NCBI RefSeq assembly: GCF_009738225.1
Contig: NZ_CP018187.1
Coordinates: 196,501 to 260,500 of the forward strand
Source: Streptococcus salivarius
GTDB lineage: Bacteria; Bacillota; Bacilli; Lactobacillales; Streptococcaceae
Direction of reading: 5' to 3'
DNA length: 64,000 nucleotides
The translations under genes and the position numbers were made by a program. Shown in pieces: positions 1 to 64,000 of the stretch (positions within the stretch are counted from its first letter, which is position 1; each line of letters begins with the position of its first letter). The notes below the pieces were generated by a model. The model was not told where the DNA came from. It did not search any database and saw only the letters and a list, made by a program, of their open reading frames with translations.

Positions 1-243
1 AACCACTTCTTCGAAACAGGAGAGGAGTTGCCAGAACTTCCATTTGATAAGAAATTGGACATCGCCGAAGATCATCTCAAACGTTTGGTAGACCTTAAAG
101 GTGAAAAGATTGCTGTCCGTGAATTCCGTGGTTTGGCACCACACTATCTTCGTGGCACAGCAGGAGCAGCTAAGGTTCGTGGCGAAGTCTCACGTGCCGA
201 GTCTGTTGCTCAGGTTGAAGAAATCTTTGCGACTTTGCGATAA
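1..243 (+). CDS. tRNA-dihydrouridine synthase (C-terminal part, 5' cut by window)
   Basis: An open frame runs from base 1 to the TAA at 241-243 and gives about 80 residues. The tail contains REFRGLAPHYLRG and a Gly/Ala-rich stretch, which resembles the C-terminal helical domain of Dus-family flavoenzymes that reduce uridines in the tRNA D-loop. The catalytic barrel lies upstream of the window, so the family call rests on the tail alone. A hairpin terminator follows at once and separates the gene from adcR. A TTG at 28 could be misread as a start, but the frame is open to the window edge, so the gene is simply truncated. Confidence 0.7.
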   Translation, partial: NHFFETGEELPELPFDKKLDIAEDHLKRLVDLKGEKIAVREFRGLAPHYLRGTAGAAKVRGEVSRAESVAQVEEIFATLR

Positions 244-256
244 CTCTATATCTGAT

Positions 257-290
257 AAAAACTTAACCAGCTTGGTTAGGTTTTTATTTT
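257..290 (+). terminator. Rho-independent terminator of the dus gene
   Basis: The arms AACTTAACCA and TGGTTAGGTT form a short-loop hairpin with one G-T pair, followed by a T-rich run. Confidence 0.8.
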
Positions 291-350
291 ACTCTTATTC
301 TTCCTTGATAGTGATGATAGCCCATCACCAATCTTTTTCTTTGTCCTCCC

Positions 351-390
351 TTGCAAAATCTCTATGTTTTCGATATAATTAACTGGTTAA
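351..390 (+). promoter_or_regulatory. adcR promoter with AdcR zinc operator
   Basis: TTGCAA at 351-356 and TATAAT at 374-379 are 17 bp apart, so this is a near-consensus promoter. The perfect palindrome TTAACTGGTTAA at 379-390 matches the known AdcR box (TTAACYRGTTAA) and touches the last base of the -10. Zinc-loaded AdcR bound here would block the promoter of its own operon. Confidence 0.9.
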
Positions 391-406
391 GTAAATGGAG
401 AAAGCA

Positions 407-850
407 ATGCTAGAACTAGAAGAACAAGTCAATCAATTGATTAATCAAATCGTGCTCAAGGCTGAAAATCAGCATGAGCTCCTTATTGGTCAGTGCCGTA
501 GTCAAGTCAAATTGACTAATACTCAGGAACATATTCTCATGCTTTTGGCTGAGGGTCGCAAGACCAATTCGGAGTTGGCAAAGACCTTAAATGTCAGTCA
601 GGCTGCTGTTACCAAGGCTGTTAAAACCTTGGTCAAAGAGGGTATGTTGGAGGCTAAGAAAGACAAGGATGATGGGCGCGTGACCTACTTTGTCTTGACA
701 CAGGAGGCTCAACCCATAGCTCAGGAGCATGAGGAACACCACCAAGAGACCTTGGGGGTTTATCGGTCTGTATTGGATCAGTTTGATAATCAAGAGCGTC
801 AGGTTATTGGACGTTTCTTGACAGAATTAGCAGAAAAAATTGAGGAATAA
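407..850 (+). CDS. adcR: Zinc-responsive MarR-family repressor AdcR
   Basis: A 147-residue MarR-family regulator with a winged helix around residues 35-95. Glu24, Cys30, Glu41, His42, Glu107, His108 and His112 fall at the residue numbers of the two zinc sites known in pneumococcal AdcR, which supports full function and this start. An ATG at 395 is in frame but would leave a leader of about nine bases without a ribosome site. The ATG at 407 has GGAG six bases upstream. It heads the adcRCB operon and represses zinc uptake when zinc is plentiful; the operator sits at its promoter. Confidence 0.95.
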
Positions 851-851
851 G

Positions 852-1559
852 ATGCGCTATATTACAGTTGAAGGACTGAGCTTCCAGTATGATGCGGAGC
901 CCGTTCTGGACAATATTCACTATCATTTGGATTCTGGGGAGTTTGTAACCCTGACTGGGGAAAATGGAGCTGCCAAGTCAACGCTTATCAAGGCTACCCT
1001 CGGAATTCTCAAGCCTAAGAAGGGAACTGTAACCATCTCTGAAACCAATAAAGATGGTAAAAAGCTTCGTATGGCCTATCTTCCCCAGCAAATTGCCAGC
1101 TTTAATGCAGGTTTTCCGAGCACGGTCTACGAGTTTGTGAAGTCTGGCCGTTATCCTCGTCAGGGGTGGTTTCGTCGTTTGACGAAGCACGACTTGGAAC
1201 ACGTTCAACGTGCCCTTGAGTCTGTAGGTATGTGGGAAAATCGTCACAAGCAAATTGGGCGTCTCTCAGGTGGCCAGAAGCAACGTGCTGTTATTGCTCG
1301 TATTTTTGCCTCAGATCCAGATATTTTTGTCTTGGATGAGCCAACGACGGGTATGGATGCAGGGACAGCTAATACTTTCTATGAACTCATGCACCACTCG
1401 GCTCACAAGCATGGCAAGTCGGTCTTGATGATTACCCACGACCCAGAGGAAGTCAAAGAGTACACAGACCGTAATATTCATCTGGTTCGTAATCAGAAAT
1501 TGCCTTGGCGTTGTTTCAATGTTCATGAAAAGGATGGAGAGGAGCACAGACATGATTAG
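852..1559 (+). CDS. adcC: Zinc ABC transporter ATP-binding protein AdcC
   Basis: A 235-residue ATPase that powers high-affinity zinc import. It has a Walker A of the form GENGAAKST (Ala in place of the usual third Gly, as I recall for streptococcal AdcC), the signature LSGGQKQR, Walker [12 protein letters not shown] and an H-loop MITHD. The start is the ATG at 852, one base after the adcR stop, with GAGGA upstream. The 3' end overlaps adcB by eight bases, so translation is probably coupled. The end of the protein (PWRCFNVHE) is typical of AdcC. Confidence 0.95.
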
Positions 1560-2364
1560 TGAATTATTAGCCTATGATTTTATGCAACGTGCTATTCTCG
1601 CCGTGATTGCTATCAGCATCTTTTCGCCGATTTTAGGGCTCTTCTTAATTCTTCGTCGTCAGAGTCTGATGAGTGATACCTTGAGTCACGTGTCCCTAGC
1701 TGGGGTGGCTGTTGGGATTTTCTTGGGACAATCAACCACTTGGATGACCCTTGTGGTTGTGGTTATTGCCGCTTTGGTTTTGGAATATCTCAGGGTCAGT
1801 TACAAGCATTATATGGAGATTTCAACGGCTATCCTCATGTCAATGGGATTGGCAGTGGCTCTTATTCTTAGTAACAAGGCAGGTAGCAGTAGCATGAGTC
1901 TAGATAGCTATCTTTTCGGTTCTATCATCACGATTAGCCCAGAGCAGGTGCGTGCTCTCTTTGTTATTGCGGCTATTGTACTGGTCTTGACCTTACTCTT
2001 TATTCGTCCTATGTATCTTTTAACCTTTGACGAGGACACCGCTCATGTGGATGGCTTGCCAGTTCGTCTCATGTCTCTCCTCTTCAATATTGTGACAGGG
2101 ATAGCAATTGCCCTGATGATTCCAGCAGCAGGATCACTTTTGGTTTCCACCATCATGATTCTTCCAGCAGCTATTGGTATGAAAATAGGTCAAACCTTTA
2201 AATCTGTCATTTTCTGGGCTATTGGTATTGGTTTGGTTGGCATGCTCTCTGGTATTTTTATTTCCTATTATTGGGAAACACCAGCTAGTGCCACTATTAC
2301 CCTTATCTTTATCGCCTTCTTTGGTCTGGTATCAATCTTTGAACCTCTCTTAAAAGCAGAATAG
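1552..2364 (+). CDS. adcB: Zinc ABC transporter permease AdcB
   Basis: A 270-residue integral membrane permease of the ABC-3 (ZnuB/AdcB) family with about eight hydrophobic segments. The start at 1552 ([12 protein letters not shown]) has GGAGAGGAG upstream inside adcC; longer in-frame starts would overlap adcC further and lack support. It works with AdcC and a zinc-binding lipoprotein. No adcA follows: the next gene is an unrelated transporter behind a terminator, so the binding protein must be encoded elsewhere. Confidence 0.95.
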
Positions 2365-2375
2365 ATAATAGAAGA

Positions 2376-2404
2376 AAAGGGCTTGAGAAATCAAGCTCTT
2401 TTTG
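2376..2404 (+). terminator. Terminator of the adc operon
   Basis: AAAGGGCTTGA and TCAAGCTCTTT form a hairpin with a GAAA loop, followed by T residues. Confidence 0.85.
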
Positions 2405-2527
2405 TGATATACTAAAGTGGTTTTTGAGAGAAGTTAAAATAAGAATGGTAGCTTTCTAGGCAGAAATGATGATTATATTTCTCTGGTATCCACTATCATT
2501 TGTAATAGTAACAAAAAAGGAGAAAAC

Positions 2528-3466
2528 ATGGAAATCTTTCTAACGAGTATATCGGGAATCCTAGTCATTTTGGGTATGATTTTAGTGGGATTCGTAATGG
2601 GTGAAAAAGGCTGGTTTGACGACAAGTCACGGGGTCTTATAGCTAAGCTAGTCACTCAAATTGCCCTTCCTTGTTATATGCTTTATACCATCACACACCG
2701 TTTCACAGCGGCCGACCTCCTAAAAATGTTACCGGAATTGCGTTTTCCTACACTTTCTATGGTGATTTTACTCGGTATTGCGACAGCGGTGGCTAGAATT
2801 TTTGCAGTGAAAAAGGAGCGTCGTGGGCTCTTTATTTCCATGTTTTTTAATTCGAATACCATTTTTGTGGGGCTCCCTATCAATCAAGCCCTCTTCGGCG
2901 ATGCTAGTATCCCCTATGTTCTTATCTATTATATGTGCAATACGACCTTTTTCTGGACCTTGGGGACCTACCTCATCCAACGTGATGGGGAAGGAGAGGC
3001 TGAATTTGATTTAAGAACAAGTCTGAAAAAAATCTTTTCCCCCCCTCTAATGGGCTTCATGTTAGGCCTTCTTATTGTTATCCTCCATATTAAATTACCA
3101 AGCTTTTTAGCCAGTGACTTGCAGTATTTAGGTAGTTTGACGACTCCTTTATCTATGATTTTCATCGGTTTGTCAGTATCCAATGCAGGTGTCAAGCAGT
3201 TGGTTCTTAAAAAGGACCAGTTACTGATTTTGCTGGGACGCTTTGTGGTTGCTCCTCTCTTAATGGCTACCATCGTATATTGGGCGCCCCTCCCAACTTT
3301 GATGAAGCAAGTTTTTATCATCCAGTCGGCTATGCCTGTCATGACCAATGCTCCAGTCGTTGCTAAACTATATGGGGCTGATAGTGATTACGCTGCTGTC
3401 ATGGTTACTGAGACTACCCTTGCTACCATGATTGTAATTCCAATTTTGATGGTCCTTATGGCTTAA
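2528..3466 (+). CDS. AEC-family (auxin efflux carrier type) transporter
   Basis: A 312-residue membrane protein with about ten hydrophobic helices split by a charged loop near residues 155-165, as in the AEC/malate permease family. The N-terminal half has SNTIFVGLPI and the C-terminal half SAMPVMTNAPVVA, the paired inverted-repeat motifs of this fold. Bacterial members carry malate or other organic acids. No malolactic or citrate genes are adjacent, so the substrate is unknown. It has its own ribosome site (AAAGGAG) and terminator, so it is monocistronic. Confidence 0.8.
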   Translation: MEIFLTSISGILVILGMILVGFVMGEKGWFDDKSRGLIAKLVTQIALPCYMLYTITHRFTAADLLKMLPELRFPTLSMVILLGIATAVARIFAVKKERRGLFISMFFNSNTIFVGLPINQALFGDASIPYVLIYYMCNTTFFWTLGTYLIQRDGEGEAEFDLRTSLKKIFSPPLMGFMLGLLIVILHIKLPSFLASDLQYLGSLTTPLSMIFIGLSVSNAGVKQLVLKKDQLLILLGRFVVAPLLMATIVYWAPLPTLMKQVFIIQSAMPVMTNAPVVAKLYGADSDYAAVMVTETTLATMIVIPILMVLMA

Positions 3467-3478
3467 AAATAATCAAGT

Positions 3479-3503
3479 AACCCCGGTTTTTCTGGGGTTT
3501 TTT
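3479..3503 (+). terminator. Terminator of the AEC transporter gene
   Basis: AACCCC and GGGGTT arms around a nine-base loop are followed by a T run. Confidence 0.8.
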
Positions 3504-3529
3504 AAATTTGTAAAAAAATTCAAAAAAAG

Positions 3530-3599
3530 TTTACGAAAACGCTTTACAAATCGTAAAAAGATGCTATAATAATTACATAAGTTATGCAAACGTTTGCAT
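3530..3599 (+). promoter_or_regulatory. ptsG promoter with upstream inverted repeat and downstream cre site
   Basis: TTTACA (3543-3548) and TATAAT (3565-3570) are 16 bp apart. The 16-bp perfect palindrome ATGCAAACGTTTGCAT at 3584-3599 fits the CcpA cre consensus and lies just downstream of the expected transcription start, a position typical of road-block repression. A second 7-bp inverted repeat (TTTACGA at 3530-3536, TCGTAAA at 3551-3557) brackets the -35 and may be a separate operator. Confidence 0.75.
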
Positions 3600-3619
3600 C
3601 AAACGTAGGAGGAAATGAA

Positions 3620-5806
3620 ATGAATAAGCTAAAAGAAAAATTTGGCTTTGAGTTCTGGCAAAAATTCGGTAAAGCCCTCATGGTTGTTATCGCGGTTATG
3701 CCAGCAGCAGGTCTCATGATTTCTCTCGGTAAAACAGTTGCCATGATTAATCCAAACATGGCACCACTTGTTATTACTGGTGGATTTCTTGAGCAGATTG
3801 GTTGGGGGGTTATCGGTAACCTTCACATCTTGTTCGCCCTTGCCATTGGTGGTAGCTGGGCTAAGGAACGTGCAGGCGGTGCCTTTGCGGCAGGTCTTGC
3901 CTTTATCTTGATTAACCGTTTGACTGGTTCAATCTTTGGTGTTACTTCAGATATTCTTGCTGATAAGGCTGCTACAGTCCATACCATTTTTGGTCAATCA
4001 ATCAAGGTATCTGATTACTTTATCAGCGTTATGGAAGCTCCTGCCCTTAACATGGGTGTGTTCGTAGGTATCATCTCTGGTTTCATCGGAGCTACTGCCT
4101 TCAACAAATACTATAACTTCCGTAAATTGCCAGAAGCTTTGTCATTCTTCAATGGTAAACGTTTCGTACCATTCGTAGTTATTCTTCGTTCAGCTATCGC
4201 AGCTATCGTTCTTGCTATCGTATGGCCAGTTATCCAATCAGGAATCAACGGCTTTGGTATGTGGATTGCCAACTCAAAAGAAACTGCTCCAATCTTGGCA
4301 CCATTCTTGTTCGGTACTTTGGAACGTCTTCTCTTGCCATTTGGTCTCCACCACATGTTGACTATCCCAATTAACTATACTCAATTGGGTGGTACTTACC
4401 ACGTATTGACTGGTGCTGCTAAAGGTACTGAAGTATTGGGTCAAGACCCACTCTGGCTTGCTTGGGTTACTGACCTTGCAAACCTTAAAGGTGCACACCC
4501 AGAACAATACAAACACCTTCTTGAATCCGTTACACCAGCTCGCTTTAAAGTTGGTCAAATGATTGGTTCATTTGGTATCTTGATGGGTATGGTGGTAGCT
4601 ATCTACCGTAACGTTGATGATGATAAGAAACATCAGTACAAAGGTATGTTGACTGCGACTGCGCTTGCAACATTCTTGACAGGGGTAACAGAACCTATCG
4701 AGTACATGTTCATGTTCGTAGCTACTCCGCTTTACATCATTTATGCTTTGGTGCAAGGATGTGCCTTTGCCATGGCTGATATCGTTCACCTTCGTGTTCA
4801 CTCATTCGGTTCTATCGAATTCTTGACACGTACACCACTCGCTATTAACGCTGGTTTGGCGATGGATATCGTTAACTTCATTTGGGTAACTGTACTCTTT
4901 GGTGTTATCATGTTCTTCATCGCAAACTTCATGATTAAGAAATTTGATTACGCTACACCAGGACGTAACGGTAACTATGAACAAAATGATGATGCTCCTG
5001 CAGAATCTGCTGGATCAGCAGGTGCTGGAACAAGCTCAGCAAGTTCACAAGTTATCAACATTATCAACCTTCTTGGTGGGCGTGCTAACATCGTGGACGT
5101 TGACGCATGTATGACACGTCTCCGTGTTACTGTCAAAGACGCTGAAAAAGTCGGAACTGAAGCTCAATGGAAAGCCGAAGGGGCTATGGGTCTTGTCATG
5201 AAAGGTCAAGGTATCCAAGCTATCTACGGTCCTAAAGCTGACGTATTGAAATCTGATATCCAAGATGTACTTGATTCAGGTGAAGTTATTCCTGAAACAC
5301 TTCCAAGTCAAATGACTGCTGTTCGAAAAGCAGAAGCTAAATTCAAAGGTGTGACTGAAGATGTTCACTCAGTTGCAGATGGTCAAGTTATCAACATCGA
5401 AGATGTTAAAGACCCAGTATTCTCACAAAAAATGATGGGTGACGGTTTCGCTGTAGAACCAGAAAACGGTAAAATCGTTTCACCAGTAGCTGGTAAAGTA
5501 ACAAGTATCTTCCCAACTAAACACGCTCTTGGTTTGGTAACTGACAATGGTCTTGAAGTTTTGGTTCACATCGGACTTGACACTGTCAGTCTTGAAGGTA
5601 AACCATTCGACGTTAAAGTTACTGAAGGTCAAACAGTTGCTGCAGGTGACCTCTTGGTTGAAGCAAACCTTGATGCTATCCGTGAAGCAGGTCGTGAAAC
5701 ATCTACAGTTGTTGTCTTTACAAATGCAGATGCAATCAAATCAGTTAAAGTAGAACATACAGGTAAATTGGCTGCTAACGCTCCAGTTGCAAAAGTAGAA
5801 CTTTAA
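3620..5806 (+). CDS. ptsG: Glucose-type PTS EIICBA permease
   Basis: A 728-residue phosphotransferase permease with domain order IIC-IIB-IIA. The membrane IIC part covers about residues 10-450. The IIB domain has the phosphorylated Cys near residue 497 (DACMTRLRV), and the IIA domain has the active His near residue 650 (VLVHIGLDTV). It imports and phosphorylates glucose or a close sugar using HPr. The start at 3620 has AGGAGG seven bases upstream; an in-frame ATG at 3584 lies within the cre palindrome and is unlikely. The reading frame is intact. Highly biased codons suggest strong expression. Confidence 0.88.
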   Translation: MNKLKEKFGFEFWQKFGKALMVVIAVMPAAGLMISLGKTVAMINPNMAPLVITGGFLEQIGWGVIGNLHILFALAIGGSWAKERAGGAFAAGLAFILINRLTGSIFGVTSDILADKAATVHTIFGQSIKVSDYFISVMEAPALNMGVFVGIISGFIGATAFNKYYNFRKLPEALSFFNGKRFVPFVVILRSAIAAIVLAIVWPVIQSGINGFGMWIANSKETAPILAPFLFGTLERLLLPFGLHHMLTIPINYTQLGGTYHVLTGAAKGTEVLGQDPLWLAWVTDLANLKGAHPEQYKHLLESVTPARFKVGQMIGSFGILMGMVVAIYRNVDDDKKHQYKGMLTATALATFLTGVTEPIEYMFMFVATPLYIIYALVQGCAFAMADIVHLRVHSFGSIEFLTRTPLAINAGLAMDIVNFIWVTVLFGVIMFFIANFMIKKFDYATPGRNGNYEQNDDAPAESAGSAGAGTSSASSQVINIINLLGGRANIVDVDACMTRLRVTVKDAEKVGTEAQWKAEGAMGLVMKGQGIQAIYGPKADVLKSDIQDVLDSGEVIPETLPSQMTAVRKAEAKFKGVTEDVHSVADGQVINIEDVKDPVFSQKMMGDGFAVEPENGKIVSPVAGKVTSIFPTKHALGLVTDNGLEVLVHIGLDTVSLEGKPFDVKVTEGQTVAAGDLLVEANLDAIREAGRETSTVVVFTNADAIKSVKVEHTGKLAANAPVAKVEL

Positions 5807-5829
5807 TTTGCTAAATGATAAACAAGCAG

Positions 5830-5852
5830 ACAGCCCTTGGGCTGTTTTGTTT
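5830..5852 (+). terminator. Terminator of ptsG
   Basis: ACAGCCC at 5830-5836 pairs with GGGCTGT at 5839-5845 and is followed by TTTGTTTG. Confidence 0.8.
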
Positions 5853-5903
5853 GTAAATGACCCTATGTCATTTCTAGATGCAAGTCAGAAGAGGGATAAA
5901 CTT

Positions 5904-6719
5904 ATGAAATTTCTAACTTTAAATACGCACAGTTGGATGGAAGAAGATGCTGAAGGAAAATTCCAAACCTTAAAGGAACAGATCCTAAAGGCTAAGTATG
6001 ATATTATTTGCTTCCAGGAAGTTAACCAAGAAATAGAGACTTCTGTTGTGGACACGGATGCTTACTATCATGCGCTTCCATCCGCAACACCAATCCACCA
6101 AGATCACTTTGTCCGTCTTCTTGTGGAAAAGTTAGCTGAAGAAGGGCTTCAATACCATTGGACTTGGGCCTATAATCACATTGGTTATGATCACCTTAAT
6201 GAGGGGGTTGCCGTCTTGTCACGTCAACCATTGACAGCGAGTGAAATCTTGGTTTCAGATGTTGATGATCCAACTGACTACCATACACGCCGTGTAGCAG
6301 TTGCTGAAACTACTGTAGATGGCCGAGAACTTGCTGTTGCTAGTGTTCACCTTTCATGGTGGGACAAAGGTTTCCAAGAAGAGTGGGCACGTATTGAAGA
6401 ACGTTTCAAAGCTATTGGGAAACCGCTCATTCTAGCAGGTGACTTTAACAACCCAGCAGGTCGCGAAGGGCATAAAGCCATTTTGGCTAGCTCGCTCAAT
6501 CTTCAAGATAGTTTTGAAGTAGCTAAAGAAACAACTGGTAGCTATACAGTTGGACCAGGTATCGATGGCTGGAAGGGCAATGAAGAGCCTTTACGTATCG
6601 ATTATGTTTTTGCAAGCCAAGATTGGACAGTAGAGCGCCTTAGTGTGATTTTTGATGGCAATAACCAACCGTTGGTAAGTGACCACTACGGTCTTGAAGC
6701 AGAATTAACATTTAAGTAG
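5904..6719 (+). CDS. Endonuclease/exonuclease/phosphatase-family protein
   Basis: A 271-residue metal-dependent hydrolase of the EEP fold. Visible motifs are the N-terminal LTLNTHSW, the Glu of CFQEVNQE near residue 39, SVHLSWWD, GDFNNPAG and the C-terminal SDHYGL with its catalytic His. The family includes exonuclease III, sphingomyelinases and other phosphodiesterases, so the substrate cannot be named. No signal peptide is seen, so it is cytoplasmic. The ATG at 5904 has GAGGG upstream and was chosen over an earlier in-frame ATG that would overlap the ptsG terminator. Confidence 0.8.
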   Translation: MKFLTLNTHSWMEEDAEGKFQTLKEQILKAKYDIICFQEVNQEIETSVVDTDAYYHALPSATPIHQDHFVRLLVEKLAEEGLQYHWTWAYNHIGYDHLNEGVAVLSRQPLTASEILVSDVDDPTDYHTRRVAVAETTVDGRELAVASVHLSWWDKGFQEEWARIEERFKAIGKPLILAGDFNNPAGREGHKAILASSLNLQDSFEVAKETTGSYTVGPGIDGWKGNEEPLRIDYVFASQDWTVERLSVIFDGNNQPLVSDHYGLEAELTFK

Positions 6720-6822
6720 AAACTGTATCCTATTATGATCTAATAAGGGTAAAAAACATTGTCAAAAGACAAATAAAAGAGTAAACTAGAAGCTATAATT
6801 GAATTTTTATAAGGAGAGACTA

Positions 6823-8172
6823 ATGGCTCATATTACATTTGATTATTCAAAAGTTTTGGATAAATTTGTAGCACCACACGAAGTGGACAACCTTCAAGCA
6901 CAAGTAACAGTAGCAGACGAAATGATTCGCAAAGGAACAGGCCCAGGGGCAGACTTCCTTGGATGGCGTGACCTTCCAGAGAACTACGATCGTGAAGAGT
7001 TTGATCGTATCTTGAAAGCTGCTGAAAAAATTAAAGAAGAAAGCGATGTTTTGGTTGTTATCGGTATCGGTGGTTCTTACCTTGGTGCCAAAGCAGCCAT
7101 TGACTTCTTGAACCATCACTTTGCTAACCTTCAAACAAAAGAAGAACGTAAAGCTCCACAAATCGTTTATGCTGGTAACTCAATTTCATCAACTTACCTT
7201 GCTGACTTGCTTGAGTATGTTGAAGGTAAAGATTTCTCAGTTAACGTTATCTCTAAATCAGGAACAACAACTGAACCAGCTATCGCTTTCCGTGTCTTCA
7301 AGGAACTCCTTGTTAAGAAATACGGTCAAGAAGAAGCAAACAAACGTATCTACGCAACAACTGACCGCCAAAAAGGTGCAGTTAAAGTTGAAGCAGATGC
7401 TAACGGTTGGGAAACTTTCGTTGTTCCAGATGACATCGGCGGACGTTTCTCAGTATTGACAGCTGTAGGTCTCTTGCCAATCGCAGCTTCAGGTGCTGAT
7501 ATCAAAGCCCTTATGGAAGGTGCTAACGCTGCACGTAAAGAGTACTCTTCATCTAAAATCTCTGAAAACGAAGCTTACCAATACGCTGCACTTCGTAACA
7601 TCCTTTACCGTAAAGGTTATACAACTGAAATCTTGGCTAACTATGAACCATCACTTCAATACTTCTCAGAATGGTGGAAACAATTGGCTGGTGAATCTGA
7701 AGGTAAAGACCAAAGAGGTATCTACCCAACATCAGCAAACTTCTCAACAGACTTGCACTCTCTTGGACAATTTATCCAAGAAGGTACACGTAACCTCTTT
7801 GAGACAGTTGTTCGTGTGGAAAAACCACGTAAGAACGTGATTATCCCTGAATTGGAAGAAGATCTTGATGGACTTGGTTACCTCCAAGGTAAAGATGTTG
7901 ACTTTGTTAACAAAAAAGCAACAGACGGTGTTCTTCTTGCACACACAGATGGTGATGTGCCAAACATGTTCATCACTCTTCCTGAACAAGATGCCTTTAC
8001 ATTGGGTTACATCATCTACTTCTTTGAAATTGCTATCGCCCTTTCAGGTTACTTGAATGCTATCAACCCATTCGATCAACCAGGTGTAGAAGCATACAAG
8101 AAAAACATGTTCGCCCTTCTTGGTAAACCAGGATTTGAAGAACTTGGAGCAGAACTTAACGCTCGCTTGTAA
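6823..8172 (+). CDS. pgi: Glucose-6-phosphate isomerase
   Basis: A 449-residue enzyme that interconverts glucose 6-phosphate and fructose 6-phosphate in glycolysis. It shows the SIS-type sugar-phosphate motifs [14 protein letters not shown] and [10 protein letters not shown] and the family signature region [18 protein letters not shown]. Length equals the Gram-positive family norm. The start at 6823 has AAGGAGAG upstream, and a TATAAT lies at 6794-6799. It stands alone between two terminators, next to the sugar importer, which fits a glycolytic housekeeping role. Confidence 0.97.
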
Positions 8173-8183
8173 TTCTCAGATAA

Positions 8184-8210
8184 GATCAGCTTTGGCTGGT
8201 CTTTTTTTTT
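8184..8210 (+). terminator. Terminator of pgi
   Basis: GATCAGC and GCTGGTC arms are followed by nine T residues. Confidence 0.9.
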
Positions 8211-8330
8211 ATCCATTTGTAAGCTAAAACTTTCCATTGATTATTTCTTGTAGGTTAATTTACGAATTTTTATTTTAAACGTTTTGGACTGGCTAGTTGG
8301 GCTTTGTGGCTCTTTAATTTAGAAATGATT

Positions 8331-8339
8331 GCTGTTATA
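8331..8339 (+). promoter_or_regulatory. Extended -10 promoter of the rgg gene
   Basis: TGTTATAAT is an extended -10 element 28 bases before the chosen start. No convincing -35 is visible. AGGAGG at 8353-8358 is the ribosome site. Confidence 0.5.
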
Positions 8340-8366
8340 ATTAGTTCAAGCATAGGAGGATGGATC

Positions 8367-9239
8367 ATGATTGGACCTGTGGAAATGGGTGCTTTGTTGA
8401 AAAAAATTCGTTTATCAAAGAATTTGACATTGAAAGAACTTGCTAGTGATTATTTATCAGTATCTTTCCTATCAAAATTTGAACGTGGAGAATCTGATAT
8501 CTCATTATCTAGATTTTTTCTTTTGTTAGATAAATTGGATGTCAGTATTGAAGAGTTCTATGGTATTTTATCTCAAGATAATCCAACTCATACTGAAAAG
8601 TTATTAGAAAGTGCTAGTAAGGCTTATTATCAAAACGATATTTTATTGTTACAGAAGTACGCTGGAGAAGAGCGTCATAAATTTGAGCTCACACAAGACA
8701 AATCATTTCTCTATAACAGTATTATGCTAGAATCTTTTTTGGTAAGTGTTTCAAATAAAGAAGTTGATGAAAATAAGGTAAGGGAATTAACAGACTATCT
8801 TTTCAGCATTGAACAATGGGGAAAAAGAGAGTTAATCATATTAGGAAATAGTATGTCGTTTATTTCCACCCAGACACTTAATGTTTTGACCAAGGAGATC
8901 GTGTATAGAACTAGCCTTTTTGGAAAGAGCGACTCAAATCAAAGAATTCGACTTAGTCTTCTTATTAATGCAGCTTATGAGTTTTTACGGCGTGATGAAC
9001 TAGATTCTGCGAAATACTACTTAGATTTAGTCAATGATAGTGGAATTCCTGAGGTCCTCTTATATGAAAGACATGAGTTGATATTTGTAATGGGAACCTA
9101 CTTGATAAAGTCAGGTGAAGTTACTGAAGGGAGAAATCTAATTGAGGGGTGTTTAGAAACTCTTAGGACTTTAGGTGCGGAAAATTTATTGCTTACTAAG
9201 GAATCAGAGTATCAAGAGCTGCTAAATTCCACTATATGA
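8367..9239 (+). CDS. Rgg/MutR-family transcriptional regulator
   Basis: A 290-residue regulator with an N-terminal XRE-type helix-turn-helix (about residues 7-65, including the SVSFLSKFERGESDISL segment typical of Rgg proteins) and a C-terminal helical repeat domain that in Rgg proteins binds short peptides. The ATG at 8367 has AGGAGG eight bases upstream. It ends in its own terminator and is followed by an ABC exporter gene in the same direction, its likely target. I could not find a convincing pheromone (shp or comS-like) gene on either strand beside it. AT-rich codon use contrasts with pgi. Confidence 0.82.
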   Translation: MIGPVEMGALLKKIRLSKNLTLKELASDYLSVSFLSKFERGESDISLSRFFLLLDKLDVSIEEFYGILSQDNPTHTEKLLESASKAYYQNDILLLQKYAGEERHKFELTQDKSFLYNSIMLESFLVSVSNKEVDENKVRELTDYLFSIEQWGKRELIILGNSMSFISTQTLNVLTKEIVYRTSLFGKSDSNQRIRLSLLINAAYEFLRRDELDSAKYYLDLVNDSGIPEVLLYERHELIFVMGTYLIKSGEVTEGRNLIEGCLETLRTLGAENLLLTKESEYQELLNSTI

Positions 9240-9278
9240 CAATTTTATAGAGTGAATTAAAAAATAGAATAAACTAAG

Positions 9279-9308
9279 ACCATAGTACGATATCACTATG
9301 GTTTTTAA
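9279..9308 (+). terminator. Terminator of the rgg gene
   Basis: A perfect 8-bp inverted repeat, ACCATAGT and ACTATGGT, with an eight-base loop and a T-rich tail. Confidence 0.8.
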
Positions 9309-9392
9309 TTTTCAATGGATATATGGAGTTCCCATGTCTTCAATTTATCCAACTGACTAAATACCAAGGTGATTTAGATTGTGAGGAAATCT

Positions 9393-10970
9393 ATGAGAAC
9401 CTATATTCTTAAATACAAATATGAAAATTTAGTTCATATCTTACTGTTAGCCTTGAATGCTGCTATTTTCGTGAGTGCTTCGGTAACCTTGGCTTTAATG
9501 ACTAATCAGCTAGTATCGAAGCGAATCCAATCCTTTTTAGCTTTATTAGGTTTAGAGGTAGGGCTTTACGTTATTTATTTAGTTTTGAATTATATTATTG
9601 CTGTAAATCAAACAAAACTAATCCAGAAAATGACTTTGTCTATTCGTCAGTCTTATCTTAGTAAAATTATTCACCATTCTTTTAGTGAATTCAGAAAGAG
9701 TGATATTGGAGAGCATCTCTCAGTATTAAATAATGATATCCAATTGATTGAATCAAATGGCTTTACAAGTATTTATACCCTTTGTTCAACAGTATTCACT
9801 ACTTTGTTTTCAATTATTGCCTTATTAAGTTATGATGTAAGGATTGTTCTGTTAGCCATTTTTTTAACTTTGTGTCTGACCTATCTTCCCAAACCATTTA
9901 CCAATAAAATGCAGAAATCAATGGAGAAATTTTCCCAAGCGAATGAGGAGCTTGTTTCTGGAATAAGCGATCAGTTATATGGATATGCAGATATTTATTA
10001 CGCCAGTCGTAAACAGATATTTCTTAGACAAGTGAGGTCCATTGTTGAGGAATATATTGTACAAAAAATTATTTTTACAAAAAGAAATACTAGCACTGAG
10101 ACGCTGATGGCTTTATTTTCAGTTGCCGCTCAGATGTTGATACTTCTTCTAACTGGCTTGTTAATTATTTTTGGGAATATTGCCGTAGGTACCATTGCTT
10201 CTGTGGGTCAGATATCAGGTAATATTTTTAACTCTCTATCCACCATTAATCAGCTGCAAGTGACAATTAAGTCTGTCGATCCTATCTTAAAAAAATTTCA
10301 CGATTTTCCAGAGGATCCAAAGACTTGCATAGCGACTATTCAGGATGTTCGTTTTGAGAATGTAAGTTATCATTTTGGAGAGAAGGGTATTATTGAGGGA
10401 TTCACCCAAACCTTTAAAAAAGGAGGAAAGTACGCTATTACTGGATGCTCAGGTAGTGGGAAGTCCACCCTGCTTAATATGCTCCTAGGAAATCTTAAAG
10501 ATTATGAGGGAAAAATCTTGTTTGAGAAATTGGAGTTAAAAGAGATTGATGAGAACTCAATCGTATCTAACTGTGCCTATGTTGGGAGTCAAACTCATAT
10601 CTATAATGATACCTTGAGGAACAACCTAACTCTTTGGAATGAAGCCGTTACTGATACGCACATCAAGGAAGTTCTTGAAAGGGTTAATCTTTTATCTTTC
10701 TTAAGCCGTATAGATGAGCAAGTAAGTGACGGTAGCTTTTCGGAGGGTCAAAAACAAAGAATAGGCCTGATAAGAGCGTTTTTAAAAGGAAGTTCTGTTG
10801 TGATTTTTGATGAAGCCACTGCAAATCTTGACCATAAAAATGCTACTCGTATTGAGCACCTATTATTAAGTGATCCTAATATCACTTATATCACGGTTAC
10901 CCACCATCTAATAAAGGAAAATGAACCATATTTTGATGAGATTATTCGTTTGGGAGAGGGCACTGAGTAA
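9393..10970 (+). CDS. ABC exporter with fused membrane and ATPase domains
   Basis: A 525-residue half-transporter. The N-terminal part (about 1-290) is a hydrophobic exporter-type membrane domain. The C-terminal ATPase has Walker A GCSGSGKST near residue 350, an unusual signature FSEGQKQR, Walker B VVIFDEAT and an H-loop Thr-His-His. No peptidase C39 domain is present. The GAGGAA before the ATG at 9393 decides the start; a GTG at 9381 is the alternative. It follows an Rgg regulator, so peptide export or self-protection is possible, but the substrate is unknown. It probably works as a homodimer. Confidence 0.75.
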   Translation: MRTYILKYKYENLVHILLLALNAAIFVSASVTLALMTNQLVSKRIQSFLALLGLEVGLYVIYLVLNYIIAVNQTKLIQKMTLSIRQSYLSKIIHHSFSEFRKSDIGEHLSVLNNDIQLIESNGFTSIYTLCSTVFTTLFSIIALLSYDVRIVLLAIFLTLCLTYLPKPFTNKMQKSMEKFSQANEELVSGISDQLYGYADIYYASRKQIFLRQVRSIVEEYIVQKIIFTKRNTSTETLMALFSVAAQMLILLLTGLLIIFGNIAVGTIASVGQISGNIFNSLSTINQLQVTIKSVDPILKKFHDFPEDPKTCIATIQDVRFENVSYHFGEKGIIEGFTQTFKKGGKYAITGCSGSGKSTLLNMLLGNLKDYEGKILFEKLELKEIDENSIVSNCAYVGSQTHIYNDTLRNNLTLWNEAVTDTHIKEVLERVNLLSFLSRIDEQVSDGSFSEGQKQRIGLIRAFLKGSSVVIFDEATANLDHKNATRIEHLLLSDPNITYITVTHHLIKENEPYFDEIIRLGEGTE

Positions 10971-11007
10971 ATGTTTTATATGATAAATGCCTAGTATTTA
11001 TTTCAAT

Positions 11008-11113
11008 TTTACTAACGGCAGTCAAAGTGCTATAATGTAAGGGATTGTGAATTTAGCGTGTTTTGCTATTTTCAAAAAAGAAAAAAACAAATCAGAGATG
11101 TCAGAACATCTCT
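11008..11113 (+). promoter_or_regulatory. Promoter and leader hairpin of the YebC-family gene
   Basis: TTTACT (11008-11013) and TATAAT (11031-11036) are 17 bp apart. The leader carries a perfect hairpin, AGAGATG (11094-11100) with CATCTCT (11107-11113), five bases before the ribosome site GAGGTG. Confidence 0.6.
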
Positions 11114-11130
11114 TAGAAGAGGTGAATCCC

Positions 11131-11847
11131 ATGGGACGTAAATGGGCTAATATCGTTGCTAAGAAAACTGCTAAAGATGGTGCAAACTCTAAGGTGTACG
11201 CTAAGTTTGGTGTTGAAATCTATGTAGCTGCTAAACAAGGTGAACCAGATCCAGAATCAAACTCAGCTTTGAAATTTGTTTTGGAGCGTGCTAAACAAGC
11301 GCAAGTGCCAAAACACGTTATTGATAAGGCCATTGATAAGGCTAAAGGTAACACAGATGAAACTTTCGTTGAAGGACGTTATGAAGGGTTTGGGCCAAAT
11401 GGTTCTATGATCATCGTAGATACTTTGACTTCAAACGTTAACCGTACAGCTGCTAACGTACGTACTGCCTTTGGTAAAAATGGCGGTAACATGGGTGCAT
11501 CAGGTTCTGTTTCATACATGTTTGATAAAAAAGGTGTTATCGTTTTTGCAGGTGAAGATGCAGACGCAATCTTTGAACAATTGCTTGAAGCTGATGTAGA
11601 AGTTGAAGATGTAGAAGCAGAAGATGGTACTATCACTGTTTATACTGAGCCAACAGATCTTCATAAAGCGTTGGAAGCTCTCCGTGCTAACGGACAAGAA
11701 GAGTTCCAAGTGACTGAACTTGAAATGATTCCACAAACTGAGGTTACTCTTGAAGGTGAAGACCTTGAAGTTTTCGAAGGACTTATTGATGCGCTTGAAG
11801 CAGACGATGATGTTCAAAAGGTTTACCACAACGTAGCAGATATGTAA
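11131..11847 (+). CDS. YebC/PmpR-family DNA-binding regulator (YeeN type)
   Basis: A 238-residue protein, exactly the family length, starting [12 protein letters not shown], the YeeN-like form of the YebC family. Members are DNA-binding regulators, and some act in translation by relieving ribosome stalling. Acidic C-terminal segments ([21 protein letters not shown]) are typical. An upstream in-frame start at 11047 would run through the leader hairpin. The ATG at 11131 has GAGGTG six bases upstream. It is monocistronic, with its own promoter and terminator. Confidence 0.9.
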
Positions 11848-11855
11848 TCTCATTC

Positions 11856-11887
11856 AACACTTTCCTCACGATGGAAAGTGTTTTTGT
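11856..11887 (+). terminator. Terminator of the YebC-family gene
   Basis: AACACTTTCC and GGAAAGTGTT form a perfect 10-bp stem ending in a T run. Confidence 0.93.
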
Positions 11888-11972
11888 GTGGTCTGTCTAA
11901 GGATTTGTCTTGCTTGTCCTGACTTAATCTGATATAGTAGTAGCCAAGTGAATTATTGGAGGAATACGAAAT

Positions 11973-12311
11973 ATGAATATGATGCTAGTTTTGGCCATTT
12001 ATGTGGTCGCTATTGTTGCTTATGTGGCTTTCAGCCGTCGTCGCCAAGCAAAGGCACAGGAAGACCGTTTTGCAGGCCTTGCTAAGGGTGCTGAAGTTGA
12101 AACAATCGGTGGTTTGATTGCTATTGTTGATGAGATTGACAAAGAGAATAACCGTATCGTTTTGGATGCAGAAGGTGTCTTCTTGACTTTTGATTTGAGT
12201 CGTTCAATCATGAAAGTGATCACACCAGCACCAACTACAGAAACAGCAGAAACAACTAAAAAGACAATTATCGAAGAAGATTCAGCAATTGAGTCTTCTG
12301 ATGAAAAGTAA
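11973..12311 (+). CDS. yajC: Preprotein translocase accessory subunit YajC
   Basis: A 112-residue membrane protein with one N-terminal membrane helix (residues 2-20), then SRRRQAK and the YajC core KGAEVETIGGLIAIVDEID. The C-terminus is Thr/Glu rich and poorly conserved. YajC assists SecDF or the Sec translocon at the membrane. GGAGG lies ten bases before the ATG. A terminator follows, so it is transcribed alone. Confidence 0.92.
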   Translation: MNMMLVLAIYVVAIVAYVAFSRRRQAKAQEDRFAGLAKGAEVETIGGLIAIVDEIDKENNRIVLDAEGVFLTFDLSRSIMKVITPAPTTETAETTKKTIIEEDSAIESSDEK

Positions 12312-12323
12312 GATGTGTATTTG

Positions 12324-12349
12324 AGACTAGGTTAAATCCTGGTCTTTTT
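12324..12349 (+). terminator. Terminator of yajC
   Basis: GACTAGG and CCTGGTC arms (one G-T pair) around a six-base loop, then five T residues. Confidence 0.85.
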
Positions 12350-12439
12350 GCGTTTTCTAATCTTATCGGTATTAAAAGCTGTTCAGAACCCCTGAAAATG
12401 TGGTAAAATAAAGGGTAAACTATATTTAGAGGATATTCC

Positions 12440-13189
12440 ATGTTTAAATTTAGAAAAAAATCTCATCAAGAGGTTCTAGACAATATTCCCAACCATATTG
12501 GTATTATTATGGATGGAAATGGCCGTTGGGCTAAAAAGCGTCTACAACCACGTGTGATGGGGCATAAGGCTGGGATGGACGCCTTGCAAAAGGTAACTAT
12601 CGAAGCATCACAACTTGGAGTTAAGGTATTGACAGTCTATGCCTTCTCAACTGAAAACTGGTCACGCCCACAAGATGAAGTGAAATTCATCATGAATTTG
12701 CCAGTTGAATTTTTTAACAAGTATGTACCAGAATTAGACAAAAACAATGTTCGTATTTTGACAATCGGAGATAACAGTCGTTTGCCTAAGGAGACTTTAG
12801 ATGCTCTTGAAAAGGCAGTTGAGCAGACGAAACATAATTCCGGTTTGGTTCTTAATTTTGCACTGAACTATGGTGGTCGTGCGGAGATTGTGTCTGCTGT
12901 TCAAGCGATTGCTAGAGAGGTTGAAGCAGGAAAACTCAGTCCTGAAGCTATTGATGAAGATCTCATTGCTAAGCATTTGATGACAGATAAATTGCCTTAC
13001 CTCTATCGTGATCCAGATTTAATTATCCGTACGAGTGGCGAGCTTCGTCTTAGTAATTTCTTACCTTGGCAGTCTGCCTATAGTGAGTTTTACTTCACAG
13101 ATGTTTTCTGGCCAGACTTTGACCAGCAGGGGCTACGTCAAGCCATCTCTGACTACAATAAACGTCACCGTCGCTTCGGTGGTGTCTAG
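12440..13189 (+). CDS. uppS: Undecaprenyl diphosphate synthase (isoprenyl transferase)
   Basis: A 249-residue cis-prenyltransferase that builds the C55 lipid carrier for peptidoglycan and other wall polymers. The N-terminal IIMDGNGRWAKKR carries the catalytic Asp and substrate-binding residues, and the C-terminal RTSGELRLSNFLPWQSAYSE is the second signature. AGAGGA precedes the ATG. It begins the uppS-cdsA-rseP-proS run, with cdsA only 12 bases away, the usual Firmicute order. Confidence 0.97.
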   Translation: MFKFRKKSHQEVLDNIPNHIGIIMDGNGRWAKKRLQPRVMGHKAGMDALQKVTIEASQLGVKVLTVYAFSTENWSRPQDEVKFIMNLPVEFFNKYVPELDKNNVRILTIGDNSRLPKETLDALEKAVEQTKHNSGLVLNFALNYGGRAEIVSAVQAIAREVEAGKLSPEAIDEDLIAKHLMTDKLPYLYRDPDLIIRTSGELRLSNFLPWQSAYSEFYFTDVFWPDFDQQGLRQAISDYNKRHRRFGGV

Positions 13190-13201
13190 AAAGGACCTCT
13201 C

Positions 13202-13996
13202 ATGCAAGAACGTTTAATTGGTGGGGGTGTGGCAGCAGCCATTTTCCTCCCATTGCTCTTTATCGGCGGTCTTCCTTTCCAACTTTTAGTTGGGGCTATG
13301 GCCATGGTTGCGGTGTCTGAGATGCTTCGCATGAAGCACTTGGAGATTTTCTCTATCGAGGGTATTTTATCAATGGTGGCAGCCTTTATCTTGGCTGTAC
13401 CGATTGATCGGTATTTTATCAGTCTTCCAACAAATGCTAGTGTGACAGGTTTCGCTGTTATTTCATTTTTGATTCTAGCAGGGACTGTCCTTAATAGCGA
13501 CCACTATTCTTTTGATGATGCAGCTTATCCAATCGCATCTGCCTTTTATGTTGGTTTTGGTTTACAAAATCTCATTGCAGCACGTTTGGATAGTTGGGAA
13601 AAGGTTCTCTTTGCCCTTTTTATTGTTTGGGCAACGGATATTGGGGCTTATCTTTTTGGTCGTCAATTTGGTCAAAATAAGTTATTGCCAAAAGTATCAC
13701 CAAATAAGACTATTGAAGGTAGTGTTGGGGGTATCTTATCAGCAATCATTGTGGCTCTTATCTTTGGTTTGATTAACCACGGAGTTTATGCCCCTCATAA
13801 CTTCTTCTGGTTGCTCATCTGTACGATTCTCTTTAGTATTTTTGGTCAATTTGGTGATTTGGTTGAATCAGCTATTAAACGTCACTTTGGCGTTAAAGAC
13901 TCAGGCAATCTCATTCCTGGGCATGGTGGTATTTTGGACCGTTGTGACAGCTGGATCTTCGTTTTCCCAATCATGCACTTCCTAGGACTTTTTTAA
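13202..13996 (+). CDS. cdsA: Phosphatidate cytidylyltransferase
   Basis: A 264-residue polytopic membrane enzyme that makes CDP-diacylglycerol from phosphatidate and CTP for phospholipid synthesis. The C-terminal signature appears as KRHFGVKDSGNLIPGHGG followed by LDRCDSW. Several hydrophobic helices cover the rest. AAAGGA lies before the start, 12 bases after uppS, and rseP begins 16 bases downstream, so the genes are co-transcribed. Confidence 0.96.
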   Translation: MQERLIGGGVAAAIFLPLLFIGGLPFQLLVGAMAMVAVSEMLRMKHLEIFSIEGILSMVAAFILAVPIDRYFISLPTNASVTGFAVISFLILAGTVLNSDHYSFDDAAYPIASAFYVGFGLQNLIAARLDSWEKVLFALFIVWATDIGAYLFGRQFGQNKLLPKVSPNKTIEGSVGGILSAIIVALIFGLINHGVYAPHNFFWLLICTILFSIFGQFGDLVESAIKRHFGVKDSGNLIPGHGGILDRCDSWIFVFPIMHFLGLF

Positions 13997-14012
13997 GAGT
14001 GGGGGTGTCTAG

Positions 14013-15275
14013 ATGAAAGCTATTATTACCTTTTTACTGATTTTCTGTGTGATTGTCGTTTTCCATGAGTTTGGTCATTTCTTTTTCGCCAAACGTTCAG
14101 GAATTTTGGTTCGTGAATTTGCCATTGGTATGGGACCGAAAATTTTTGCACACACTGGTAAGGATGGTACCGTTTATACTATCCGTATCCTCCCTTTGGG
14201 TGGTTATGTCCGTATGGCTGGTTGGGGTGAAGATACAACTGAGATTAAAACAGGTAGTCCTGCTAGTCTAACGATTGGATCAGATGGTAAGGTAAGACGT
14301 ATCAACCTTTCGGATCGCCAGGTTGACCAGACGGCTTTACCTATGAACGTCACTGCCTATGATTTGGAAGATAAGTTAACCATTACAGGTCTAGTCCTAG
14401 ATGAGAGCAAGACCTATGAGGTTGACCATGATGCCACTATCGTTGAGGAGGATGGTACAGAACTTCGTATCGCTCCTAAGGATGTCCAATATCAAAATGC
14501 TAGCATTTGGGGACGCTTAATTACCAACTTTGCTGGTCCTATGAATAACTTCATTCTTGGGGTGCTTGTCTTTATTATCTTAGCCTTTGTTCAAGGTGGT
14601 GTTCAAGACACATCAACCAACCGTATTCAGGTGGCTGATGGTGGTGCTGCTCAGGTAGCAGGCTTGAAAAATGGTGATGCCATCGAGGCCATCAATAAGG
14701 ACAAGGTTACTGATTGGGACAGCTTGAAGGAAGCATTGACAGAGAATACTCAAAAATTCTCCAAAGGTGACAGCCTTTCTGTGACGGTTAAGAGAAGTAA
14801 CGGTCAGGAAGAAACGGTCTCTGTTAAACCTAAGGAGAGTCAAGGTAGCTACTTTTTGGGTGTTTCTCCTGCCTTAAAAACAGGTCTAAAAGATAAGATT
14901 TTTGGTGGTTTCCAAATGGCTTGGGAAGGGGCCTTCAAAATTCTCGTGGCACTCAAGGGGCTTATCACCAACTTTAGTTTGAATAAACTTGGTGGACCGG
15001 TTGCCATGTTCCAGATGTCTGCCCAGGCTTCAGAAAGTGGCTTGATTTCCATTCTCAACCTTATGGGGATGCTCTCAATTAACTTGGGAATTTTCAATCT
15101 TATCCCAATTCCAGCCCTTGACGGTGGAAAAATTGTTATGAATATTATTGAAGCCATTCGTCGTAAACCACTTAATCAAGAAATTGAAAGCTATATTACA
15201 CTTGCAGGTGTTGCTATCATGGTTGTTCTTATGATTGCAGTCACTTGGAATGATATTATGCGTGCTTTCTTTTAA
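14013..15275 (+). CDS. rseP: Site-2 zinc metalloprotease RseP (Eep)
   Basis: A 420-residue intramembrane protease. The first helix holds [10 protein letters not shown] with the zinc-binding HExxH. The central region (about 190-290) contains a PDZ domain, and the C-terminal membrane part has the [11 protein letters not shown] motif that supplies the third zinc ligand. In streptococci and enterococci this protein (Eep) trims pheromone precursors from lipoprotein signals and processes regulators. It sits in the conserved uppS-cdsA-rseP-proS order. Confidence 0.95.
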
Positions 15276-15292
15276 TTAGAAACAAAGAAACG

Positions 15293-15335
15293 AAAGGAAG
15301 TCTAAGGGACTTGACCCAAGGGCCAGCCTCCTTAG
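15293..15335 (+). promoter_or_regulatory. Structured leader of proS with distant ribosome site
   Basis: There is no purine-rich ribosome site next to the proS ATG. AAAGGAAG lies at 15293-15300, about 45 bases upstream. CTAAGG (15302-15307) and CCTTAG (15330-15335) can form a stem that would bring that site to about eight bases from the start. Confidence 0.45.
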
Positions 15336-15342
15336 TATGTAA

Positions 15343-17208
<1,866 letters not shown>

Positions 17209-17214
17209 GATTAA

Positions 17215-17252
17215 AAAATCTTTTCTTGCTGGAGCAGGAAGAGATTTTTCTT
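17215..17252 (+). terminator. Terminator of proS
   Basis: AATCTTTTCTTGCT pairs with AGCAGGAAGAGATT (two G-T pairs) across a tight loop, followed by T-rich sequence. Confidence 0.85.
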
Positions 17253-17298
17253 TTGCAGTGATAATGATAAATTGAGAGAAAAGATAGTAAATTCCAAT

Positions 17299-17327
17299 TT
17301 GACAGAATTGTCTAAATAGTGTAAACT
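17299..17327 (+). promoter_or_regulatory. Promoter of the transporter leader RNA
   Basis: TTGACA at 17299-17304 and TAAACT at 17322-17327 have a 17-bp spacer. It would start a leader of about 480 bases before the fused transporter gene. Confidence 0.6.
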
Positions 17328-17356
17328 TAAAACTATCATAACTACGGAGGCATCAC

Positions 17357-17422
17357 ATGCTTAATAAAGCGACCCATTTGGGAAGTCTTAAAGCTTTTTA
17401 TTACTTTAGTTTCTTTAGATAG
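17357..17422 (+). CDS. Phe/Tyr-rich leader peptide (21 residues)
   Basis: An ATG at 17357 with GGAGG six bases upstream opens a 21-codon frame ending in TAG. Its tail reads AFYYFSFFR: four Phe and two Tyr in seven consecutive residues. A promoter lies just upstream and an intrinsic terminator about 135 bases downstream, before the transporter genes. This layout resembles amino acid attenuation leaders such as pheL or pheM of enteric bacteria. The codon run 17404-17413 can pair with 17468-17477. The role in attenuation is inference; no family match is claimed. Confidence 0.6.
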   Translation: MLNKATHLGSLKAFYYFSFFR

Positions 17423-17588
17423 GACGTTTGTGTTTCAGGATACAAGCGTCAGTCAGTTTGTATCTATGAAGCTAAAGCATTTTGTGATGGATTAGCCGAT
17501 TAGATGAATAGGTCTAACCGGTGACATAAGCTAGCCTGTGCTAGTTAAAATGCAGAAAACCAGTTGGGCCTGTCCTAACTGGTTTTTT
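17404..17588 (+). promoter_or_regulatory. Candidate attenuator with alternative hairpins
   Basis: Visible pairings are: codon run CTTTAGTTTC (17404-17413) with GAAGCTAAAG (17468-17477); GACGTTTGT (17423-17431) with ACAAGCGTC (17442-17450); GATACAA (17439-17445) with TTGTATC (17458-17464), which shares bases with the previous hairpin and so excludes it; and CTAGC/GCTAG (17531-17544). An intrinsic terminator ends the region. The order fits a ribosome-position switch, but no folding was computed. Confidence 0.5.
17558..17588 (+). terminator. Intrinsic terminator inside the transporter leader
   Basis: AACCAGTTGGG (17558-17568) pairs with CCTAACTGGTT (17574-17584), an 11-bp stem with one G-T pair, followed by six T residues. 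It lies 225 bases before the transporter start and would stop leader transcription by default. Confidence 0.88.
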
Positions 17589-17613
17589 CATACCGTGGTC
17601 TATTTTTAGTTTT

Positions 17614-17769
17614 CTTTTGACCTTTAGATGTCTAAAAAATGGTGAATTCTAGCCAACTTTTATAAGGTCAAAAGGTGATGGTCTTTGGACGACGGACTTT
17701 AGGATCTGATGAAGCGATGTAAGGTCTAATTTGCTTGCTTTTGACCCTATCGTCTCGGAAAAAGCATAA
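17614..17769 (+). promoter_or_regulatory. Second leader element with three related arms and a possible promoter
   Basis: CTTTTGACCTT (17614-17624) and AAGGTCAAAAG (17664-17674) are perfect 11-base complements. GCTTTTGACC at 17737-17746 is a third arm that can also pair with the middle one. TTGACC at 17741-17746 with CATAAA at 17764-17769 (17-bp spacer) could serve as a separate promoter for the transporter genes. No ribosomal start is visible here. Confidence 0.4.
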
Positions 17770-17813
17770 AAGAAAATTGGAAATAGATAGAATAAAAAAT
17801 AGAGGTATACAAG

Positions 17814-19754
17814 ATGAAGAAATTCTTGGTCAGTATGATGGCTGTTATCACAGCTGTCCTCTTGGTAGCATGTTCCAATGCTTCTAATAAAGACTTGGTT
17901 CACGTCGGTGTGCTCCAATATGTGGAACATCCTTCCTTGTCAGCGACACGTAAAGGGTTCATTGAAGAACTCAAAGAGGAAGGTTATGTTGACGGTAAGA
18001 ACATCAAAATTGATTATCAGAATGCACAAGGGGATCAGTCTAACTTGCAGACGATTTCTCAGTCGCTTATTGAAGATAACGATCTTATGTTGGCTATCGC
18101 AACCCCAGCAGCTCAGTCTTTGAGTAGTTTGACAAAGGACAAGCCAATTCTCTTTACAGCTGTCACAGATCCAGTCTCAGCTAAACTGGTTAAGTCTATG
18201 GACAATGTTGGAGGAAATGTGACGGGAACAAGTGACATGTCACCTATCAACAAACAAGTTGAGTTGTTGAAAAAGGTCCTTCCAAATACTAAAAAAGTTG
18301 GGATTATGTACACGACCAGCGAGCGTAACTCAGAGGTTCAGGTTGAAGAAGCCAAGAAATACTTCAAGGAAGCTGGTATTGAAACGGTTATTAAGGGAAT
18401 TTCATCAACCAACGATATCCAAGACACAGCCAAAAGTTTGATGAGTCAGACCCAAGTCATCTTCATCCCAACTGACAATACTATTGTTAGTGCTATTAAT
18501 ACCTTGGTAGATCTTTCTAAAGAGACTAAGGTTCCAGTTGTTGGTAGTGACGCTGGTAGTGTGGAAAAAGGTGTCCTATTCACTTATGGAACCAACTATG
18601 AAGCGCTTGGTCGTCAAACAGGTAAGTTGGCAGGCCGTGTTCTCCGAGGTGAGAAGGTCAAGGATGTCGATGCAGAGTATCCTAAAACACTAAATGTTGT
18701 GGTTAACCATGACATGGCTAAAGAACTTGGCATTGATGTTTCTAGTATTAGTGACGAGGAATCTAAGGCATCAACACAAGATGACAAACCGATTGCCAAA
18801 AAAGATAAGGGTGTCATTAAGCTTAAGGTTAATAAGTCATCTAAGAATGGTTTTTCAAATGTGGTGCTGACAGCTATTTCTCAGGGACTTCTCTGGGCAA
18901 TTATGGCTATTGGGGTCTTCATTACCTTCCGTATTTTGGACCTTGCTGATTTGACAGCTGAGGGGGCCTTCCCACTTGGTGCTGCTACGACAACTATCAT
19001 GATTATCCGTGGAATCAACCCAATCTTTGCGACTCTAGGTGGTTTTGTGGCTGGTATGCTTGCTGGAGCTGTGTCTGGTTTTATGCATACGAAAATGAAG
19101 ATACCAGCACTTTTAACAGGGATTATTACCTTAACGGGGCTCTATTCCGTTAACCTTTTGGTTCTTGGAAGTGCCAATGTCTCTCTATCGGGACATAATA
19201 CGCTAGTAACTATGGTGATGGGACTCGGTTTGTCTAAGCTGAATGGTGTGATTCTATTAGGACTGATTTTTGTTAGTCTGGTAGTGCTTATGTTGGTTGT
19301 TCTCCTTAATACGCAGGTTGGTCTGGCCCTTCGTGCGACAGGTGATAACCTTGCCATGGGTGAAGCCAATGGTATCAAGGTTGACCGTATGAAGATTCTT
19401 GGCTACATGATTTCCAATGGTTTGATTGCCCTATCAGGTGCCCTCCTAGCTCAAAACAATGGCTATGCGGATATGAATATGGGTACTGGTACAATCGTAA
19501 ATGGCTTGGCTGCAATTATCTTGGCTGAAGTTATCGTCAAGTATCTACCACTTGGTAAACGCCTGTGGTCAATTGTTGTAGGAGCTGTTCTTTACCGTCT
19601 GGTCTTGGTTATTATCCTTGCCATGAACGTTGATGCTCAAATGTTGAAATTGGCTTCAGCCATCTTGCTTGCCGTCATCCTATATGTACCAGAAGTACGA
19701 CAAAAATTGAAAATCAAACCTAACAAATCCTTGACTTTAGGAGGTGACAAGTAA
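17814..19754 (+). CDS. Fused substrate-binding lipoprotein and ABC permease, probable aromatic amino acid importer
   Basis: A 646-residue two-domain protein. Residues 1-20 are a lipoprotein signal ending LLVAC, with Cys20 as the lipidated residue. About 27-310 is a TrpX-like ABC substrate-binding domain. A Lys/Asp-rich linker (about 310-340) leads to a permease domain (about 343-632) with the hydrophobic helices of the branched-chain/ribose permease type. Related binding proteins bind Trp or Phe. The two parts are usually separate genes; here one frame is continuous with no stop. The ATPase gene overlaps its stop by one base. Confidence 0.8.
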   Translation: MKKFLVSMMAVITAVLLVACSNASNKDLVHVGVLQYVEHPSLSATRKGFIEELKEEGYVDGKNIKIDYQNAQGDQSNLQTISQSLIEDNDLMLAIATPAAQSLSSLTKDKPILFTAVTDPVSAKLVKSMDNVGGNVTGTSDMSPINKQVELLKKVLPNTKKVGIMYTTSERNSEVQVEEAKKYFKEAGIETVIKGISSTNDIQDTAKSLMSQTQVIFIPTDNTIVSAINTLVDLSKETKVPVVGSDAGSVEKGVLFTYGTNYEALGRQTGKLAGRVLRGEKVKDVDAEYPKTLNVVVNHDMAKELGIDVSSISDEESKASTQDDKPIAKKDKGVIKLKVNKSSKNGFSNVVLTAISQGLLWAIMAIGVFITFRILDLADLTAEGAFPLGAATTTIMIIRGINPIFATLGGFVAGMLAGAVSGFMHTKMKIPALLTGIITLTGLYSVNLLVLGSANVSLSGHNTLVTMVMGLGLSKLNGVILLGLIFVSLVVLMLVVLLNTQVGLALRATGDNLAMGEANGIKVDRMKILGYMISNGLIALSGALLAQNNGYADMNMGTGTIVNGLAAIILAEVIVKYLPLGKRLWSIVVGAVLYRLVLVIILAMNVDAQMLKLASAILLAVILYVPEVRQKLKIKPNKSLTLGGDK

Positions 19755-20557
19755 TGGCTTTACTTAGTTTACAACAGATTCACAAGACCTTTGAAAAAGG
19801 CACAGTCAATGAAAATCACGTCCTTCGTGGTTTGGATCTCGACATTGAGCAGGGAGACTTTATCTCTGTTATTGGAGGAAATGGTGCTGGTAAATCAACC
19901 TTGATGAATTCAATCGCTGGTGTTCTTAGCATTGATGAAGGGGATATCTTGTTGGAGGGACAATCTATTAAGAAAGCATCTGTAGATGAGCGTTCTAAAG
20001 ATATTAGCCGTGTTTTCCAAGATCCTCGAATGGGGACAGCGACAAACCTTTCTATTGAAGAAAATATGGCGATTGCCTATCGTCGAGGTAAGAAACGTAG
20101 CTTCTTTAAAAAGTCTATTACTGAGAGCGAACGTCAAGTGTTCAAGGAAGCCTTGATAGATCTTGGTCTTGGGCTTGAAAATCGTATGAAGACCGATGCT
20201 AATTTCTTGTCAGGTGGACAACGTCAGGCCTTGACACTTGCTATGGCGACCTTGGTTCGTCCAAAGATTTTGCTTTTAGATGAACATACAGCTGCGCTAG
20301 ATCCTAAGACAAGTGACATGGTTATGAATTTGACGCGTAAGATTGTTGAAGAACAAGAGTTGACAACTCTTATGATTACCCATAATATGGAACATGCTAT
20401 CGAATATGGGAACCGTCTGGTCATGCTCTATCATGGTAAAATCGTCGTCGATGTGCGAGGTGAGGAAAAGAAAAATCTCACTGTTGCAGAACTTATGGAT
20501 CTCTTCCACAAAAATAGTGGACAAGTCCTCAATGACGATGCCTTGGTACTCGGTTAA
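19754..20557 (+). CDS. ABC transporter ATP-binding protein, partner of the fused permease
   Basis: A 267-residue ATPase with Walker A GGNGAGKST, signature LSGGQRQA, Walker B ILLLDEHTAALD (His where Pro is common) and H-loop MITHN. It overlaps the fused lipoprotein-permease gene by one base, so the two are translationally coupled and form one importer. Context and family point to aromatic amino acid uptake (TrpZ-like), which is inferred. A strong terminator follows. Confidence 0.85.
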   Translation: MALLSLQQIHKTFEKGTVNENHVLRGLDLDIEQGDFISVIGGNGAGKSTLMNSIAGVLSIDEGDILLEGQSIKKASVDERSKDISRVFQDPRMGTATNLSIEENMAIAYRRGKKRSFFKKSITESERQVFKEALIDLGLGLENRMKTDANFLSGGQRQALTLAMATLVRPKILLLDEHTAALDPKTSDMVMNLTRKIVEEQELTTLMITHNMEHAIEYGNRLVMLYHGKIVVDVRGEEKKNLTVAELMDLFHKNSGQVLNDDALVLG

Positions 20558-20566
20558 TAAGCAAAA

Positions 20567-20605
20567 AGAAACTATCCAAAGTTCAGATTTTGGGTAGTTT
20601 TTTCT
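20567..20605 (+). terminator. Terminator of the transporter operon
   Basis: AACTATCCAAA and TTTGGGTAGTT arms (one G-T pair) are followed by a T run. Confidence 0.87.
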
Positions 20606-20670
20606 TGACTATTTTTGACCAAGTGCTAAAATAAATATATAGATTAGCACTCTTGATTAATGAGTGCTAA
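20604..20670 (+). promoter_or_regulatory. groESL promoter with CtsR box and CIRCE operator
   Basis: TTGACC (20615-20620) and TATAGA (20638-20643) are 17 bp apart. On the opposite strand bases 20604-20620 read GGTCAAAAATAGTCAAG, one base off the CtsR heptad consensus. TTAGCACTC and GAGTGCTAA with a nine-base spacer (20644-20670) is a perfect CIRCE element for HrcA. Both repressors therefore cover one promoter. Confidence 0.93.
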
Positions 20671-20722
20671 AAATAACGTTTCACACGTTACTAATAACAA
20701 ATAACATTTGGAGGTAATTGGT

Positions 20723-21010
20723 ATGGCATTGAAACCATTGGGCGATCGTATCGTTGTCCGTTTTGAAGAAACAGAAGAAAAAACAGCTAGTGGCTTTGTA
20801 TTGGCAGGAGCTAGTCATGAAGCTACAAAGACTGCTGAGGTTTTGGCAGTAGGTGAAGGAATCCGTACTCTTACTGGTGAATTGATTGCACCTAGTGTTG
20901 CAGCAGGCGATAAAGTTCTTGTTGAAAATGGTGCAGGTGTCAATGTTAAAGACGGAGATGATTCCGTTTCAATTATCCGTGAAGCAGATATTTTAGCGGT
21001 CCTAGCTTAG
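20723..21010 (+). CDS. groES: Co-chaperonin GroES
   Basis: A 95-residue subunit of the heptameric lid that closes the GroEL chamber. The start [12 protein letters not shown] at 20723 has GGAGG eight bases upstream; an earlier in-frame start at 20708 overlaps that ribosome site. The mobile-loop region (about 17-35) and the core VLAVGEG and [11 protein letters not shown] are typical. It is regulated with groEL by the CIRCE and CtsR sites upstream. Confidence 0.97.
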
Positions 21011-21036
21011 GTCAATGCTAATCAGATATAAACTAA

Positions 21037-22674
<1,638 letters not shown>

Positions 22675-22691
22675 GAGTTTAAAAAGCAAAA

Positions 22692-22741
22692 GAAAAAACC
22701 TAGGAAAAGTTGAGAAACTTTTTCTGGGTTTTCTTTTTTTC
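22692..22741. terminator. Bidirectional terminator between groEL and the minus-strand membrane gene
   Basis: A long stem of AAAACCTAGGAAAAGTT with AACTTTTTCTGGGTTTT has T-rich sequence on both outer sides, so it can serve both converging genes. Confidence 0.85.
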
Positions 22742-22757
22742 AATTATTTGTTATTAA

Positions 22758-23603
22758 TTACTGAAAAGGGTTAAATGTACCAGAACTTCCTTGTTGACCT
22801 GCCATTTGCATCATCATTTGTTGCTGCTTGATACGCTCTGCTTCCTTATTCATATTGATAGAAACAACAAGAAGGATGACCCAACCGATGAATGTCCAGT
22901 TTAGGAGGATAGATAAGACAAAGATTAGCCATTTCTTGTCTGTTTTGTTTAGGAGGGCTGGTAAGATAATAAGTGCTACAAAAGGTAAAGAAAAAATTAG
23001 GAGGAAAAGTGCTGAGGGTAATGTTGCCCCAACTTCATCGCTAGCAACTCCAATTAAATATATTCCGAGGGCCCAGATGATAAATGGAATATCAGCGATG
23101 GCTAACATGATGAAGTTTGTCTGGGTTTTCTTGTCTTGTTTCTTCCAAGTTTCGTTTAGATTTTTACTTGCTTGTTGGAAAGTTTCACCAGTTTGATTCG
23201 CAAATTGGTTAACAGTCTGACTGGCAGTTTCTACAACAGGTTTAACTTGTTCCTGGAAGGTCTTTGATTGCTTTTCTTGAGATAAGTTAGTTGCTTGGAA
23301 AGTTTCTTCTTCATCTGCTGTAGAGTTAGTGAGTGGCTCTTCAGCGACGTCATAGCTGTCAACATCTTTTTCGGCAGTTTCTACAACTTCTGTTGATGGT
23401 GCAGGTTCTGTAGGCTCAACACCTTCTGAGTCTTGCTTAGTTTCTACAGTGTCTTTTTGTGGGACAGGTTTTGTTATTTCGACAGTTTGTTTGGGAGTTT
23501 CTCGGATAAACTCGCCTTTCTGAGCTGCTTCAGCCATTTCTTGAATACTTGGATTACGACCATTAACTGCTTGGAAAAAATCGATCCAATCTTGTTGCTT
23601 CAT
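22758..23603 (-). CDS. Uncharacterised membrane protein with long charged N-terminal region
   Basis: A 281-residue protein I do not recognise as a named family. Residues 1-160 are hydrophilic and rich in Glu, Thr, Gln and Pro, probably disordered, beginning with an ordered-looking WIDFFQAVNGRNPSI segment. Residues 165-255 hold three or four membrane helices. The last, LLNWTFIGWVILLVVSI, resembles the core of the superinfection-immunity (Imm_superinfect-like) membrane family. The tail is Met/Gln rich (KQQQMMMQMAGQQ). AGG-type bases lie before the start on the minus strand. It converges on groEL. Confidence 0.6.
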   Translation of the reverse strand: MKQQDWIDFFQAVNGRNPSIQEMAEAAQKGEFIRETPKQTVEITKPVPQKDTVETKQDSEGVEPTEPAPSTEVVETAEKDVDSYDVAEEPLTNSTADEEETFQATNLSQEKQSKTFQEQVKPVVETASQTVNQFANQTGETFQQASKNLNETWKKQDKKTQTNFIMLAIADIPFIIWALGIYLIGVASDEVGATLPSALFLLIFSLPFVALIILPALLNKTDKKWLIFVLSILLNWTFIGWVILLVVSINMNKEAERIKQQQMMMQMAGQQGSSGTFNPFQ

Positions 23604-23693
23604 GTGTATAACCTCCAGATATCTTGATTATAAAAATGTTGATAATTACAATTATAGCAATAGTGTAAGGGGACTACAATGGGAGTCTTTACT

Positions 23694-23999
23694 TTATTTC
23701 CTTATAATCTTCTTATCACTAAAGATGGGAAAGAGAAAGAAATAGGTTAGGATATAGACCACTAGAGGATATATCAGTGGATTATAGTCCCAGGCTCCTT
23801 GCCAATCTAGGTGTAAGAGTCTAACACTAGCGCGTGTTAGACCGGCACTCCAAGCTTTAAGGCCAAATGGTCTTAGGATTAAACTGAGTGGTGTTGGAAG
23901 ATGTAAAAGGTAGACTCCATAAACTGCCACTAAAACTAAGAGATATAATCTAAAAAAACGCTGGTGGTAGGCCCACAAGCGTGTGAAATAGTTTTTCAT
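23694..23999 (-). CDS. DUF2752-family small membrane protein
   Basis: A 101-residue protein with two or three hydrophobic helices and the DUF2752-type block SAGLTRASVRLLHLDWQGAWDYNPL. Most family members carry Cys residues just before Gly-Leu-Thr-Arg (PGCGLTR); here Ser and Ala replace them and the protein has no Cys at all. Its start overlaps the stop of the TM2-domain gene by one base, so the two are made together. Function unknown. Confidence 0.65.
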   Translation of the reverse strand: MKNYFTRLWAYHQRFFRLYLLVLVAVYGVYLLHLPTPLSLILRPFGLKAWSAGLTRASVRLLHLDWQGAWDYNPLIYPLVVYILTYFFLFPIFSDKKIIRK

Positions 24000-24331
24000 T
24001 AGCCAATAACTGCAAATAGTTTTTGAGCGTTTGATTGGCGAGTAGCATCCATGATGAGGAATAAGTCAACGATTGACCAGATACCACATCCACCACACGT
24101 CAAAAGTTTACCAACACCGAGACCAATTTGTCCTAATAGAAAGCGGTCAATTCCAAGAGTCCCACCTAGAAGTGAAATAATCAACAACATTGTTGGATCT
24201 TGGAAGCTGATTGAGTAAAGCATTGAAAGTTGTTGCTCAGGAAGTGCTTCAAGACGTTGACGGATGTACTGAACTTGTTCTGTTGGGAAATACTTGGCGT
24301 TAATGGTTATCCATTGATCGACTGGATTCAT
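23999..24331 (-). CDS. TM2 domain-containing protein
   Basis: A 110-residue protein. The first 45 residues are soluble (the WITINAKYFPTEQVQYIRQRL helix region). Residues 48-95 are a TM2 domain: two membrane helices with the GGTLGIDRFLLGQIGLGVGK turn and TCGGCGIWSIVDLFLI. TM2 proteins are membrane proteins of unclear role. It forms a two-gene unit with the downstream DUF2752 gene, a pairing I recall from other Firmicutes. Confidence 0.78.
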   Translation of the reverse strand: MNPVDQWITINAKYFPTEQVQYIRQRLEALPEQQLSMLYSISFQDPTMLLIISLLGGTLGIDRFLLGQIGLGVGKLLTCGGCGIWSIVDLFLIMDATRQSNAQKLFAVIG

Positions 24332-24515
24332 AAATTAAATACCCCTCAAATTTTAAATGATATGTAAAGGATAACATATTGTAAAGGGAGATTCAAGGCG
24401 GTCAAGGCTTTTGAAGTCAATAAAAGCAACTTATTTGCAAGCTTCCACTGTGTCATAACTAGAGGATCATTAGGATAATCCTTTCGCACTATGCTTGAGA
24501 ATGAGCCTACTTCTA

Positions 24516-25385
24516 TTATTTGTGATTTCTCAACCCTTTTTCAAAACTGTCTGAACTCGCCTTAACAGTGATTTTTTCGAGTGTTAAGGGATGGGTGAAA
24601 CAAAGAGTGTGGGCGTGGAGCATGAGTCGAGATGCGGGGCGGTGGCTATAAAGAGGGTCCCCCAGAATGGCATGACCATGGTGGGCCAGATGCACCCGAA
24701 TTTGGTGGGTCCGTCCGGTTTTTAGTTGACAATTGACCAGACTGGCTCCTTTGAAGGCTTTGAGGCGTGTGACGGTTGTATAGGCAACCTGCCCTTTTCT
24801 AGGCTCAACCACTCGTTTTCTACGATCATGGCGGTCGCGTCCAATCTTGTCATTGTACACAGTCTCCTTGGTTTGGAATTTACCTTCAGCTAATGCCCAG
24901 TATTGACGCTGAATCTTCTTATCTTCCAAGAGTCGATTGAGAATTGGCAGGATAAACGGATTTTTAGCGAAGAGCACAGCTCCACTAGTCTCCATGTCTA
25001 GTCGATGAACGACGTAACAGGTTTGCCCACAATAGGCTGAAACATGGTTAAGTAGAGCAATTTCCGTGGGTTCATTACCATGCGTTTTCATTCCTTCAGG
25101 CTTATTGACCACGATGAGATGAGGATCCTCGTAGAGAGGCTCTATCAAATTAGCATTTCCCATAGGGATAATTTTTTCAGGGTAGTCCTCCCGGTCAAAG
25201 GTCAGGCTAATCTTATCGCATTTTTCAACAGGACTCTGCCAATTAATAGCTTCTCCATTGATGAGGACGTGCTTTTTCGTGCGTAGGAAATGACGAATTT
25301 TACGAGGAATGAGGAGCTTAGTTTCTAGCAAGTCTTTGACAGTCGTTGCAGGATAGGGATTGATAATTTCTACGTGTAAAGTCAT
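24516..25385 (-). CDS. RluA-family RNA pseudouridine synthase
   Basis: A 289-residue enzyme that isomerises uridine in rRNA or tRNA. The catalytic motif HRLDMETSG is at about residues 127-135. The later conserved blocks LKTGRTHQIRVHLAH and GDPLY are also present. The N-terminal 60 residues look S4-like but short. It is divergent from the pbp2A gene, a neighbour relation I recall from other streptococci. The exact target base cannot be told from sequence. Confidence 0.9.
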   Translation of the reverse strand: MTLHVEIINPYPATTVKDLLETKLLIPRKIRHFLRTKKHVLINGEAINWQSPVEKCDKISLTFDREDYPEKIIPMGNANLIEPLYEDPHLIVVNKPEGMKTHGNEPTEIALLNHVSAYCGQTCYVVHRLDMETSGAVLFAKNPFILPILNRLLEDKKIQRQYWALAEGKFQTKETVYNDKIGRDRHDRRKRVVEPRKGQVAYTTVTRLKAFKGASLVNCQLKTGRTHQIRVHLAHHGHAILGDPLYSHRPASRLMLHAHTLCFTHPLTLEKITVKASSDSFEKGLRNHK

Positions 25386-25450
25386 GGTTTCATTATATCA
25401 TGAACGTTTAAAAGAGGACAGAATCTGTAAAAACTTGGTATAATAAGGTT

Positions 25451-27778
25451 ATGACATTTTTTGATAATCTAAAAAACAAACTTTTTAAAGAAGAAACTAG
25501 CGGAAAGGGTAAGGAATCCCAGCCTGCTGGAAAATCGAAGGATTTACAAGATAAGATAAAGGGATTGTTCGCTAAGAAACCTGATGAGGTTGAACAAGCC
25601 GTTGAAGACTTGGATATGTCTCAGGAAAGTAAAGAGACGTCACGTTATCAACGTTCTAAGCAAAAGAAACCTATTGATACCACCAAACCCCTAGGTAAGG
25701 TTCAGGCCTTCTTGAGCAAGTTTACGCTTTCGCCAAGAAATCCTATTCGCCGTTTCTGGCGTCGCTATCATATTGGGAAAATTCTCTTTATCATGCTAGC
25801 TGTGCTGGTTCTGACAGTAGGTTCCTACCTTTTCTATATTGCCAAGACGACCAATGTTTCAGACCTTCAAGATGCCTTGAAAGCCACTACGGTTATCTAT
25901 GACAAAGAAGGCAATCAAGCTGGTTCTTTGTCAGGGCAAAAAGGAACCTATGTGGAACTAGACGCTATTAGTGATAGCTTGGAGAATGCTGTCATAGCAA
26001 CTGAGGATCGTACCTTCTATAAAAATAGCGGAGTTAACGTCAAGCGATTCCTCCTGGCTATTGTGTCCATGGGGCGCTTTGGTGGTGGTTCAACCATTAC
26101 CCAACAGTTGGCTAAAAATGCCTTCTTGACTCAAGAACAGACTGTTACTCGTAAGGCCAAGGAATTCTTCCTCTCTTTGGAATTAACCAAGAAATACAGC
26201 AAGCAAGAAATCCTTACTATGTACCTCAATAATGCCTACTTCGGAAATGGGGTTTGGGGTGTTGAAGACGCCAGCCAAAAATACTTCGGGACAAGTGCTG
26301 CCAATCTAACCGTTGATGAAGCAGCGACCCTCGCTGGTATGCTTAAGGGACCTGAAATTTATAACCCAATCGATAATATCCAAAATGCGACCAACCGTCG
26401 AAACACTGTCCTCGCCAACATGGTTGATGACAAGAAGTTGAGTCAAGCAGATGCCGACAGTGCGGCTGGAGTTGATATGGCTAGTCGCCTGGATGATACC
26501 TATCAAGGGACTGGTGATGACTACAAGTATCCGTCTTACTTTGATGCCGTCATTGAAGAAGCTACAAAGACTTATGGCTTGAGTGAGGATGAAATCGTAA
26601 AAAATGGCTACAAAATCTACACAGAGATGGATGCCAACTCACAAGCTAATATGCAACAAACCTACGAAAATACCTATCTCTTCCCTACATCAGAAAGTGA
26701 TGGTAGTACAGCTCAGTCAGCTAGTGTGGCACTTGATCCAACAACTGGAGCGGTCCGTGGTCTAGTAGGTCGTGTAGGTGGTACCAGTGACACAACCTTC
26801 CGTAACTTTAACTATGCAACCCAAGGGAAGCGTAGTCCTGGATCAACCATCAAACCTTTGGTAGTCTATGCCCCAGCTCTGGCTTCAGGATGGAGCATAA
26901 ACAAGGACCTTCCTAATAAACCAATCGACTATAACGGCTATACCCCTACTAACTATGGTGATATTGAAACAGAGGATGTGCCCATGTATCAAGCTTTGGC
27001 CAACTCCTACAATGTCCCAGCAGTTTACCTCTTTAATCAAATCGGTATTCAAAAGGGGATTAGTTACGGTCAAAAATTTGGTCTTAACTTTGACAATGTT
27101 CCAGAAGAACTGGGAATTTCACTTGGTGGTGGTGTGACAGCCAGTCCTCTTCAAATGGCTCAGGCATATGCTACCTTTGCTAATGGTGGTGAGATGAACA
27201 CAGCTTATTTCATTACTAAAATTGAAAATGCCAGTGGTGACATTATTGCTACCCATAGTAAGAAGTCTAAACGTGTTATCAGCCAGTCAGTAGCTAACCA
27301 GATGACCAGCATGATGCTTGGTACCTTCTCAAATGGTTCTGCTGTGAATGCCAACTACACGGGTTACACAATGGCAGGTAAGACAGGTACTGTTCAGGCT
27401 GAATTTAACAAGGATTTGACTAGTGACCAGTGGGTGATTGGTTATACTCCTGATGTGGTCATGACGACCTGGATTGGTTTTGATAAGACTGACGAAAGTC
27501 ACTACCTAACAGGAGCTAGCTCGGGAACAGCTTCGACGATCTTCAGCTATATCGCTGCGGATGTTCTACCAAATACACCAGGTACTGAGTTTACTGTTGA
27601 AAATGCCTATGCAGCTGATGGTCAAACCCTAGACTATACGGCAGATCCAAATGACTCACGTAATAGTAGTAACAAGTCATGGACAGATAAGGCATCAGAT
27701 GTTGTGAATGACGTTAAAGATCAGGCAAGTAGCCTATGGGATAAGATTACAGACTCCTTCTCAGGTCTGTTTAGATAG
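25451..27778 (+). CDS. pbp2A: Class A penicillin-binding protein 2a
   Basis: A 775-residue bifunctional cell wall synthase. A basic cytoplasmic tail of about 108 residues precedes one membrane helix (about 109-130). The glycosyltransferase domain has its catalytic Glu in ATEDRTFY near residue 185. The transpeptidase has the active Ser in SPGSTIKP near residue 465, SYN and KTGT. It polymerises and crosslinks peptidoglycan outside the membrane. rpmG, secE and nusG follow, the streptococcal PBP2a neighbourhood. The charged tail is the likely contact for cytoplasmic regulators. Confidence 0.93.
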   Translation: MTFFDNLKNKLFKEETSGKGKESQPAGKSKDLQDKIKGLFAKKPDEVEQAVEDLDMSQESKETSRYQRSKQKKPIDTTKPLGKVQAFLSKFTLSPRNPIRRFWRRYHIGKILFIMLAVLVLTVGSYLFYIAKTTNVSDLQDALKATTVIYDKEGNQAGSLSGQKGTYVELDAISDSLENAVIATEDRTFYKNSGVNVKRFLLAIVSMGRFGGGSTITQQLAKNAFLTQEQTVTRKAKEFFLSLELTKKYSKQEILTMYLNNAYFGNGVWGVEDASQKYFGTSAANLTVDEAATLAGMLKGPEIYNPIDNIQNATNRRNTVLANMVDDKKLSQADADSAAGVDMASRLDDTYQGTGDDYKYPSYFDAVIEEATKTYGLSEDEIVKNGYKIYTEMDANSQANMQQTYENTYLFPTSESDGSTAQSASVALDPTTGAVRGLVGRVGGTSDTTFRNFNYATQGKRSPGSTIKPLVVYAPALASGWSINKDLPNKPIDYNGYTPTNYGDIETEDVPMYQALANSYNVPAVYLFNQIGIQKGISYGQKFGLNFDNVPEELGISLGGGVTASPLQMAQAYATFANGGEMNTAYFITKIENASGDIIATHSKKSKRVISQSVANQMTSMMLGTFSNGSAVNANYTGYTMAGKTGTVQAEFNKDLTSDQWVIGYTPDVVMTTWIGFDKTDESHYLTGASSGTASTIFSYIAADVLPNTPGTEFTVENAYAADGQTLDYTADPNDSRNSSNKSWTDKASDVVNDVKDQASSLWDKITDSFSGLFR

Positions 27779-27826
27779 CTTGTCAATTGTACCTAAAAGT
27801 GGTAAGATAAAAAGAACGGAGGCGTT

Positions 27827-27979
27827 ATGGCACAGAAAAAAGCAAGCCTAGCGTGTGCTGAATGCGGGAGCCGAAACTACTCAATTAATGTGAGTAGCAC
27901 TCCCAAACCAACACGACTAGAAGTTAACAAATTTTGTAAACATTGTAAAAAATACACCTTGCATAAGGAAACAAGATAG
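27827..27979 (+). CDS. rpmG: 50S ribosomal protein L33 (zinc-binding form)
   Basis: A 50-residue protein, [19 protein letters not shown] at the N-terminus. Two Cys pairs (CAEC and CKHC) mark the zinc-binding form of L33. GGAGG lies before the ATG. It sits 48 bases after pbp2A and eight bases before secE, the common rpmG-secE-nusG order. Confidence 0.95.
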
Positions 27980-27987
27980 GAGACACC

Positions 27988-28164
27988 GTGAGACAAACTG
28001 GAAGTATTTTCAAAGTCTTGAAAGACACGACTTGGCCAGACCGTAAACAACGCTGGCATGATTTTATTTCAGTTCTTGAGTATACTGCGTTCTTCACTGT
28101 CATCATCTATGCGTTTGATGAATTGTTGAGTCGCGCTATGTCAGCACTGATTAACTTTTTCTAA
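27988..28164 (+). CDS. secE: Protein translocase subunit SecE
   Basis: A 58-residue subunit of the SecYEG channel, with a GTG start preceded by AGGAG. It has the conserved TTWPDRKQRWHDF amphipathic segment and one membrane helix (about residues 32-52). It lies between rpmG and nusG as in most Firmicutes. Confidence 0.95.
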   Translation: MRQTGSIFKVLKDTTWPDRKQRWHDFISVLEYTAFFTVIIYAFDELLSRAMSALINFF

Positions 28165-28173
28165 AGAAAACAC

Positions 28174-28203
28174 AAAAAGAGTGGGAATGCCTGCTCTTTT
28201 TTG
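28174..28203 (+). terminator. Terminator of the rpmG-secE unit
   Basis: AAAAGAG and CTCTTTT arms with a 12-base loop and a T run. Confidence 0.7.
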
Positions 28204-28337
28204 TTATAATAAATGCAGATAAAAGCGAGAACAAGGGCCATCAGGCTTTTTTATTACGCTTTGAATTAAACCATAGGCATTCATTTACATTTAACACTCG
28301 CATCTAGAAGATAGCTAGCCAAAGGTGTTTAAATGTC
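28202..28337 (+). promoter_or_regulatory. nusG promoter and leader hairpin
   Basis: TGTTATAAT (28202-28210) is an extended -10 placed directly on the secE terminator tail. The leader has a stem of ACATTTAACAC (28287-28297) with GTGTTTAAATGT (28325-28336) broken by one bulged base, closing 28 bases before the nusG start. Confidence 0.55.
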
Positions 28338-28364
28338 ATTTAGAAAAAAGAAAGGAATCCTAAA

Positions 28365-28904
28365 ATGCTAGATTCATTCGACAAGGGCTGGTTCGTCCTT
28401 CAAACGTATTCAGGATACGAAAACAAAGTTAAAGAAAACCTTTTGCAACGTGCCCAAACTTATAACATGCTTGAAAATATCTTGCGTGTTGAAATCCCAA
28501 CTCAAACTGTCAATGTTGAGAAAAACGGTAAAGTTAAAGAAGTGGAAGAAAACCGCTTCCCTGGTTACGTTCTTGTTGAGATGGTAATGACAGACGAAGC
28601 ATGGTTCGTTGTCCGTAATACTCCGAACGTTACTGGTTTCGTTGGTTCTCACGGTAACCGTTCTAAACCAACACCACTTTTGGAAGAAGAAATCCGTCAA
28701 ATCTTGATTTCAATGGGTCAAACTGTTGATGTCTTTGATACTAATATCAAGGTTGGTGATGTGGTTCAAATCATTGATGGTGCCTTTATGGGTCAAGAAG
28801 GCCGTGTTGTAGAAATTGAAAACAACAAGGTTAAAATCATGATTAACATGTTTGGTTCAGAAACAGCTGCTGAACTTGAACTTTACCAAATCGCTGAACT
28901 CTAA
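28365..28904 (+). CDS. nusG: Transcription termination/antitermination protein NusG
   Basis: A 179-residue factor that binds RNA polymerase and links it to ribosomes. It has the N-terminal NGN domain (GWFVLQTYSGYENKVKENL, GYVLVEM, RNTPNVTGFVG) and a C-terminal KOW motif (VGDVVQIIDGAFMGQEGRVVEI). The start follows an AAAGGAATCC site. The leader upstream is structured. It has its own promoter, separate from secE. Confidence 0.97.
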   Translation: MLDSFDKGWFVLQTYSGYENKVKENLLQRAQTYNMLENILRVEIPTQTVNVEKNGKVKEVEENRFPGYVLVEMVMTDEAWFVVRNTPNVTGFVGSHGNRSKPTPLLEEEIRQILISMGQTVDVFDTNIKVGDVVQIIDGAFMGQEGRVVEIENNKVKIMINMFGSETAAELELYQIAEL

Positions 28905-28965
28905 GATAGACAAATAGAGGTCGAGATAAGAGACTTCAACCTCGGAAGACTATCTCATTAAACTT

Positions 28966-29024
28966 GAGGGGAGAGACTAGAAGCTAGATTTTTGAAATTT
29001 AGTTCTGTGTCACTCCCTTTTTTC
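28966..29024 (+). terminator. Terminator of nusG
   Basis: GGGAG-A-GAC-TAGAA pairs with TTCTG-T-GTC-A-CTCCC, an extended stem with small mismatches followed by TTTTTT. It ends seven bases before the next gene. Confidence 0.75.
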
Positions 29025-29030
29025 TAACGG

Positions 29031-29519
29031 ATGATGAATTATAAACGATTTTACGATAGGATTAGTACTCCTTTACGTCCTTACGCTAAGGTTTTAGAAG
29101 GCTTGAACAAAATTATAACTAGGACTTTTTACCTGCTTTTTCCTATATTTCTTATTTGGGTTTTGCTAAGGGGTGGCTGGTTTATTCTCTCTACGACAGT
29201 GCTTATTATGGGGGGAGGCTTTTTCCTTCTTTCTCTTGGTCGTAGTCTCTATAATCGACCGCGTCCATACCAGACTTGGGCTATCCAATCCCTTATTAAG
29301 AAGGACAGTCTAGGCAAGTCCTTTCCCAGCCGGCATGTTTTCTCAGCGACTGTTATTGCTATGTTGGCGCTGACGCTTAACCCCTGGCTAGGTGGGGCTA
29401 TGCTTTTTCTGGCGGGCGCTCTAGCTCTTTTGCGCGTGCTAGGTGGTGTTCACTATCCTAGTGATGTTTTGGCAGGCTACGTCATTGGAATCCTTGTGGG
29501 TCTTCTTCTTTACCTATAG
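29031..29519 (+). CDS. PAP2-family membrane phosphatase
   Basis: A 162-residue polytopic membrane phosphatase of the PAP2 superfamily. The three motifs are visible: RSLYNRPRP, SFPSRHVFSA with its His, and RVLGGVHYPSDV with the catalytic His. Substrates in the family are lipid phosphates such as undecaprenyl diphosphate or phosphatidate. The ATG lies seven bases after the T run of the nusG terminator and has no clear ribosome site, so expression probably depends on readthrough; an ATG three bases on is an equal choice. Confidence 0.85.
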   Translation: MMNYKRFYDRISTPLRPYAKVLEGLNKIITRTFYLLFPIFLIWVLLRGGWFILSTTVLIMGGGFFLLSLGRSLYNRPRPYQTWAIQSLIKKDSLGKSFPSRHVFSATVIAMLALTLNPWLGGAMLFLAGALALLRVLGGVHYPSDVLAGYVIGILVGLLLYL

Positions 29520-29525
29520 AAAATC

Positions 29526-29556
29526 TAGTCCTTCTTTGAAAGAGGAGGGCTTTTTT
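29526..29556 (+). terminator. Terminator of the PAP2 gene
   Basis: A GTCCTTCTT/AAGAGGAGGGC hairpin (imperfect) is followed by six T residues. Confidence 0.75.
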
Positions 29557-29560
29557 CGTT

Positions 29561-29597
29561 GAAAAAAGAAAGGTACCTCTGGGGCACCTTTCCTTTT
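29561..29597 (-). terminator. Terminator of the deoR-HAD operon
   Basis: GAAAGGT and ACCTTTC arms; read on the minus strand the stem is followed by six T residues. It lies downstream of the HAD gene stop. Confidence 0.75.
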
Positions 29598-29650
29598 GTT
29601 CTAAAATTCGAGTTGGCGATTAAAGGTTGTTCCCACCATTAGATATTGGC

Positions 29651-30460
29651 TTAGTTTAGGACATGCTCTGTAATAGCTTGAGCCACACCATGTTCATCAT
29701 TTGAAGTCGTTACTAAGTTTGCTGTTTCCTTGACCCCTTCAGGTGCATTGCCCATAGCAATTCCCAGGCCAGCTAGAGCCAGCATAGGACTGTCGTTGAA
29801 GTTATCTCCGATTGTCATGACTTCTTCAAGAGGAAGGTCGTAATATTTGGCAACCTCGATGAGAGCGTGTTCCTTAGAAACATGTTTGGCTGTGACTTCA
29901 AGGTAGTTATCTTTGGATAAGTAGAAGGCTGTCTGTGTAAAATCCATGCTTAGGAGTTTTTGATGGAGGTCCTGAATAACTTCAGGCTCATCAATCAACA
30001 AAAGCTTGTGGATAGGAGGCTCTGAATCTGAGACCGTGTCTTGCAGCTCCTTAATCATAGGAGATTCACCCGTGATGCTTCCTTCCAACTGAGACCATTT
30101 GTCTAGTTTGTTGGTAATCCAGTCCTTGCCAGAGTAGATATTCACAGAGACACTTGGATAATCTGTGGATAAGTAGCTAAGAAGTTCTTGAATTTCAGCT
30201 TTATCCACAGGGTGTTGGATGATAGTACGGTCACCCTCAAGTACTAAGGCGCCGTTGTAGCAGGCGATGGGATTGTCATGAAGTCCCAGTTTATGAGCGA
30301 TTGGTTGCATTCCTAGTGGAGAACGGGCAGAAGCTAAAACAAAGGGAATATTTGCCTTTTCAAGCTCTGGCATTACCTCAATCAGTTGTTCATCCACCTG
30401 GTGGTTACTAGTGAGAATAGTGCCATCAATGTCACTGATAATCAAACGGATATTATTCAT
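29651..30460 (-). CDS. Cof-type HAD-family phosphatase
   Basis: A 269-residue haloacid dehalogenase-type hydrolase of the Cof subfamily. It has the nucleophile motif ISDIDGTIL at the N-terminus, a C2B cap in the middle, and the C-terminal VMTIGDNFNDSPMLALAG with the metal-binding Asp pair. Such enzymes dephosphorylate sugar phosphates or cofactors. AAAGGA precedes the ATG chosen at 30460. The start overlaps the DeoR regulator stop by eight bases, so the regulator and enzyme are co-expressed and the substrate may be the regulator's ligand. Confidence 0.88.
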   Translation of the reverse strand: MNNIRLIISDIDGTILTSNHQVDEQLIEVMPELEKANIPFVLASARSPLGMQPIAHKLGLHDNPIACYNGALVLEGDRTIIQHPVDKAEIQELLSYLSTDYPSVSVNIYSGKDWITNKLDKWSQLEGSITGESPMIKELQDTVSDSEPPIHKLLLIDEPEVIQDLHQKLLSMDFTQTAFYLSKDNYLEVTAKHVSKEHALIEVAKYYDLPLEEVMTIGDNFNDSPMLALAGLGIAMGNAPEGVKETANLVTTSNDEHGVAQAITEHVLN

Positions 30461-31220
30461 AATCGCTATCCTTTCCATCATATAAAATCGTTACTCTGTC
30501 TTTAAGGGCTTCGACCAAATCAGGATCAGGTTTTTTATCTGTAATCCAGTAGTCAAAGTCTTTAATCTTACCCAAGATATATTTGGAATGTTTTTCATAC
30601 TTGTCTGATTCAGCAATAAGAACCTTGGTTCGGGCAGCCTGCATGGCCAGTTGCTTAACAGCAACATCCTCCTCGTCCTCATAACTGACCACTCCTTGAT
30701 TGAGACTAGCCGCTCCAAAGAAGGCTAAGTCAAATTGTAGATGTTGCAAGAGCTGGGCTTCGTGAAGCGAATAGTAGAAGCGGTTTTTACTGTAAAATCT
30801 TCCTCCCAAGAGATGGAAGTCAACGCCTTCTTTGCCACTTAGGACCAAGGCGTTGTCCAAAGAGTGGGAGTAGATAGTGACCTTCTTAGTCAATTTTTGT
30901 GAGACTTCAAGCATCAAGGTAGAGACATCGAAAAAGAGTAGAGATTGGTCTTTGACCAAGCTAAGCGCTAGATCTGCCATTTTTTTCTTGTCTTCAGTGA
31001 GTCCTTTCTGACGTTCTTGGAAGCCTAGAACAGTGGTATTTTTAACTGGAAGAATGCCACCATGGGTACGTTGAGCCAGATTCCTCTGGCTGAGACAGTC
31101 GAAATCTCTTCTGACAGTGTCTTTGGAAACTCCTAATTCATCAACCATTTCCTTGACAGATAGGTTTCCCCTCTCTTCCAAGAGTGTTAATATTTTCTCT
31201 AATCGTTGCTCCTGATACAT
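30453..31220 (-). CDS. DeoR/GlpR-family transcriptional regulator
   Basis: A 255-residue sugar-phosphate-responsive repressor. The N-terminal winged helix (residues 1-57) has the family signature SVKEMVDELGVSKDTVRRDFDCL, and the C-terminal DeoRC domain (about 75-235) has LLGG and FFGAASLNQG. It is the first gene of a two-gene minus-strand unit with a HAD phosphatase. Reading the minus strand, TATACT and a TTG-type -35 lie about 30 bases before the start. The spacer to leuS has A-rich repeats holding GCGCAAAA and ACGCAAAA that could be its operator. Confidence 0.88.
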   Translation of the reverse strand: MYQEQRLEKILTLLEERGNLSVKEMVDELGVSKDTVRRDFDCLSQRNLAQRTHGGILPVKNTTVLGFQERQKGLTEDKKKMADLALSLVKDQSLLFFDVSTLMLEVSQKLTKKVTIYSHSLDNALVLSGKEGVDFHLLGGRFYSKNRFYYSLHEAQLLQHLQFDLAFFGAASLNQGVVSYEDEEDVAVKQLAMQAARTKVLIAESDKYEKHSKYILGKIKDFDYWITDKKPDPDLVEALKDRVTILYDGKDSDYE

Positions 31221-31378
31221 GAGTCACCTTCTTTCTGATACTAGTATAGCATCTTTTTGCTTTTCCACAATAAAAAAGCGCAAAAAAACTTAAAAAGAAT
31301 GAAAAGAACGCAAAACAGACTCAGGTGAATTTGCCTCTTAAAGTTCCCTTATCATCTTTAAAAATCCCTCAAAAATGC

Positions 31379-31384
31379 TATAAT
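31379..31384 (+). promoter_or_regulatory. leuS promoter -10 element
   Basis: TATAAT lies 29 bases before the leuS start, with a weak T/A-rich -35 about 16 bases upstream. No T-box leader is present in the short intergenic region. Confidence 0.6.
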
Positions 31385-31413
31385 AGAAGCATTACGAATA
31401 TTGGAGAGAAACC

Positions 31414-33915
31414 ATGAGTTTTTACAATCATAAAGAAATCGAGCCTAAGTGGCAAAAATACTGGGCTGACAATCACACTTTTAAGACAGGAACTGATGCC
31501 TCAAAACCTAAGTTTTATGCGCTTGACATGTTCCCTTACCCATCTGGAGCGGGTCTTCACGTAGGACACCCAGAAGGATACACAGCGACTGATATCCTCA
31601 GCCGTTTCAAACGTGCACAAGGCTATAACGTCCTTCACCCAATGGGATGGGATGCCTTTGGTTTGCCTGCAGAGCAATATGCTATGGATACAGGGAATGA
31701 CCCAGCAGAATTCACAGCGGAAAACATTGCCAACTTCAAACGCCAAATCAATGCGCTTGGATTCTCTTACGACTGGGATCGCGAAGTCAACACAACAGAT
31801 CCAAACTACTACAAATGGACGCAATGGATTTTCACTAAGCTTTACGAAAAAGGTTTGGCCTATGAAGCTGAAGTGCCAGTAAACTGGGTTGAAGAATTGG
31901 GAACAGCCATCGCCAACGAAGAAGTCCTTCCTGATGGAACGTCTGAGCGTGGAGGCTATCCAGTTGTCCGTAAACCAATGCGCCAATGGATGCTTAAAAT
32001 TACTGCCTATGCTGAGCGTTTGCTCAATGACTTGGATGACCTTGATTGGCCAGAGTCTATCAAGGACATGCAACGCAACTGGATTGGTAAATCAACTGGT
32101 GCTAATGTCACCTTCAAAGTGAAAGGAACAGACAAGGAATTCACCGTCTTTACCACTCGTCCTGATACCCTTTTTGGTGCAACTTTCACTGTCTTGGCTC
32201 CTGAGCATGACTTGGTAGATGCTATCACAAGTCCTGAACAAGCTGAGGCTGTAGCTGATTACAAACACCAAGCTAGCCTTAAATCAGACTTGGCTCGTAC
32301 AGACCTTGCCAAGGAAAAGACAGGGGTTTGGACTGGCGCTTATGCCGTAAACCCTGTCAATGGTAAAGAAATTCCAATCTGGATTGCTGACTATGTTCTT
32401 GCTAGCTACGGAACAGGTGCTGTTATGGCCGTACCTGCTCACGATGAGCGTGACTGGGAATTTGCTAAACAGTTTGACCTTCCAATTGTAGAAGTGCTCG
32501 AAGGTGGCAACGTTGAAGAAGCTGCTTACACAGAAGACGGCCTTCACGTCAACTCTGACTTCTTGAACGGTCTTAACAAAGAAGAAGCGATTGCCAAAAT
32601 CGTGGCTTGGTTGGAAGAAAAAGGCTTTGGTCAAGAAAAAATCACTTACCGTCTTCGTGACTGGCTCTTTAGCCGTCAACGTTACTGGGGTGAACCAATC
32701 CCAATCATTCATTGGGAAGATGGTACTTCAACAGCCGTTCCAGAAAGTGACCTCCCACTTGTCTTGCCTGTAACCAAGGATATCCGCCCTTCAGGTACTG
32801 GTGAAAGCCCATTGGCTAACTTGACAGACTGGCTTGAAGTGACTCGTGAAGATGGTGTCAAAGGTCGTCGTGAGACCAATACCATGCCACAATGGGCAGG
32901 TTCAAGCTGGTACTACCTCCGCTATATCGATCCACATAACACAGAAAAATTGGCTGATGAGGATCTACTCAAACAATGGTTGCCAGTCGATATCTACGTG
33001 GGTGGTGCAGAACACGCTGTGCTCCACTTGCTTTACGCTCGTTTCTGGCATAAATTCCTCTATGACCTTGGTGTCGTTCCAACTAAGGAACCATTCCAAA
33101 AACTCTTTAACCAAGGAATGATCTTGGGAACTAGCTACCGTGACCACCGTGGTGCTCTTGTGGCGACTGACAAGGTTGAAAAACGTGATGGTTCATTCTT
33201 CCACATGGAAACAGGGGAAGAATTGGAGCAAGCACCAGCTAAGATGTCTAAATCCCTCAAGAACGTAGTTAACCCAGACGATGTGGTGGAACAATACGGT
33301 GCTGATACCCTTCGTGTCTATGAAATGTTCATGGGACCACTTGATGCTTCAATCGCTTGGTCTGAAGAAGGTCTAGAAGGAAGCCGTAAGTTCCTCGACC
33401 GTGTTTACCGTTTGATCACAAGTAAAGAAATCGTTGCGGAAAACAATGGCGCTCTTGACAAGGTTTATAACGAAACGGTTAAATCTGTCACAGAGCAAAT
33501 CGAGTCTATGAAATTCAACACAGCCATTGCCCAACTCATGGTCTTTGTCAATGCAGCTAACAAGGAAGATGAACTCTATGTGGATTACGCCAAAGGCTTT
33601 ATCCAATTGATCGCTCCATTTGCGCCTCACTTGGCAGAAGAACTCTGGCAAACAGTTGCAGCAACAGGTGAGTCAATCTCTTATGTAGCTTGGCCAACAT
33701 GGGACGAAAGCAAATTGGTTGAAGACGAAATCGAAATCGTTGTTCAAATCAAAGGTAAAGTCCGTGCCAAATTGATGGTCGCTAAAGATCTTTCACGCGA
33801 AGAGTTGCAAGAAGTAGCTCTTGCTAACGAAAAAGTCAAAGCAGAGATCGATGGCAAGGAAATTGTGAAGGTGATTAGTGTACCTAATAAACTCGTTAAT
33901 ATTGTCGTTAAATAA
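31414..33915 (+). CDS. leuS: Leucyl-tRNA synthetase
   Basis: An 833-residue class I synthetase. The HIGH-type motif is [10 protein letters not shown] near residue 46-55, the CP1 editing domain includes [12 protein letters not shown], and the KMSKS motif reads KMSKSLKN. The protein ends [18 protein letters not shown] precedes the ATG. The codons of the last ten residues are part of a 15-bp inverted repeat that runs across the stop, and two further copies of this end lie downstream. Confidence 0.97.
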
Positions 33916-34084
33916 CGAGTTTATTAGCCTTATCTGCTACCTTCAACAGTCCACTGGACTATTGAAGCCGAACAAACTTGTCAACATTGTTGTGAAATAA
34001 CCGATTTATTTGTTCATGCTCAACCTCAAACAGTTTCCCAAACTGTTTGAGCCTAATAAACTTGTTAACATTGTTGTGAAATAA
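33883..34084 (+). repeat. Three copies of the leuS 3' coding end
   Basis: The last ten leuS codons plus stop (33883-33915) recur at 33968-34000 and 34052-34084, 84-85 bases apart. All three encode [10 protein letters not shown] followed by TAA, but differ only at synonymous third positions. The two extra copies have no attached gene. Hairpins lie between the copies, the second being a perfect 12-bp stem (CTCAAACAGTTT with AAACTGTTTGAG). Confidence 0.85.
33884..33927 (+). repeat. 15-bp inverted repeat across the leuS stop codon
   Basis: CTAATAAACTCGTTA (33884-33898) and TAACGAGTTTATTAG (33913-33927) are perfect complements with a 14-base loop. There is no T run, so it is not a standard terminator. 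Confidence 0.85.
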
Positions 34085-34092
34085 AAGTGAAT

Positions 34093-34122
34093 CCTTCAGA
34101 GCTAAGCTCTGGAGGAGTTTTT
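34093..34122 (+). terminator. Terminator after the leuS end copies
   Basis: CCTTCAGAGC and GCTCTGGAGG form a 10-bp stem with a three-base loop and five T residues. Confidence 0.85.
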
Positions 34123-34129
34123 ACTCTTC

Positions 34130-34169
34130 TTGACAAGAAAACGCTATTTTGTTAATATCATTAACAAAA
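34130..34169 (+). promoter_or_regulatory. marR promoter with palindromic operator
   Basis: TTGACA (34130-34135) and TAATAT (34153-34158) are 17 bp apart. TTTTGTTAAT (34147-34156) and ATTAACAAAA (34160-34169) form a perfect inverted repeat over the -10. Its core TTGTTAA-N5-TTAACAA recurs before the next gene. Confidence 0.8.
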
Positions 34170-34180
34170 AGAAGGAAACT

Positions 34181-34636
34181 ATGAATAAGAAAGAACTGCA
34201 TAAGTTTAATAATCGTTTTAACAGCTTTGTCTTAGCCTTTGAACGGTTGAAAAAGAATCAGCATAGAAATAGTATTGATAAATCAATCACTATTAATGAA
34301 GTCCATTTGATTGACCTGATAGGTCGAAATCAGCCTGTGAATCTAGTAAAATTATCTGAGTTACTTGAAGTATCAAGGAGTGCCGTTACTCAGAGTGTTA
34401 GACGTTTAACCAAGAAAGACCTCGTTGCTTTTGAATTTGCACCGGATAATGAAAAAAATAAATATCTGATATTATCCAAAAAAGGGGTTGACGTTTTTAA
34501 CGTCCATAAAGAGCAGCAAGAACATATTGAAAAAACCATTTTTTCAGTTTTAAGAAACTATAGTGAAGCGGACCTTCAAATGGTTATGAAACTGATGGAT
34601 GATGTTGAACAGGTATGGCGAGAGTTACCGTGGTAA
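34181..34636 (+). CDS. MarR-family transcriptional regulator
   Basis: A 151-residue winged-helix regulator. The recognition part is LVKLSELLEVSRSAVTQSVRRLTKKDLVAFEF (about residues 58-88), followed by a beta-wing with PDNEKNKYLILSKKG. The GAAGGAA site before the ATG at 34181 decides the start; an earlier in-frame start lies inside the operator. It most likely represses itself and the hydrolase gene downstream through identical palindromes. It lacks the metal-site residues seen in AdcR. The ligand is unknown. Confidence 0.88.
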   Translation: MNKKELHKFNNRFNSFVLAFERLKKNQHRNSIDKSITINEVHLIDLIGRNQPVNLVKLSELLEVSRSAVTQSVRRLTKKDLVAFEFAPDNEKNKYLILSKKGVDVFNVHKEQQEHIEKTIFSVLRNYSEADLQMVMKLMDDVEQVWRELPW

Positions 34637-34661
34637 AAGTCACGGTAATTTTAAAACAATA

Positions 34662-34680
34662 TTGTTAATTATGTTAACAA
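34662..34680 (+). promoter_or_regulatory. Second MarR-type operator, upstream of the hydrolase gene
   Basis: TTGTTAA (34662-34668) and TTAACAA (34674-34680) with a five-base spacer exactly repeat the core of the palindrome before the marR gene. Confidence 0.75.
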
Positions 34681-34693
34681 AAAAGAGGAAGAT

Positions 34694-35926
34694 ATGAATA
34701 TACAAATGGAATTTATCTCAGAGTCTGAGTTGGCAGACGAATCTTTTAGTATTGTCATCGATGGCTTAAACCCAAGAGAAACATATCGAGTCGAAATGTT
34801 TCTATCCGATTATTATTGTATCAATGCTCCCATGCTTTTAGCTCATGATGGTTTATGGAAATCAACAGCGACTTTTGTATCAGATAAGAATGGTATTATT
34901 GATATGTCACAAACTCCATCTTGTTCCGGATCTTATGAAGGTATTTCAACAATGGGATTATTTTTTAATGCAAAGCCCTTGACCAATAAGAGAAAGAAAC
35001 TTCCAAACTCTCTTTCTGAAATTCCCTTATTAGATCATTTTTTTGTGGATATCAAAATTATGCAAGGAAATACTGTCATTGCAGAGAGAACTTTCACAAG
35101 ACATTACATGAGTTCGCAAATTAGTCATAAAGATATTTACGGGAGATATTTTCAAGGGAGACTCTTTTATGATAAAAAGGCAATAAAAACACCAGCATTG
35201 ATTATTGTGAGCGGTAGTGAAGGACGGATTGAAAAGGCACAGAATATAGCTCAGCTTTTATCTTCTAGAGGTTATATTTGCCTAGCAATTGCCTACTTTG
35301 GTTTAGAGGGGTTACCAAAACATTTGGAACGTATTCCTTTAGAGTGCCTTGTGGAAGCGAAGGATTATCTACGTAAGCATCCTCAAGTAGATAGTGAAAA
35401 AATTGGAATCTATGGACGGTCTAAGGGGGCAGAGTTGGTTTTAGCTGAGGAGAGCCTTTTTAATGACATTCAATGTTTGGTACTAAATTCACCCTCTGAT
35501 GTGGTGTATGAAGGGATAGAAGGGAAATGGAACTCTCATACTTCTTCTTGGACGCATTTGCAAAAAGAACTTCCCTATCAAAAGTTTCGACTTAGAGATT
35601 ATCTGTTCAGCAAACTTTTTAGAAAACCTATCCCTAAAGATTGCTCTGCTAGGATAGACATTAGTAAACTCTCTTCGCCAATTTTATTGCTCGGAAGTAC
35701 TGTTGATGAAATATGGGATGCCTCATCAGCAATTGATGATATTATCTCGCATTATAAAGGACACTACATTACCTTTAAAAAATATCATGAAACAGGTCAC
35801 ATGTTGACAGTGGCTTATCAACCAAATCACCGTTATCGAAAAGATTGGCGTTTATTGATGAAAGAGAGTAAGGACTCTTGGCTGGCTACGATTCATTTTT
35901 TTGATAGGCATTTGAAGAAGCAATAA
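34694..35926 (+). CDS. Acyl-CoA thioesterase/BAAT-family alpha/beta hydrolase
   Basis: A 410-residue protein with an N-terminal beta-sandwich (about 1-140) like the BAAT/acyl-CoA thioesterase domain and a C-terminal alpha/beta hydrolase. The nucleophile motif is GIYGRSKGAEL with Ser near residue 238. A likely acid is the Asp in STVDEIWD and a likely base the His in YHETGHML. Ser rather than Cys at the nucleophile suggests hydrolase rather than N-acyltransferase activity. GAGGAAG precedes the ATG. A MarR-type palindrome lies 14 bases upstream. The substrate is unknown. Confidence 0.8.
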   Translation: MNIQMEFISESELADESFSIVIDGLNPRETYRVEMFLSDYYCINAPMLLAHDGLWKSTATFVSDKNGIIDMSQTPSCSGSYEGISTMGLFFNAKPLTNKRKKLPNSLSEIPLLDHFFVDIKIMQGNTVIAERTFTRHYMSSQISHKDIYGRYFQGRLFYDKKAIKTPALIIVSGSEGRIEKAQNIAQLLSSRGYICLAIAYFGLEGLPKHLERIPLECLVEAKDYLRKHPQVDSEKIGIYGRSKGAELVLAEESLFNDIQCLVLNSPSDVVYEGIEGKWNSHTSSWTHLQKELPYQKFRLRDYLFSKLFRKPIPKDCSARIDISKLSSPILLLGSTVDEIWDASSAIDDIISHYKGHYITFKKYHETGHMLTVAYQPNHRYRKDWRLLMKESKDSWLATIHFFDRHLKKQ

Positions 35927-35942
35927 AAATAGCTTATAAATA

Positions 35943-35951
35943 TGCTATAAT
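35943..35951 (+). promoter_or_regulatory. Extended -10 promoter of the yjdF RNA
   Basis: TGCTATAAT is an extended -10 placed directly after the hydrolase gene and before the structured leader. Confidence 0.6.
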
Positions 35952-35957
35952 AGTCCC

Positions 35958-36067
35958 AACTAAGATAAAAACACAGTTCTGGTTGGTAGTCCAGACGTAG
36001 GCAAGCCTATCAGTAACCTTCCTCCTTGGTTGTCCATTCTTAGGGATAGATTTAAGGAGGTGCTGTC
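35958..36067 (+). ncRNA. Probable yjdF riboswitch
   Basis: The 110-base leader of a yjdF homologue is rich in short complementary segments. CCTCCTT at 36021-36027 is the perfect complement of the ribosome site AAGGAGG at 36054-36060, and CTGG/CCAG and TAGGC/GCCTA pairs lie further upstream. The yjdF RNA motif is known to sit in front of yjdF genes in Firmicutes and to sense azaaromatic compounds by controlling translation. The call comes from gene context and anti-ribosome-site pairing; a covariance search was not possible. Confidence 0.65.
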
Positions 36068-36481
36068 GTGGAAACAATTTCAATTGGATTGACAGTTTAT
36101 TTTGAAGATGGATTTTGGCATGGTTTGTTCGAACAAGTGTATCTAGAAACTTATCAAGTTTGTCGTGTGACATTTGGTCAGGAGCCAAAAGATGATGAAA
36201 TTCTAGAGATCTTACAGACTCAGTTTACTCAATTATCTTTTAGTCCAGAAGCTATAGTTAAGCAACATGTAAAAGTCAAGAATCCTAAACGATTACAGCG
36301 AATGGTGAAGAAACAAGTAAATCAGAAAGTTTCTTCCAAGTCGAAAGAACTATTGCAGTTGCAGTATGAGGAAAGGAAAAAGATTTCAAAACATCAATCT
36401 AGTGTCCAAAAGCAATTGCTCAAACAAGAGAAATTTGAACGCAAACAGCAAAAACGAAGAGAGAAGCACAAAGGTCACTAG
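36068..36481 (+). CDS. yjdF: YjdF-family protein (DUF2992)
   Basis: A 137-residue protein. Residues 1-60 form the conserved start (ISIGLTVYFEDGFWHGLFEQ, then an RVTFGQEPKDDEILE segment), and the last 70 residues are a very basic Lys/Gln-rich tail. The start is GTG with AAGGAGG seven bases upstream. The family has no established biochemical role; its leader RNA is a riboswitch for azaaromatic ligands, which suggests a part in handling toxic aromatic compounds. A bidirectional terminator follows. Confidence 0.85.
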   Translation: METISIGLTVYFEDGFWHGLFEQVYLETYQVCRVTFGQEPKDDEILEILQTQFTQLSFSPEAIVKQHVKVKNPKRLQRMVKKQVNQKVSSKSKELLQLQYEERKKISKHQSSVQKQLLKQEKFERKQQKRREKHKGH

Positions 36482-36504
36482 TGACTTTCTCTTTCATAAA
36501 ATAG

Positions 36505-36538
36505 AACAGCTCTTTTCGTATAAAAAGAGCTGTTTTTA
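36505..36538. terminator. Bidirectional terminator between yjdF and the YciI gene
   Basis: AACAGCTCTTTT and AAAAGAGCTGTT form a perfect 12-bp stem; T residues follow on the plus strand and T-rich sequence on the minus strand. Confidence 0.9.
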
Positions 36539-36580
36539 CTTGTGTTGAAAATTCCTTTTGTATATAGATTCCTAATAAAC

Positions 36581-36886
36581 CTACTTGTCGTCAAAAGATT
36601 TACTGACGATAGTTTCAAATTCTGGACAATATTTACTTGCCTCAAATTCAATAATCTCATATTGAGCAATCTCATTTTGATAGAATGGATCGTGTGTAAT
36701 GATTTCTTGAACGGCTTCTTTATTTTTAGCTCTCATGAGAATGATACCGCCGGTTCTTGGATTTTTTCTTCCAGATGCGATAAAAAGACCTTTTGTATAA
36801 TACTGATTTAAAAAATCTATGTGTTTTTCTAAGTGTTTTTCAACTTCATCAAGGGACTTTATATAGGTAAGATTTACAATAAACAT
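36581..36886 (-). CDS. YciI-family protein
   Basis: A 101-residue protein with the ferredoxin-like YciI fold. It has MFIVNLTYIKSLDEVEKHLEKHIDFL with the conserved His, then FIASGRKNPRTGGIILM and the HDPFYQNEIAQYEIIEF segment with the His-Asp pair. Family members are small dehydratase- or oxygenase-like proteins of unknown substrate. It is divergent from an HxlR regulator that probably controls it, with 87 bases between them. Confidence 0.87.
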   Translation of the reverse strand: MFIVNLTYIKSLDEVEKHLEKHIDFLNQYYTKGLFIASGRKNPRTGGIILMRAKNKEAVQEIITHDPFYQNEIAQYEIIEFEASKYCPEFETIVSKSFDDK

Positions 36887-36917
36887 AAGTGACTCCTTTA
36901 AAATAAATGATAAATAG

Positions 36918-36951
36918 ATTATAATACTTTACAAACTACCTGAATAGTAGG
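36918..36951. promoter_or_regulatory. Divergent promoter region with HxlR-type palindrome
   Basis: ATTATAAT at 36918-36925 reads as a -10 element on either strand. CTAC and GTAG arms (36937-36951) in ACTACCTGAATAGTAG form a short inverted repeat next to it, a plausible operator for the HxlR protein. Confidence 0.4.
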
Positions 36952-36973
36952 CACATTTTTGTAAGGAGAAAAA

Positions 36974-37291
36974 ATGTTAACAAATAAAAATTGGAACTGT
37001 AGTATGTCTCGAGTCTTAGATGTGGTTGGTGGGAAATGGAGGATGAATATATTATGGGTTATAAACAAGCATAAGAGAGTCCGTTTCAATCAATTGAGAA
37101 GAGAAGTTGAAGGGATTACAACTATCAGTTTGACACGTGGATTAGATGTTTTAATAGAGAACCAATTGATTGAGAAATATGATTATGAGTCTCTGCCTCT
37201 TCATACAGAATATGAGCTGACAGAAAAAGGGAAATCACTGATGCCGATTTTAAAGGACTTGAATCAATGGGGAAAAGAATGGTTGCAATAA
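36974..37291 (+). CDS. HxlR-family transcriptional regulator
   Basis: A 105-residue winged-helix regulator. It opens with CSMSRVLDVVGGKWRMNILW, in which Cys9 sits where HxlR/YodB proteins carry their redox-sensing Cys, and has the recognition region FNQLRREVEGITTISLTRGLDVL. AAGGAG precedes the ATG. Relatives sense aldehydes, quinones or thiol stress. It faces the YciI gene across a shared promoter region, its likely target. Confidence 0.9.
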   Translation: MLTNKNWNCSMSRVLDVVGGKWRMNILWVINKHKRVRFNQLRREVEGITTISLTRGLDVLIENQLIEKYDYESLPLHTEYELTEKGKSLMPILKDLNQWGKEWLQ

Positions 37292-37322
37292 ATTTTCTAC
37301 TTCTTTTTGTCTCTTCCATCTC

Positions 37323-37352
37323 ACCACTTGGACCCTCATTTTGACCGTTTAT
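37323..37352 (+). promoter_or_regulatory. Candidate LytTR operator (direct repeat)
   Basis: ACCGTTTAT at 37344-37352 fits the LytTR half-site pattern [TA][AC][CA]GTTN[AG][TG]. ACCACTTGG at 37323-37331 matches at seven of nine positions and is exactly 21 bases upstream. Two nine-base repeats with a 12-base gap are the usual LytTR layout. It lies before an operon that encodes a LytTR protein. Confidence 0.45.
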
Positions 37353-37355
37353 CCC

Positions 37356-37384
37356 CAAAAGTCGTTTTTATAACGGCTTTTTTG
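37356..37384 (+). terminator. Terminator after the hxlR-type gene
   Basis: AAGTCGTT and AACGGCTT arms (one G-T pair) with a short loop and six T residues. Confidence 0.75.
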
Positions 37385-37416
37385 CTAGACTGATATTGTC
37401 AAAAAGGAGAGAGAAC

Positions 37417-38283
37417 ATGATATTACAAGCTAAAAACATCAGTAAACGGTATGGAAATCATCTAGCGGTTGATCATATTCACCTACAGTTTGAAAAGGGG
37501 ACGTTTAATGCGATTCTAGGACCAAATGGGGCGGGGAAATCAACGACGATTTCCATGTTGATTGGTTTGAAACAACCAACGCAAGGCGACATTATTTATG
37601 AACCCGGTACTAAAATTGGTGTGGTCTTCCAAACCAGTGTTTTAGATGAGATGCTGACGGTTAGGGAAAATCTGACCATTCGTGCCAGACAGTACAAAGG
37701 CCTAAAACCAAATCGTGTGTCTGATCTTATTGATCGACTAGGCCTATCAGCTTTCCAAAAGCAGAAATATGGAACGCTTTCAGGCGGCCAAAAGCGTCGG
37801 GTTGACATTGCGCGTGCTCTACTGCACGGTCCAGGCCTTTTGTTCTTAGATGAGCCAACGACAGGTTTAGACATTCAAACCCGGAAGTCTATTTGGGATT
37901 TGCTCTATCAATTGCAGAGAGAAGAGGGGATGACCGTTGTACTGACCACGCATTATCTTGATGAAGCAGATGAAGCTGATCAGATTTATATTGTGGACCA
38001 TGGGAAAGTGATTGCTCAAGGATCGGCATTAGATATTAAGAGTCAGTATGCAAAAAACATCTTGAAGATTCGCTTCAAGGAGATACAGCAGATAGAAAGT
38101 CTCAAAACTTCGGGAATGTCAGTAGAGCAACAAAGTCAATTGGAGTATGTTTTTCAACCCGATAGTGAAAGGGAAGCCATTGATTACCTGGCGCAAGTTA
38201 GAGATAAACTAGCCCATTTTGAGTTTCGTCCAGGGACCATGGATGATGCCTTTATTGCACTTACAGGAAGGGAGGTCCGCTAA
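37417..38283 (+). CDS. ABC transporter ATP-binding protein (ABC-2 type exporter)
   Basis: A 288-residue ATPase of the drug/antibiotic export type. It has Walker A GPNGAGKST, signature LSGGQKRRVDIARAL, Walker B LLFLDEPTTGLD and H-loop TTHYLDEA. The C-terminal 80 residues form the DrrA-like extension. AAGGAG precedes the ATG at 37417. The stop overlaps the permease start, so it is coupled. The operon continues with a LytTR regulator and a DUF3021 protein. Confidence 0.9.
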   Translation: MILQAKNISKRYGNHLAVDHIHLQFEKGTFNAILGPNGAGKSTTISMLIGLKQPTQGDIIYEPGTKIGVVFQTSVLDEMLTVRENLTIRARQYKGLKPNRVSDLIDRLGLSAFQKQKYGTLSGGQKRRVDIARALLHGPGLLFLDEPTTGLDIQTRKSIWDLLYQLQREEGMTVVLTTHYLDEADEADQIYIVDHGKVIAQGSALDIKSQYAKNILKIRFKEIQQIESLKTSGMSVEQQSQLEYVFQPDSEREAIDYLAQVRDKLAHFEFRPGTMDDAFIALTGREVR

Positions 38284-39125
38284 TGCTAGCCTTACTAAAG
38301 CGGAATTTTTTATTGTATTTTAGAAATCGTTCAGGGGTTTTCTTCTCCCTGTTGGGAGCCTTGATTTCCTTTGTTCTTTATATTATTTTTCTTCAAAAAA
38401 ATCTAACAGATGCTTGGGCTCAGCTCCCCAATAGTGGTCCTGTGTTAAATAATTGGCTAATGAGTGGAACGCTGGCTGTGACAGGGATTACGACAAGTCT
38501 GGCTGCCTTGACTCAGTTAGTAAAGGACCGTGAACATCAAGTAGATCAGGATCTTTATTTATCGGATCAAGGAATATGGCGGTTACCATCTTCATATCTA
38601 GCGAGTGCAATCATCATTTCTTTATCTATGCAGGTCCTTATGTATGTGCTGATGTGTGGCTATTTTAGAGAAGTTCCCAAACTATCCATACTACCTGAAG
38701 TTCTCCTCATTATGTTGCTTAGTAGCCTGCTTTCTAGCTTGGTGAATGCCATTTTTGTTCACTTTTTCCAATCAGTAGACAGTCTTGGGAAGTTTGCGAC
38801 CATAGTGGGTACAGCTTCTGGTTTTTTGGTAGGAACTTATGTACCTTTGGGCGTTCTACCTGATTTTGCTCAATTACTAATGAAATGTACCCCAGCAACT
38901 TATATTGCATCACTTTATCGGCAAGTCCTCATGAATGAAACATTAAGTGAGACTTTTAAAGGTCAAGATGATCTTCGTCAAGAGTTCCAAGAGAAAATGG
39001 GTGTTCAACTCAAGTGGCAAGAGTTGTTGACAAAGGAAAATACTTACCTTATAGTGTTAGGAGGTATTCTTCTAGTAGGCATTCTTTGGGCTATTTTAGT
39101 GAAAAAGTCTAGTAAGAAAAAATAA
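38283..39125 (+). CDS. ABC-2 type permease
   Basis: A 280-residue membrane protein with six predicted helices and the ABC-2 family layout: an N-terminal RNFLLYFRNRSGVFFSLLG helix, a central pair of helices, and the YVPLGVLPDFAQLLMKCTPATY loop before the last helices. It starts on the last base of the ATPase gene. Export of a peptide, drug or lipid is likely, but the substrate cannot be assigned. Confidence 0.88.
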   Translation: MLALLKRNFLLYFRNRSGVFFSLLGALISFVLYIIFLQKNLTDAWAQLPNSGPVLNNWLMSGTLAVTGITTSLAALTQLVKDREHQVDQDLYLSDQGIWRLPSSYLASAIIISLSMQVLMYVLMCGYFREVPKLSILPEVLLIMLLSSLLSSLVNAIFVHFFQSVDSLGKFATIVGTASGFLVGTYVPLGVLPDFAQLLMKCTPATYIASLYRQVLMNETLSETFKGQDDLRQEFQEKMGVQLKWQELLTKENTYLIVLGGILLVGILWAILVKKSSKKK

Positions 39126-39143
39126 GTGAGAGTTGGAATAGGA

Positions 39144-39599
39144 ATGAAACTTCGTTTTGAAGAAAAGTCAGATATTTCGACAAAGGACCCCTGTGTGGTT
39201 ATCCAAGCGGAGCGATTGTCTGATCAAGCACGAGAGGTAATGGATTACCTCGAACAATTTTCAGTTGTAAATCAAGTGGTGATTCCTATTAAAACGAATG
39301 ATCATTTGGTTATGGTAAAAATTGATGATATTATCCTAGCTGAGATTGATAAGAATGTGTTAACGATTTATACAATAGACAAAACCTATACGATGAAAGA
39401 GACACTGACAAACTTTCAGCATCGCATCAATCGTCGAAGTTTTTTACAGATATCACGTCATGCTGTTATGAATATAGACCATTTGGAATCCCTATCGGAT
39501 AGTTTTTCTGGCAATATGATGGCCAAAATGACAGGTGGAGTGAAGTCTAGTGTCAGCCGAAAATATGTCAAATCCTTGATGGATTATTTAGGGGTCTAG
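39144..39599 (+). CDS. LytTR-domain transcriptional regulator
   Basis: A 151-residue protein. Residues 55-150 form a LytTR DNA-binding domain (DDIILAEIDKNVLTIYT, FLQISRHAVMNIDHLESL, VSRKYVKSLMDYLG). There is no receiver domain, so it is not a response regulator. The ATG at 39144 has a GGA-type site upstream; a GTG at 39126 is possible. It is followed by a DUF3021 membrane protein, the layout of streptococcal LytTR regulatory systems in which the membrane protein restrains the activator. Confidence 0.85.
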   Translation: MKLRFEEKSDISTKDPCVVIQAERLSDQAREVMDYLEQFSVVNQVVIPIKTNDHLVMVKIDDIILAEIDKNVLTIYTIDKTYTMKETLTNFQHRINRRSFLQISRHAVMNIDHLESLSDSFSGNMMAKMTGGVKSSVSRKYVKSLMDYLGV

Positions 39600-39608
39600 G
39601 AGGAACCT

Positions 39609-40034
39609 ATGAAACGTTTTATTGCTTATTTTGTATCCGGCGTGAGAACGGGATCGTTCTTCTATCTTGCACTTCTTTTACTAGGTCAATTATTTCCCCA
39701 GATTATCTATCCAAAAGTTAGTGTGGGAAATATTTTAGCCCTCTTTATGATGAGCGGTTTGATGGGAATGCTCTCGTGGATTTTGGAAGACCTTGACCGT
39801 ATGTCGTATAGACTTAGAGTAATCTTGCATTTCTTGTTGACGGCGATTGTACTGATAGGGACTTGTCTAATAGCGGGTTGGATTGATGCTGTGCTGAATC
39901 CTATCATATGGATTGTCTTCATTTCCGTTTATATTATTATCTGGCTTTACCTCATTTGGCAAATGCATATGAGAACACAGCGTATTAATCAAGCCTTAAT
40001 ACATCGTCGAAGCCAGAAAAAGAAAGAAAAGTAA
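39609..40034 (+). CDS. DUF3021-family membrane protein
   Basis: A 141-residue protein with four membrane helices and a basic tail (HMRTQRINQALIHRRSQKKKEK). DUF3021 proteins are commonly encoded next to LytTR regulators and are thought to hold them inactive at the membrane. It lies nine bases after the LytTR gene, with GGAGG in the gap, and ends the ABC-LytTR operon. Confidence 0.82.
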   Translation: MKRFIAYFVSGVRTGSFFYLALLLLGQLFPQIIYPKVSVGNILALFMMSGLMGMLSWILEDLDRMSYRLRVILHFLLTAIVLIGTCLIAGWIDAVLNPIIWIVFISVYIIIWLYLIWQMHMRTQRINQALIHRRSQKKKEK

Positions 40035-40071
40035 GAAATTATACGAACCTCAAAAAAGACTCTTTTGCCCC

Positions 40072-40102
40072 TTGACCCTCACGCCACGTCATAGCCTATA
40101 CT
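40072..40102 (+). promoter_or_regulatory. MerR-type promoter with 19-bp spacer
   Basis: TTGACC (40072-40077) and TATACT (40097-40102) are separated by 19 bp, the overlong spacing that MerR proteins correct by bending DNA. It sits just before a MerR-family gene, so autoregulation is likely. Confidence 0.7.
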
Positions 40103-40123
40103 CTTAATCAGAGAGGAGTTCTA

Positions 40124-40834
40124 ATGAAATCTGTAAAAGAAGTGAGCCAACTATCAGGTGTCAGTGTGCGCACCCTTCATTATTATGATGAAATTGATTT
40201 GCTGAAACCATCAATTGTGGCTGAAAATGGTTACCGTTACTATAATCGCGATGCGGTTGTCCGTTTGCAGGAAATATTGCTTTACCGTGAGTTAGACTTT
40301 CCTCTAAAAAAAATTAAGGAAATCGTAGGTCAAGCAGGCTATGACAAAGTCCAAGCGCTTAAGGATCAAATCAAGCTTTTAGAGCTGAAAAAGTCCCATT
40401 TAGAAGCCGTCATAGCTCATGCTAAGGCCTTACAAATGGAGGAAGAAGAAATGTCATTTGAAGCATTTGATCAAAAAGCTATGGAAGAATTTCAGCAAGA
40501 AGCTCAGGCTAGATGGGGTCAGACAGAAGCTTATCAAGCTTTTGCGGCTAAGGGAGAGGAGCCCTTCCCTGAAGTCACAAAAGAGATGACTGCAATTATG
40601 TTTACTTTTGGACAGCTCAAGGAGTCTAATCCTGATGACAATAGTGTTCAGGAACAAGTAAAGGTGTTACAAGACTATATTAGTCAGCATTTTTATCCAT
40701 GTGACCAAACGGTATTAGCTGGTCTAGGTCAGATGTACCAAACAGATAATCGCTTTTCTAGTTTTATCGATAAAGTCGGGGGATCAGGGACTGCAGTTTT
40801 TCTCGCAGAAGCTATTCGTATTTATTGTCAATAA
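40124..40834 (+). CDS. MerR-family regulator with TipAS ligand domain
   Basis: A 236-residue activator. Residues 1-70 are the MerR winged helix (VKEVSQLSGVSVRTLHYYDEIDLLKPS with GYRYY), a coiled linker follows (about 75-110), and the C-terminal TipAS domain (about 120-235) has FYPCDQTVLAGLGQMY. TipAS domains bind thiopeptide antibiotics and other drugs. A GAGAGGAG site lies before the ATG. The 19-bp spacer promoter upstream fits MerR control. The nearby ABC exporters are candidate targets. Confidence 0.9.
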   Translation: MKSVKEVSQLSGVSVRTLHYYDEIDLLKPSIVAENGYRYYNRDAVVRLQEILLYRELDFPLKKIKEIVGQAGYDKVQALKDQIKLLELKKSHLEAVIAHAKALQMEEEEMSFEAFDQKAMEEFQQEAQARWGQTEAYQAFAAKGEEPFPEVTKEMTAIMFTFGQLKESNPDDNSVQEQVKVLQDYISQHFYPCDQTVLAGLGQMYQTDNRFSSFIDKVGGSGTAVFLAEAIRIYCQ

Positions 40835-40844
40835 ACTAAAGCCA

Positions 40845-40876
40845 AAGCCAAAGTCTTAAGGAATTTGGCTTTTTCT
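40845..40876 (+). terminator. Terminator of the merR-type gene
   Basis: AGCCAAA and TTTGGCT arms with an 11-base loop are followed by T residues. A duplicated AAAGCC at the left arm allows two registers. Confidence 0.8.
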
Positions 40877-40882
40877 CATGCC

Positions 40883-40913
40883 ATAGTGACATTTATGTCA
40901 CTATTTTTATAAT
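40883..40913 (+). promoter_or_regulatory. Promoter with palindromic operator before the MacB-like transporter
   Basis: ATAGTGACA and TGTCACTAT (40883-40904) form a perfect 9-bp inverted repeat with a four-base spacer. GTGACA at 40886-40891 can act as a -35 for TATAAT at 40908-40913 (16-bp spacer), so the palindrome covers the promoter. It could also act as a hairpin terminator because five T residues follow. A second TATAAT lies near 40925. Confidence 0.5.
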
Positions 40914-41052
40914 CATTTAATGTTTATAATTAATGTATCGTTTTAGAAGGCGATTAGTTAAGTGTTTCTGCTATTTTGCTTGAAATTTTCATGCAGATAA
41001 TCAGCTGAAATTTAACCAAACTCTAATTTAAATCAAATTTATGGAGGAAACC

Positions 41053-41736
41053 ATGTCCATTTTAACCATTGACCACATCTCAAAGTACTATGATCTCGAC
41101 GGTACGAACCAAGAGCGCGCTTTGAACGATGTTACACTTGAGATTGCACCAGCAAAGATCACTGCTATCTACGGTCCATCTGGCTGTGGTAAGACCAGTC
41201 TGCTCAGTATTATTAGCGGCTTGGATAGTCAGTATCAGGGAAATCTGTATTTCAAGAATCAGAACATGCGTGATTTTTCAGAGCGTGACCTGACCTATTT
41301 TAGAAAGGCCCATATTGGCTTTGTCTTTCAAAATTTCAATCTTATCCCTCATCAATCAGTCCTTGAAAATGTCAAGATGCCTCTTTACGTTAAAAATATG
41401 ACTGATAAAGAGATGATCGAGATTGCGGAAAAGGAGCTCAGCCGTCTTGGAATCGGAGAATTTATCAAGAAAAATGTTAAGCAGCTTTCTGGTGGGCAAA
41501 AACAACGTGTGGCCATTGCCCGTGCCCTAGTTAATAATCCAGAAATGATTGTGGCTGATGAACCGACTGGTTCTCTTGATTCTCAGTCTCAGGAAAATGT
41601 TCTCGAAATTTTTAAAGAGCTAGCTGAGGCAGGCAAAACTGTGATTATCGTAACCCATAACCCTGAAGTGGCGGATTATGCGGATGTTGTCATTAAAATG
41701 AAGGATGGTGAAGTCGTTGAAACAATCGAAAAATAA
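41053..41736 (+). CDS. MacB/LolD-type ABC transporter ATP-binding protein
   Basis: A 227-residue ATPase with Walker [11 protein letters not shown]-loop FQNFNLIPH, signature [15 protein letters not shown], Walker [13 protein letters not shown] and H-loop VTHN. The GGAGG before the ATG at 41053 decides the start. The next gene overlaps its end by 32 bases. Such ATPases partner FtsX-like permeases in peptide-antibiotic resistance, lipoprotein release or toxin export. Confidence 0.9.
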
Positions 41737-43006
41737 GGGATTGACCCTCAAGAATAAACTTAAATTGTCATTGAGCAACTTTATGGAACGTAAGTGGCGT
41801 AATCTTTTGATTGCGACGGCAACTTCCATTGGTTTTATCGGTGTTTTAATTTCCTTTGGTTTGGGGAATGCTATTGTTGGTATGATTAATGACAGTACCG
41901 ATGGTGGTAACATTCCATCCCAAATTCAGATTAGTCTTAGTGCTAAATCAGCAGCCCGAGGGGTTCTAAATGCGGATGATGAGAAGTTTATTCGTAGTCA
42001 GATTAAGAGTGATGATATTAAATATTTGGAGAGCCCCTTTGGAATGAACATGGCAAGTCTTACCCTTGATGGTAAGACCATGGATTTCAGCAAGGACCTT
42101 CCTAACTATTCTCAGGTTATCAGTCTCTACAAGAACACAAAAATATCTACATCTCGCAATGGTAAGGATAAGATTTCAGCCGGGAAGCCTTTTAAATCCG
42201 CAGATGAAAAGGGATTAACCCTTCCGATGAGTTTTGTCAAACATTACAATGAAGAAACAGGGAAGAAGCTCAAGGCTAAAGACTTTATCGGAAAAGAAAT
42301 CTCAGCTCAGATTGTTGAAAATACTGCTGAGGGAACTAAAGTAGCAGATATCAAGACTAAGATTGTCCGTATTGTTGATGACAGCGAGGATGCTGAAGAG
42401 AGCAATAGCTATATGCCAGCCAAACAATTGGAAGAGTTGCTCAAAGAAAATGGCTTTACTAAAACAGTCTCTTACATGCTTTTGGAGCTTAAGAATCCAG
42501 CCAAGACTAAGGAAGTCACTAAAAAGTTACAGAAAAACAAGAAGTACCTAGTTCTTTCACAGCAGGCCATCCTCGATGTCATTATTAAATTCATCCGTGT
42601 TATCCAAGCACTCTTGATTATCCTTTCGTCACAAGCTATCCTAGTTTCAGCTGTCATGATTGGAATTATCATTTATATTAATATCATGCAACGCTCAAAA
42701 GAGATTGGTGTCATGAAGGCTGTCGGTTACCTTAATCGTGACGTGAAAGCTATCTTTGTTTATGAGGCACTCTGGATTACGGGTATCTCACTGGCTCTTG
42801 CCCTACTTGTATCACAGGGGATTGGAAGCTTGGCCAACATGATTGTTTCACATCTCTACCCAAGTGTCAGCAAGGTATTTGATCTAAATCTGACATCAAT
42901 TCTCATCATGTTTGGCTTCTCGCTCTTGATGGGCTATGTATCAGCCTACCTTCCAGCACGTAAAATCAGTAAAATGGACCCTGTCGAGTCACTAAGATAT
43001 GAATAG
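41705..43006 (+). CDS. FtsX-like ABC permease
   Basis: A 433-residue permease with one N-terminal helix (about residues 35-60), a large extracellular domain (about 60-290), and three C-terminal helices of the FtsX/MacB core containing SKEIGVMKAVGY and ending ARKISKMDPVESLRYE. It pairs with the overlapping ATPase gene. The start is uncertain: the ATG at 41705 has AAGGA too close, and GTG 41708 or TTG 41717 use that site with other spacing. The basic N-terminus ([10 protein letters not shown]) would be partly lost with later starts. Confidence 0.85.
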   Translation: MVKSLKQSKNKGLTLKNKLKLSLSNFMERKWRNLLIATATSIGFIGVLISFGLGNAIVGMINDSTDGGNIPSQIQISLSAKSAARGVLNADDEKFIRSQIKSDDIKYLESPFGMNMASLTLDGKTMDFSKDLPNYSQVISLYKNTKISTSRNGKDKISAGKPFKSADEKGLTLPMSFVKHYNEETGKKLKAKDFIGKEISAQIVENTAEGTKVADIKTKIVRIVDDSEDAEESNSYMPAKQLEELLKENGFTKTVSYMLLELKNPAKTKEVTKKLQKNKKYLVLSQQAILDVIIKFIRVIQALLIILSSQAILVSAVMIGIIIYINIMQRSKEIGVMKAVGYLNRDVKAIFVYEALWITGISLALALLVSQGIGSLANMIVSHLYPSVSKVFDLNLTSILIMFGFSLLMGYVSAYLPARKISKMDPVESLRYE

Positions 43007-43011
43007 AAATG

Positions 43012-43041
43012 AAGAGTAGTCTCACCAGGCTGCTCTTTTTT
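43012..43041 (+). terminator. Terminator of the MacB-like operon
   Basis: AAGAGTAG and CTGCTCTT arms (one G-T pair) are followed by six T residues. Confidence 0.82.
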
Positions 43042-43189
43042 GTCAAAATCATCAGTAGAATAATCGGAAAATCCAAACAATAATTAACTTTCTGAAAAGT
43101 GGAGACAATTGCCCAAAAATGCTATAATAGTCAACATATACAAGCTATTAGTAACAAAAAATAAGTACCTATTCGATTGGAGGAATTCC

Positions 43190-44644
43190 ATGTATAAAGA
43201 TGACAGTTTAACCTTGCACACTGACTTGTATCAAATCAATATGATGCAAGTCTACTTCAACCAAGGTATTCACAATAAAAAGGCCGTTTTCGAAGTTTAT
43301 TTCCGTCAACTTCCGTTTAAAAATGGCTTTGCTGTGTTCGCAGGTCTAGAACGTATTGTCAACTATCTTGAAAATCTGACTTTCTCAGAAACTGATATTG
43401 CTTATCTAAAAGAGTTAGCCTATCCTGAGGATTTTCTAGACTATCTAGCCAACCTAAAACTCGAGTTGACTATCAATTCAGCCCTTGAGGGTGATTTGGT
43501 ATTTGCGAATGAACCGATTTTCCAAGTGGAAGGTCCCTTGGCCCAGTGTCAGTTAGTAGAGACTGCCTTGCTAAATATCCTCAATTACCAGATTCTTATT
43601 GCTACCAAGGCAGCTCGCATTCGCTCTGTCATTGAAGATGCTCCTTTATTGGAGTTTGGGACACGTCGTGCACAAGAGATGGATGCAGCAATTTGGGGTA
43701 CCCGTGCAGCTGTGATTGGTGGTGCGGATGCGACATCAAATGTGCGTGCCGGTAAGATTTTCGGCATTCCAGTTTCTGGTACCCATGCCCATGCTCTCGT
43801 TCAAGCCTATGGCAACGATTATGATGCCTTTAAAGCCTATGCATCTACTCACAAGGACTGTGTATTCCTTGTAGATACCTATGATACCCTTAAGATTGGT
43901 GTTCCGAATGCTATTCGTGTAGCTAAAGAGCTAGGTGATAAAATCAATTTCTTGGGTGTTCGTCTTGATTCAGGTGACTTGGCTTATCTATCGAAGCAGG
44001 TCCGTAAGCAGTTGGATGCTGCCGGTTTCCCTGACGCCAAAATTTATGCTTCAAATGACCTTGATGAAAATACCATCCTCAACTTGAAGATGCAAAAGGC
44101 CAAGATCGATGTCTGGGGAGTGGGTACTAAGCTTATCACTGCCTATGATCAACCAGCCTTGGGTGCTGTCTACAAGATTGTCTCAATCGAGGATGATCAG
44201 GGTGTCATGCATGATACTATCAAATTGTCCAACAATGCTGAGAAGGTATCAACACCAGGTAAGAAGCAAGTGTGGCGTATTACGAGTCGTGCTAAGGGCA
44301 AATCAGAAGGTGACTATATCACTTTCGCAGACACGGATGTTAATGCTCTAGAAGAAATTAATATGTTCCACCCAACATACACCTACATTAATAAGACTGT
44401 TCGTGATTTTGATGCAGTGCCACTCTTGGTTCCAATCTACGACAAGGGGCAACTAATCTATGAGTTACCAAGTCTTGATGAAATCAAGGCCTATGCGACT
44501 AAGGAATTGGACGAACTTTGGAATGAGTATAAGCGCGTGCTTAACCCTCAAGATTATCCAGTTGACTTGGCTAAAGATGTCTGGGATAACAAGATGACCC
44601 TTATTGACAATGTACGAAAGAAAGCCCATGACTTGTCAGAGTAA
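43190..44644 (+). CDS. pncB: Nicotinate phosphoribosyltransferase
   Basis: A 484-residue enzyme that makes nicotinate mononucleotide from nicotinate, PRPP and ATP in NAD salvage. It has [10 protein letters not shown] near the N-terminus, the phosphorylated His region [13 protein letters not shown], and [18 protein letters not shown] with the phosphate-binding loop. The GGAGG before the ATG at 43190 sets the start; an earlier in-frame start overlaps the promoter (TATAAT near 43122). nadE follows ten bases on. Confidence 0.95.
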
Positions 44645-44654
44645 AAGGAGAATT

Positions 44655-45476
44655 ATGACTTTGCAAGAAACTATTATTGCTCAACTAGGCGTTAAACCTA
44701 GCATTGATCCAAAAGAAGAGATTCGAAAATCTGTTGATTTTTTGAAGGCTTATATGCTCAAACATCCTTTCCTTAAGTCTTATGTTTTAGGGATTTCCGG
44801 AGGTCAAGATTCTACCTTGGCTGGCCGTCTAGCCCAACTTGCCGTTGAAGAGCTTCGTGCAGAGACAGGGAAAGACTATCAGTTTATTGCCATTCGCTTG
44901 CCTTATGGAGTGCAGGCAGACGAGGATGATGCCCAACACGCCCTTGCTTTTATCAAGCCAGATGTGAGTCTTGCGGTTAACATTAAGGAAGCTGTTGATG
45001 GTCAGGTTGCGGAACTTGCCAAGGCAGGTGTAAGTATTTCTGACTTTAACAAGGGAAATATTAAGGCTCGTCAACGCATGATTACCCAATACGCAGTTGC
45101 GGGAGAAAATAGTGGGGCAGTTATCGGGACAGACCACGCCGCTGAGAACCTTACTGGCTTCTTCACAAAATTTGGCGATGGTGGTGCAGATATTTTGCCA
45201 CTCTTTCGTCTAAACAAGCGTCAAGGTGCAGCCCTTCTTGCAGAACTTGGTGCGGACAAGGCCCTTTATGAAAAAGTGCCAACAGCTGACTTGGAAGAGG
45301 ACAAACCAGGAATCGCTGATGAAGTGGCACTTGGAGTGACCTATCGTGAAATTGATGACTACCTTGAAGGTAAGGAAGTCTCAGCCAAAGCCCAGGAAAC
45401 TATTGAGACTTGGTGGCGTAAAGGTCAACACAAACGTCACTTGCCAATCACTATTTTTGATGATTTTTGGAAATAA
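44655..45476 (+). CDS. nadE: NH3-dependent NAD synthetase
   Basis: A 273-residue enzyme that amidates deamido-NAD using ammonia and ATP. The PP-loop [14 protein letters not shown] is at about residues 48-61, and [26 protein letters not shown] is the second signature. There is no glutaminase domain, so it is the short ammonia-dependent form. AAGGAG precedes the ATG. It forms an operon with pncB. Confidence 0.96.
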
Positions 45477-45491
45477 GAGGAGAAATGAATT

Positions 45492-45935
45492 ATGATCAAA
45501 GCTTATATTGATTTTTGGAAGCGTGCTTTTGACTTTAGCGGACGTTCAACTCGTCCAGACTACTGGTGGGCTTACTTGGTTAATGTCATTATTATTACTA
45601 TTCTTACTGTTTTTTGTGTTCTTATTCCTTTCTTCAGTAATGTTGACCTTAGTGATCCAGCTCTGTTGAATAATCAGACTGAACTGCAAAAAATAATTAT
45701 TACCTATGCTTGGCCACTAATGCTTTTTAGCTTAATTGAACTTATCCCTCAATTGTCTCTACAAATCCGTCGTTTAAGAGATGCAGGCTTTCATCCGGCT
45801 TGGGTACTTCTAAGTTATATAGGGCTTGTACGAATTTTGGTTATCTTCTCATTGATTGGAAGCATTGTCCTCCTTATCATGTCTTGTCAACCAACGAAAC
45901 CAGTACCAGAAACGCAGTTTGATAAAGTTGAATAA
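45492..45935 (+). CDS. DUF805-family membrane protein
   Basis: A 147-residue protein with four membrane helices and the DUF805 marks FSGRSTRPDYWWAYL at the N-terminus and IRRLRDAGFHPAWVLL in the middle. The function is unknown. It starts 15 bases after nadE, so it shares the NAD-salvage transcript, and a terminator follows. GAGGAG lies nine bases upstream of the ATG. Confidence 0.9.
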   Translation: MIKAYIDFWKRAFDFSGRSTRPDYWWAYLVNVIIITILTVFCVLIPFFSNVDLSDPALLNNQTELQKIIITYAWPLMLFSLIELIPQLSLQIRRLRDAGFHPAWVLLSYIGLVRILVIFSLIGSIVLLIMSCQPTKPVPETQFDKVE

Positions 45936-45943
45936 GATTGTCG

Positions 45944-45973
45944 TAACTCTAGGTCAAACCTAGGGTTATTTTT
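45944..45973 (+). terminator. Terminator of the pncB-nadE operon
   Basis: AACTCTAGGT and ACCTAGGGTT form a 10-bp stem with a three-base loop, followed by T residues. Confidence 0.9.
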
Positions 45974-46036
45974 AAATTGAATTTTCAGAAATTAGTGATA
46001 AAATAGAGAGGAATAAGGCTTAAAAGGAGGAATCTT

Positions 46037-47374
46037 ATGACTTCACTATCAACAGATTTCACAGATAAACTATTTGCAGAATATGAGGCCAATGCCAAGT
46101 ACAGTGCTATTGAGAATGCTGTAACTCACAATGGCTTGCTCAAATCCATCGAAACACGTCAATCAGAAGTTGAAAACGACCATGTTTTCTCAATCGATTT
46201 GACTAAAGATGAGGTGTCTAACCAGAAAGCTTCAGGACGTTGCTGGATGTTTGCGGCACTAAATACTTTCCGTCACAAATTAATCTCAGACTTTAAATTG
46301 GAAAGTTTCGAACTTTCTCAAGCTCACACTTTCTTCTGGGACAAGTATGAAAAATCGAACTGGTTCTTGGAACAAATTATTGCCACAGCAGATCAAGAGA
46401 TTGGCAGTCGTAAGGTTAAATTCCTTTTGGATACCCCTCAACAAGATGGTGGACAATGGGATATGGTCGTATCACTTTTTGAAAAATACGGTGTTGTACC
46501 AAAATCGGTTTATCCAGAATCTGTATCTTCAAGCAATAGTCGTGAGCTTAACCAATATCTCAATAAGCTCCTTCGTCAAGATGCTCAAATCTTACGTGAC
46601 CTAATTGCAGGTGGTGCTGATCAGGCTACTGTTCAAGCTAAGAAGGAAGAGCTTCTTCAAGAAATTTTCAATTATCTTGCTATGACTCTTGGTTTACCAC
46701 CACGTCAGTTTGATTTTGCCTACCGAGATAAGGATGACAACTATCAATCTGAGAAAAATATCACACCACAAGCATTCTTTGAAAAATATGTGGGTCTCAA
46801 ACTCAGTGACTATGTGTCAGTTATCAACGCTCCAACAGCTGATAAACCTTACGGGAAATCTTATACTGTTGAGATGTTAGGTAATATTGTAGGTGCACCA
46901 AGTGTTCGTTATATCAACCTCCCAATGGACCGTTTCAAAGAGCTTGCTATTGCACAGATGAAGTCTGGAGAAACTGTTTGGTTTGGTTCAGATGTTGGTC
47001 AAGTTTCAGACCGTCAAAAAGGTATTCTTGCAACTAATGTTTATGACTTTACAGCTAGCATGGATATTAACTTGACTCAAGATAAGGCAGGACGTTTGGA
47101 CTACAGTGAATCTCTCATGACTCATGCCATGGTATTGACTGGGGTTGATTTGGATGCCGATGGCAAATCTGTTAAATGGAAGGTTGAAAACTCTTGGGGA
47201 GACAAGGTTGGACAAAAAGGTTACTTTGTCGCTTCTGATGCCTGGATGGATGAATACACTTATCAAATCGTTGTCCGCAAAGACTTCCTTACAGCTGAAG
47301 AATTAGCAGCCTATGAAGCAGAGCCACAAGTACTTGCTCCTTGGGACCCAATGGGAGCCCTTGCTTCAAAATAA
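46037..47374 (+). CDS. pepC: Aminopeptidase C
   Basis: A 445-residue cytoplasmic cysteine aminopeptidase of the bleomycin hydrolase family (C1B). The catalytic Cys is in SGRCWMFAALN near residue 70, the His in MTHAMVLTGVD and the Asn in KVENSWGDK. It trims peptides in lactic acid bacteria. The C-terminus ends in DPMGALASK, the family's arm that reaches the active site. AAAGGAGG precedes the ATG. It is monocistronic, with a strong terminator. Confidence 0.97.
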   Translation: MTSLSTDFTDKLFAEYEANAKYSAIENAVTHNGLLKSIETRQSEVENDHVFSIDLTKDEVSNQKASGRCWMFAALNTFRHKLISDFKLESFELSQAHTFFWDKYEKSNWFLEQIIATADQEIGSRKVKFLLDTPQQDGGQWDMVVSLFEKYGVVPKSVYPESVSSSNSRELNQYLNKLLRQDAQILRDLIAGGADQATVQAKKEELLQEIFNYLAMTLGLPPRQFDFAYRDKDDNYQSEKNITPQAFFEKYVGLKLSDYVSVINAPTADKPYGKSYTVEMLGNIVGAPSVRYINLPMDRFKELAIAQMKSGETVWFGSDVGQVSDRQKGILATNVYDFTASMDINLTQDKAGRLDYSESLMTHAMVLTGVDLDADGKSVKWKVENSWGDKVGQKGYFVASDAWMDEYTYQIVVRKDFLTAEELAAYEAEPQVLAPWDPMGALASK

Positions 47375-47386
47375 GACAATACATGA

Positions 47387-47415
47387 AAACACTGGAAATT
47401 TTCCAGTGTTTTTTA
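47387..47415 (+). terminator. Terminator of pepC
   Basis: AAACACTGGAAA and TTTCCAGTGTTT form a perfect 12-bp stem followed by T residues. Confidence 0.93.
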
Positions 47416-47436
47416 TAGTTTCTTTAAAATCTATCG

Positions 47437-47474
47437 GTAAAAAAAGAGTTATCCAATCAGATAACCCTTTTTAT
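47437..47474 (-). terminator. Terminator of the recU-ponA operon
   Basis: GTTATC and GATAAC arms extended by weaker pairs; on the minus strand the stem is followed by a long T run. Confidence 0.75.
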
Positions 47475-47477
47475 TTC

Positions 47478-49772
47478 TTATTCTTCTGCTGTAGCAGTGT
47501 TTGAATTTGAATGTTCAGAGCCATTAGAAGAGGCCGATGTCGATGGATTTGTTGAAGCATCAGGACCGTACTGTTGACTATCTTGTGAACTTGATGAGTC
47601 ACTGCTTTGGCTTGAGTCTAAACTTGATGATGAGCTAGATGTTCCAAGTGATCCTGTGTAAACATTTGATGTTGAAGAACCAGTAAGGAAGACATAGCTA
47701 CCATTATTATAAACACCGCTAGGCATATCGAAATCTTCAGAACCCGCACCATACATCTGGTTAAGGTAGCTACTTGTTACACCATAGATTTGTTTAGCGA
47801 TATCAAGGTCTGAATCATGAAGTGGTGTTTTACGATTTTTATAACCTGTCCAAATCGCCATAGAATACTTGGTATTGTAACCAACGAAAGTTTCATCTGG
47901 AACCATAAGGTAAGCGTAGACGCCACTTTCTTTTTGTACCTTGTAGTATTCATCGTCACCATAGTTAGATGTACCGGTCTTAGCAGCGTTGAACGTACCA
48001 GGGACATAAGCTTCAGTCGCTGTACCACCTGTCATTACTTGTTTCAACATGCTTGACATCATGTAAGCTGTTTGTGGTGACATGGCTTCAACACCTTTAG
48101 AATCAAATGATTTTGTTGAACCGTCTTCAAATTTGATTGATTTAATGTAAGAAGGTTTATAGTAAGTACCACCATTTGCAAAGGCTGCATAGGCTGCGGC
48201 CATTTTCTCACTTGATGCACCATACTTAGGATCTGCTGATGATGTTGAAGATGAGATGGCATTGGAGTAGAACATTTCTGGATACTCAATACCTAAATCT
48301 TTCAAGAAGGACTGGGCATAGTCCAACCCAACAGCTTGAAGAGCTTTAACGGCTGTTACGTTACGCGATTGTTGAAGCGCATAAGTCAATGAGATACTTC
48401 CAAAGTACTTACGGTCCCAGTTGTAAACTGGCGTTGAGGAACCTGGGAAATTGTAAGGATTATCGTAAACAGTCGTACCAGTGTTTGTATAAATACCTTT
48501 TTCAATAGCAGGAGCATAGTCAGTGATTGGTTTCATTGTAGAACCCCAGTCACGGTCTGTTTGAACAGCTTGGTTAGTAGCGAGAGCAATATTTTCATCT
48601 TGGTGACGTGATCCCAATTGGGCAACGACACGACCGTTAGTAACATCAATAATAGTAGAAGCAACTTGGAAACTATCATTTGGATAGTAGATATAGTCAT
48701 CAGTATTATAGACGTTCCAGATATATTTTTGAATATCTGGATTAAGGTTAGTGTAGACGTCGAGACCTGCTGAGTAGATATCAGCATTGGCATCAGTAGC
48801 TACCTGCTCAATAACTTGTTTGATGTAGTTATCTAAGTATGGCTCATAGCTAGCTTTCTTCGTAAGTGGAAGAAGGCCATCTGATACATCAGTTGCTTTA
48901 GCTTGCTCGTACTCTTCTTTGGAAATGTTTTTGTCTTCATACATTTCACTAAGAACAGTGTTACGACGCTCTTTGGCAGCATCTGGATTAGCATAAGGGT
49001 CATATTGTGTTGGTGCTTGTGGAATACCAGCAAGAAGAGCTGCTTGGGCAACAGAGAGGTCGCTCAAGTCCTTACCAAAGTAAGATTTAGCTGCCGTCTT
49101 CATACCGTAGTAACCATTACCCATATAAACCTTATTAATGTAGAAGGTCAAGATTTCTTGTTTAGTGAATTGACGCTCCATTTGGAGTGACAACCAGATT
49201 TCTTGTGACTTACGTTTAAGGGTTTGGTCAGAAGTGTTAGTTGAGAAGTAAGCCAACTTAATCAACTGTTGGTCGAGCGTAGACCCCCCTTGGGTGCTGC
49301 TACGACGAAGGTTGTTAACAGCTGCCCCCATGATACGGTAGACGTCAATCCCACGGTGAGTGAAGAAACGTTTATCCTCGATAGAGGTGATGGCATTAAC
49401 TAGAGTTGTTGGAATTTCATCTGTTGATGCACTCTCACGCTTCTCAGCTCCCAAGTCGGCAATAAGACTACCATTAGCGTCGTAAATCTTACTTGAGTTT
49501 GTTGATTGCAGTTTGTTCTCGGTAAGTTTAGGAACACTGCTAACATAGTAGGCAAAGAGGCTACCACCAGCGATGACACAGACTACAAAGAAAGTGAGCA
49601 GTCCAATAAATCCGTATTTTGCAATACGCCAGCCCAAACTTTGGTCTGAAGCGGCAGAGCGTTTTCCTTTGCTATAGCGAGAAGAATCTGAACGCTTGAC
49701 CTTGATGTTTTTAGCACGTTTAGTCAAACCGTTAAGTGATTCTTTAAAGTTGCTGAAATTAAATTTAGCCAT
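47478..49772 (-). CDS. ponA: Class A penicillin-binding protein 1a
   Basis: A 764-residue bifunctional wall synthase. A basic cytoplasmic tail precedes one membrane helix (about 52-78). The glycosyltransferase domain has SIEDKRFFTHRGID with the catalytic Glu near residue 130. The transpeptidase has the Ser in GSTMKPI, SRN and KTGTSN. The C-terminus is a Ser-rich, low-complexity tail of about 80 residues. It starts on the last base of recU, the conserved recU-ponA arrangement. Confidence 0.96.
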   Translation of the reverse strand: MAKFNFSNFKESLNGLTKRAKNIKVKRSDSSRYSKGKRSAASDQSLGWRIAKYGFIGLLTFFVVCVIAGGSLFAYYVSSVPKLTENKLQSTNSSKIYDANGSLIADLGAEKRESASTDEIPTTLVNAITSIEDKRFFTHRGIDVYRIMGAAVNNLRRSSTQGGSTLDQQLIKLAYFSTNTSDQTLKRKSQEIWLSLQMERQFTKQEILTFYINKVYMGNGYYGMKTAAKSYFGKDLSDLSVAQAALLAGIPQAPTQYDPYANPDAAKERRNTVLSEMYEDKNISKEEYEQAKATDVSDGLLPLTKKASYEPYLDNYIKQVIEQVATDANADIYSAGLDVYTNLNPDIQKYIWNVYNTDDYIYYPNDSFQVASTIIDVTNGRVVAQLGSRHQDENIALATNQAVQTDRDWGSTMKPITDYAPAIEKGIYTNTGTTVYDNPYNFPGSSTPVYNWDRKYFGSISLTYALQQSRNVTAVKALQAVGLDYAQSFLKDLGIEYPEMFYSNAISSSTSSADPKYGASSEKMAAAYAAFANGGTYYKPSYIKSIKFEDGSTKSFDSKGVEAMSPQTAYMMSSMLKQVMTGGTATEAYVPGTFNAAKTGTSNYGDDEYYKVQKESGVYAYLMVPDETFVGYNTKYSMAIWTGYKNRKTPLHDSDLDIAKQIYGVTSSYLNQMYGAGSEDFDMPSGVYNNGSYVFLTGSSTSNVYTGSLGTSSSSSSLDSSQSSDSSSSQDSQQYGPDASTNPSTSASSNGSEHSNSNTATAEE

Positions 49773-50368
49773 TATGTGTTACCACCTAATAATTTTTCAA
49801 TGATTTCTAAGTAAGGAACTTGAGGATAAGCTGCTTCTGCAATTGCATAGCCTCTTTTTTTGATATAATCAAGAGGCATTGATTTCGTCCCTTTATCAAT
49901 CTGATAAAAAGCGATTAAGTCTTTGGCAGGCAGAAGGTAGGTTTCCTTAAGCGTCGAGAAGTGAAGTAGCACGAAGCAGATCCCATCTTGACTGATGACC
50001 TGAGACATGTGCTCAATTTGATGCGCATGAAAGTTTTTCATAGGCATGGATGTCTTTTGTCGTGTCTCTTTGGCTTCAAAATCAATGTAGTATCCTTTGT
50101 AAACGCCGGAGTAGTCGGTAGTAGAAGCTTGTCTAAAGTAAGCTTCTACAATCTTTGCCCGTGAGCGTTTGGGATAATCGACTTTGACAATTTGAACAGG
50201 GGTAGGTTTTTTATGAATAACGGCTAAACCACGCGACAAATAGTAATCATTAGTCGCGTTAATAGCAGATTCAAAGCTCATCCCCCGATTGGCAAAGTCA
50301 ACTCTATTTGATTTTTTAGGACGTACTTGTGCTATCTTACGAGATATCTGATGGGGATAGTTTACCAT
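49772..50368 (-). CDS. recU: Holliday junction resolvase RecU
   Basis: A 198-residue nuclease that cuts recombination intermediates. The conserved [19 protein letters not shown] and the nuclease core [20 protein letters not shown], with its Asp and Glu metal ligands, are present. It is co-transcribed with ponA through a one-base overlap and faces the ypsA-like gene across a short divergent gap. Confidence 0.96.
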
Positions 50369-50444
50369 TTCTTTCCCTTCTTCTTTATAAGATATGCATA
50401 AAGACTATTTCATTATACCATAAAATGAACGAGGAAAACAACAA

Positions 50445-50960
50445 ATGACATCACTACTGGTAACTGGCTATAAGAGCTTTGAACTCGGTATTTTTAAAGA
50501 CAAGGACCCTAAAGTAACCATTATCAAGAAAGCAATCAAACGTGATTTGATGCGTTTCTTGGATGATGGTGTGGATTGGATGATTTTTACTGGGAACCTC
50601 GGTTTTGAATTTTGGGCACTAGAAGTAGCCAAAGAACTTCAAAAAGACTATCCTTTGAAGTTAGCGACTATCTTCCCTTTTGAAACGCATGGTCAGAATT
50701 GGAATGAAGGTAATCAAACAAAACTAGCAGCCTTTAAGCAGGTTGATTTTGTCAAGTACAGCTTCCCCGCTTACCAATCTCCAGCACAGTTTAAACAATT
50801 TAATCAGTTTCTCATTGACAATACAGATCAGGCTTATTTATTTTATGAACCTGAAAATGAAACAAATCTGAAATATTTTTACGGTATGATGTTAGAAGCA
50901 AGGGGTTATCCCGTATCTAGACTGACTTTTGATGACCTCAATGAAGTCATGTCGGAATAG
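50445..50960 (+). CDS. YpsA/DUF1273-family protein
   Basis: A 171-residue protein of the SLOG/LOG-like YpsA family. It has [14 protein letters not shown] at the N-terminus, [18 protein letters not shown] in the nucleotide-binding loop and the C-terminal [13 protein letters not shown]. Members are linked to cell division and possibly nucleotide binding, but the activity is not known. GAGG precedes the ATG. It is followed by gpsB, a cell division gene, as in other Firmicutes. Confidence 0.9.
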
Positions 50961-51068
50961 GATATAATTGAATTTTAAACTTGCATTTTTATCTTTTTTT
51001 CTGTATCATAAGAACATTAGACAGTAAAGTATTAGTAAGTTAGATAAGACAAGTATTGGAGAATAAAA

Positions 51069-51401
51069 ATGGCTAAGATTAATTTAACGCCCAAGAAAAT
51101 CTACGAACAAGAATTTAAAACAAGCATGCGTGGATACGATAAAAAAGAAGTTGATGAGTTTCTAGACGATGTAATCAAAGATTACGGTGTCTATATTGCT
51201 CTAGTTAAGGAATTGCAAGAAGAAAATGCAAAACTGAAGGCTAAGACTTCATCAGCTCCTGCTAGTCGCCCAGCATACGCAAGTGCGACAAGTGAGTCAT
51301 CACGTGCGAATGCCAATGTTGCTTCGGCTTCAAACTATGATATCTTAAAACGTATCAGTCGTTTGGAGAAAGAGGTCTTTGGAAAACAAATCGTCGAATA
51401 A
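51069..51401 (+). CDS. gpsB: Cell division protein GpsB
   Basis: A 110-residue DivIVA-related coiled-coil protein. The N-terminal membrane-binding part is [31 protein letters not shown], followed by a coiled coil (about 30-65), a Ser/Ala-rich linker and the C-terminal [10 protein letters not shown] helix that oligomerises. It coordinates septal and lateral wall synthesis and binds PBPs. TTGGAG precedes the ATG. It sits next to rnpB, as in other streptococci. Confidence 0.95.
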
Positions 51402-51410
51402 AACTGGTTT

Positions 51411-51792
51411 GTGCAATTTTCGGATAATCGCATGGTTGCTAGTCTTCCATGAGGAAAGTCCATGCTAGCACTGGCTGTGATGCCAGTAGTGTTTGTGCTA
51501 GGTGAATTAATAAGCCTAGGGACTTGATTTTCAAGTTACGGCGAGTGAACTGGCTAAGTCTTAGGATAGGTTTTAGTAGCTCTGAAAGTGCCACAGTGAC
51601 GGAGTTTTTAGGGAAACCTAAAAAGTGGAACGCGGTAAACCCCTCAAGCTAGCAACCCAAACTTTGGTAGGGGCATGGGATGGCTGGAAACGAACGGACC
51701 ATCCTGACTGCTTTGCAGTAGACAGATGATTATCGAAGGAAGTGGTACCTAGTCACTTCTGGAACAAAACATGGCTTATAGAAAATTGCATA
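51411..51792 (+). ncRNA. rnpB: RNase P RNA (bacterial type B)
   Basis: The ends TGCAATTTTC (51412-51421) and GAAAATTGCA (51781-51790) pair as helix P1. The conserved GAGGAAAGTCC (51451-51461) of the catalytic core follows in the right place, and the length of about 380 bases fits streptococcal RNase P RNA. It matures tRNA 5' ends with the RnpA protein. Exact ends may differ by a few bases. Confidence 0.93.
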
Positions 51793-51797
51793 TAGGT

Positions 51798-51828
51798 GAG
51801 GCTGGGACACATGTCTCAGCCTTCTTTT
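51798..51828 (+). terminator. Terminator of rnpB
   Basis: GGCTGGGACA and TGTCTCAGCC form a 10-bp stem with a two-base loop, followed by T-rich sequence. Confidence 0.87.
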
Positions 51829-51925
51829 AGCAAGAATTCTCTCTTTTATATTTAAAGAAAAGAGTGGGTAATAAGCTATCGGTTAAGAAAGTTTGTACTC
51901 GTAACAATGAGATAAAAGGATGACA

Positions 51926-53092
51926 ATGAAAGAAACATTTACATTAGTAGCAACTGCAGCAGCAGGTCTTGAGGCTGTGGTTGGACGTGAATTGCGTGAG
52001 TTAGGTTATGACACGCAGGTTGAAAATGGTAAGGTGCGTTTCCAAGGTGGTGTTCGTGCAATTGCTGAAACTAACCTTTGGTTGAGGGCAGCAGATCGTA
52101 TCAAGATTGTAGTGGGTGAATTTCCAGCACGTACCTTTGAGGAACTTTTTCAGGGAGTTTTTGCTTTAGACTGGGAAAATTATCTTCCGCTAGGTGTAAA
52201 GTTCCCAATTTCTAAGGCTAAATGTGTTAAATCAAAGCTTCATAATGAGCCATCTGTTCAGGCAATTTCAAAAAAAGCTGTCGTTAAGAAATTGCAGAAG
52301 TATTTCCACCGTCCAGAAGGAGTGCCTCTCCAAGAAACAGGAGCGGAATTTAAGATTGAAGTCTCTATTTTGAAGGATAAGGCTACGGTTTTGATTGATA
52401 CCACAGGTGCTAGTCTCTTTAAGCGTGGCTACCGTACTGATAAAGGTGGAGCACCGATTAAGGAAAATATGGCGGCTGCTATCCTTGAACTTAGTAATTG
52501 GTATCCGGATAAACCATTGATTGACCCGACTTGTGGTTCAGGGACCTTCTGTATTGAGGCTGCAATGATTGGCATGAACATTGCACCAGGATTTAATCGT
52601 GATTTTGCCTTTGAAGCATGGAATTGGGTGGATAAGGATTTAGTACAGTCGGTACGTGATGAAGCAGATAGCAAGGCAAACTACGATATTGAATTAGATA
52701 TTATGGGTTGTGATATTGATGGCCGTATGGTTGAAATTGCAAAAGCCAATGCTCGTGAGGCAGGTCTTGAAGATGTTATTAAATTGAAACAAATGCGTTT
52801 ACAGGACCTGAAAACAGATAAAATCAATGGTGTCATTATTTCAAACCCTCCTTATGGTGAGCGTTTGTTGGATGACAAGGCTGTGGATATCTTGTATAAT
52901 GAAATGGGTCAAACTTTTGCGCCACTTAAAACTTGGAGCAAGTTTATCTTGACCAGCGATGAACACTTTGAAAGCAAATACGGTATGAAAGCCGATAAAA
53001 AACGTAAGCTTTATAACGGGACCCTCCGTGTTGATTTGTATCAATATTTTGGAGAGCGTGTTCGCCGTTCTGAGGCTAGAAAGGTAAATTAA
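51926..53092 (+). CDS. THUMP-domain class I RNA methyltransferase (RlmL/YpsC type)
   Basis: A 388-residue SAM-dependent enzyme. The N-terminal THUMP and ferredoxin-like region covers about 1-165, the SAM-binding motif is IDPTCGSGTFCIEAA near residue 193, and the catalytic NPPYGERL follows near residue 310. It probably methylates guanine N2 in 23S rRNA. The start at 51926 has AAAAGG at normal distance; an ATG two codons earlier is too close. mapZ starts two bases after the stop. Confidence 0.9.
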   Translation: MKETFTLVATAAAGLEAVVGRELRELGYDTQVENGKVRFQGGVRAIAETNLWLRAADRIKIVVGEFPARTFEELFQGVFALDWENYLPLGVKFPISKAKCVKSKLHNEPSVQAISKKAVVKKLQKYFHRPEGVPLQETGAEFKIEVSILKDKATVLIDTTGASLFKRGYRTDKGGAPIKENMAAAILELSNWYPDKPLIDPTCGSGTFCIEAAMIGMNIAPGFNRDFAFEAWNWVDKDLVQSVRDEADSKANYDIELDIMGCDIDGRMVEIAKANAREAGLEDVIKLKQMRLQDLKTDKINGVIISNPPYGERLLDDKAVDILYNEMGQTFAPLKTWSKFILTSDEHFESKYGMKADKKRKLYNGTLRVDLYQYFGERVRRSEARKVN

Positions 53093-53094
53093 AC

Positions 53095-55095
53095 GTGTCA
53101 GAAGATAAAACACAAAATGGCTATGAAGGTAGCCAAGAGCTAGATTTCCAAGATGCCAAGGAAATGACGGTCGGTGAGGCTGTCCGAAAAGAAGCTGAGA
53201 TTAATGCTGGTGTAACAGAAACAGATAGCATTTTGGATAAGTATATCAAGCAACACCGTGAAGAAGTTGCCTCACAAAAATTTTCAAAGAAAATTGAAGC
53301 TGACGGCGATACATCACCTTTGGATGCCTTTATTCAAAAGCAACGTCAGGAGTTTGCGGATTCAGGTTTGATTGGTCAATCAATGGCTAATGAGTCAATC
53401 AACTCAACAACAGCTACTGAAGAAGTAACACCGGTCACATTTGGTTTTGGTGCTACAGATAACAAGGCTGATGAAACTCAATCTCATATTGACAAGCAGT
53501 TGCCAAATGCCCCTGTTGAACCTGAGGTTATTGCAGAACCAGAAAGTCAAAGTTCTGAAGTTATCATTACGTCAACAAATGCTGATCGTTTCATCACGTC
53601 AGAAACAGAAAAATTTGACCTTGGTGATGCACTCGCTGATTCCTCTACTTCAACTAATCAGCCAGCCTATAACGATGCATTGGTCGATAATGTTGATGAT
53701 AACAATCCTTTGATTGCTAACATTGATGATCCAGAACCACAAAATTCTGCTGTTGCCAATATTGACGATACTGAGCCACAAGCTTCAAAACCTATGTTGG
53801 ATGATGCTGCTATTTCAGACACTATTGATTTGGCAGCTATTGCATCAACGGTGGCAGGGGTAACTGGAGCAAAAGCTGATGAAGAAAAGACAACACCAAA
53901 AGTGTCTATGGCAGTCAATCGCCCATCTGCAGAAGACAGAATCTCTTCAGAGTCTATTTCACCATCGCATAAGAGTGCCTTTGATGGTGACATTCCAGTT
54001 TACCGTCGTAAAGGTGTTGTTATAGGTGCTCTAGCAGTTCTTGCTTTAGCTATTATCGGTGGTAGCTATGCTCTTTATAAAGGAACACATAGCCAATCGG
54101 CGAGAACAACAAGCACAGCTTCTTCAGCAGTGACATCATCATCAAGCAAGGATACGTCAGCTGCTGATAATAAGGCATTTGAAGAAATGTATAAGAATTT
54201 CTTCACAGATGACGAGCAAACAAAACTCGCTAATGATCAATTTGGTAAGTTATCAGATTTGGAAAAACTGCTCAAGAAATTGGAGAAAACCAAGTATTAT
54301 GATGCAGCTAAGAAAAAATATGATAACTTGAAGAAACAAATTGAAGCTGTACAAAAGATTAACAGTCAGTTTGAGTCAGATGCTCTTGTAGATGGTAGCT
54401 ATAATGCCTCTATCGCTGTTAAATCAGATGCTAACTTTAATAATCTTCCAGAAAGTGTAACAACAACTGGGAACGCGAGTCTCGATAGCACTATTCAAGA
54501 AACTATTAAGGGTGGTAAGACTCAACTTGAAGAAAAAGCTAAGGCTGCGAGTGCAACGTCTGCAGCGACAGCTTCTGAAAGTGTTAATACTGCTAGTCCT
54601 GCTGCACCTTCAGGTGATAACACATCTGGAGCAGCTTCTAATGGCGGTGGTGCGGCCGCATCAAATACTTCTGGAGCGCAAAATGGAGCAGCTAACTCAG
54701 CAGGTTCAACAGGTTCAACTGGTGCGACTGGAGGAACTACTGGTGGCTCAGCTGCAGCTTCAACAGTTGTAACACGCGGAATCACAAATTATAACCCATC
54801 AATCCTTCAACGTAATCGCTCACGTGTGCCTTATAATGCAAACGTAGTAGCAGATACAAGTAACCCAGCTTGGACATGGGCTGATGGTGTTCTTGATAAG
54901 ATTATCGAAACATCACACTCACGTGGTTACTTCTCAGGAGATAACTTCATCCTTGAGCCAGTCAACATCATCAATGGTAATGGTTACTACAACTTGTACC
55001 TTCCAGATGGAACCTACCTCTTCAGTATTAACTGTAAGACAGGTTACTATGTTGGTAATGGTTCAGGTCACTCAGATAAACTTGATTACGAATAA
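53095..55095 (+). CDS. mapZ: Mid-cell anchoring division protein MapZ (LocZ)
   Basis: A 666-residue streptococcal division-site marker. The cytoplasmic part (1-300) has the conserved N-terminal MapZ segment and an acidic linker with a repeated NIDDxEPQ motif. One membrane helix lies at about 303-325. A helical extracellular domain precedes a Ser/Ala/Gly-rich linker (about 480-555), and the conserved C-terminal domain ends YVGNGSGHSDKLDYE. It recruits FtsZ and is phosphorylated by StkP in relatives. GTG start, two bases after the methyltransferase gene. Confidence 0.93.
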   Translation: MSEDKTQNGYEGSQELDFQDAKEMTVGEAVRKEAEINAGVTETDSILDKYIKQHREEVASQKFSKKIEADGDTSPLDAFIQKQRQEFADSGLIGQSMANESINSTTATEEVTPVTFGFGATDNKADETQSHIDKQLPNAPVEPEVIAEPESQSSEVIITSTNADRFITSETEKFDLGDALADSSTSTNQPAYNDALVDNVDDNNPLIANIDDPEPQNSAVANIDDTEPQASKPMLDDAAISDTIDLAAIASTVAGVTGAKADEEKTTPKVSMAVNRPSAEDRISSESISPSHKSAFDGDIPVYRRKGVVIGALAVLALAIIGGSYALYKGTHSQSARTTSTASSAVTSSSSKDTSAADNKAFEEMYKNFFTDDEQTKLANDQFGKLSDLEKLLKKLEKTKYYDAAKKKYDNLKKQIEAVQKINSQFESDALVDGSYNASIAVKSDANFNNLPESVTTTGNASLDSTIQETIKGGKTQLEEKAKAASATSAATASESVNTASPAAPSGDNTSGAASNGGGAAASNTSGAQNGAANSAGSTGSTGATGGTTGGSAAASTVVTRGITNYNPSILQRNRSRVPYNANVVADTSNPAWTWADGVLDKIIETSHSRGYFSGDNFILEPVNIINGNGYYNLYLPDGTYLFSINCKTGYYVGNGSGHSDKLDYE

Positions 55096-55104
55096 TAATC
55101 TGCG

Positions 55105-55128
55105 ACACTCCTTCGGGAGTGTTTTTTG
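55105..55128 (+). terminator. Terminator of mapZ
   Basis: ACACTCC and GGAGTGT arms with a TTCG tetraloop, then T residues. Confidence 0.95.
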
Positions 55129-55200
55129 TTTTATCTTGGTGAAGGCCTAGTTTATAAGGATTTTATGCTATAATAGAGGGATAAGATAGGGGTGAATACT

Positions 55201-58200
55201 ATGGCAAAATTGATGCCGGGTAGAGTCCGTAATGAGGGTATTGAACTTTTTGAAAAGGATCTCATTACCATTCATCAGGTCTCAGAAACTCAGTTAGATA
55301 CAACAGTTGACCAACATCATTTAATTTATGCACTCAATGATTCTGAAATCACGTGTGACTGTGATTATTTCGCTCAAAAAGGCTATTGTCCCCATTTGGC
55401 AGCGATTGAGTATTATCTAAAAAACGACAAAGAAGGCCAGCGTCTCTTGACAGAATTGGAAGAGGAACAAGAGTCCTCTCAGGGCCAAGAGCGAGGACAC
55501 TCTTTTGGTGGTTTATTTTTAGAAGGCCTTTCCCTAAATGAGGATGATACTGTTAGATATAGCTTGATGGTAGAGGGAGAGGAATCTACCTTTGGTTCAG
55601 AGATTTGGTGGAGTATACGTTTACGTCGCTTACCAGATGAACGTTCTTATGTTATTCGAGATATTCCTGCCTTTCTCAAACTTGTAGAGGCTGAGAGTTA
55701 TTATCAGATAGGTAAGAACTATTATGAACCCCTATCGCTTATTCAATTTGACCAGGCTTCACAGGCATTTTTAGACTTCTTAGGACGGATGATTCCAGAT
55801 GAAGCCAAGACTAATTTAGACTTTATTTTACCGAATAATGCACGTCATCTTTGTCTCCCCTACGGTTTTTTTGAGGAAGGTTTGAGACGGATGCAAGATT
55901 TGGATGGCTTTAGGTTTGAATGGGAAGGAACCGAATATCACCGACTTTTGGTTGAGGATTTGACTGCTGATGCCCATCTCTTCTCGTTTGATATTTCTGT
56001 TGAGCCTAAGATGATTGAATTGACTGTTGCTGAGAAGAATAGTCAGGCCTTTTTTAATAATCGTATTCTCTTTTATCAAGGTGTTTTTTATCGTTTGAAT
56101 CGAAAACAACAAAAACTTTTGGTTGGTTTACGCTCTCTTCCAATCGGAAGCGATTTGAATAAGCATGTCAGCTTTAATCTTGATGAACAAGCCATCTTGG
56201 CTGCTAGTCTTTTTGATTTTAGGACTATGGGACCAGTTAAAGCTCCTAAAGCCTTTAATATCAAGGATTTCACACCGAGATTTCACTTTGATCTGAAAGG
56301 TGACAGTGAGGTTATACTTACATTAGCCTTTGATTTTGATGGTTTCCTAGTCCATAATCGACAAGAGTTGAGTCATTTAGGATTTACGAGTAACTATCGT
56401 CATGAGCAGGCTGTTTTCCGTTTGATGGCTAAGCATGGATTCACCCCTGATTTTCAGTCATCTAAACGATTAAGTAGCAGTCAAGAGCTCTATGATTTCT
56501 TTACGAATACTCTAGCAGAATTTGACAATACAGGGACGGTTCTGATTGGGCAGGAGTTGCGTGACTTACGGGTTGAACAGAGTCCACAGGTTCAGGTAGA
56601 GCGTCAGGGGAATTTATTAGATATTTCCTTTGATTTTTCAAGTCTTGACGATGAAGATGTGGATCATGCTTTAGCAGCTTTGATGGAAAGTTCGCCCTAT
56701 TTTATCAATCGTAGTGGTCAGTTGATTGTTTTTGACGAAGCGACGCATCGTATTAGTGAGAGTCTCAAAACTCTAAGAGCTCGATATTCAGGGCAAGGTC
56801 ACCTAGAACTAAATCAATTGACTGCCTATCAATTAATGGAGGCTCTTTCAGAAAGTGATTCTGTTCGTTTTTCAAAAGATTTCCAACTCTTAACGCAACA
56901 TTTGAGTAAACCAGAGACCTTTGATTTGCCAACTTATAAGGTAGAAGCTGACCTTCGTCCCTACCAGGAAAAGGGTGTTCAGTGGCTATCTATGTTGCAT
57001 CACTATGGTTTTGGCGGTATCTTGGCCGATGATATGGGGTTGGGGAAAACCTTGCAGACCATTGCCTATCTCTCTGCACATTTAGAAGAAGAGCAACGAG
57101 TCTTGGTTTTGTCACCATCAAGCCTGATTTACAATTGGCAGGATGAGTTTAAAAAGTTCGCTCCTCAGTTAGATGTAGCGGTTTCTTATGGACTCAAGCC
57201 AAGACGTGATGACATCATTGCTGAAGACCACCAGATTATTATTACAAGCTATGCTTCCTTCCGTCAGGATTTTGATGCCTACAAGGCTGGTAAATATGAC
57301 TATCTCATTCTCGATGAGGCTCAGGTCATGAAGAATACACAGACAAAGATTGCCCAATATCTACGTGATTTTTCTGTTCCACATTGCTTAGCACTATCTG
57401 GAACGCCTATTGAAAATCATTTGTTGGAGATTTGGTCTATTTTCCAAATTATTCTACCAGGACTTTTACCGGCTAAGAAAACTTTCCTTAAGTTAACACC
57501 AAAGGAAGTGGCTAGGTATATTTCTCCCTTTATTCTAAGACGTAGGAAAGAAGAGGTCCTTCCTGATTTACCAGATTTGATTGAAATCACTCACCAAAGT
57601 GAATTGTCAGATGCTCAAAAGGCTATCTATTTAGCGCAATTGCAACAGATGCAGCAAGGTTTAATTTCTGCAAGTGATCAGGAAATCAACCGTCGTAAGG
57701 TGGAAATTTTGTCAGGAATTACCCGCTTACGACAAATCTGTGATACCCCAGCTCTTTTTATGGACTATGCTGGAGATAGCGGAAAATTAGATAGCCTAAG
57801 AGAGTTGCTTAGTCAAATTAAGGAATCAGACCACCGTGTTCTTATCTTTTCACAATTTCGTGGGATGTTAGATATTACAGAGGGGCTCTTACAAGAATTA
57901 GGTATTTCCTCTTATAAGCTAACAGGGTCAACGCCATCTGATAGTCGTCAAGAGATGACCAGAGCCTTCAATCAAGGAAGTCGAGATGCCTTTTTGATTT
58001 CTCTAAAAGCAGGAGGAGTGGGACTGAATCTAACTGGTGCTGATACGGTTATTCTGATTGACCTTTGGTGGAATCCAGCGGTAGAAATGCAGGCTATTAG
58101 TCGTGCGCATCGTATAGGTCAGGAACAAAATGTCGAAGTTTACCGTTTGATTACAAGAGGGACTATTGAAGAGAAAATTCTTGAGCTTCAAGAAGGCAAG

Positions 58201-58296
58201 AAGAACCTTGTAACAACTGTCTTGGATGGCAATGAAAGCCGTGCCAGCATGACCGTTGAGGATATTAAAGAAATTCTTGGTATTGTAATATCTTAA
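55201..58296 (+). CDS. SNF2-family helicase with SWIM zinc finger
   Basis: A 1031-residue Swi2/Snf2 ATPase. The N-terminal SWIM finger CDCDYFAQKGYCPH is at about residues 52-65. A bacterial SNF2-associated region follows (about 130-560). The helicase core has Walker A DDMGLGKT near residue 609, DEAQ near 703, and the C-terminal motifs IFSQFRGMLD and ISRAHRIGQEQ. It probably remodels protein-DNA complexes; the exact role in streptococci is unclear. GGGGTG lies before the ATG at 55201. murC lies nearby, the common streptococcal order. Confidence 0.92.
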   Translation: MAKLMPGRVRNEGIELFEKDLITIHQVSETQLDTTVDQHHLIYALNDSEITCDCDYFAQKGYCPHLAAIEYYLKNDKEGQRLLTELEEEQESSQGQERGHSFGGLFLEGLSLNEDDTVRYSLMVEGEESTFGSEIWWSIRLRRLPDERSYVIRDIPAFLKLVEAESYYQIGKNYYEPLSLIQFDQASQAFLDFLGRMIPDEAKTNLDFILPNNARHLCLPYGFFEEGLRRMQDLDGFRFEWEGTEYHRLLVEDLTADAHLFSFDISVEPKMIELTVAEKNSQAFFNNRILFYQGVFYRLNRKQQKLLVGLRSLPIGSDLNKHVSFNLDEQAILAASLFDFRTMGPVKAPKAFNIKDFTPRFHFDLKGDSEVILTLAFDFDGFLVHNRQELSHLGFTSNYRHEQAVFRLMAKHGFTPDFQSSKRLSSSQELYDFFTNTLAEFDNTGTVLIGQELRDLRVEQSPQVQVERQGNLLDISFDFSSLDDEDVDHALAALMESSPYFINRSGQLIVFDEATHRISESLKTLRARYSGQGHLELNQLTAYQLMEALSESDSVRFSKDFQLLTQHLSKPETFDLPTYKVEADLRPYQEKGVQWLSMLHHYGFGGILADDMGLGKTLQTIAYLSAHLEEEQRVLVLSPSSLIYNWQDEFKKFAPQLDVAVSYGLKPRRDDIIAEDHQIIITSYASFRQDFDAYKAGKYDYLILDEAQVMKNTQTKIAQYLRDFSVPHCLALSGTPIENHLLEIWSIFQIILPGLLPAKKTFLKLTPKEVARYISPFILRRRKEEVLPDLPDLIEITHQSELSDAQKAIYLAQLQQMQQGLISASDQEINRRKVEILSGITRLRQICDTPALFMDYAGDSGKLDSLRELLSQIKESDHRVLIFSQFRGMLDITEGLLQELGISSYKLTGSTPSDSRQEMTRAFNQGSRDAFLISLKAGGVGLNLTGADTVILIDLWWNPAVEMQAISRAHRIGQEQNVEVYRLITRGTIEEKILELQEGKKNLVTTVLDGNESRASMTVEDIKEILGIVIS

Positions 58297-58451
58297 TTTG
58301 TTATGTTTGATATTGAAATACTAAGATGTGAAAATGCTACTAGGCAAATCTTTTGAATTAGGCTATAATAGAATACTGCAAGACGTATCTTCCCATTCCC
58401 GATTGTTTATATTAAGATACGCATTATCTCGAAAACGAAAGGAAGTCTTTT

Positions 58452-59168
58452 ATGCATCGCCAAAGACGACAATTTCCGCTGATTCCAGACGGGGAATCTT
58501 GCTTGCAAGAACCGGTCTCTATGCGCCTATATGAAAATGAAGATTTAATCACAAATATCCGTGGCCCTTACCAAGATAAGGACTACAATGATTTGTTGCC
58601 GAACTATGATTTCTTGTCAGCTAAGCCTAGCAATCGTAAGCAGGCTTCAAAACGAGTGGAGACACAAGAAGCTGGCATGACTTATGCAGAGGAAGCCCGT
58701 GAAAAGGCTAAGCGTGATGTCCGTGAGAAACGCCAAAAATTCCTCCGCCAAGAAGTTCAACAAACCAAACATACTAATAGCCGTCAACTAACTGCTAAGC
58801 CTAAGGTAGAAGCTAAGCCAAGCTTTGAGGCTACTGTTGAGCCAGCTGCTGTAACAACGGATAAAGGGCCAGTGACAGCATCTATATTGGGAGCTCCTGT
58901 AAGTGCTATCAAGCGAACTTTAGCACCTAACGGGAAACACTCAAAAATCCATCACTTGGCAAATCGTCTGCAACAGGATTCTTACATCTTGGCAGAAGTG
59001 GCTCCAACCTATCAACAGCCTAGTAACCCATCTCGTAAGAAGGTCAAGAAAAATAGCTATGACTTCTTGAAACGTAGCCAGGTTTATAATTACCCAGAAC
59101 GTCAAACTTACCGTGAACACCGAGTTGCTCAAGAATTAAATTTGACGCATTTAGAAGACGCAAACTAA
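58452..59168 (+). CDS. Uncharacterised basic protein encoded before murC
   Basis: A 238-residue hydrophilic protein with no membrane helix or signal peptide. I do not recognise a domain. Ordered-looking ends (MHRQRRQFPLIPDG at the N-terminus; NYPERQTYREHRVAQELNLTHLED at the C-terminus) flank a basic, likely disordered middle with a charged helix (AEEAREKAKRDVREKRQKFLR). A short YDFL motif appears near residues 53 and 208. AAAGGAAG precedes the ATG, and a TATAAT lies near 58364. murC follows 26 bases on, so a wall or division role is possible. Confidence 0.75.
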   Translation: MHRQRRQFPLIPDGESCLQEPVSMRLYENEDLITNIRGPYQDKDYNDLLPNYDFLSAKPSNRKQASKRVETQEAGMTYAEEAREKAKRDVREKRQKFLRQEVQQTKHTNSRQLTAKPKVEAKPSFEATVEPAAVTTDKGPVTASILGAPVSAIKRTLAPNGKHSKIHHLANRLQQDSYILAEVAPTYQQPSNPSRKKVKKNSYDFLKRSQVYNYPERQTYREHRVAQELNLTHLEDAN

Positions 59169-59194
59169 TCGCAGTGCGATTGTAAGGAGAAACT

Positions 59195-60523
59195 ATGTCA
59201 AAAACTTATCATTTTATTGGAATTAAAGGATCTGGTATGTCAGCTTTGGCTTTGATGCTCCACCAAATGGGACACAAGGTTCAAGGTTCAGATGTGGAAA
59301 AATATTACTTCACACAACGTGGTCTTGAGCAAGCAGGTATTCCTATCCTTCCTTTCGATGAAAAAAACATCACAGAAGATGTTGAATTGATTGCTGGAAA
59401 TGCCTTTCGTGAAGACAACAACGTTGAAGTTGCTTATGCGATTAAAAATGGCTACAGCTTTAAGCGTTATCACGAGTTTTTGGGTCACTTCATGGATCAA
59501 TTCACTAGCTTTGGTGTGGCAGGTGCACATGGTAAGACTTCTACAACAGGTCTCTTGTCACATGTTATGAAAAATATCACAGACACGTCATACCTTATCG
59601 GTGACGGAACTGGTCGAGGTTCTGCTAATGCACAATACTTTGTCTTTGAGTCTGATGAATATGAACGTCATTTCATGCCATACCACCCAGCATACTCAAT
59701 CATCACTAACATTGACTTTGACCATCCTGATTACTTTACAAGTATCGATGATGTGTTATCTGCCTTTGATGATTATGCTAAGCAAGTGCAAAAAGGACTC
59801 TTTGTTTACGGTGAGGATCCACACCTTCGTAAGATTACAGCCAATGCGCCAATCTATTACTACGGTTTCGAAGAAAATGATGACTTTATGGCAACAGACA
59901 TTGTTCGTACAACGACAGGGTCTAATTTCAAGGTAAAACACGATGGACAAATTCTTGGAGAATTCCATGTGCCAGCCTATGGTCGTCACAATATCTTGAA
60001 TGCAACTGCGGTTATTGGGACCCTCTATGTAGCTGGTTTCGACATGGATTTGGTTGCAGAACACCTTAAAACTTTCTCAGGTGTTAAACGTCGTTTCACA
60101 GAAAAAATTATCAGTGGTACTGTTGTCATCGATGACTTTGCTCACCATCCAACTGAAATTATTGCAACGCTTGATGCAGCACGCCAAAAGTACCCATCTA
60201 AAGAGATTGTTGCTATTTTCCAACCACATACCTTCACACGTACCATTGCTCTTCTTGATGAATTTGCTGAAGCTTTGAACGAAGCAGATGCTGTTTATTT
60301 GGCGCAAATTTATGGTTCAGCGCGTGAAGTTGACCATGGTGATGTTAAGGTTGAAGATCTTGCTGCTAAGATCAATAAACCTGCCAAAGTGGTTACAGTT
60401 GAAAACGTCTCACCTCTCCTTGACCATGACAATGCTGTTTATGTCTTTATGGGAGCTGGGGATATCCAACTTTACGAACGCTCGTTTGAAGAGCTCCTAG
60501 CAAGCTTGCAAACACACATGTAA
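59195..60523 (+). CDS. murC: UDP-N-acetylmuramate-L-alanine ligase
   Basis: A 442-residue cytoplasmic enzyme that adds the first amino acid of the peptidoglycan stem peptide. It has the N-terminal nucleotide loop [14 protein letters not shown], the ATP loop [10 protein letters not shown] near residue 110, and [11 protein letters not shown] of the Mur ligase family. AAGGAG precedes the ATG. A weak hairpin follows the gene before the acetyltransferase. Confidence 0.97.
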
Positions 60524-60530
60524 TATATTA

Positions 60531-60564
60531 AGGGCTGTAGCGATTTCGCTCAGCTCTTTCTCTT
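60531..60564 (+). terminator. Hairpin after murC
   Basis: AGGGCTG-T-AGCGA pairs with TCGCT-C-AGCTCT; the T tract is short and broken, so termination may be partial and allow readthrough. Confidence 0.55.
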
Positions 60565-60582
60565 AATAGAAAGGAATTTAGT

Positions 60583-61077
60583 ATGCTTATTCGACATGCC
60601 CGAGAGGATGATTGGGCTGATGTTGTCCGTATCGAACAAGATAATTTTTCACCTGAAGAGGCTGCAACTCCAGAGGCTATTGCGGAGCGTTTAAAGACGA
60701 TTTGTGATACCTTTCTAATTGCTGAAATTGATGGCGTTGTAGCTGGCTACATTGAAGGGCCTGTGATTGCGGAACGTTATCTTACAGATGACTTGTTCCA
60801 TAAGGTGGTTCCTAATGCTAGTCAAGGAGGCTTTATTGCAGTTACTAGTTTGTCTATCTCCAAAGATTTTAAAGGGCAAGGGATTGGTACAGCCTTGATT
60901 GCAGCGCTTAAGGATCTAGCTATCGCCCAAAAACGCCAAGGTATTAGTTTGACTTGCCATGATTACCTGATTGCCTATTATGAGATGAATGGCTTCACTG
61001 ATGAAGGAGAATCAGAATCAAATCATGGCGGTAGCACTTGGTATAATATGGTTTGGGAGAATCCAGAAACCCATTGA
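60583..61077 (+). CDS. GNAT-family N-acetyltransferase
   Basis: A 164-residue acetyltransferase. The acetyl-CoA loop is SKDFKGQGIGTALIAALKDLA (about residues 95-115), preceded by the beta strand FIAVTSLSI. The last part has YYEMNGFTDEGESESNHGG. Substrate unknown. It sits between murC and mltG, as in other streptococci. GAAAGGA precedes the ATG. Confidence 0.9.
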   Translation: MLIRHAREDDWADVVRIEQDNFSPEEAATPEAIAERLKTICDTFLIAEIDGVVAGYIEGPVIAERYLTDDLFHKVVPNASQGGFIAVTSLSISKDFKGQGIGTALIAALKDLAIAQKRQGISLTCHDYLIAYYEMNGFTDEGESESNHGGSTWYNMVWENPETH

Positions 61078-61173
61078 ATTCAGTGTTACGTTACTGTGAC
61101 AAAGGACCAATTGATTTGCATTAACTGACTTTTTAAGATATAATGGCGTTTGTTACTATAGAGGAGGTATGCC

Positions 61174-63150
61174 TTGACGGACAAGTTTAATGAACACTCG
61201 GAATCTGCTGAAGATAGCCTAAGCTTTAAAGATCAGATTCTTCGAGATTTACAAGAAGCAACACGGCTCCGTTCTCTTCGCGAGGAGGAGCATAATAAAA
61301 GTGCAACTATGCCCGAGACACCACGTTCAACGTCAGCTGAGAGCGCTACAACACATAGTACCTCAGCGTCCAATAAAGTAAGTAACCAAGATTTTAGTTC
61401 ACATTCTGTTTCTCATAGTGCTTTCGCTAAATCTATGACTTCTGAGACAGCTCAAGATTCTCGACAAGATAGTGTTGGCTTGTTTTCTGTTTCTCAAGCT
61501 GAGTCTTTAGTGTCTGATGCTCATTCAAATGTAGCGTCTATTTCTAAAGAACCTATTGAGGAGGAGAAAAAGGTAAATATTCCTCAGGAGACTGAAACGT
61601 CGAAACGCCGTTTTAAACGTCCAGTTTGGGAAACTAGCCTTAACGAAGCATCTGAAGAGGAGTATATTCCTGCAGATGTTGCCAAGGAGCTCATTGAAGC
61701 TAAGTCTAACGAAGCTATTTATACAGACCCTAAAGAATTGGAGGCCAAATTGACCTCAGAACGTCAAAAAGAATCATTCTTGCAGGAACATCATGCAACA
61801 AGTGACCAAGCGTCGCAAGAAAAGGTTCAATCAGAGCTAGTGACTGATGGTAATGAGGATGATGAGAGTATTTCTCTAGAAGCCTCTGGAAAACCTAAGA
61901 AAAAGAAAGGTAAGAAAGTGAAGAAGAAAAAGTCTTCGCCAAAAGATGTTAAACAGGCTGACATTGTCGACGAAGAGCCGATTTCACGTTCTAACCGAAA
62001 TCACAAACGCAATAAAAATAACCGTCGTGCTGGTAAAATTGCAAGAAATATTATTATCTTCTTGCTACTTATCTTGTCAGTAGCTGCATTCTTTGGTTAT
62101 CGTTATGTTAGTGATGCTGTTGGCGCAAAAGATGTTAATTCAACTAAGTTTGTTAGTGTTGAAATTCCTGAAAATTCAGGTAGCAGTTACATTGGTCAAC
62201 TATTGGAATCAGCTGGTGTCATTAAGTCTGGTAAGGTCTTTAATTACTATACCAAGTTTAAGAACATCTCAAATCTGAAAAGTGGTTATTACAACCTTCA
62301 GGCTAGCATGACCATGGATGAAATTATTGAGGCACTTCAGAAAAAAGGAAGTGATACACCTCAGGAGCCATCTCTTGGTACGGTCTTGGTCAAAGAAGGA
62401 TACACCATTGATCAAATTGCTAAGGCAGTTGAAGTTAATTCCTCAGCGAAAAAAGGCAAAAAAACATCAACTGGACTTAAGGCAAAAGATTTCTTGAAGC
62501 TGATGAAGGATGATGCTTTCATTACTAAGATGAAAGCGAAGTACCCAACCTTGTTGGCCAACCTTCCGAATTCTACGGATGCTAAGTATGTCCTAGAGGG
62601 CTATCTGTTCCCAGCGACTTATAACATTCATGACGATACGACGGTGGAATCTTTGGCAGAGGAAATGTTGTCAACGATGGACACCTACCTATCACCTTAC
62701 TATGCGACGATTTCATCTAGCGGGCACAATGTTAATGAAATTTTGACCCTAGCTTCTCTTGTGGAAAAAGAAGGAGCTACAGATGACGACCGTAAAAATA
62801 TTGCGAGCGTCTTCTATAATCGTCTTAACTCAGACATGGCTCTACAAAGTAATATTGCAGTTCTTTATGCTCTTGGAAAACTTGGTCAGGAAACGACCTT
62901 GAAAGAGGATGCAACTATTGACACAAACATTGACTCCCCTTATAATGATTATGTTCATAAGGGGTTGATGCCAGGTCCTGTGGACAGCCCTAGTCTGTCT
63001 GCAATTGAAGCGGTTATCAATCCATCATCTACCAAGTACATGTACTTTGTTGCAGATGTAACTACTGGTAATGTTTATTTTGCTGAAAGCTATGAAGAGC
63101 ATCAGCATAACGTTGAAACTTACATTAATAGCAAACTAAAAGATAAATAG
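61174..63150 (+). CDS. mltG: Endolytic murein transglycosylase MltG
   Basis: A 658-residue membrane enzyme that cuts nascent glycan chains. A long hydrophilic cytoplasmic region (1-285), Ser/Glu/Lys rich, precedes one membrane helix (about 288-310). The extracellular YceG domain has LEGYLFPATYNI, the catalytic Glu in ASLVEKEG near residue 530, and YNDYVHKGLMPGPVDSPS. The start is TTG with GAGGAGG six bases upstream; a nearby ATG is out of frame and stops after two codons. greA follows. Confidence 0.93.
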   Translation: MTDKFNEHSESAEDSLSFKDQILRDLQEATRLRSLREEEHNKSATMPETPRSTSAESATTHSTSASNKVSNQDFSSHSVSHSAFAKSMTSETAQDSRQDSVGLFSVSQAESLVSDAHSNVASISKEPIEEEKKVNIPQETETSKRRFKRPVWETSLNEASEEEYIPADVAKELIEAKSNEAIYTDPKELEAKLTSERQKESFLQEHHATSDQASQEKVQSELVTDGNEDDESISLEASGKPKKKKGKKVKKKKSSPKDVKQADIVDEEPISRSNRNHKRNKNNRRAGKIARNIIIFLLLILSVAAFFGYRYVSDAVGAKDVNSTKFVSVEIPENSGSSYIGQLLESAGVIKSGKVFNYYTKFKNISNLKSGYYNLQASMTMDEIIEALQKKGSDTPQEPSLGTVLVKEGYTIDQIAKAVEVNSSAKKGKKTSTGLKAKDFLKLMKDDAFITKMKAKYPTLLANLPNSTDAKYVLEGYLFPATYNIHDDTTVESLAEEMLSTMDTYLSPYYATISSSGHNVNEILTLASLVEKEGATDDDRKNIASVFYNRLNSDMALQSNIAVLYALGKLGQETTLKEDATIDTNIDSPYNDYVHKGLMPGPVDSPSLSAIEAVINPSSTKYMYFVADVTTGNVYFAESYEEHQHNVETYINSKLKDK

Positions 63151-63234
63151 TCTGATTGGCTCATTAAAATCAAGCAAACAAAGAGTGATTTTGAAAATAA
63201 AGCCAAGGGCTCAAAAAATAGGAAAGAGAAAAAA

Positions 63235-63717
63235 ATGGCAGAAAAAACATATGTAATGACACAAGCGGAGAAAGAACAACTTGAAGCGGAATTGGAGGAG
63301 TACAAACTCGTCCGTCGTCCAGAAGTTGTAGAACGTATTAAGATTGCTCGTTCTTATGGTGACCTCTCAGAAAACTCTGAGTATGAAGCAGCCAAAGACG
63401 AACAAGCCTTTGTTGAAGGACAAATTCAGATTCTTGAAACAAAAATTCGTTATGCAGAAATCGTTGATAGTGATGCTGTTGCTAATGACGAGGTTGCAAT
63501 TGGTAAAACTGTTGTTGTTCAAGAAGTTGGTACAAACGACAAAGATACTTACCATATCGTTGGTGCAGCCGGTGCTGATATCTTCTCAGGTAAGATTTCA
63601 AATGAAAGTCCGATTGCTCAAGCCTTGATTGGTAAGAAAGTTGGCGACAAAGTCGCTATCGAATCACCAGCAGGTAGCTACTCTGTGGAAATCCTTAGTG
63701 TAGAAAAAACAGCCTAA
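63235..63717 (+). CDS. greA: Transcription elongation factor GreA
   Basis: A 160-residue factor that rescues backtracked RNA polymerase by stimulating transcript cleavage. The N-terminal coiled coil includes the acidic tip [23 protein letters not shown], and the C-terminal FKBP-like domain has [29 protein letters not shown] precedes the ATG. It is the last gene of the murC-mltG-greA run. Confidence 0.97.
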
Positions 63718-63758
63718 GTGACTGTTGGAATTAAGGTGTTCAATATTTGAAACTAGTG

Positions 63759-63798
63759 GGAGTGAGACAAAACAGCTGTTCTGTCGCACTCCTTTTTT
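63759..63798 (+). terminator. Terminator of greA
   Basis: GGAGTG-A-GACA pairs with TGTC-G-CACTCC and is followed by six T residues. Confidence 0.85.
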
Positions 63799-63846
63799 GC
63801 TTGTTGGCGCTATTAGGAATTAGGTTAGTCTGAATTAATCTATAAG

Positions 63847-63879
63847 AAAAGCACTCTTGGCATTTGCCAAGAGTGCTTT
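63847..63879 (-). terminator. Terminator of the minus-strand gene at the window edge
   Basis: AAAGCACTCTTGGCA and TGCCAAGAGTGCTTT form a perfect 15-bp stem with a two-base loop; T residues follow on the minus strand. Confidence 0.9.
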
Positions 63880-63884
63880 GTAGC

Positions 63885-64000
63885 TTATTTACGATTTTGC
63901 TTACCGGCGTTACGGTTTTTCTTTGGTTTACTTGCAATTGCTTGAGTATTTTTTGGTGTCACATCTTTACGCTTGATTGGTGTTGTACGAGGTGCTTTTG
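63885..64000 (-). CDS. C-terminal end of a probable YidC membrane insertase (partial)
   Basis: A minus-strand frame enters from the window edge and stops at 63885. Only about 38 residues are visible, a Lys/Arg/Asn/Pro-rich tail ending KPKKNRNAGKQNRK. Such basic tails are typical of the ribosome-contacting C-terminus of YidC2 in streptococci, and yidC lies near greA in relatives. The catalytic and membrane parts are outside the window, so other basic-tailed proteins remain possible. Confidence 0.4.
   Translation of the reverse strand, partial: KAPRTTPIKRKDVTPKNTQAIASKPKKNRNAGKQNRK

Follow-up and report, generated by a model that had tools for sequence, protein, structure and literature searches.

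The window, which is the whole analysed stretch of 64,000 nt from the Streptococcus salivarius contig NZ_CP018187.1, contained a leader region in front of two ABC transporter genes. The following features were assigned, the numbered strands being the segments that take part in pairing (L and G numbers denote loci and genomes).

17299..17327, + strand: sigma-70-type promoter, TTGACA-17 nt-TAAACT, with 10/12 positions matching
17346..17350, + strand: Shine-Dalgarno site GGAGG for the leader peptide, read from the sequence
17357..17422, + strand: leader peptide MLNKATHLGSLKAFYYFSFFR, 21 codons, ATG at 17357 and stop TAG at 17420-17422
17396..17421, + strand: strand 0, the putative regulatory codon run FYYFSFFR and the start of the stop codon, pairing with strand 3
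17423..17450, + strand: hairpin 1:2, with strand 1 at 17423-17432 and strand 2 at 17441-17450
17456..17481, + strand: strand 3, the putative switch strand GTTTGTATCTATGAAGCTAAAGCATT, from two alignments and the swap and mask tests
17490..17506, + strand: strand 5, GATTAGCCGATTAGATG, able to pair with either strand 3 or strand 6
17511..17527, + strand: strand 6, GGTCTAACCGGTGACAT, predicted partner of strand 5 (off) or of terminator arm 7 (on)
17558..17588, + strand: intrinsic terminator, with strand 7 at 17558-17568, strand 8 at 17574-17584 and then a T run
17814..19754, + strand: regulated gene for a 646-aa fusion of an ABC substrate-binding protein (PF04392) with a permease (PF02653), predicted to take up Phe/Tyr
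19754..20557, + strand: ABC transporter ATPase gene, probably of the same operon

The TTGACA/TAAACT layout was also found in the relatives L001, L002 and L046 (S. agalactiae); the promoter match alone was not beyond chance, with 9 promoter-like sites in 16000-20000 against 7.7 +/- 2.6 in shuffles. Strand 0 could contact strand 3 in the window through 17404-17413 with 17468-17477 and through 17416-17421 with 17461-17466, the former (CTTTAGTTTC and GAAGCTAAAG) giving ten complementary pairs, one of them G-U. As an alternative to hairpin 1:2, strand 2 (17439-17447) could pair with strand 3 (17456-17464), and the bases ACAA at 17442-17445 within strand 2 were common to both pairings. The switch-strand stretch between the first hairpin and the second (17490-17527, strands 5 and 6) was GTTTGTATCTATGAAGCTAAAG, and the GTATCTATG portion of strand 3 was near-invariant in two alignments of relatives. 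Energies of -9.1, -11.3 and -9.2 kcal/mol were computed in the window for 3:5, 5:6 and 6:7. The terminator stem (17558-17584) had 11 pairs and -14.4 kcal/mol, with the T run extending to 17588, and was not among the matches of a simple terminator scan of the region. The short RNA terminated there was predicted to be about 250 nt. The initial annotation had named the promoter with its 17-bp spacing, GGAGG with the 21-codon frame, the pairing of the codon run, the alternative hairpins that share ACAA, and the 11-bp terminator, and each of these parts was present.

The binding protein and the permease formed a single 646-aa frame in the window and were separate genes in, for example, L003 and L010. 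Between the terminator and the gene, about 115-125 bases at 17622-17735 were absent from the nearest genome, L001 (distance 330 vs 207), and this stretch had no second copy within the window. Rfam also placed an azaaromatic (yjdF) riboswitch at 35955-36053 (84.3 bits) and RNase P class B RNA at 51416-51783.

Distribution of the element and its leader frame

A DNA search gave a match in 12/59 genomes, which represented three families of the order. At E up to 0.01, the covariance model R1, built on the 93-nt core, matched 109/197 genomes of the genus and 187/295 genomes of the order (Lactobacillales), in 55/74 genera. A pattern scan of named genomes revealed 103 stretches, of which 99 were also R1 matches and the others (L020, L043, L084 and L111) were dropped. 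Its members came from Enterococcus, Tetragenococcus, Vagococcus, Aerococcaceae, Carnobacteriaceae, Gemella and Streptococcus, with some from Clostridium, Peptostreptococcaceae and Turicibacter. At E up to 0.05, a further model that omits most of the codons (R2) matched 53/60 genomes in one of the order's families. The most R2 matches in a genome were nine, in G462 (9% contamination), and a few were on the opposite strand or very short. Across the phylum, in a draw with few genomes of the order, R2 matched 4/348 genomes at E up to 0.001, two of them from the genus of the window and one (G043) from its order. The fourth, L334 of G531, had no leader frame and was set aside as probably a chance match. 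On these counts, the element belongs mostly to Lactobacillales, and neither model is promiscuous.

The R1 set of 178 matches was reduced to 149 unique loci. The full set of 295 entries (R1, R2 and Trp loci) gave 258 unique loci after removal of 29 duplicates and of eight entries in which strand 3 was not located by script. Among these eight, L224, L287, L192 and L181 were probable real members, L244 (66.3 bits) had probably been put in the wrong place by the script, its flank ending at the contig end, and L218, L226 and L329 appeared to be chance matches. Weak or opposite-strand matches such as L222 and L225 were left unparsed. At 248/258 loci a same-strand gene was in view, in most cases one serving the uptake or synthesis of amino acids; the other ten had none in view. 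An intrinsic terminator was found in 236/258, including the window.

The leader frame was kept well beyond the streptococci. An ATG with a Shine-Dalgarno match of at least 4 nt and a stop at the expected place occurred in 255/258 unique loci, compared with 30.9 expected when the upstream letters were shuffled and the identical rule was applied. In nearly all of the 149 unique R1 loci, likewise, a Shine-Dalgarno site was present and the codon run stood at the end of the frame. The frame was open in register in 256/258 loci and in the other two registers in 4 and 6, a test that is partly circular because the stop was picked first. Leaders were 13 to 27 codons long in all but four loci, and for those four (9, 11, 30 and 39 codons) the starts are possibly wrong; the leaders of L305 and L010 were corrected by hand in the codon-class table. 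Counted from the stop, the 188 Phe/Tyr leaders had Tyr or Phe at site -6 in 184 and at site -5 in 183, and at sites -7, -3 and -2 in 151, 157 and 168, the lower counts including leaders shifted out of register by extra last residues. Four leaders located before binding proteins (L016, L027, L108 and L205) ended in SNFR, with Asn at a usually aromatic site.

Codon class and downstream genes

Among the 258 loci, 188 leaders were of the Phe/Tyr class, 49 of the Trp class, 20 of the branched-chain (BCAA) class and one of the His class. Endings like YYFSFFR, YYFSYFR and FYFSYFR preceded binding-protein genes, aroE and DAHP synthase; YFSYFR preceded pheA and YYFSFFR aroC. IISIIR or IIISIIIR were found ahead of ilvA (threonine deaminase), ilvE (branched-chain aminotransferase) and LivK-type binding proteins, LLISVIR ahead of ilvB (acetolactate synthase), and WQSWHR and similar endings ahead of trpB and other binding proteins. 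The single HHHSHS leader (L053, Gemella MAG) preceded a polar amino acid permease gene (1648-2286).

For genes of unambiguous pathway the leader class agreed in 74/74 cases, while over 20000 permutations the mean was 40.0 and the maximum 53; the loci share ancestry, so that the independent switches are fewer than 74, and the genes fall into ten families, none of which mixes classes. These genes were aroE (42), DAHP synthase (4), pheA (4), aroC (1), aroB-like (1) and trpB (3) on the aromatic and Trp side, and LivK-type (9), ilvE (5), ilvA (3) and ilvB (2) on the branched-chain side. A Pfam scan bore out the labels of all 74 proteins, and those of representatives were also checked with NCBIfam. 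The two shikimate dehydrogenase domains were found at 1e-10 in 41 and 40 of the 42 aroE proteins; the others gave 9 periplasmic binding proteins, 6 PALP (3 ilvA and 3 trpB), 5 aminotransferases, 4 DAHP synthases, 4 prephenate dehydratases, 2 TPP enzymes, 1 chorismate synthase and 1 DHQ synthase.

Transporters of ambiguous substrate were kept outside the 74; genes for which no class could clearly be expected, among them an OppA-like gene behind VVIINRIYIR and a citrate-transporter-like family behind YFSYFR, were treated likewise. At ten Clostridia loci (L023, L029, L030, L038, L040, L060, L062, L064, L076 and L083), Phe/Tyr leaders preceded carriers of the BrnQ type, whose name refers to branched-chain amino acids; these may be aromatic carriers or else an exception to the codon-gene rule. 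Sodium symporters of Clostridium (L065, L094 and L099; PF00209 for L065) lay behind YYYSYYR and YYFNYYR leaders and are candidate tyrosine transporters. A D-2-hydroxyacid dehydrogenase (L260, 657-1652) behind the leader FFNSNFR possibly acts on phenylpyruvate. In addition, an M-box riboswitch on the opposite strand (L217, 1806-1972) adjoined an Ile leader and ilvE, a protein without Pfam match at 1e-10 (L039, 4166-5323, Gemella MAG) stood behind a leader ending in YYYSAL, and in L031 a transposase-like frame lay between the leader and aroE.

The cluster containing the PF04392 binding proteins comprised 150 genes, 105 with Phe/Tyr leaders and 45 with Trp leaders, and a tree of 145 of them was built by a quick method. 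All 45 Trp-leader rows formed one clade (SH-aLRT 99), and the leader label changed once on the tree, against 38.6 times in shuffles. The nearest neighbour below 80% identity had the same leader class in 144/144 rows having such a neighbour. One row (L275) was a permease-like protein on a very long branch. The window protein fell among the Phe/Tyr rows, and the whole fusion scored 338.9 bits against NCBIfam NF041285 (TrpX), not reaching the cut-off of 390. Since it was below this cut-off and outside the Trp-leader clade, the protein, which had been described as a TrpX-like aromatic transporter, is probably a transporter of Phe/Tyr and not of Trp.

Alternative pairings and the proposed relay

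In the proposed mechanism, when no ribosome is on the leader, strand 0 would pair with strand 3 and strand 5 with strand 6, and terminator 7:8 would form (off). Under shortage of Phe or Tyr, a ribosome halted at FYYFSFF would mask strand 0 while hairpin 1:2 forms; the freed strand 3 would take strand 5, and the released strand 6 would take terminator arm 7, giving readthrough (on). With ample amino acids the ribosome at the stop codon would cover strand 1, strand 2 would take strand 3 and the off path would be kept. The Trp, Ile/Leu/Val and His members would use the common frame with the codons exchanged. The Trp members seem to have a shorter form, in which strand 3 would act directly on the terminator arm and the 5:6 motif is mostly absent. 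The pairing of the codon run with strand 3, which the initial annotation had noted, would thus be one step of a longer relay.

Covariation was assessed by a swap test, in which cognate pairing energies were compared with those of partners taken from other loci. For the codon segment and distal strand 3, the 188 Phe/Tyr loci gave -6.78 for cognate partners against -5.31 for same-class and -3.01 for other-class partners. The BCAA loci gave -6.44 against -5.33 (p 0.053) and -4.28 (p 0.001); the Trp loci gave -5.54 against -5.05 and -5.47, neither difference being significant (p 0.12 and 0.61). Across 142 Phe/Tyr and BCAA loci, cognate 3:5, 5:6 and 6:7 pairings were stronger than swapped ones (p 9e-9, 9e-15 and 1e-20), and the control pairs 3:6, 5:7 and 3:7 were not (p 0.8, 0.37 and 1.0), although such p values overstate the case, the sequences being related and hence not independent. 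Short motifs, which the swapped partners have in common too, served to locate strands 5 and 6. The control 3:7, and weakly 3:6, did better than shuffled letters because strands of one kind resemble each other. Cognate 7:8 also exceeded swapped partners, in a test that is circular since 7:8 had been located by its own hairpin. Outside the Trp codon segment, the pairs expected of the relay thus covary and the unexpected pairs do not.

For the mask test a 31-nt ribosome footprint was blocked, the transcript was folded up to strand 5 and the 3:5 pairs were counted. In 128 Phe/Tyr loci the mean was 2.0 pairs with no ribosome, 8.6-9.1 with the A site at -8 to -4 and 3.5 with the ribosome at the stop; the stalled value exceeded that without ribosome in 105/128 and that at the stop in 100/128. 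The 14 BCAA loci gave 1.0, 5.5-7.6 and 1.3, respectively, with stall above none in 10/14 and above stop in 11/14.

For the window itself, a cruder earlier measure (terminator arm with anything upstream) was flat at 0.74-0.79, and the strand-specific test failed at equilibrium, with at most 1.6 pairs of 3:5 at sense codons and 4.5 at the stop; with the codons masked, 2:3 was favoured over 3:5. Hairpin 1:2 was then fixed first, an assumption suggested by the order of transcription. A stall at -6 gave 11.1 pairs of 3:5 (end 17508) and 8.5 of 6:7 (end 17570) in this setting, compared with 0.0 and 2.5 without ribosome, and at the intermediate end 17530 strand 5 paired with strand 6 and not with 3. 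A ribosome at the stop codon left 5.5 pairs of 6:7 at end 17570, which is intermediate and not a clean off state. As masking works in the window only with 1:2 fixed first, the relay there would rest on folding kinetics.

The window element is best read as a ribosome-read transcription attenuator that would sense charged tRNA-Phe and tRNA-Tyr, with a probability of about 0.88. The comparative support for this Phe/Tyr leader-peptide reading, already put forward in the initial annotation, is the leader frame kept with its start and Shine-Dalgarno site, the codon run that matches the pathway in 74/74 genes and the covarying alternative pairings. A simpler peptide attenuator, with 0:3 opposed to a downstream partner and no 2:3 state at the stop codon, or a relay limited to some lineages, is rather unlikely. 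The 5:6 motif, in keeping with it, was found in only 1/49 Trp loci, strand 3 directly matched the terminator arm in L181 and L336 when read by eye, and the stop-codon ribosome gave the intermediate result in the window. The drop of 3:5 with the ribosome at the stop in the Phe/Tyr and BCAA loci speaks against it, as this is what 2:3 predicts. The Trp leader of L336 (G043) ended in RTWQNWRR, and its strand 3 looked complementary to the CCACATAGATA terminator arm, a pairing that looks like the short form of the relay.

Known leaders and rival readings

In enterobacteria, ribosome stalling on Phe or Trp codons of the pheL/pheM and trpL leaders decides between antiterminator and terminator. By analogy, the element would make the same stalling-based choice; it would differ in the strand relay and in a core reused for several amino acids, and the Rfam scans gave no match of the element to the pheL/pheM or trpL families. 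The expectation that peptide control would be unusual in low-GC Gram-positives was only partly right, since His leaders known in bacilli (PMC2965389) and, in S. aureus, an ilv attenuator peptide rich in leucine (PMC5794164) are cases of peptide attenuation in Firmicutes, as is proposed for the element. A Phe-codon uORF ahead of DAHP synthase, as in the Phe/Tyr members, also exists in uORFC-13-1, described from Acholeplasma and environmental sequences only, before aroF (PMC8632094). In literature searches that lay outside subscription journals and supplements, the Phe/Tyr element was nowhere called a leader peptide.

Only two Rfam families, RF02863 and RF04312, matched the element in scans of 40 related loci. 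The window leader region had no T-box or other family above gathering score, the best weak match being RF02863 (34.3 bits against a gathering score of 61).

Members of the family have been published as riboswitch candidates. The elements upstream of S. agalactiae gbs2033 and gbs1262 were reported as 'new riboswitches', the former also located before E. faecium aroFBC-tyrA and conserved in Lactobacillales, the latter similar to an element before F. nucleatum trpB; by RNA-seq, a single start site in each region gave rise to both a short RNA and a long transcript (PMC4448216). The S. agalactiae loci found here had leaders MLIKSSIIKQTNTYYYFSFFR (L003/L046) and MTKTLFTNWQNWRR (L181), and their predicted short RNAs of 284-288 and 186-190 nt compare with published ones of 270 and 195 nt (PMC4448216). 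From gene context and these similar lengths, gbs2033 would be L046, which carries the family element before a gene of the type seen in the window, and gbs1262 would be L181. No leader peptide was named in the section on gbs2033, and the main text of PMC4448216 had no word beginning with 'peptide'.

The trpB motif (RF04312, SRC-39-1) was presented as a strong riboswitch candidate for which its authors did not rule out an attenuator (PMC11109978). The Trp-type loci L189 and L314 were above its gathering score, and L312, L182 and L181 were below it. As far as the motif is described in PMC11109978, it and the Trp loci are alike in trpB and ABC transporter genes, a terminator, and an antiterminator in the right shoulder of P1. 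In the loci here, the motif came with WQ[SN]W-type leaders, and R2 joined it with the Phe/Tyr, BCAA and His forms.

A riboswitch that binds aromatic amino acids or their precursors, with an incidental peptide frame, would suit these reports and the near-invariant GTTTGTATCTATG in the seed alignment, but it is very improbable. The frame and its Shine-Dalgarno site persist in 255/258 loci although leader length varies, and Phe/Tyr, Trp, Ile/Leu/Val and His codons swap with gene function on one core, which a fixed binding pocket does not account for.

Still less probable is a trans-acting small RNA in place of a cis attenuator. The Enterococcus family sRNA_2410 (RF02863) is described as a small RNA, and 5/40 scanned loci (L009, L259, L004, L023 and L221), read here as peptide attenuators, were above its gathering score; an E. 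faecium RNA of 195 nt was validated by northern blot, and the terms leader, attenuation, aroE and shikimate do not occur in the main text of the same paper (PMC5593968). Against this stand the same-strand genes, mostly for amino acid uptake or synthesis, in view at 248/258 loci, and a codon class that tracks the downstream gene. Taken together, the sequence comparisons suggest that the trpB motif, gbs2033, gbs1262 and sRNA_2410 members are peptide attenuators.

T-boxes are common for such amino acid genes. A tRNA-binding T-box, under which S. suis trpX has been reported for Trp (PMC9382623), has a negligible chance of being the element, as none reached gathering score in the window or the 40 related loci and none appeared in 17200-17830 at E up to 10. 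Because of that S. suis report, T-box and peptide control may have replaced one another.

It is likely, though less firmly so than the assignment of the window element as a Phe/Tyr attenuator, that one frame around the near-invariant GTATCTATG serves as a codon-programmable sensor in much of Lactobacillales and some Clostridia. Codons and paired arm would be swapped together for Phe/Tyr, Trp, Ile/Leu/Val or His, the relay would be the common device, and the trpB motif, gbs2033 and gbs1262 would be included as members, so that in these bacteria the element would be to peptide control what the T-box is to tRNA binding. Peptide attenuation itself was already known; what would be new here is a single attenuator frame reprogrammed over several amino acids. 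For the open riboswitch candidates this would offer an answer through leader peptides in place of a ligand. The specificity of a regulatory RNA could be changed by codon exchange, and the leader codons would provide a rule by which substrates could be proposed for amino acid transporters that are poorly named.
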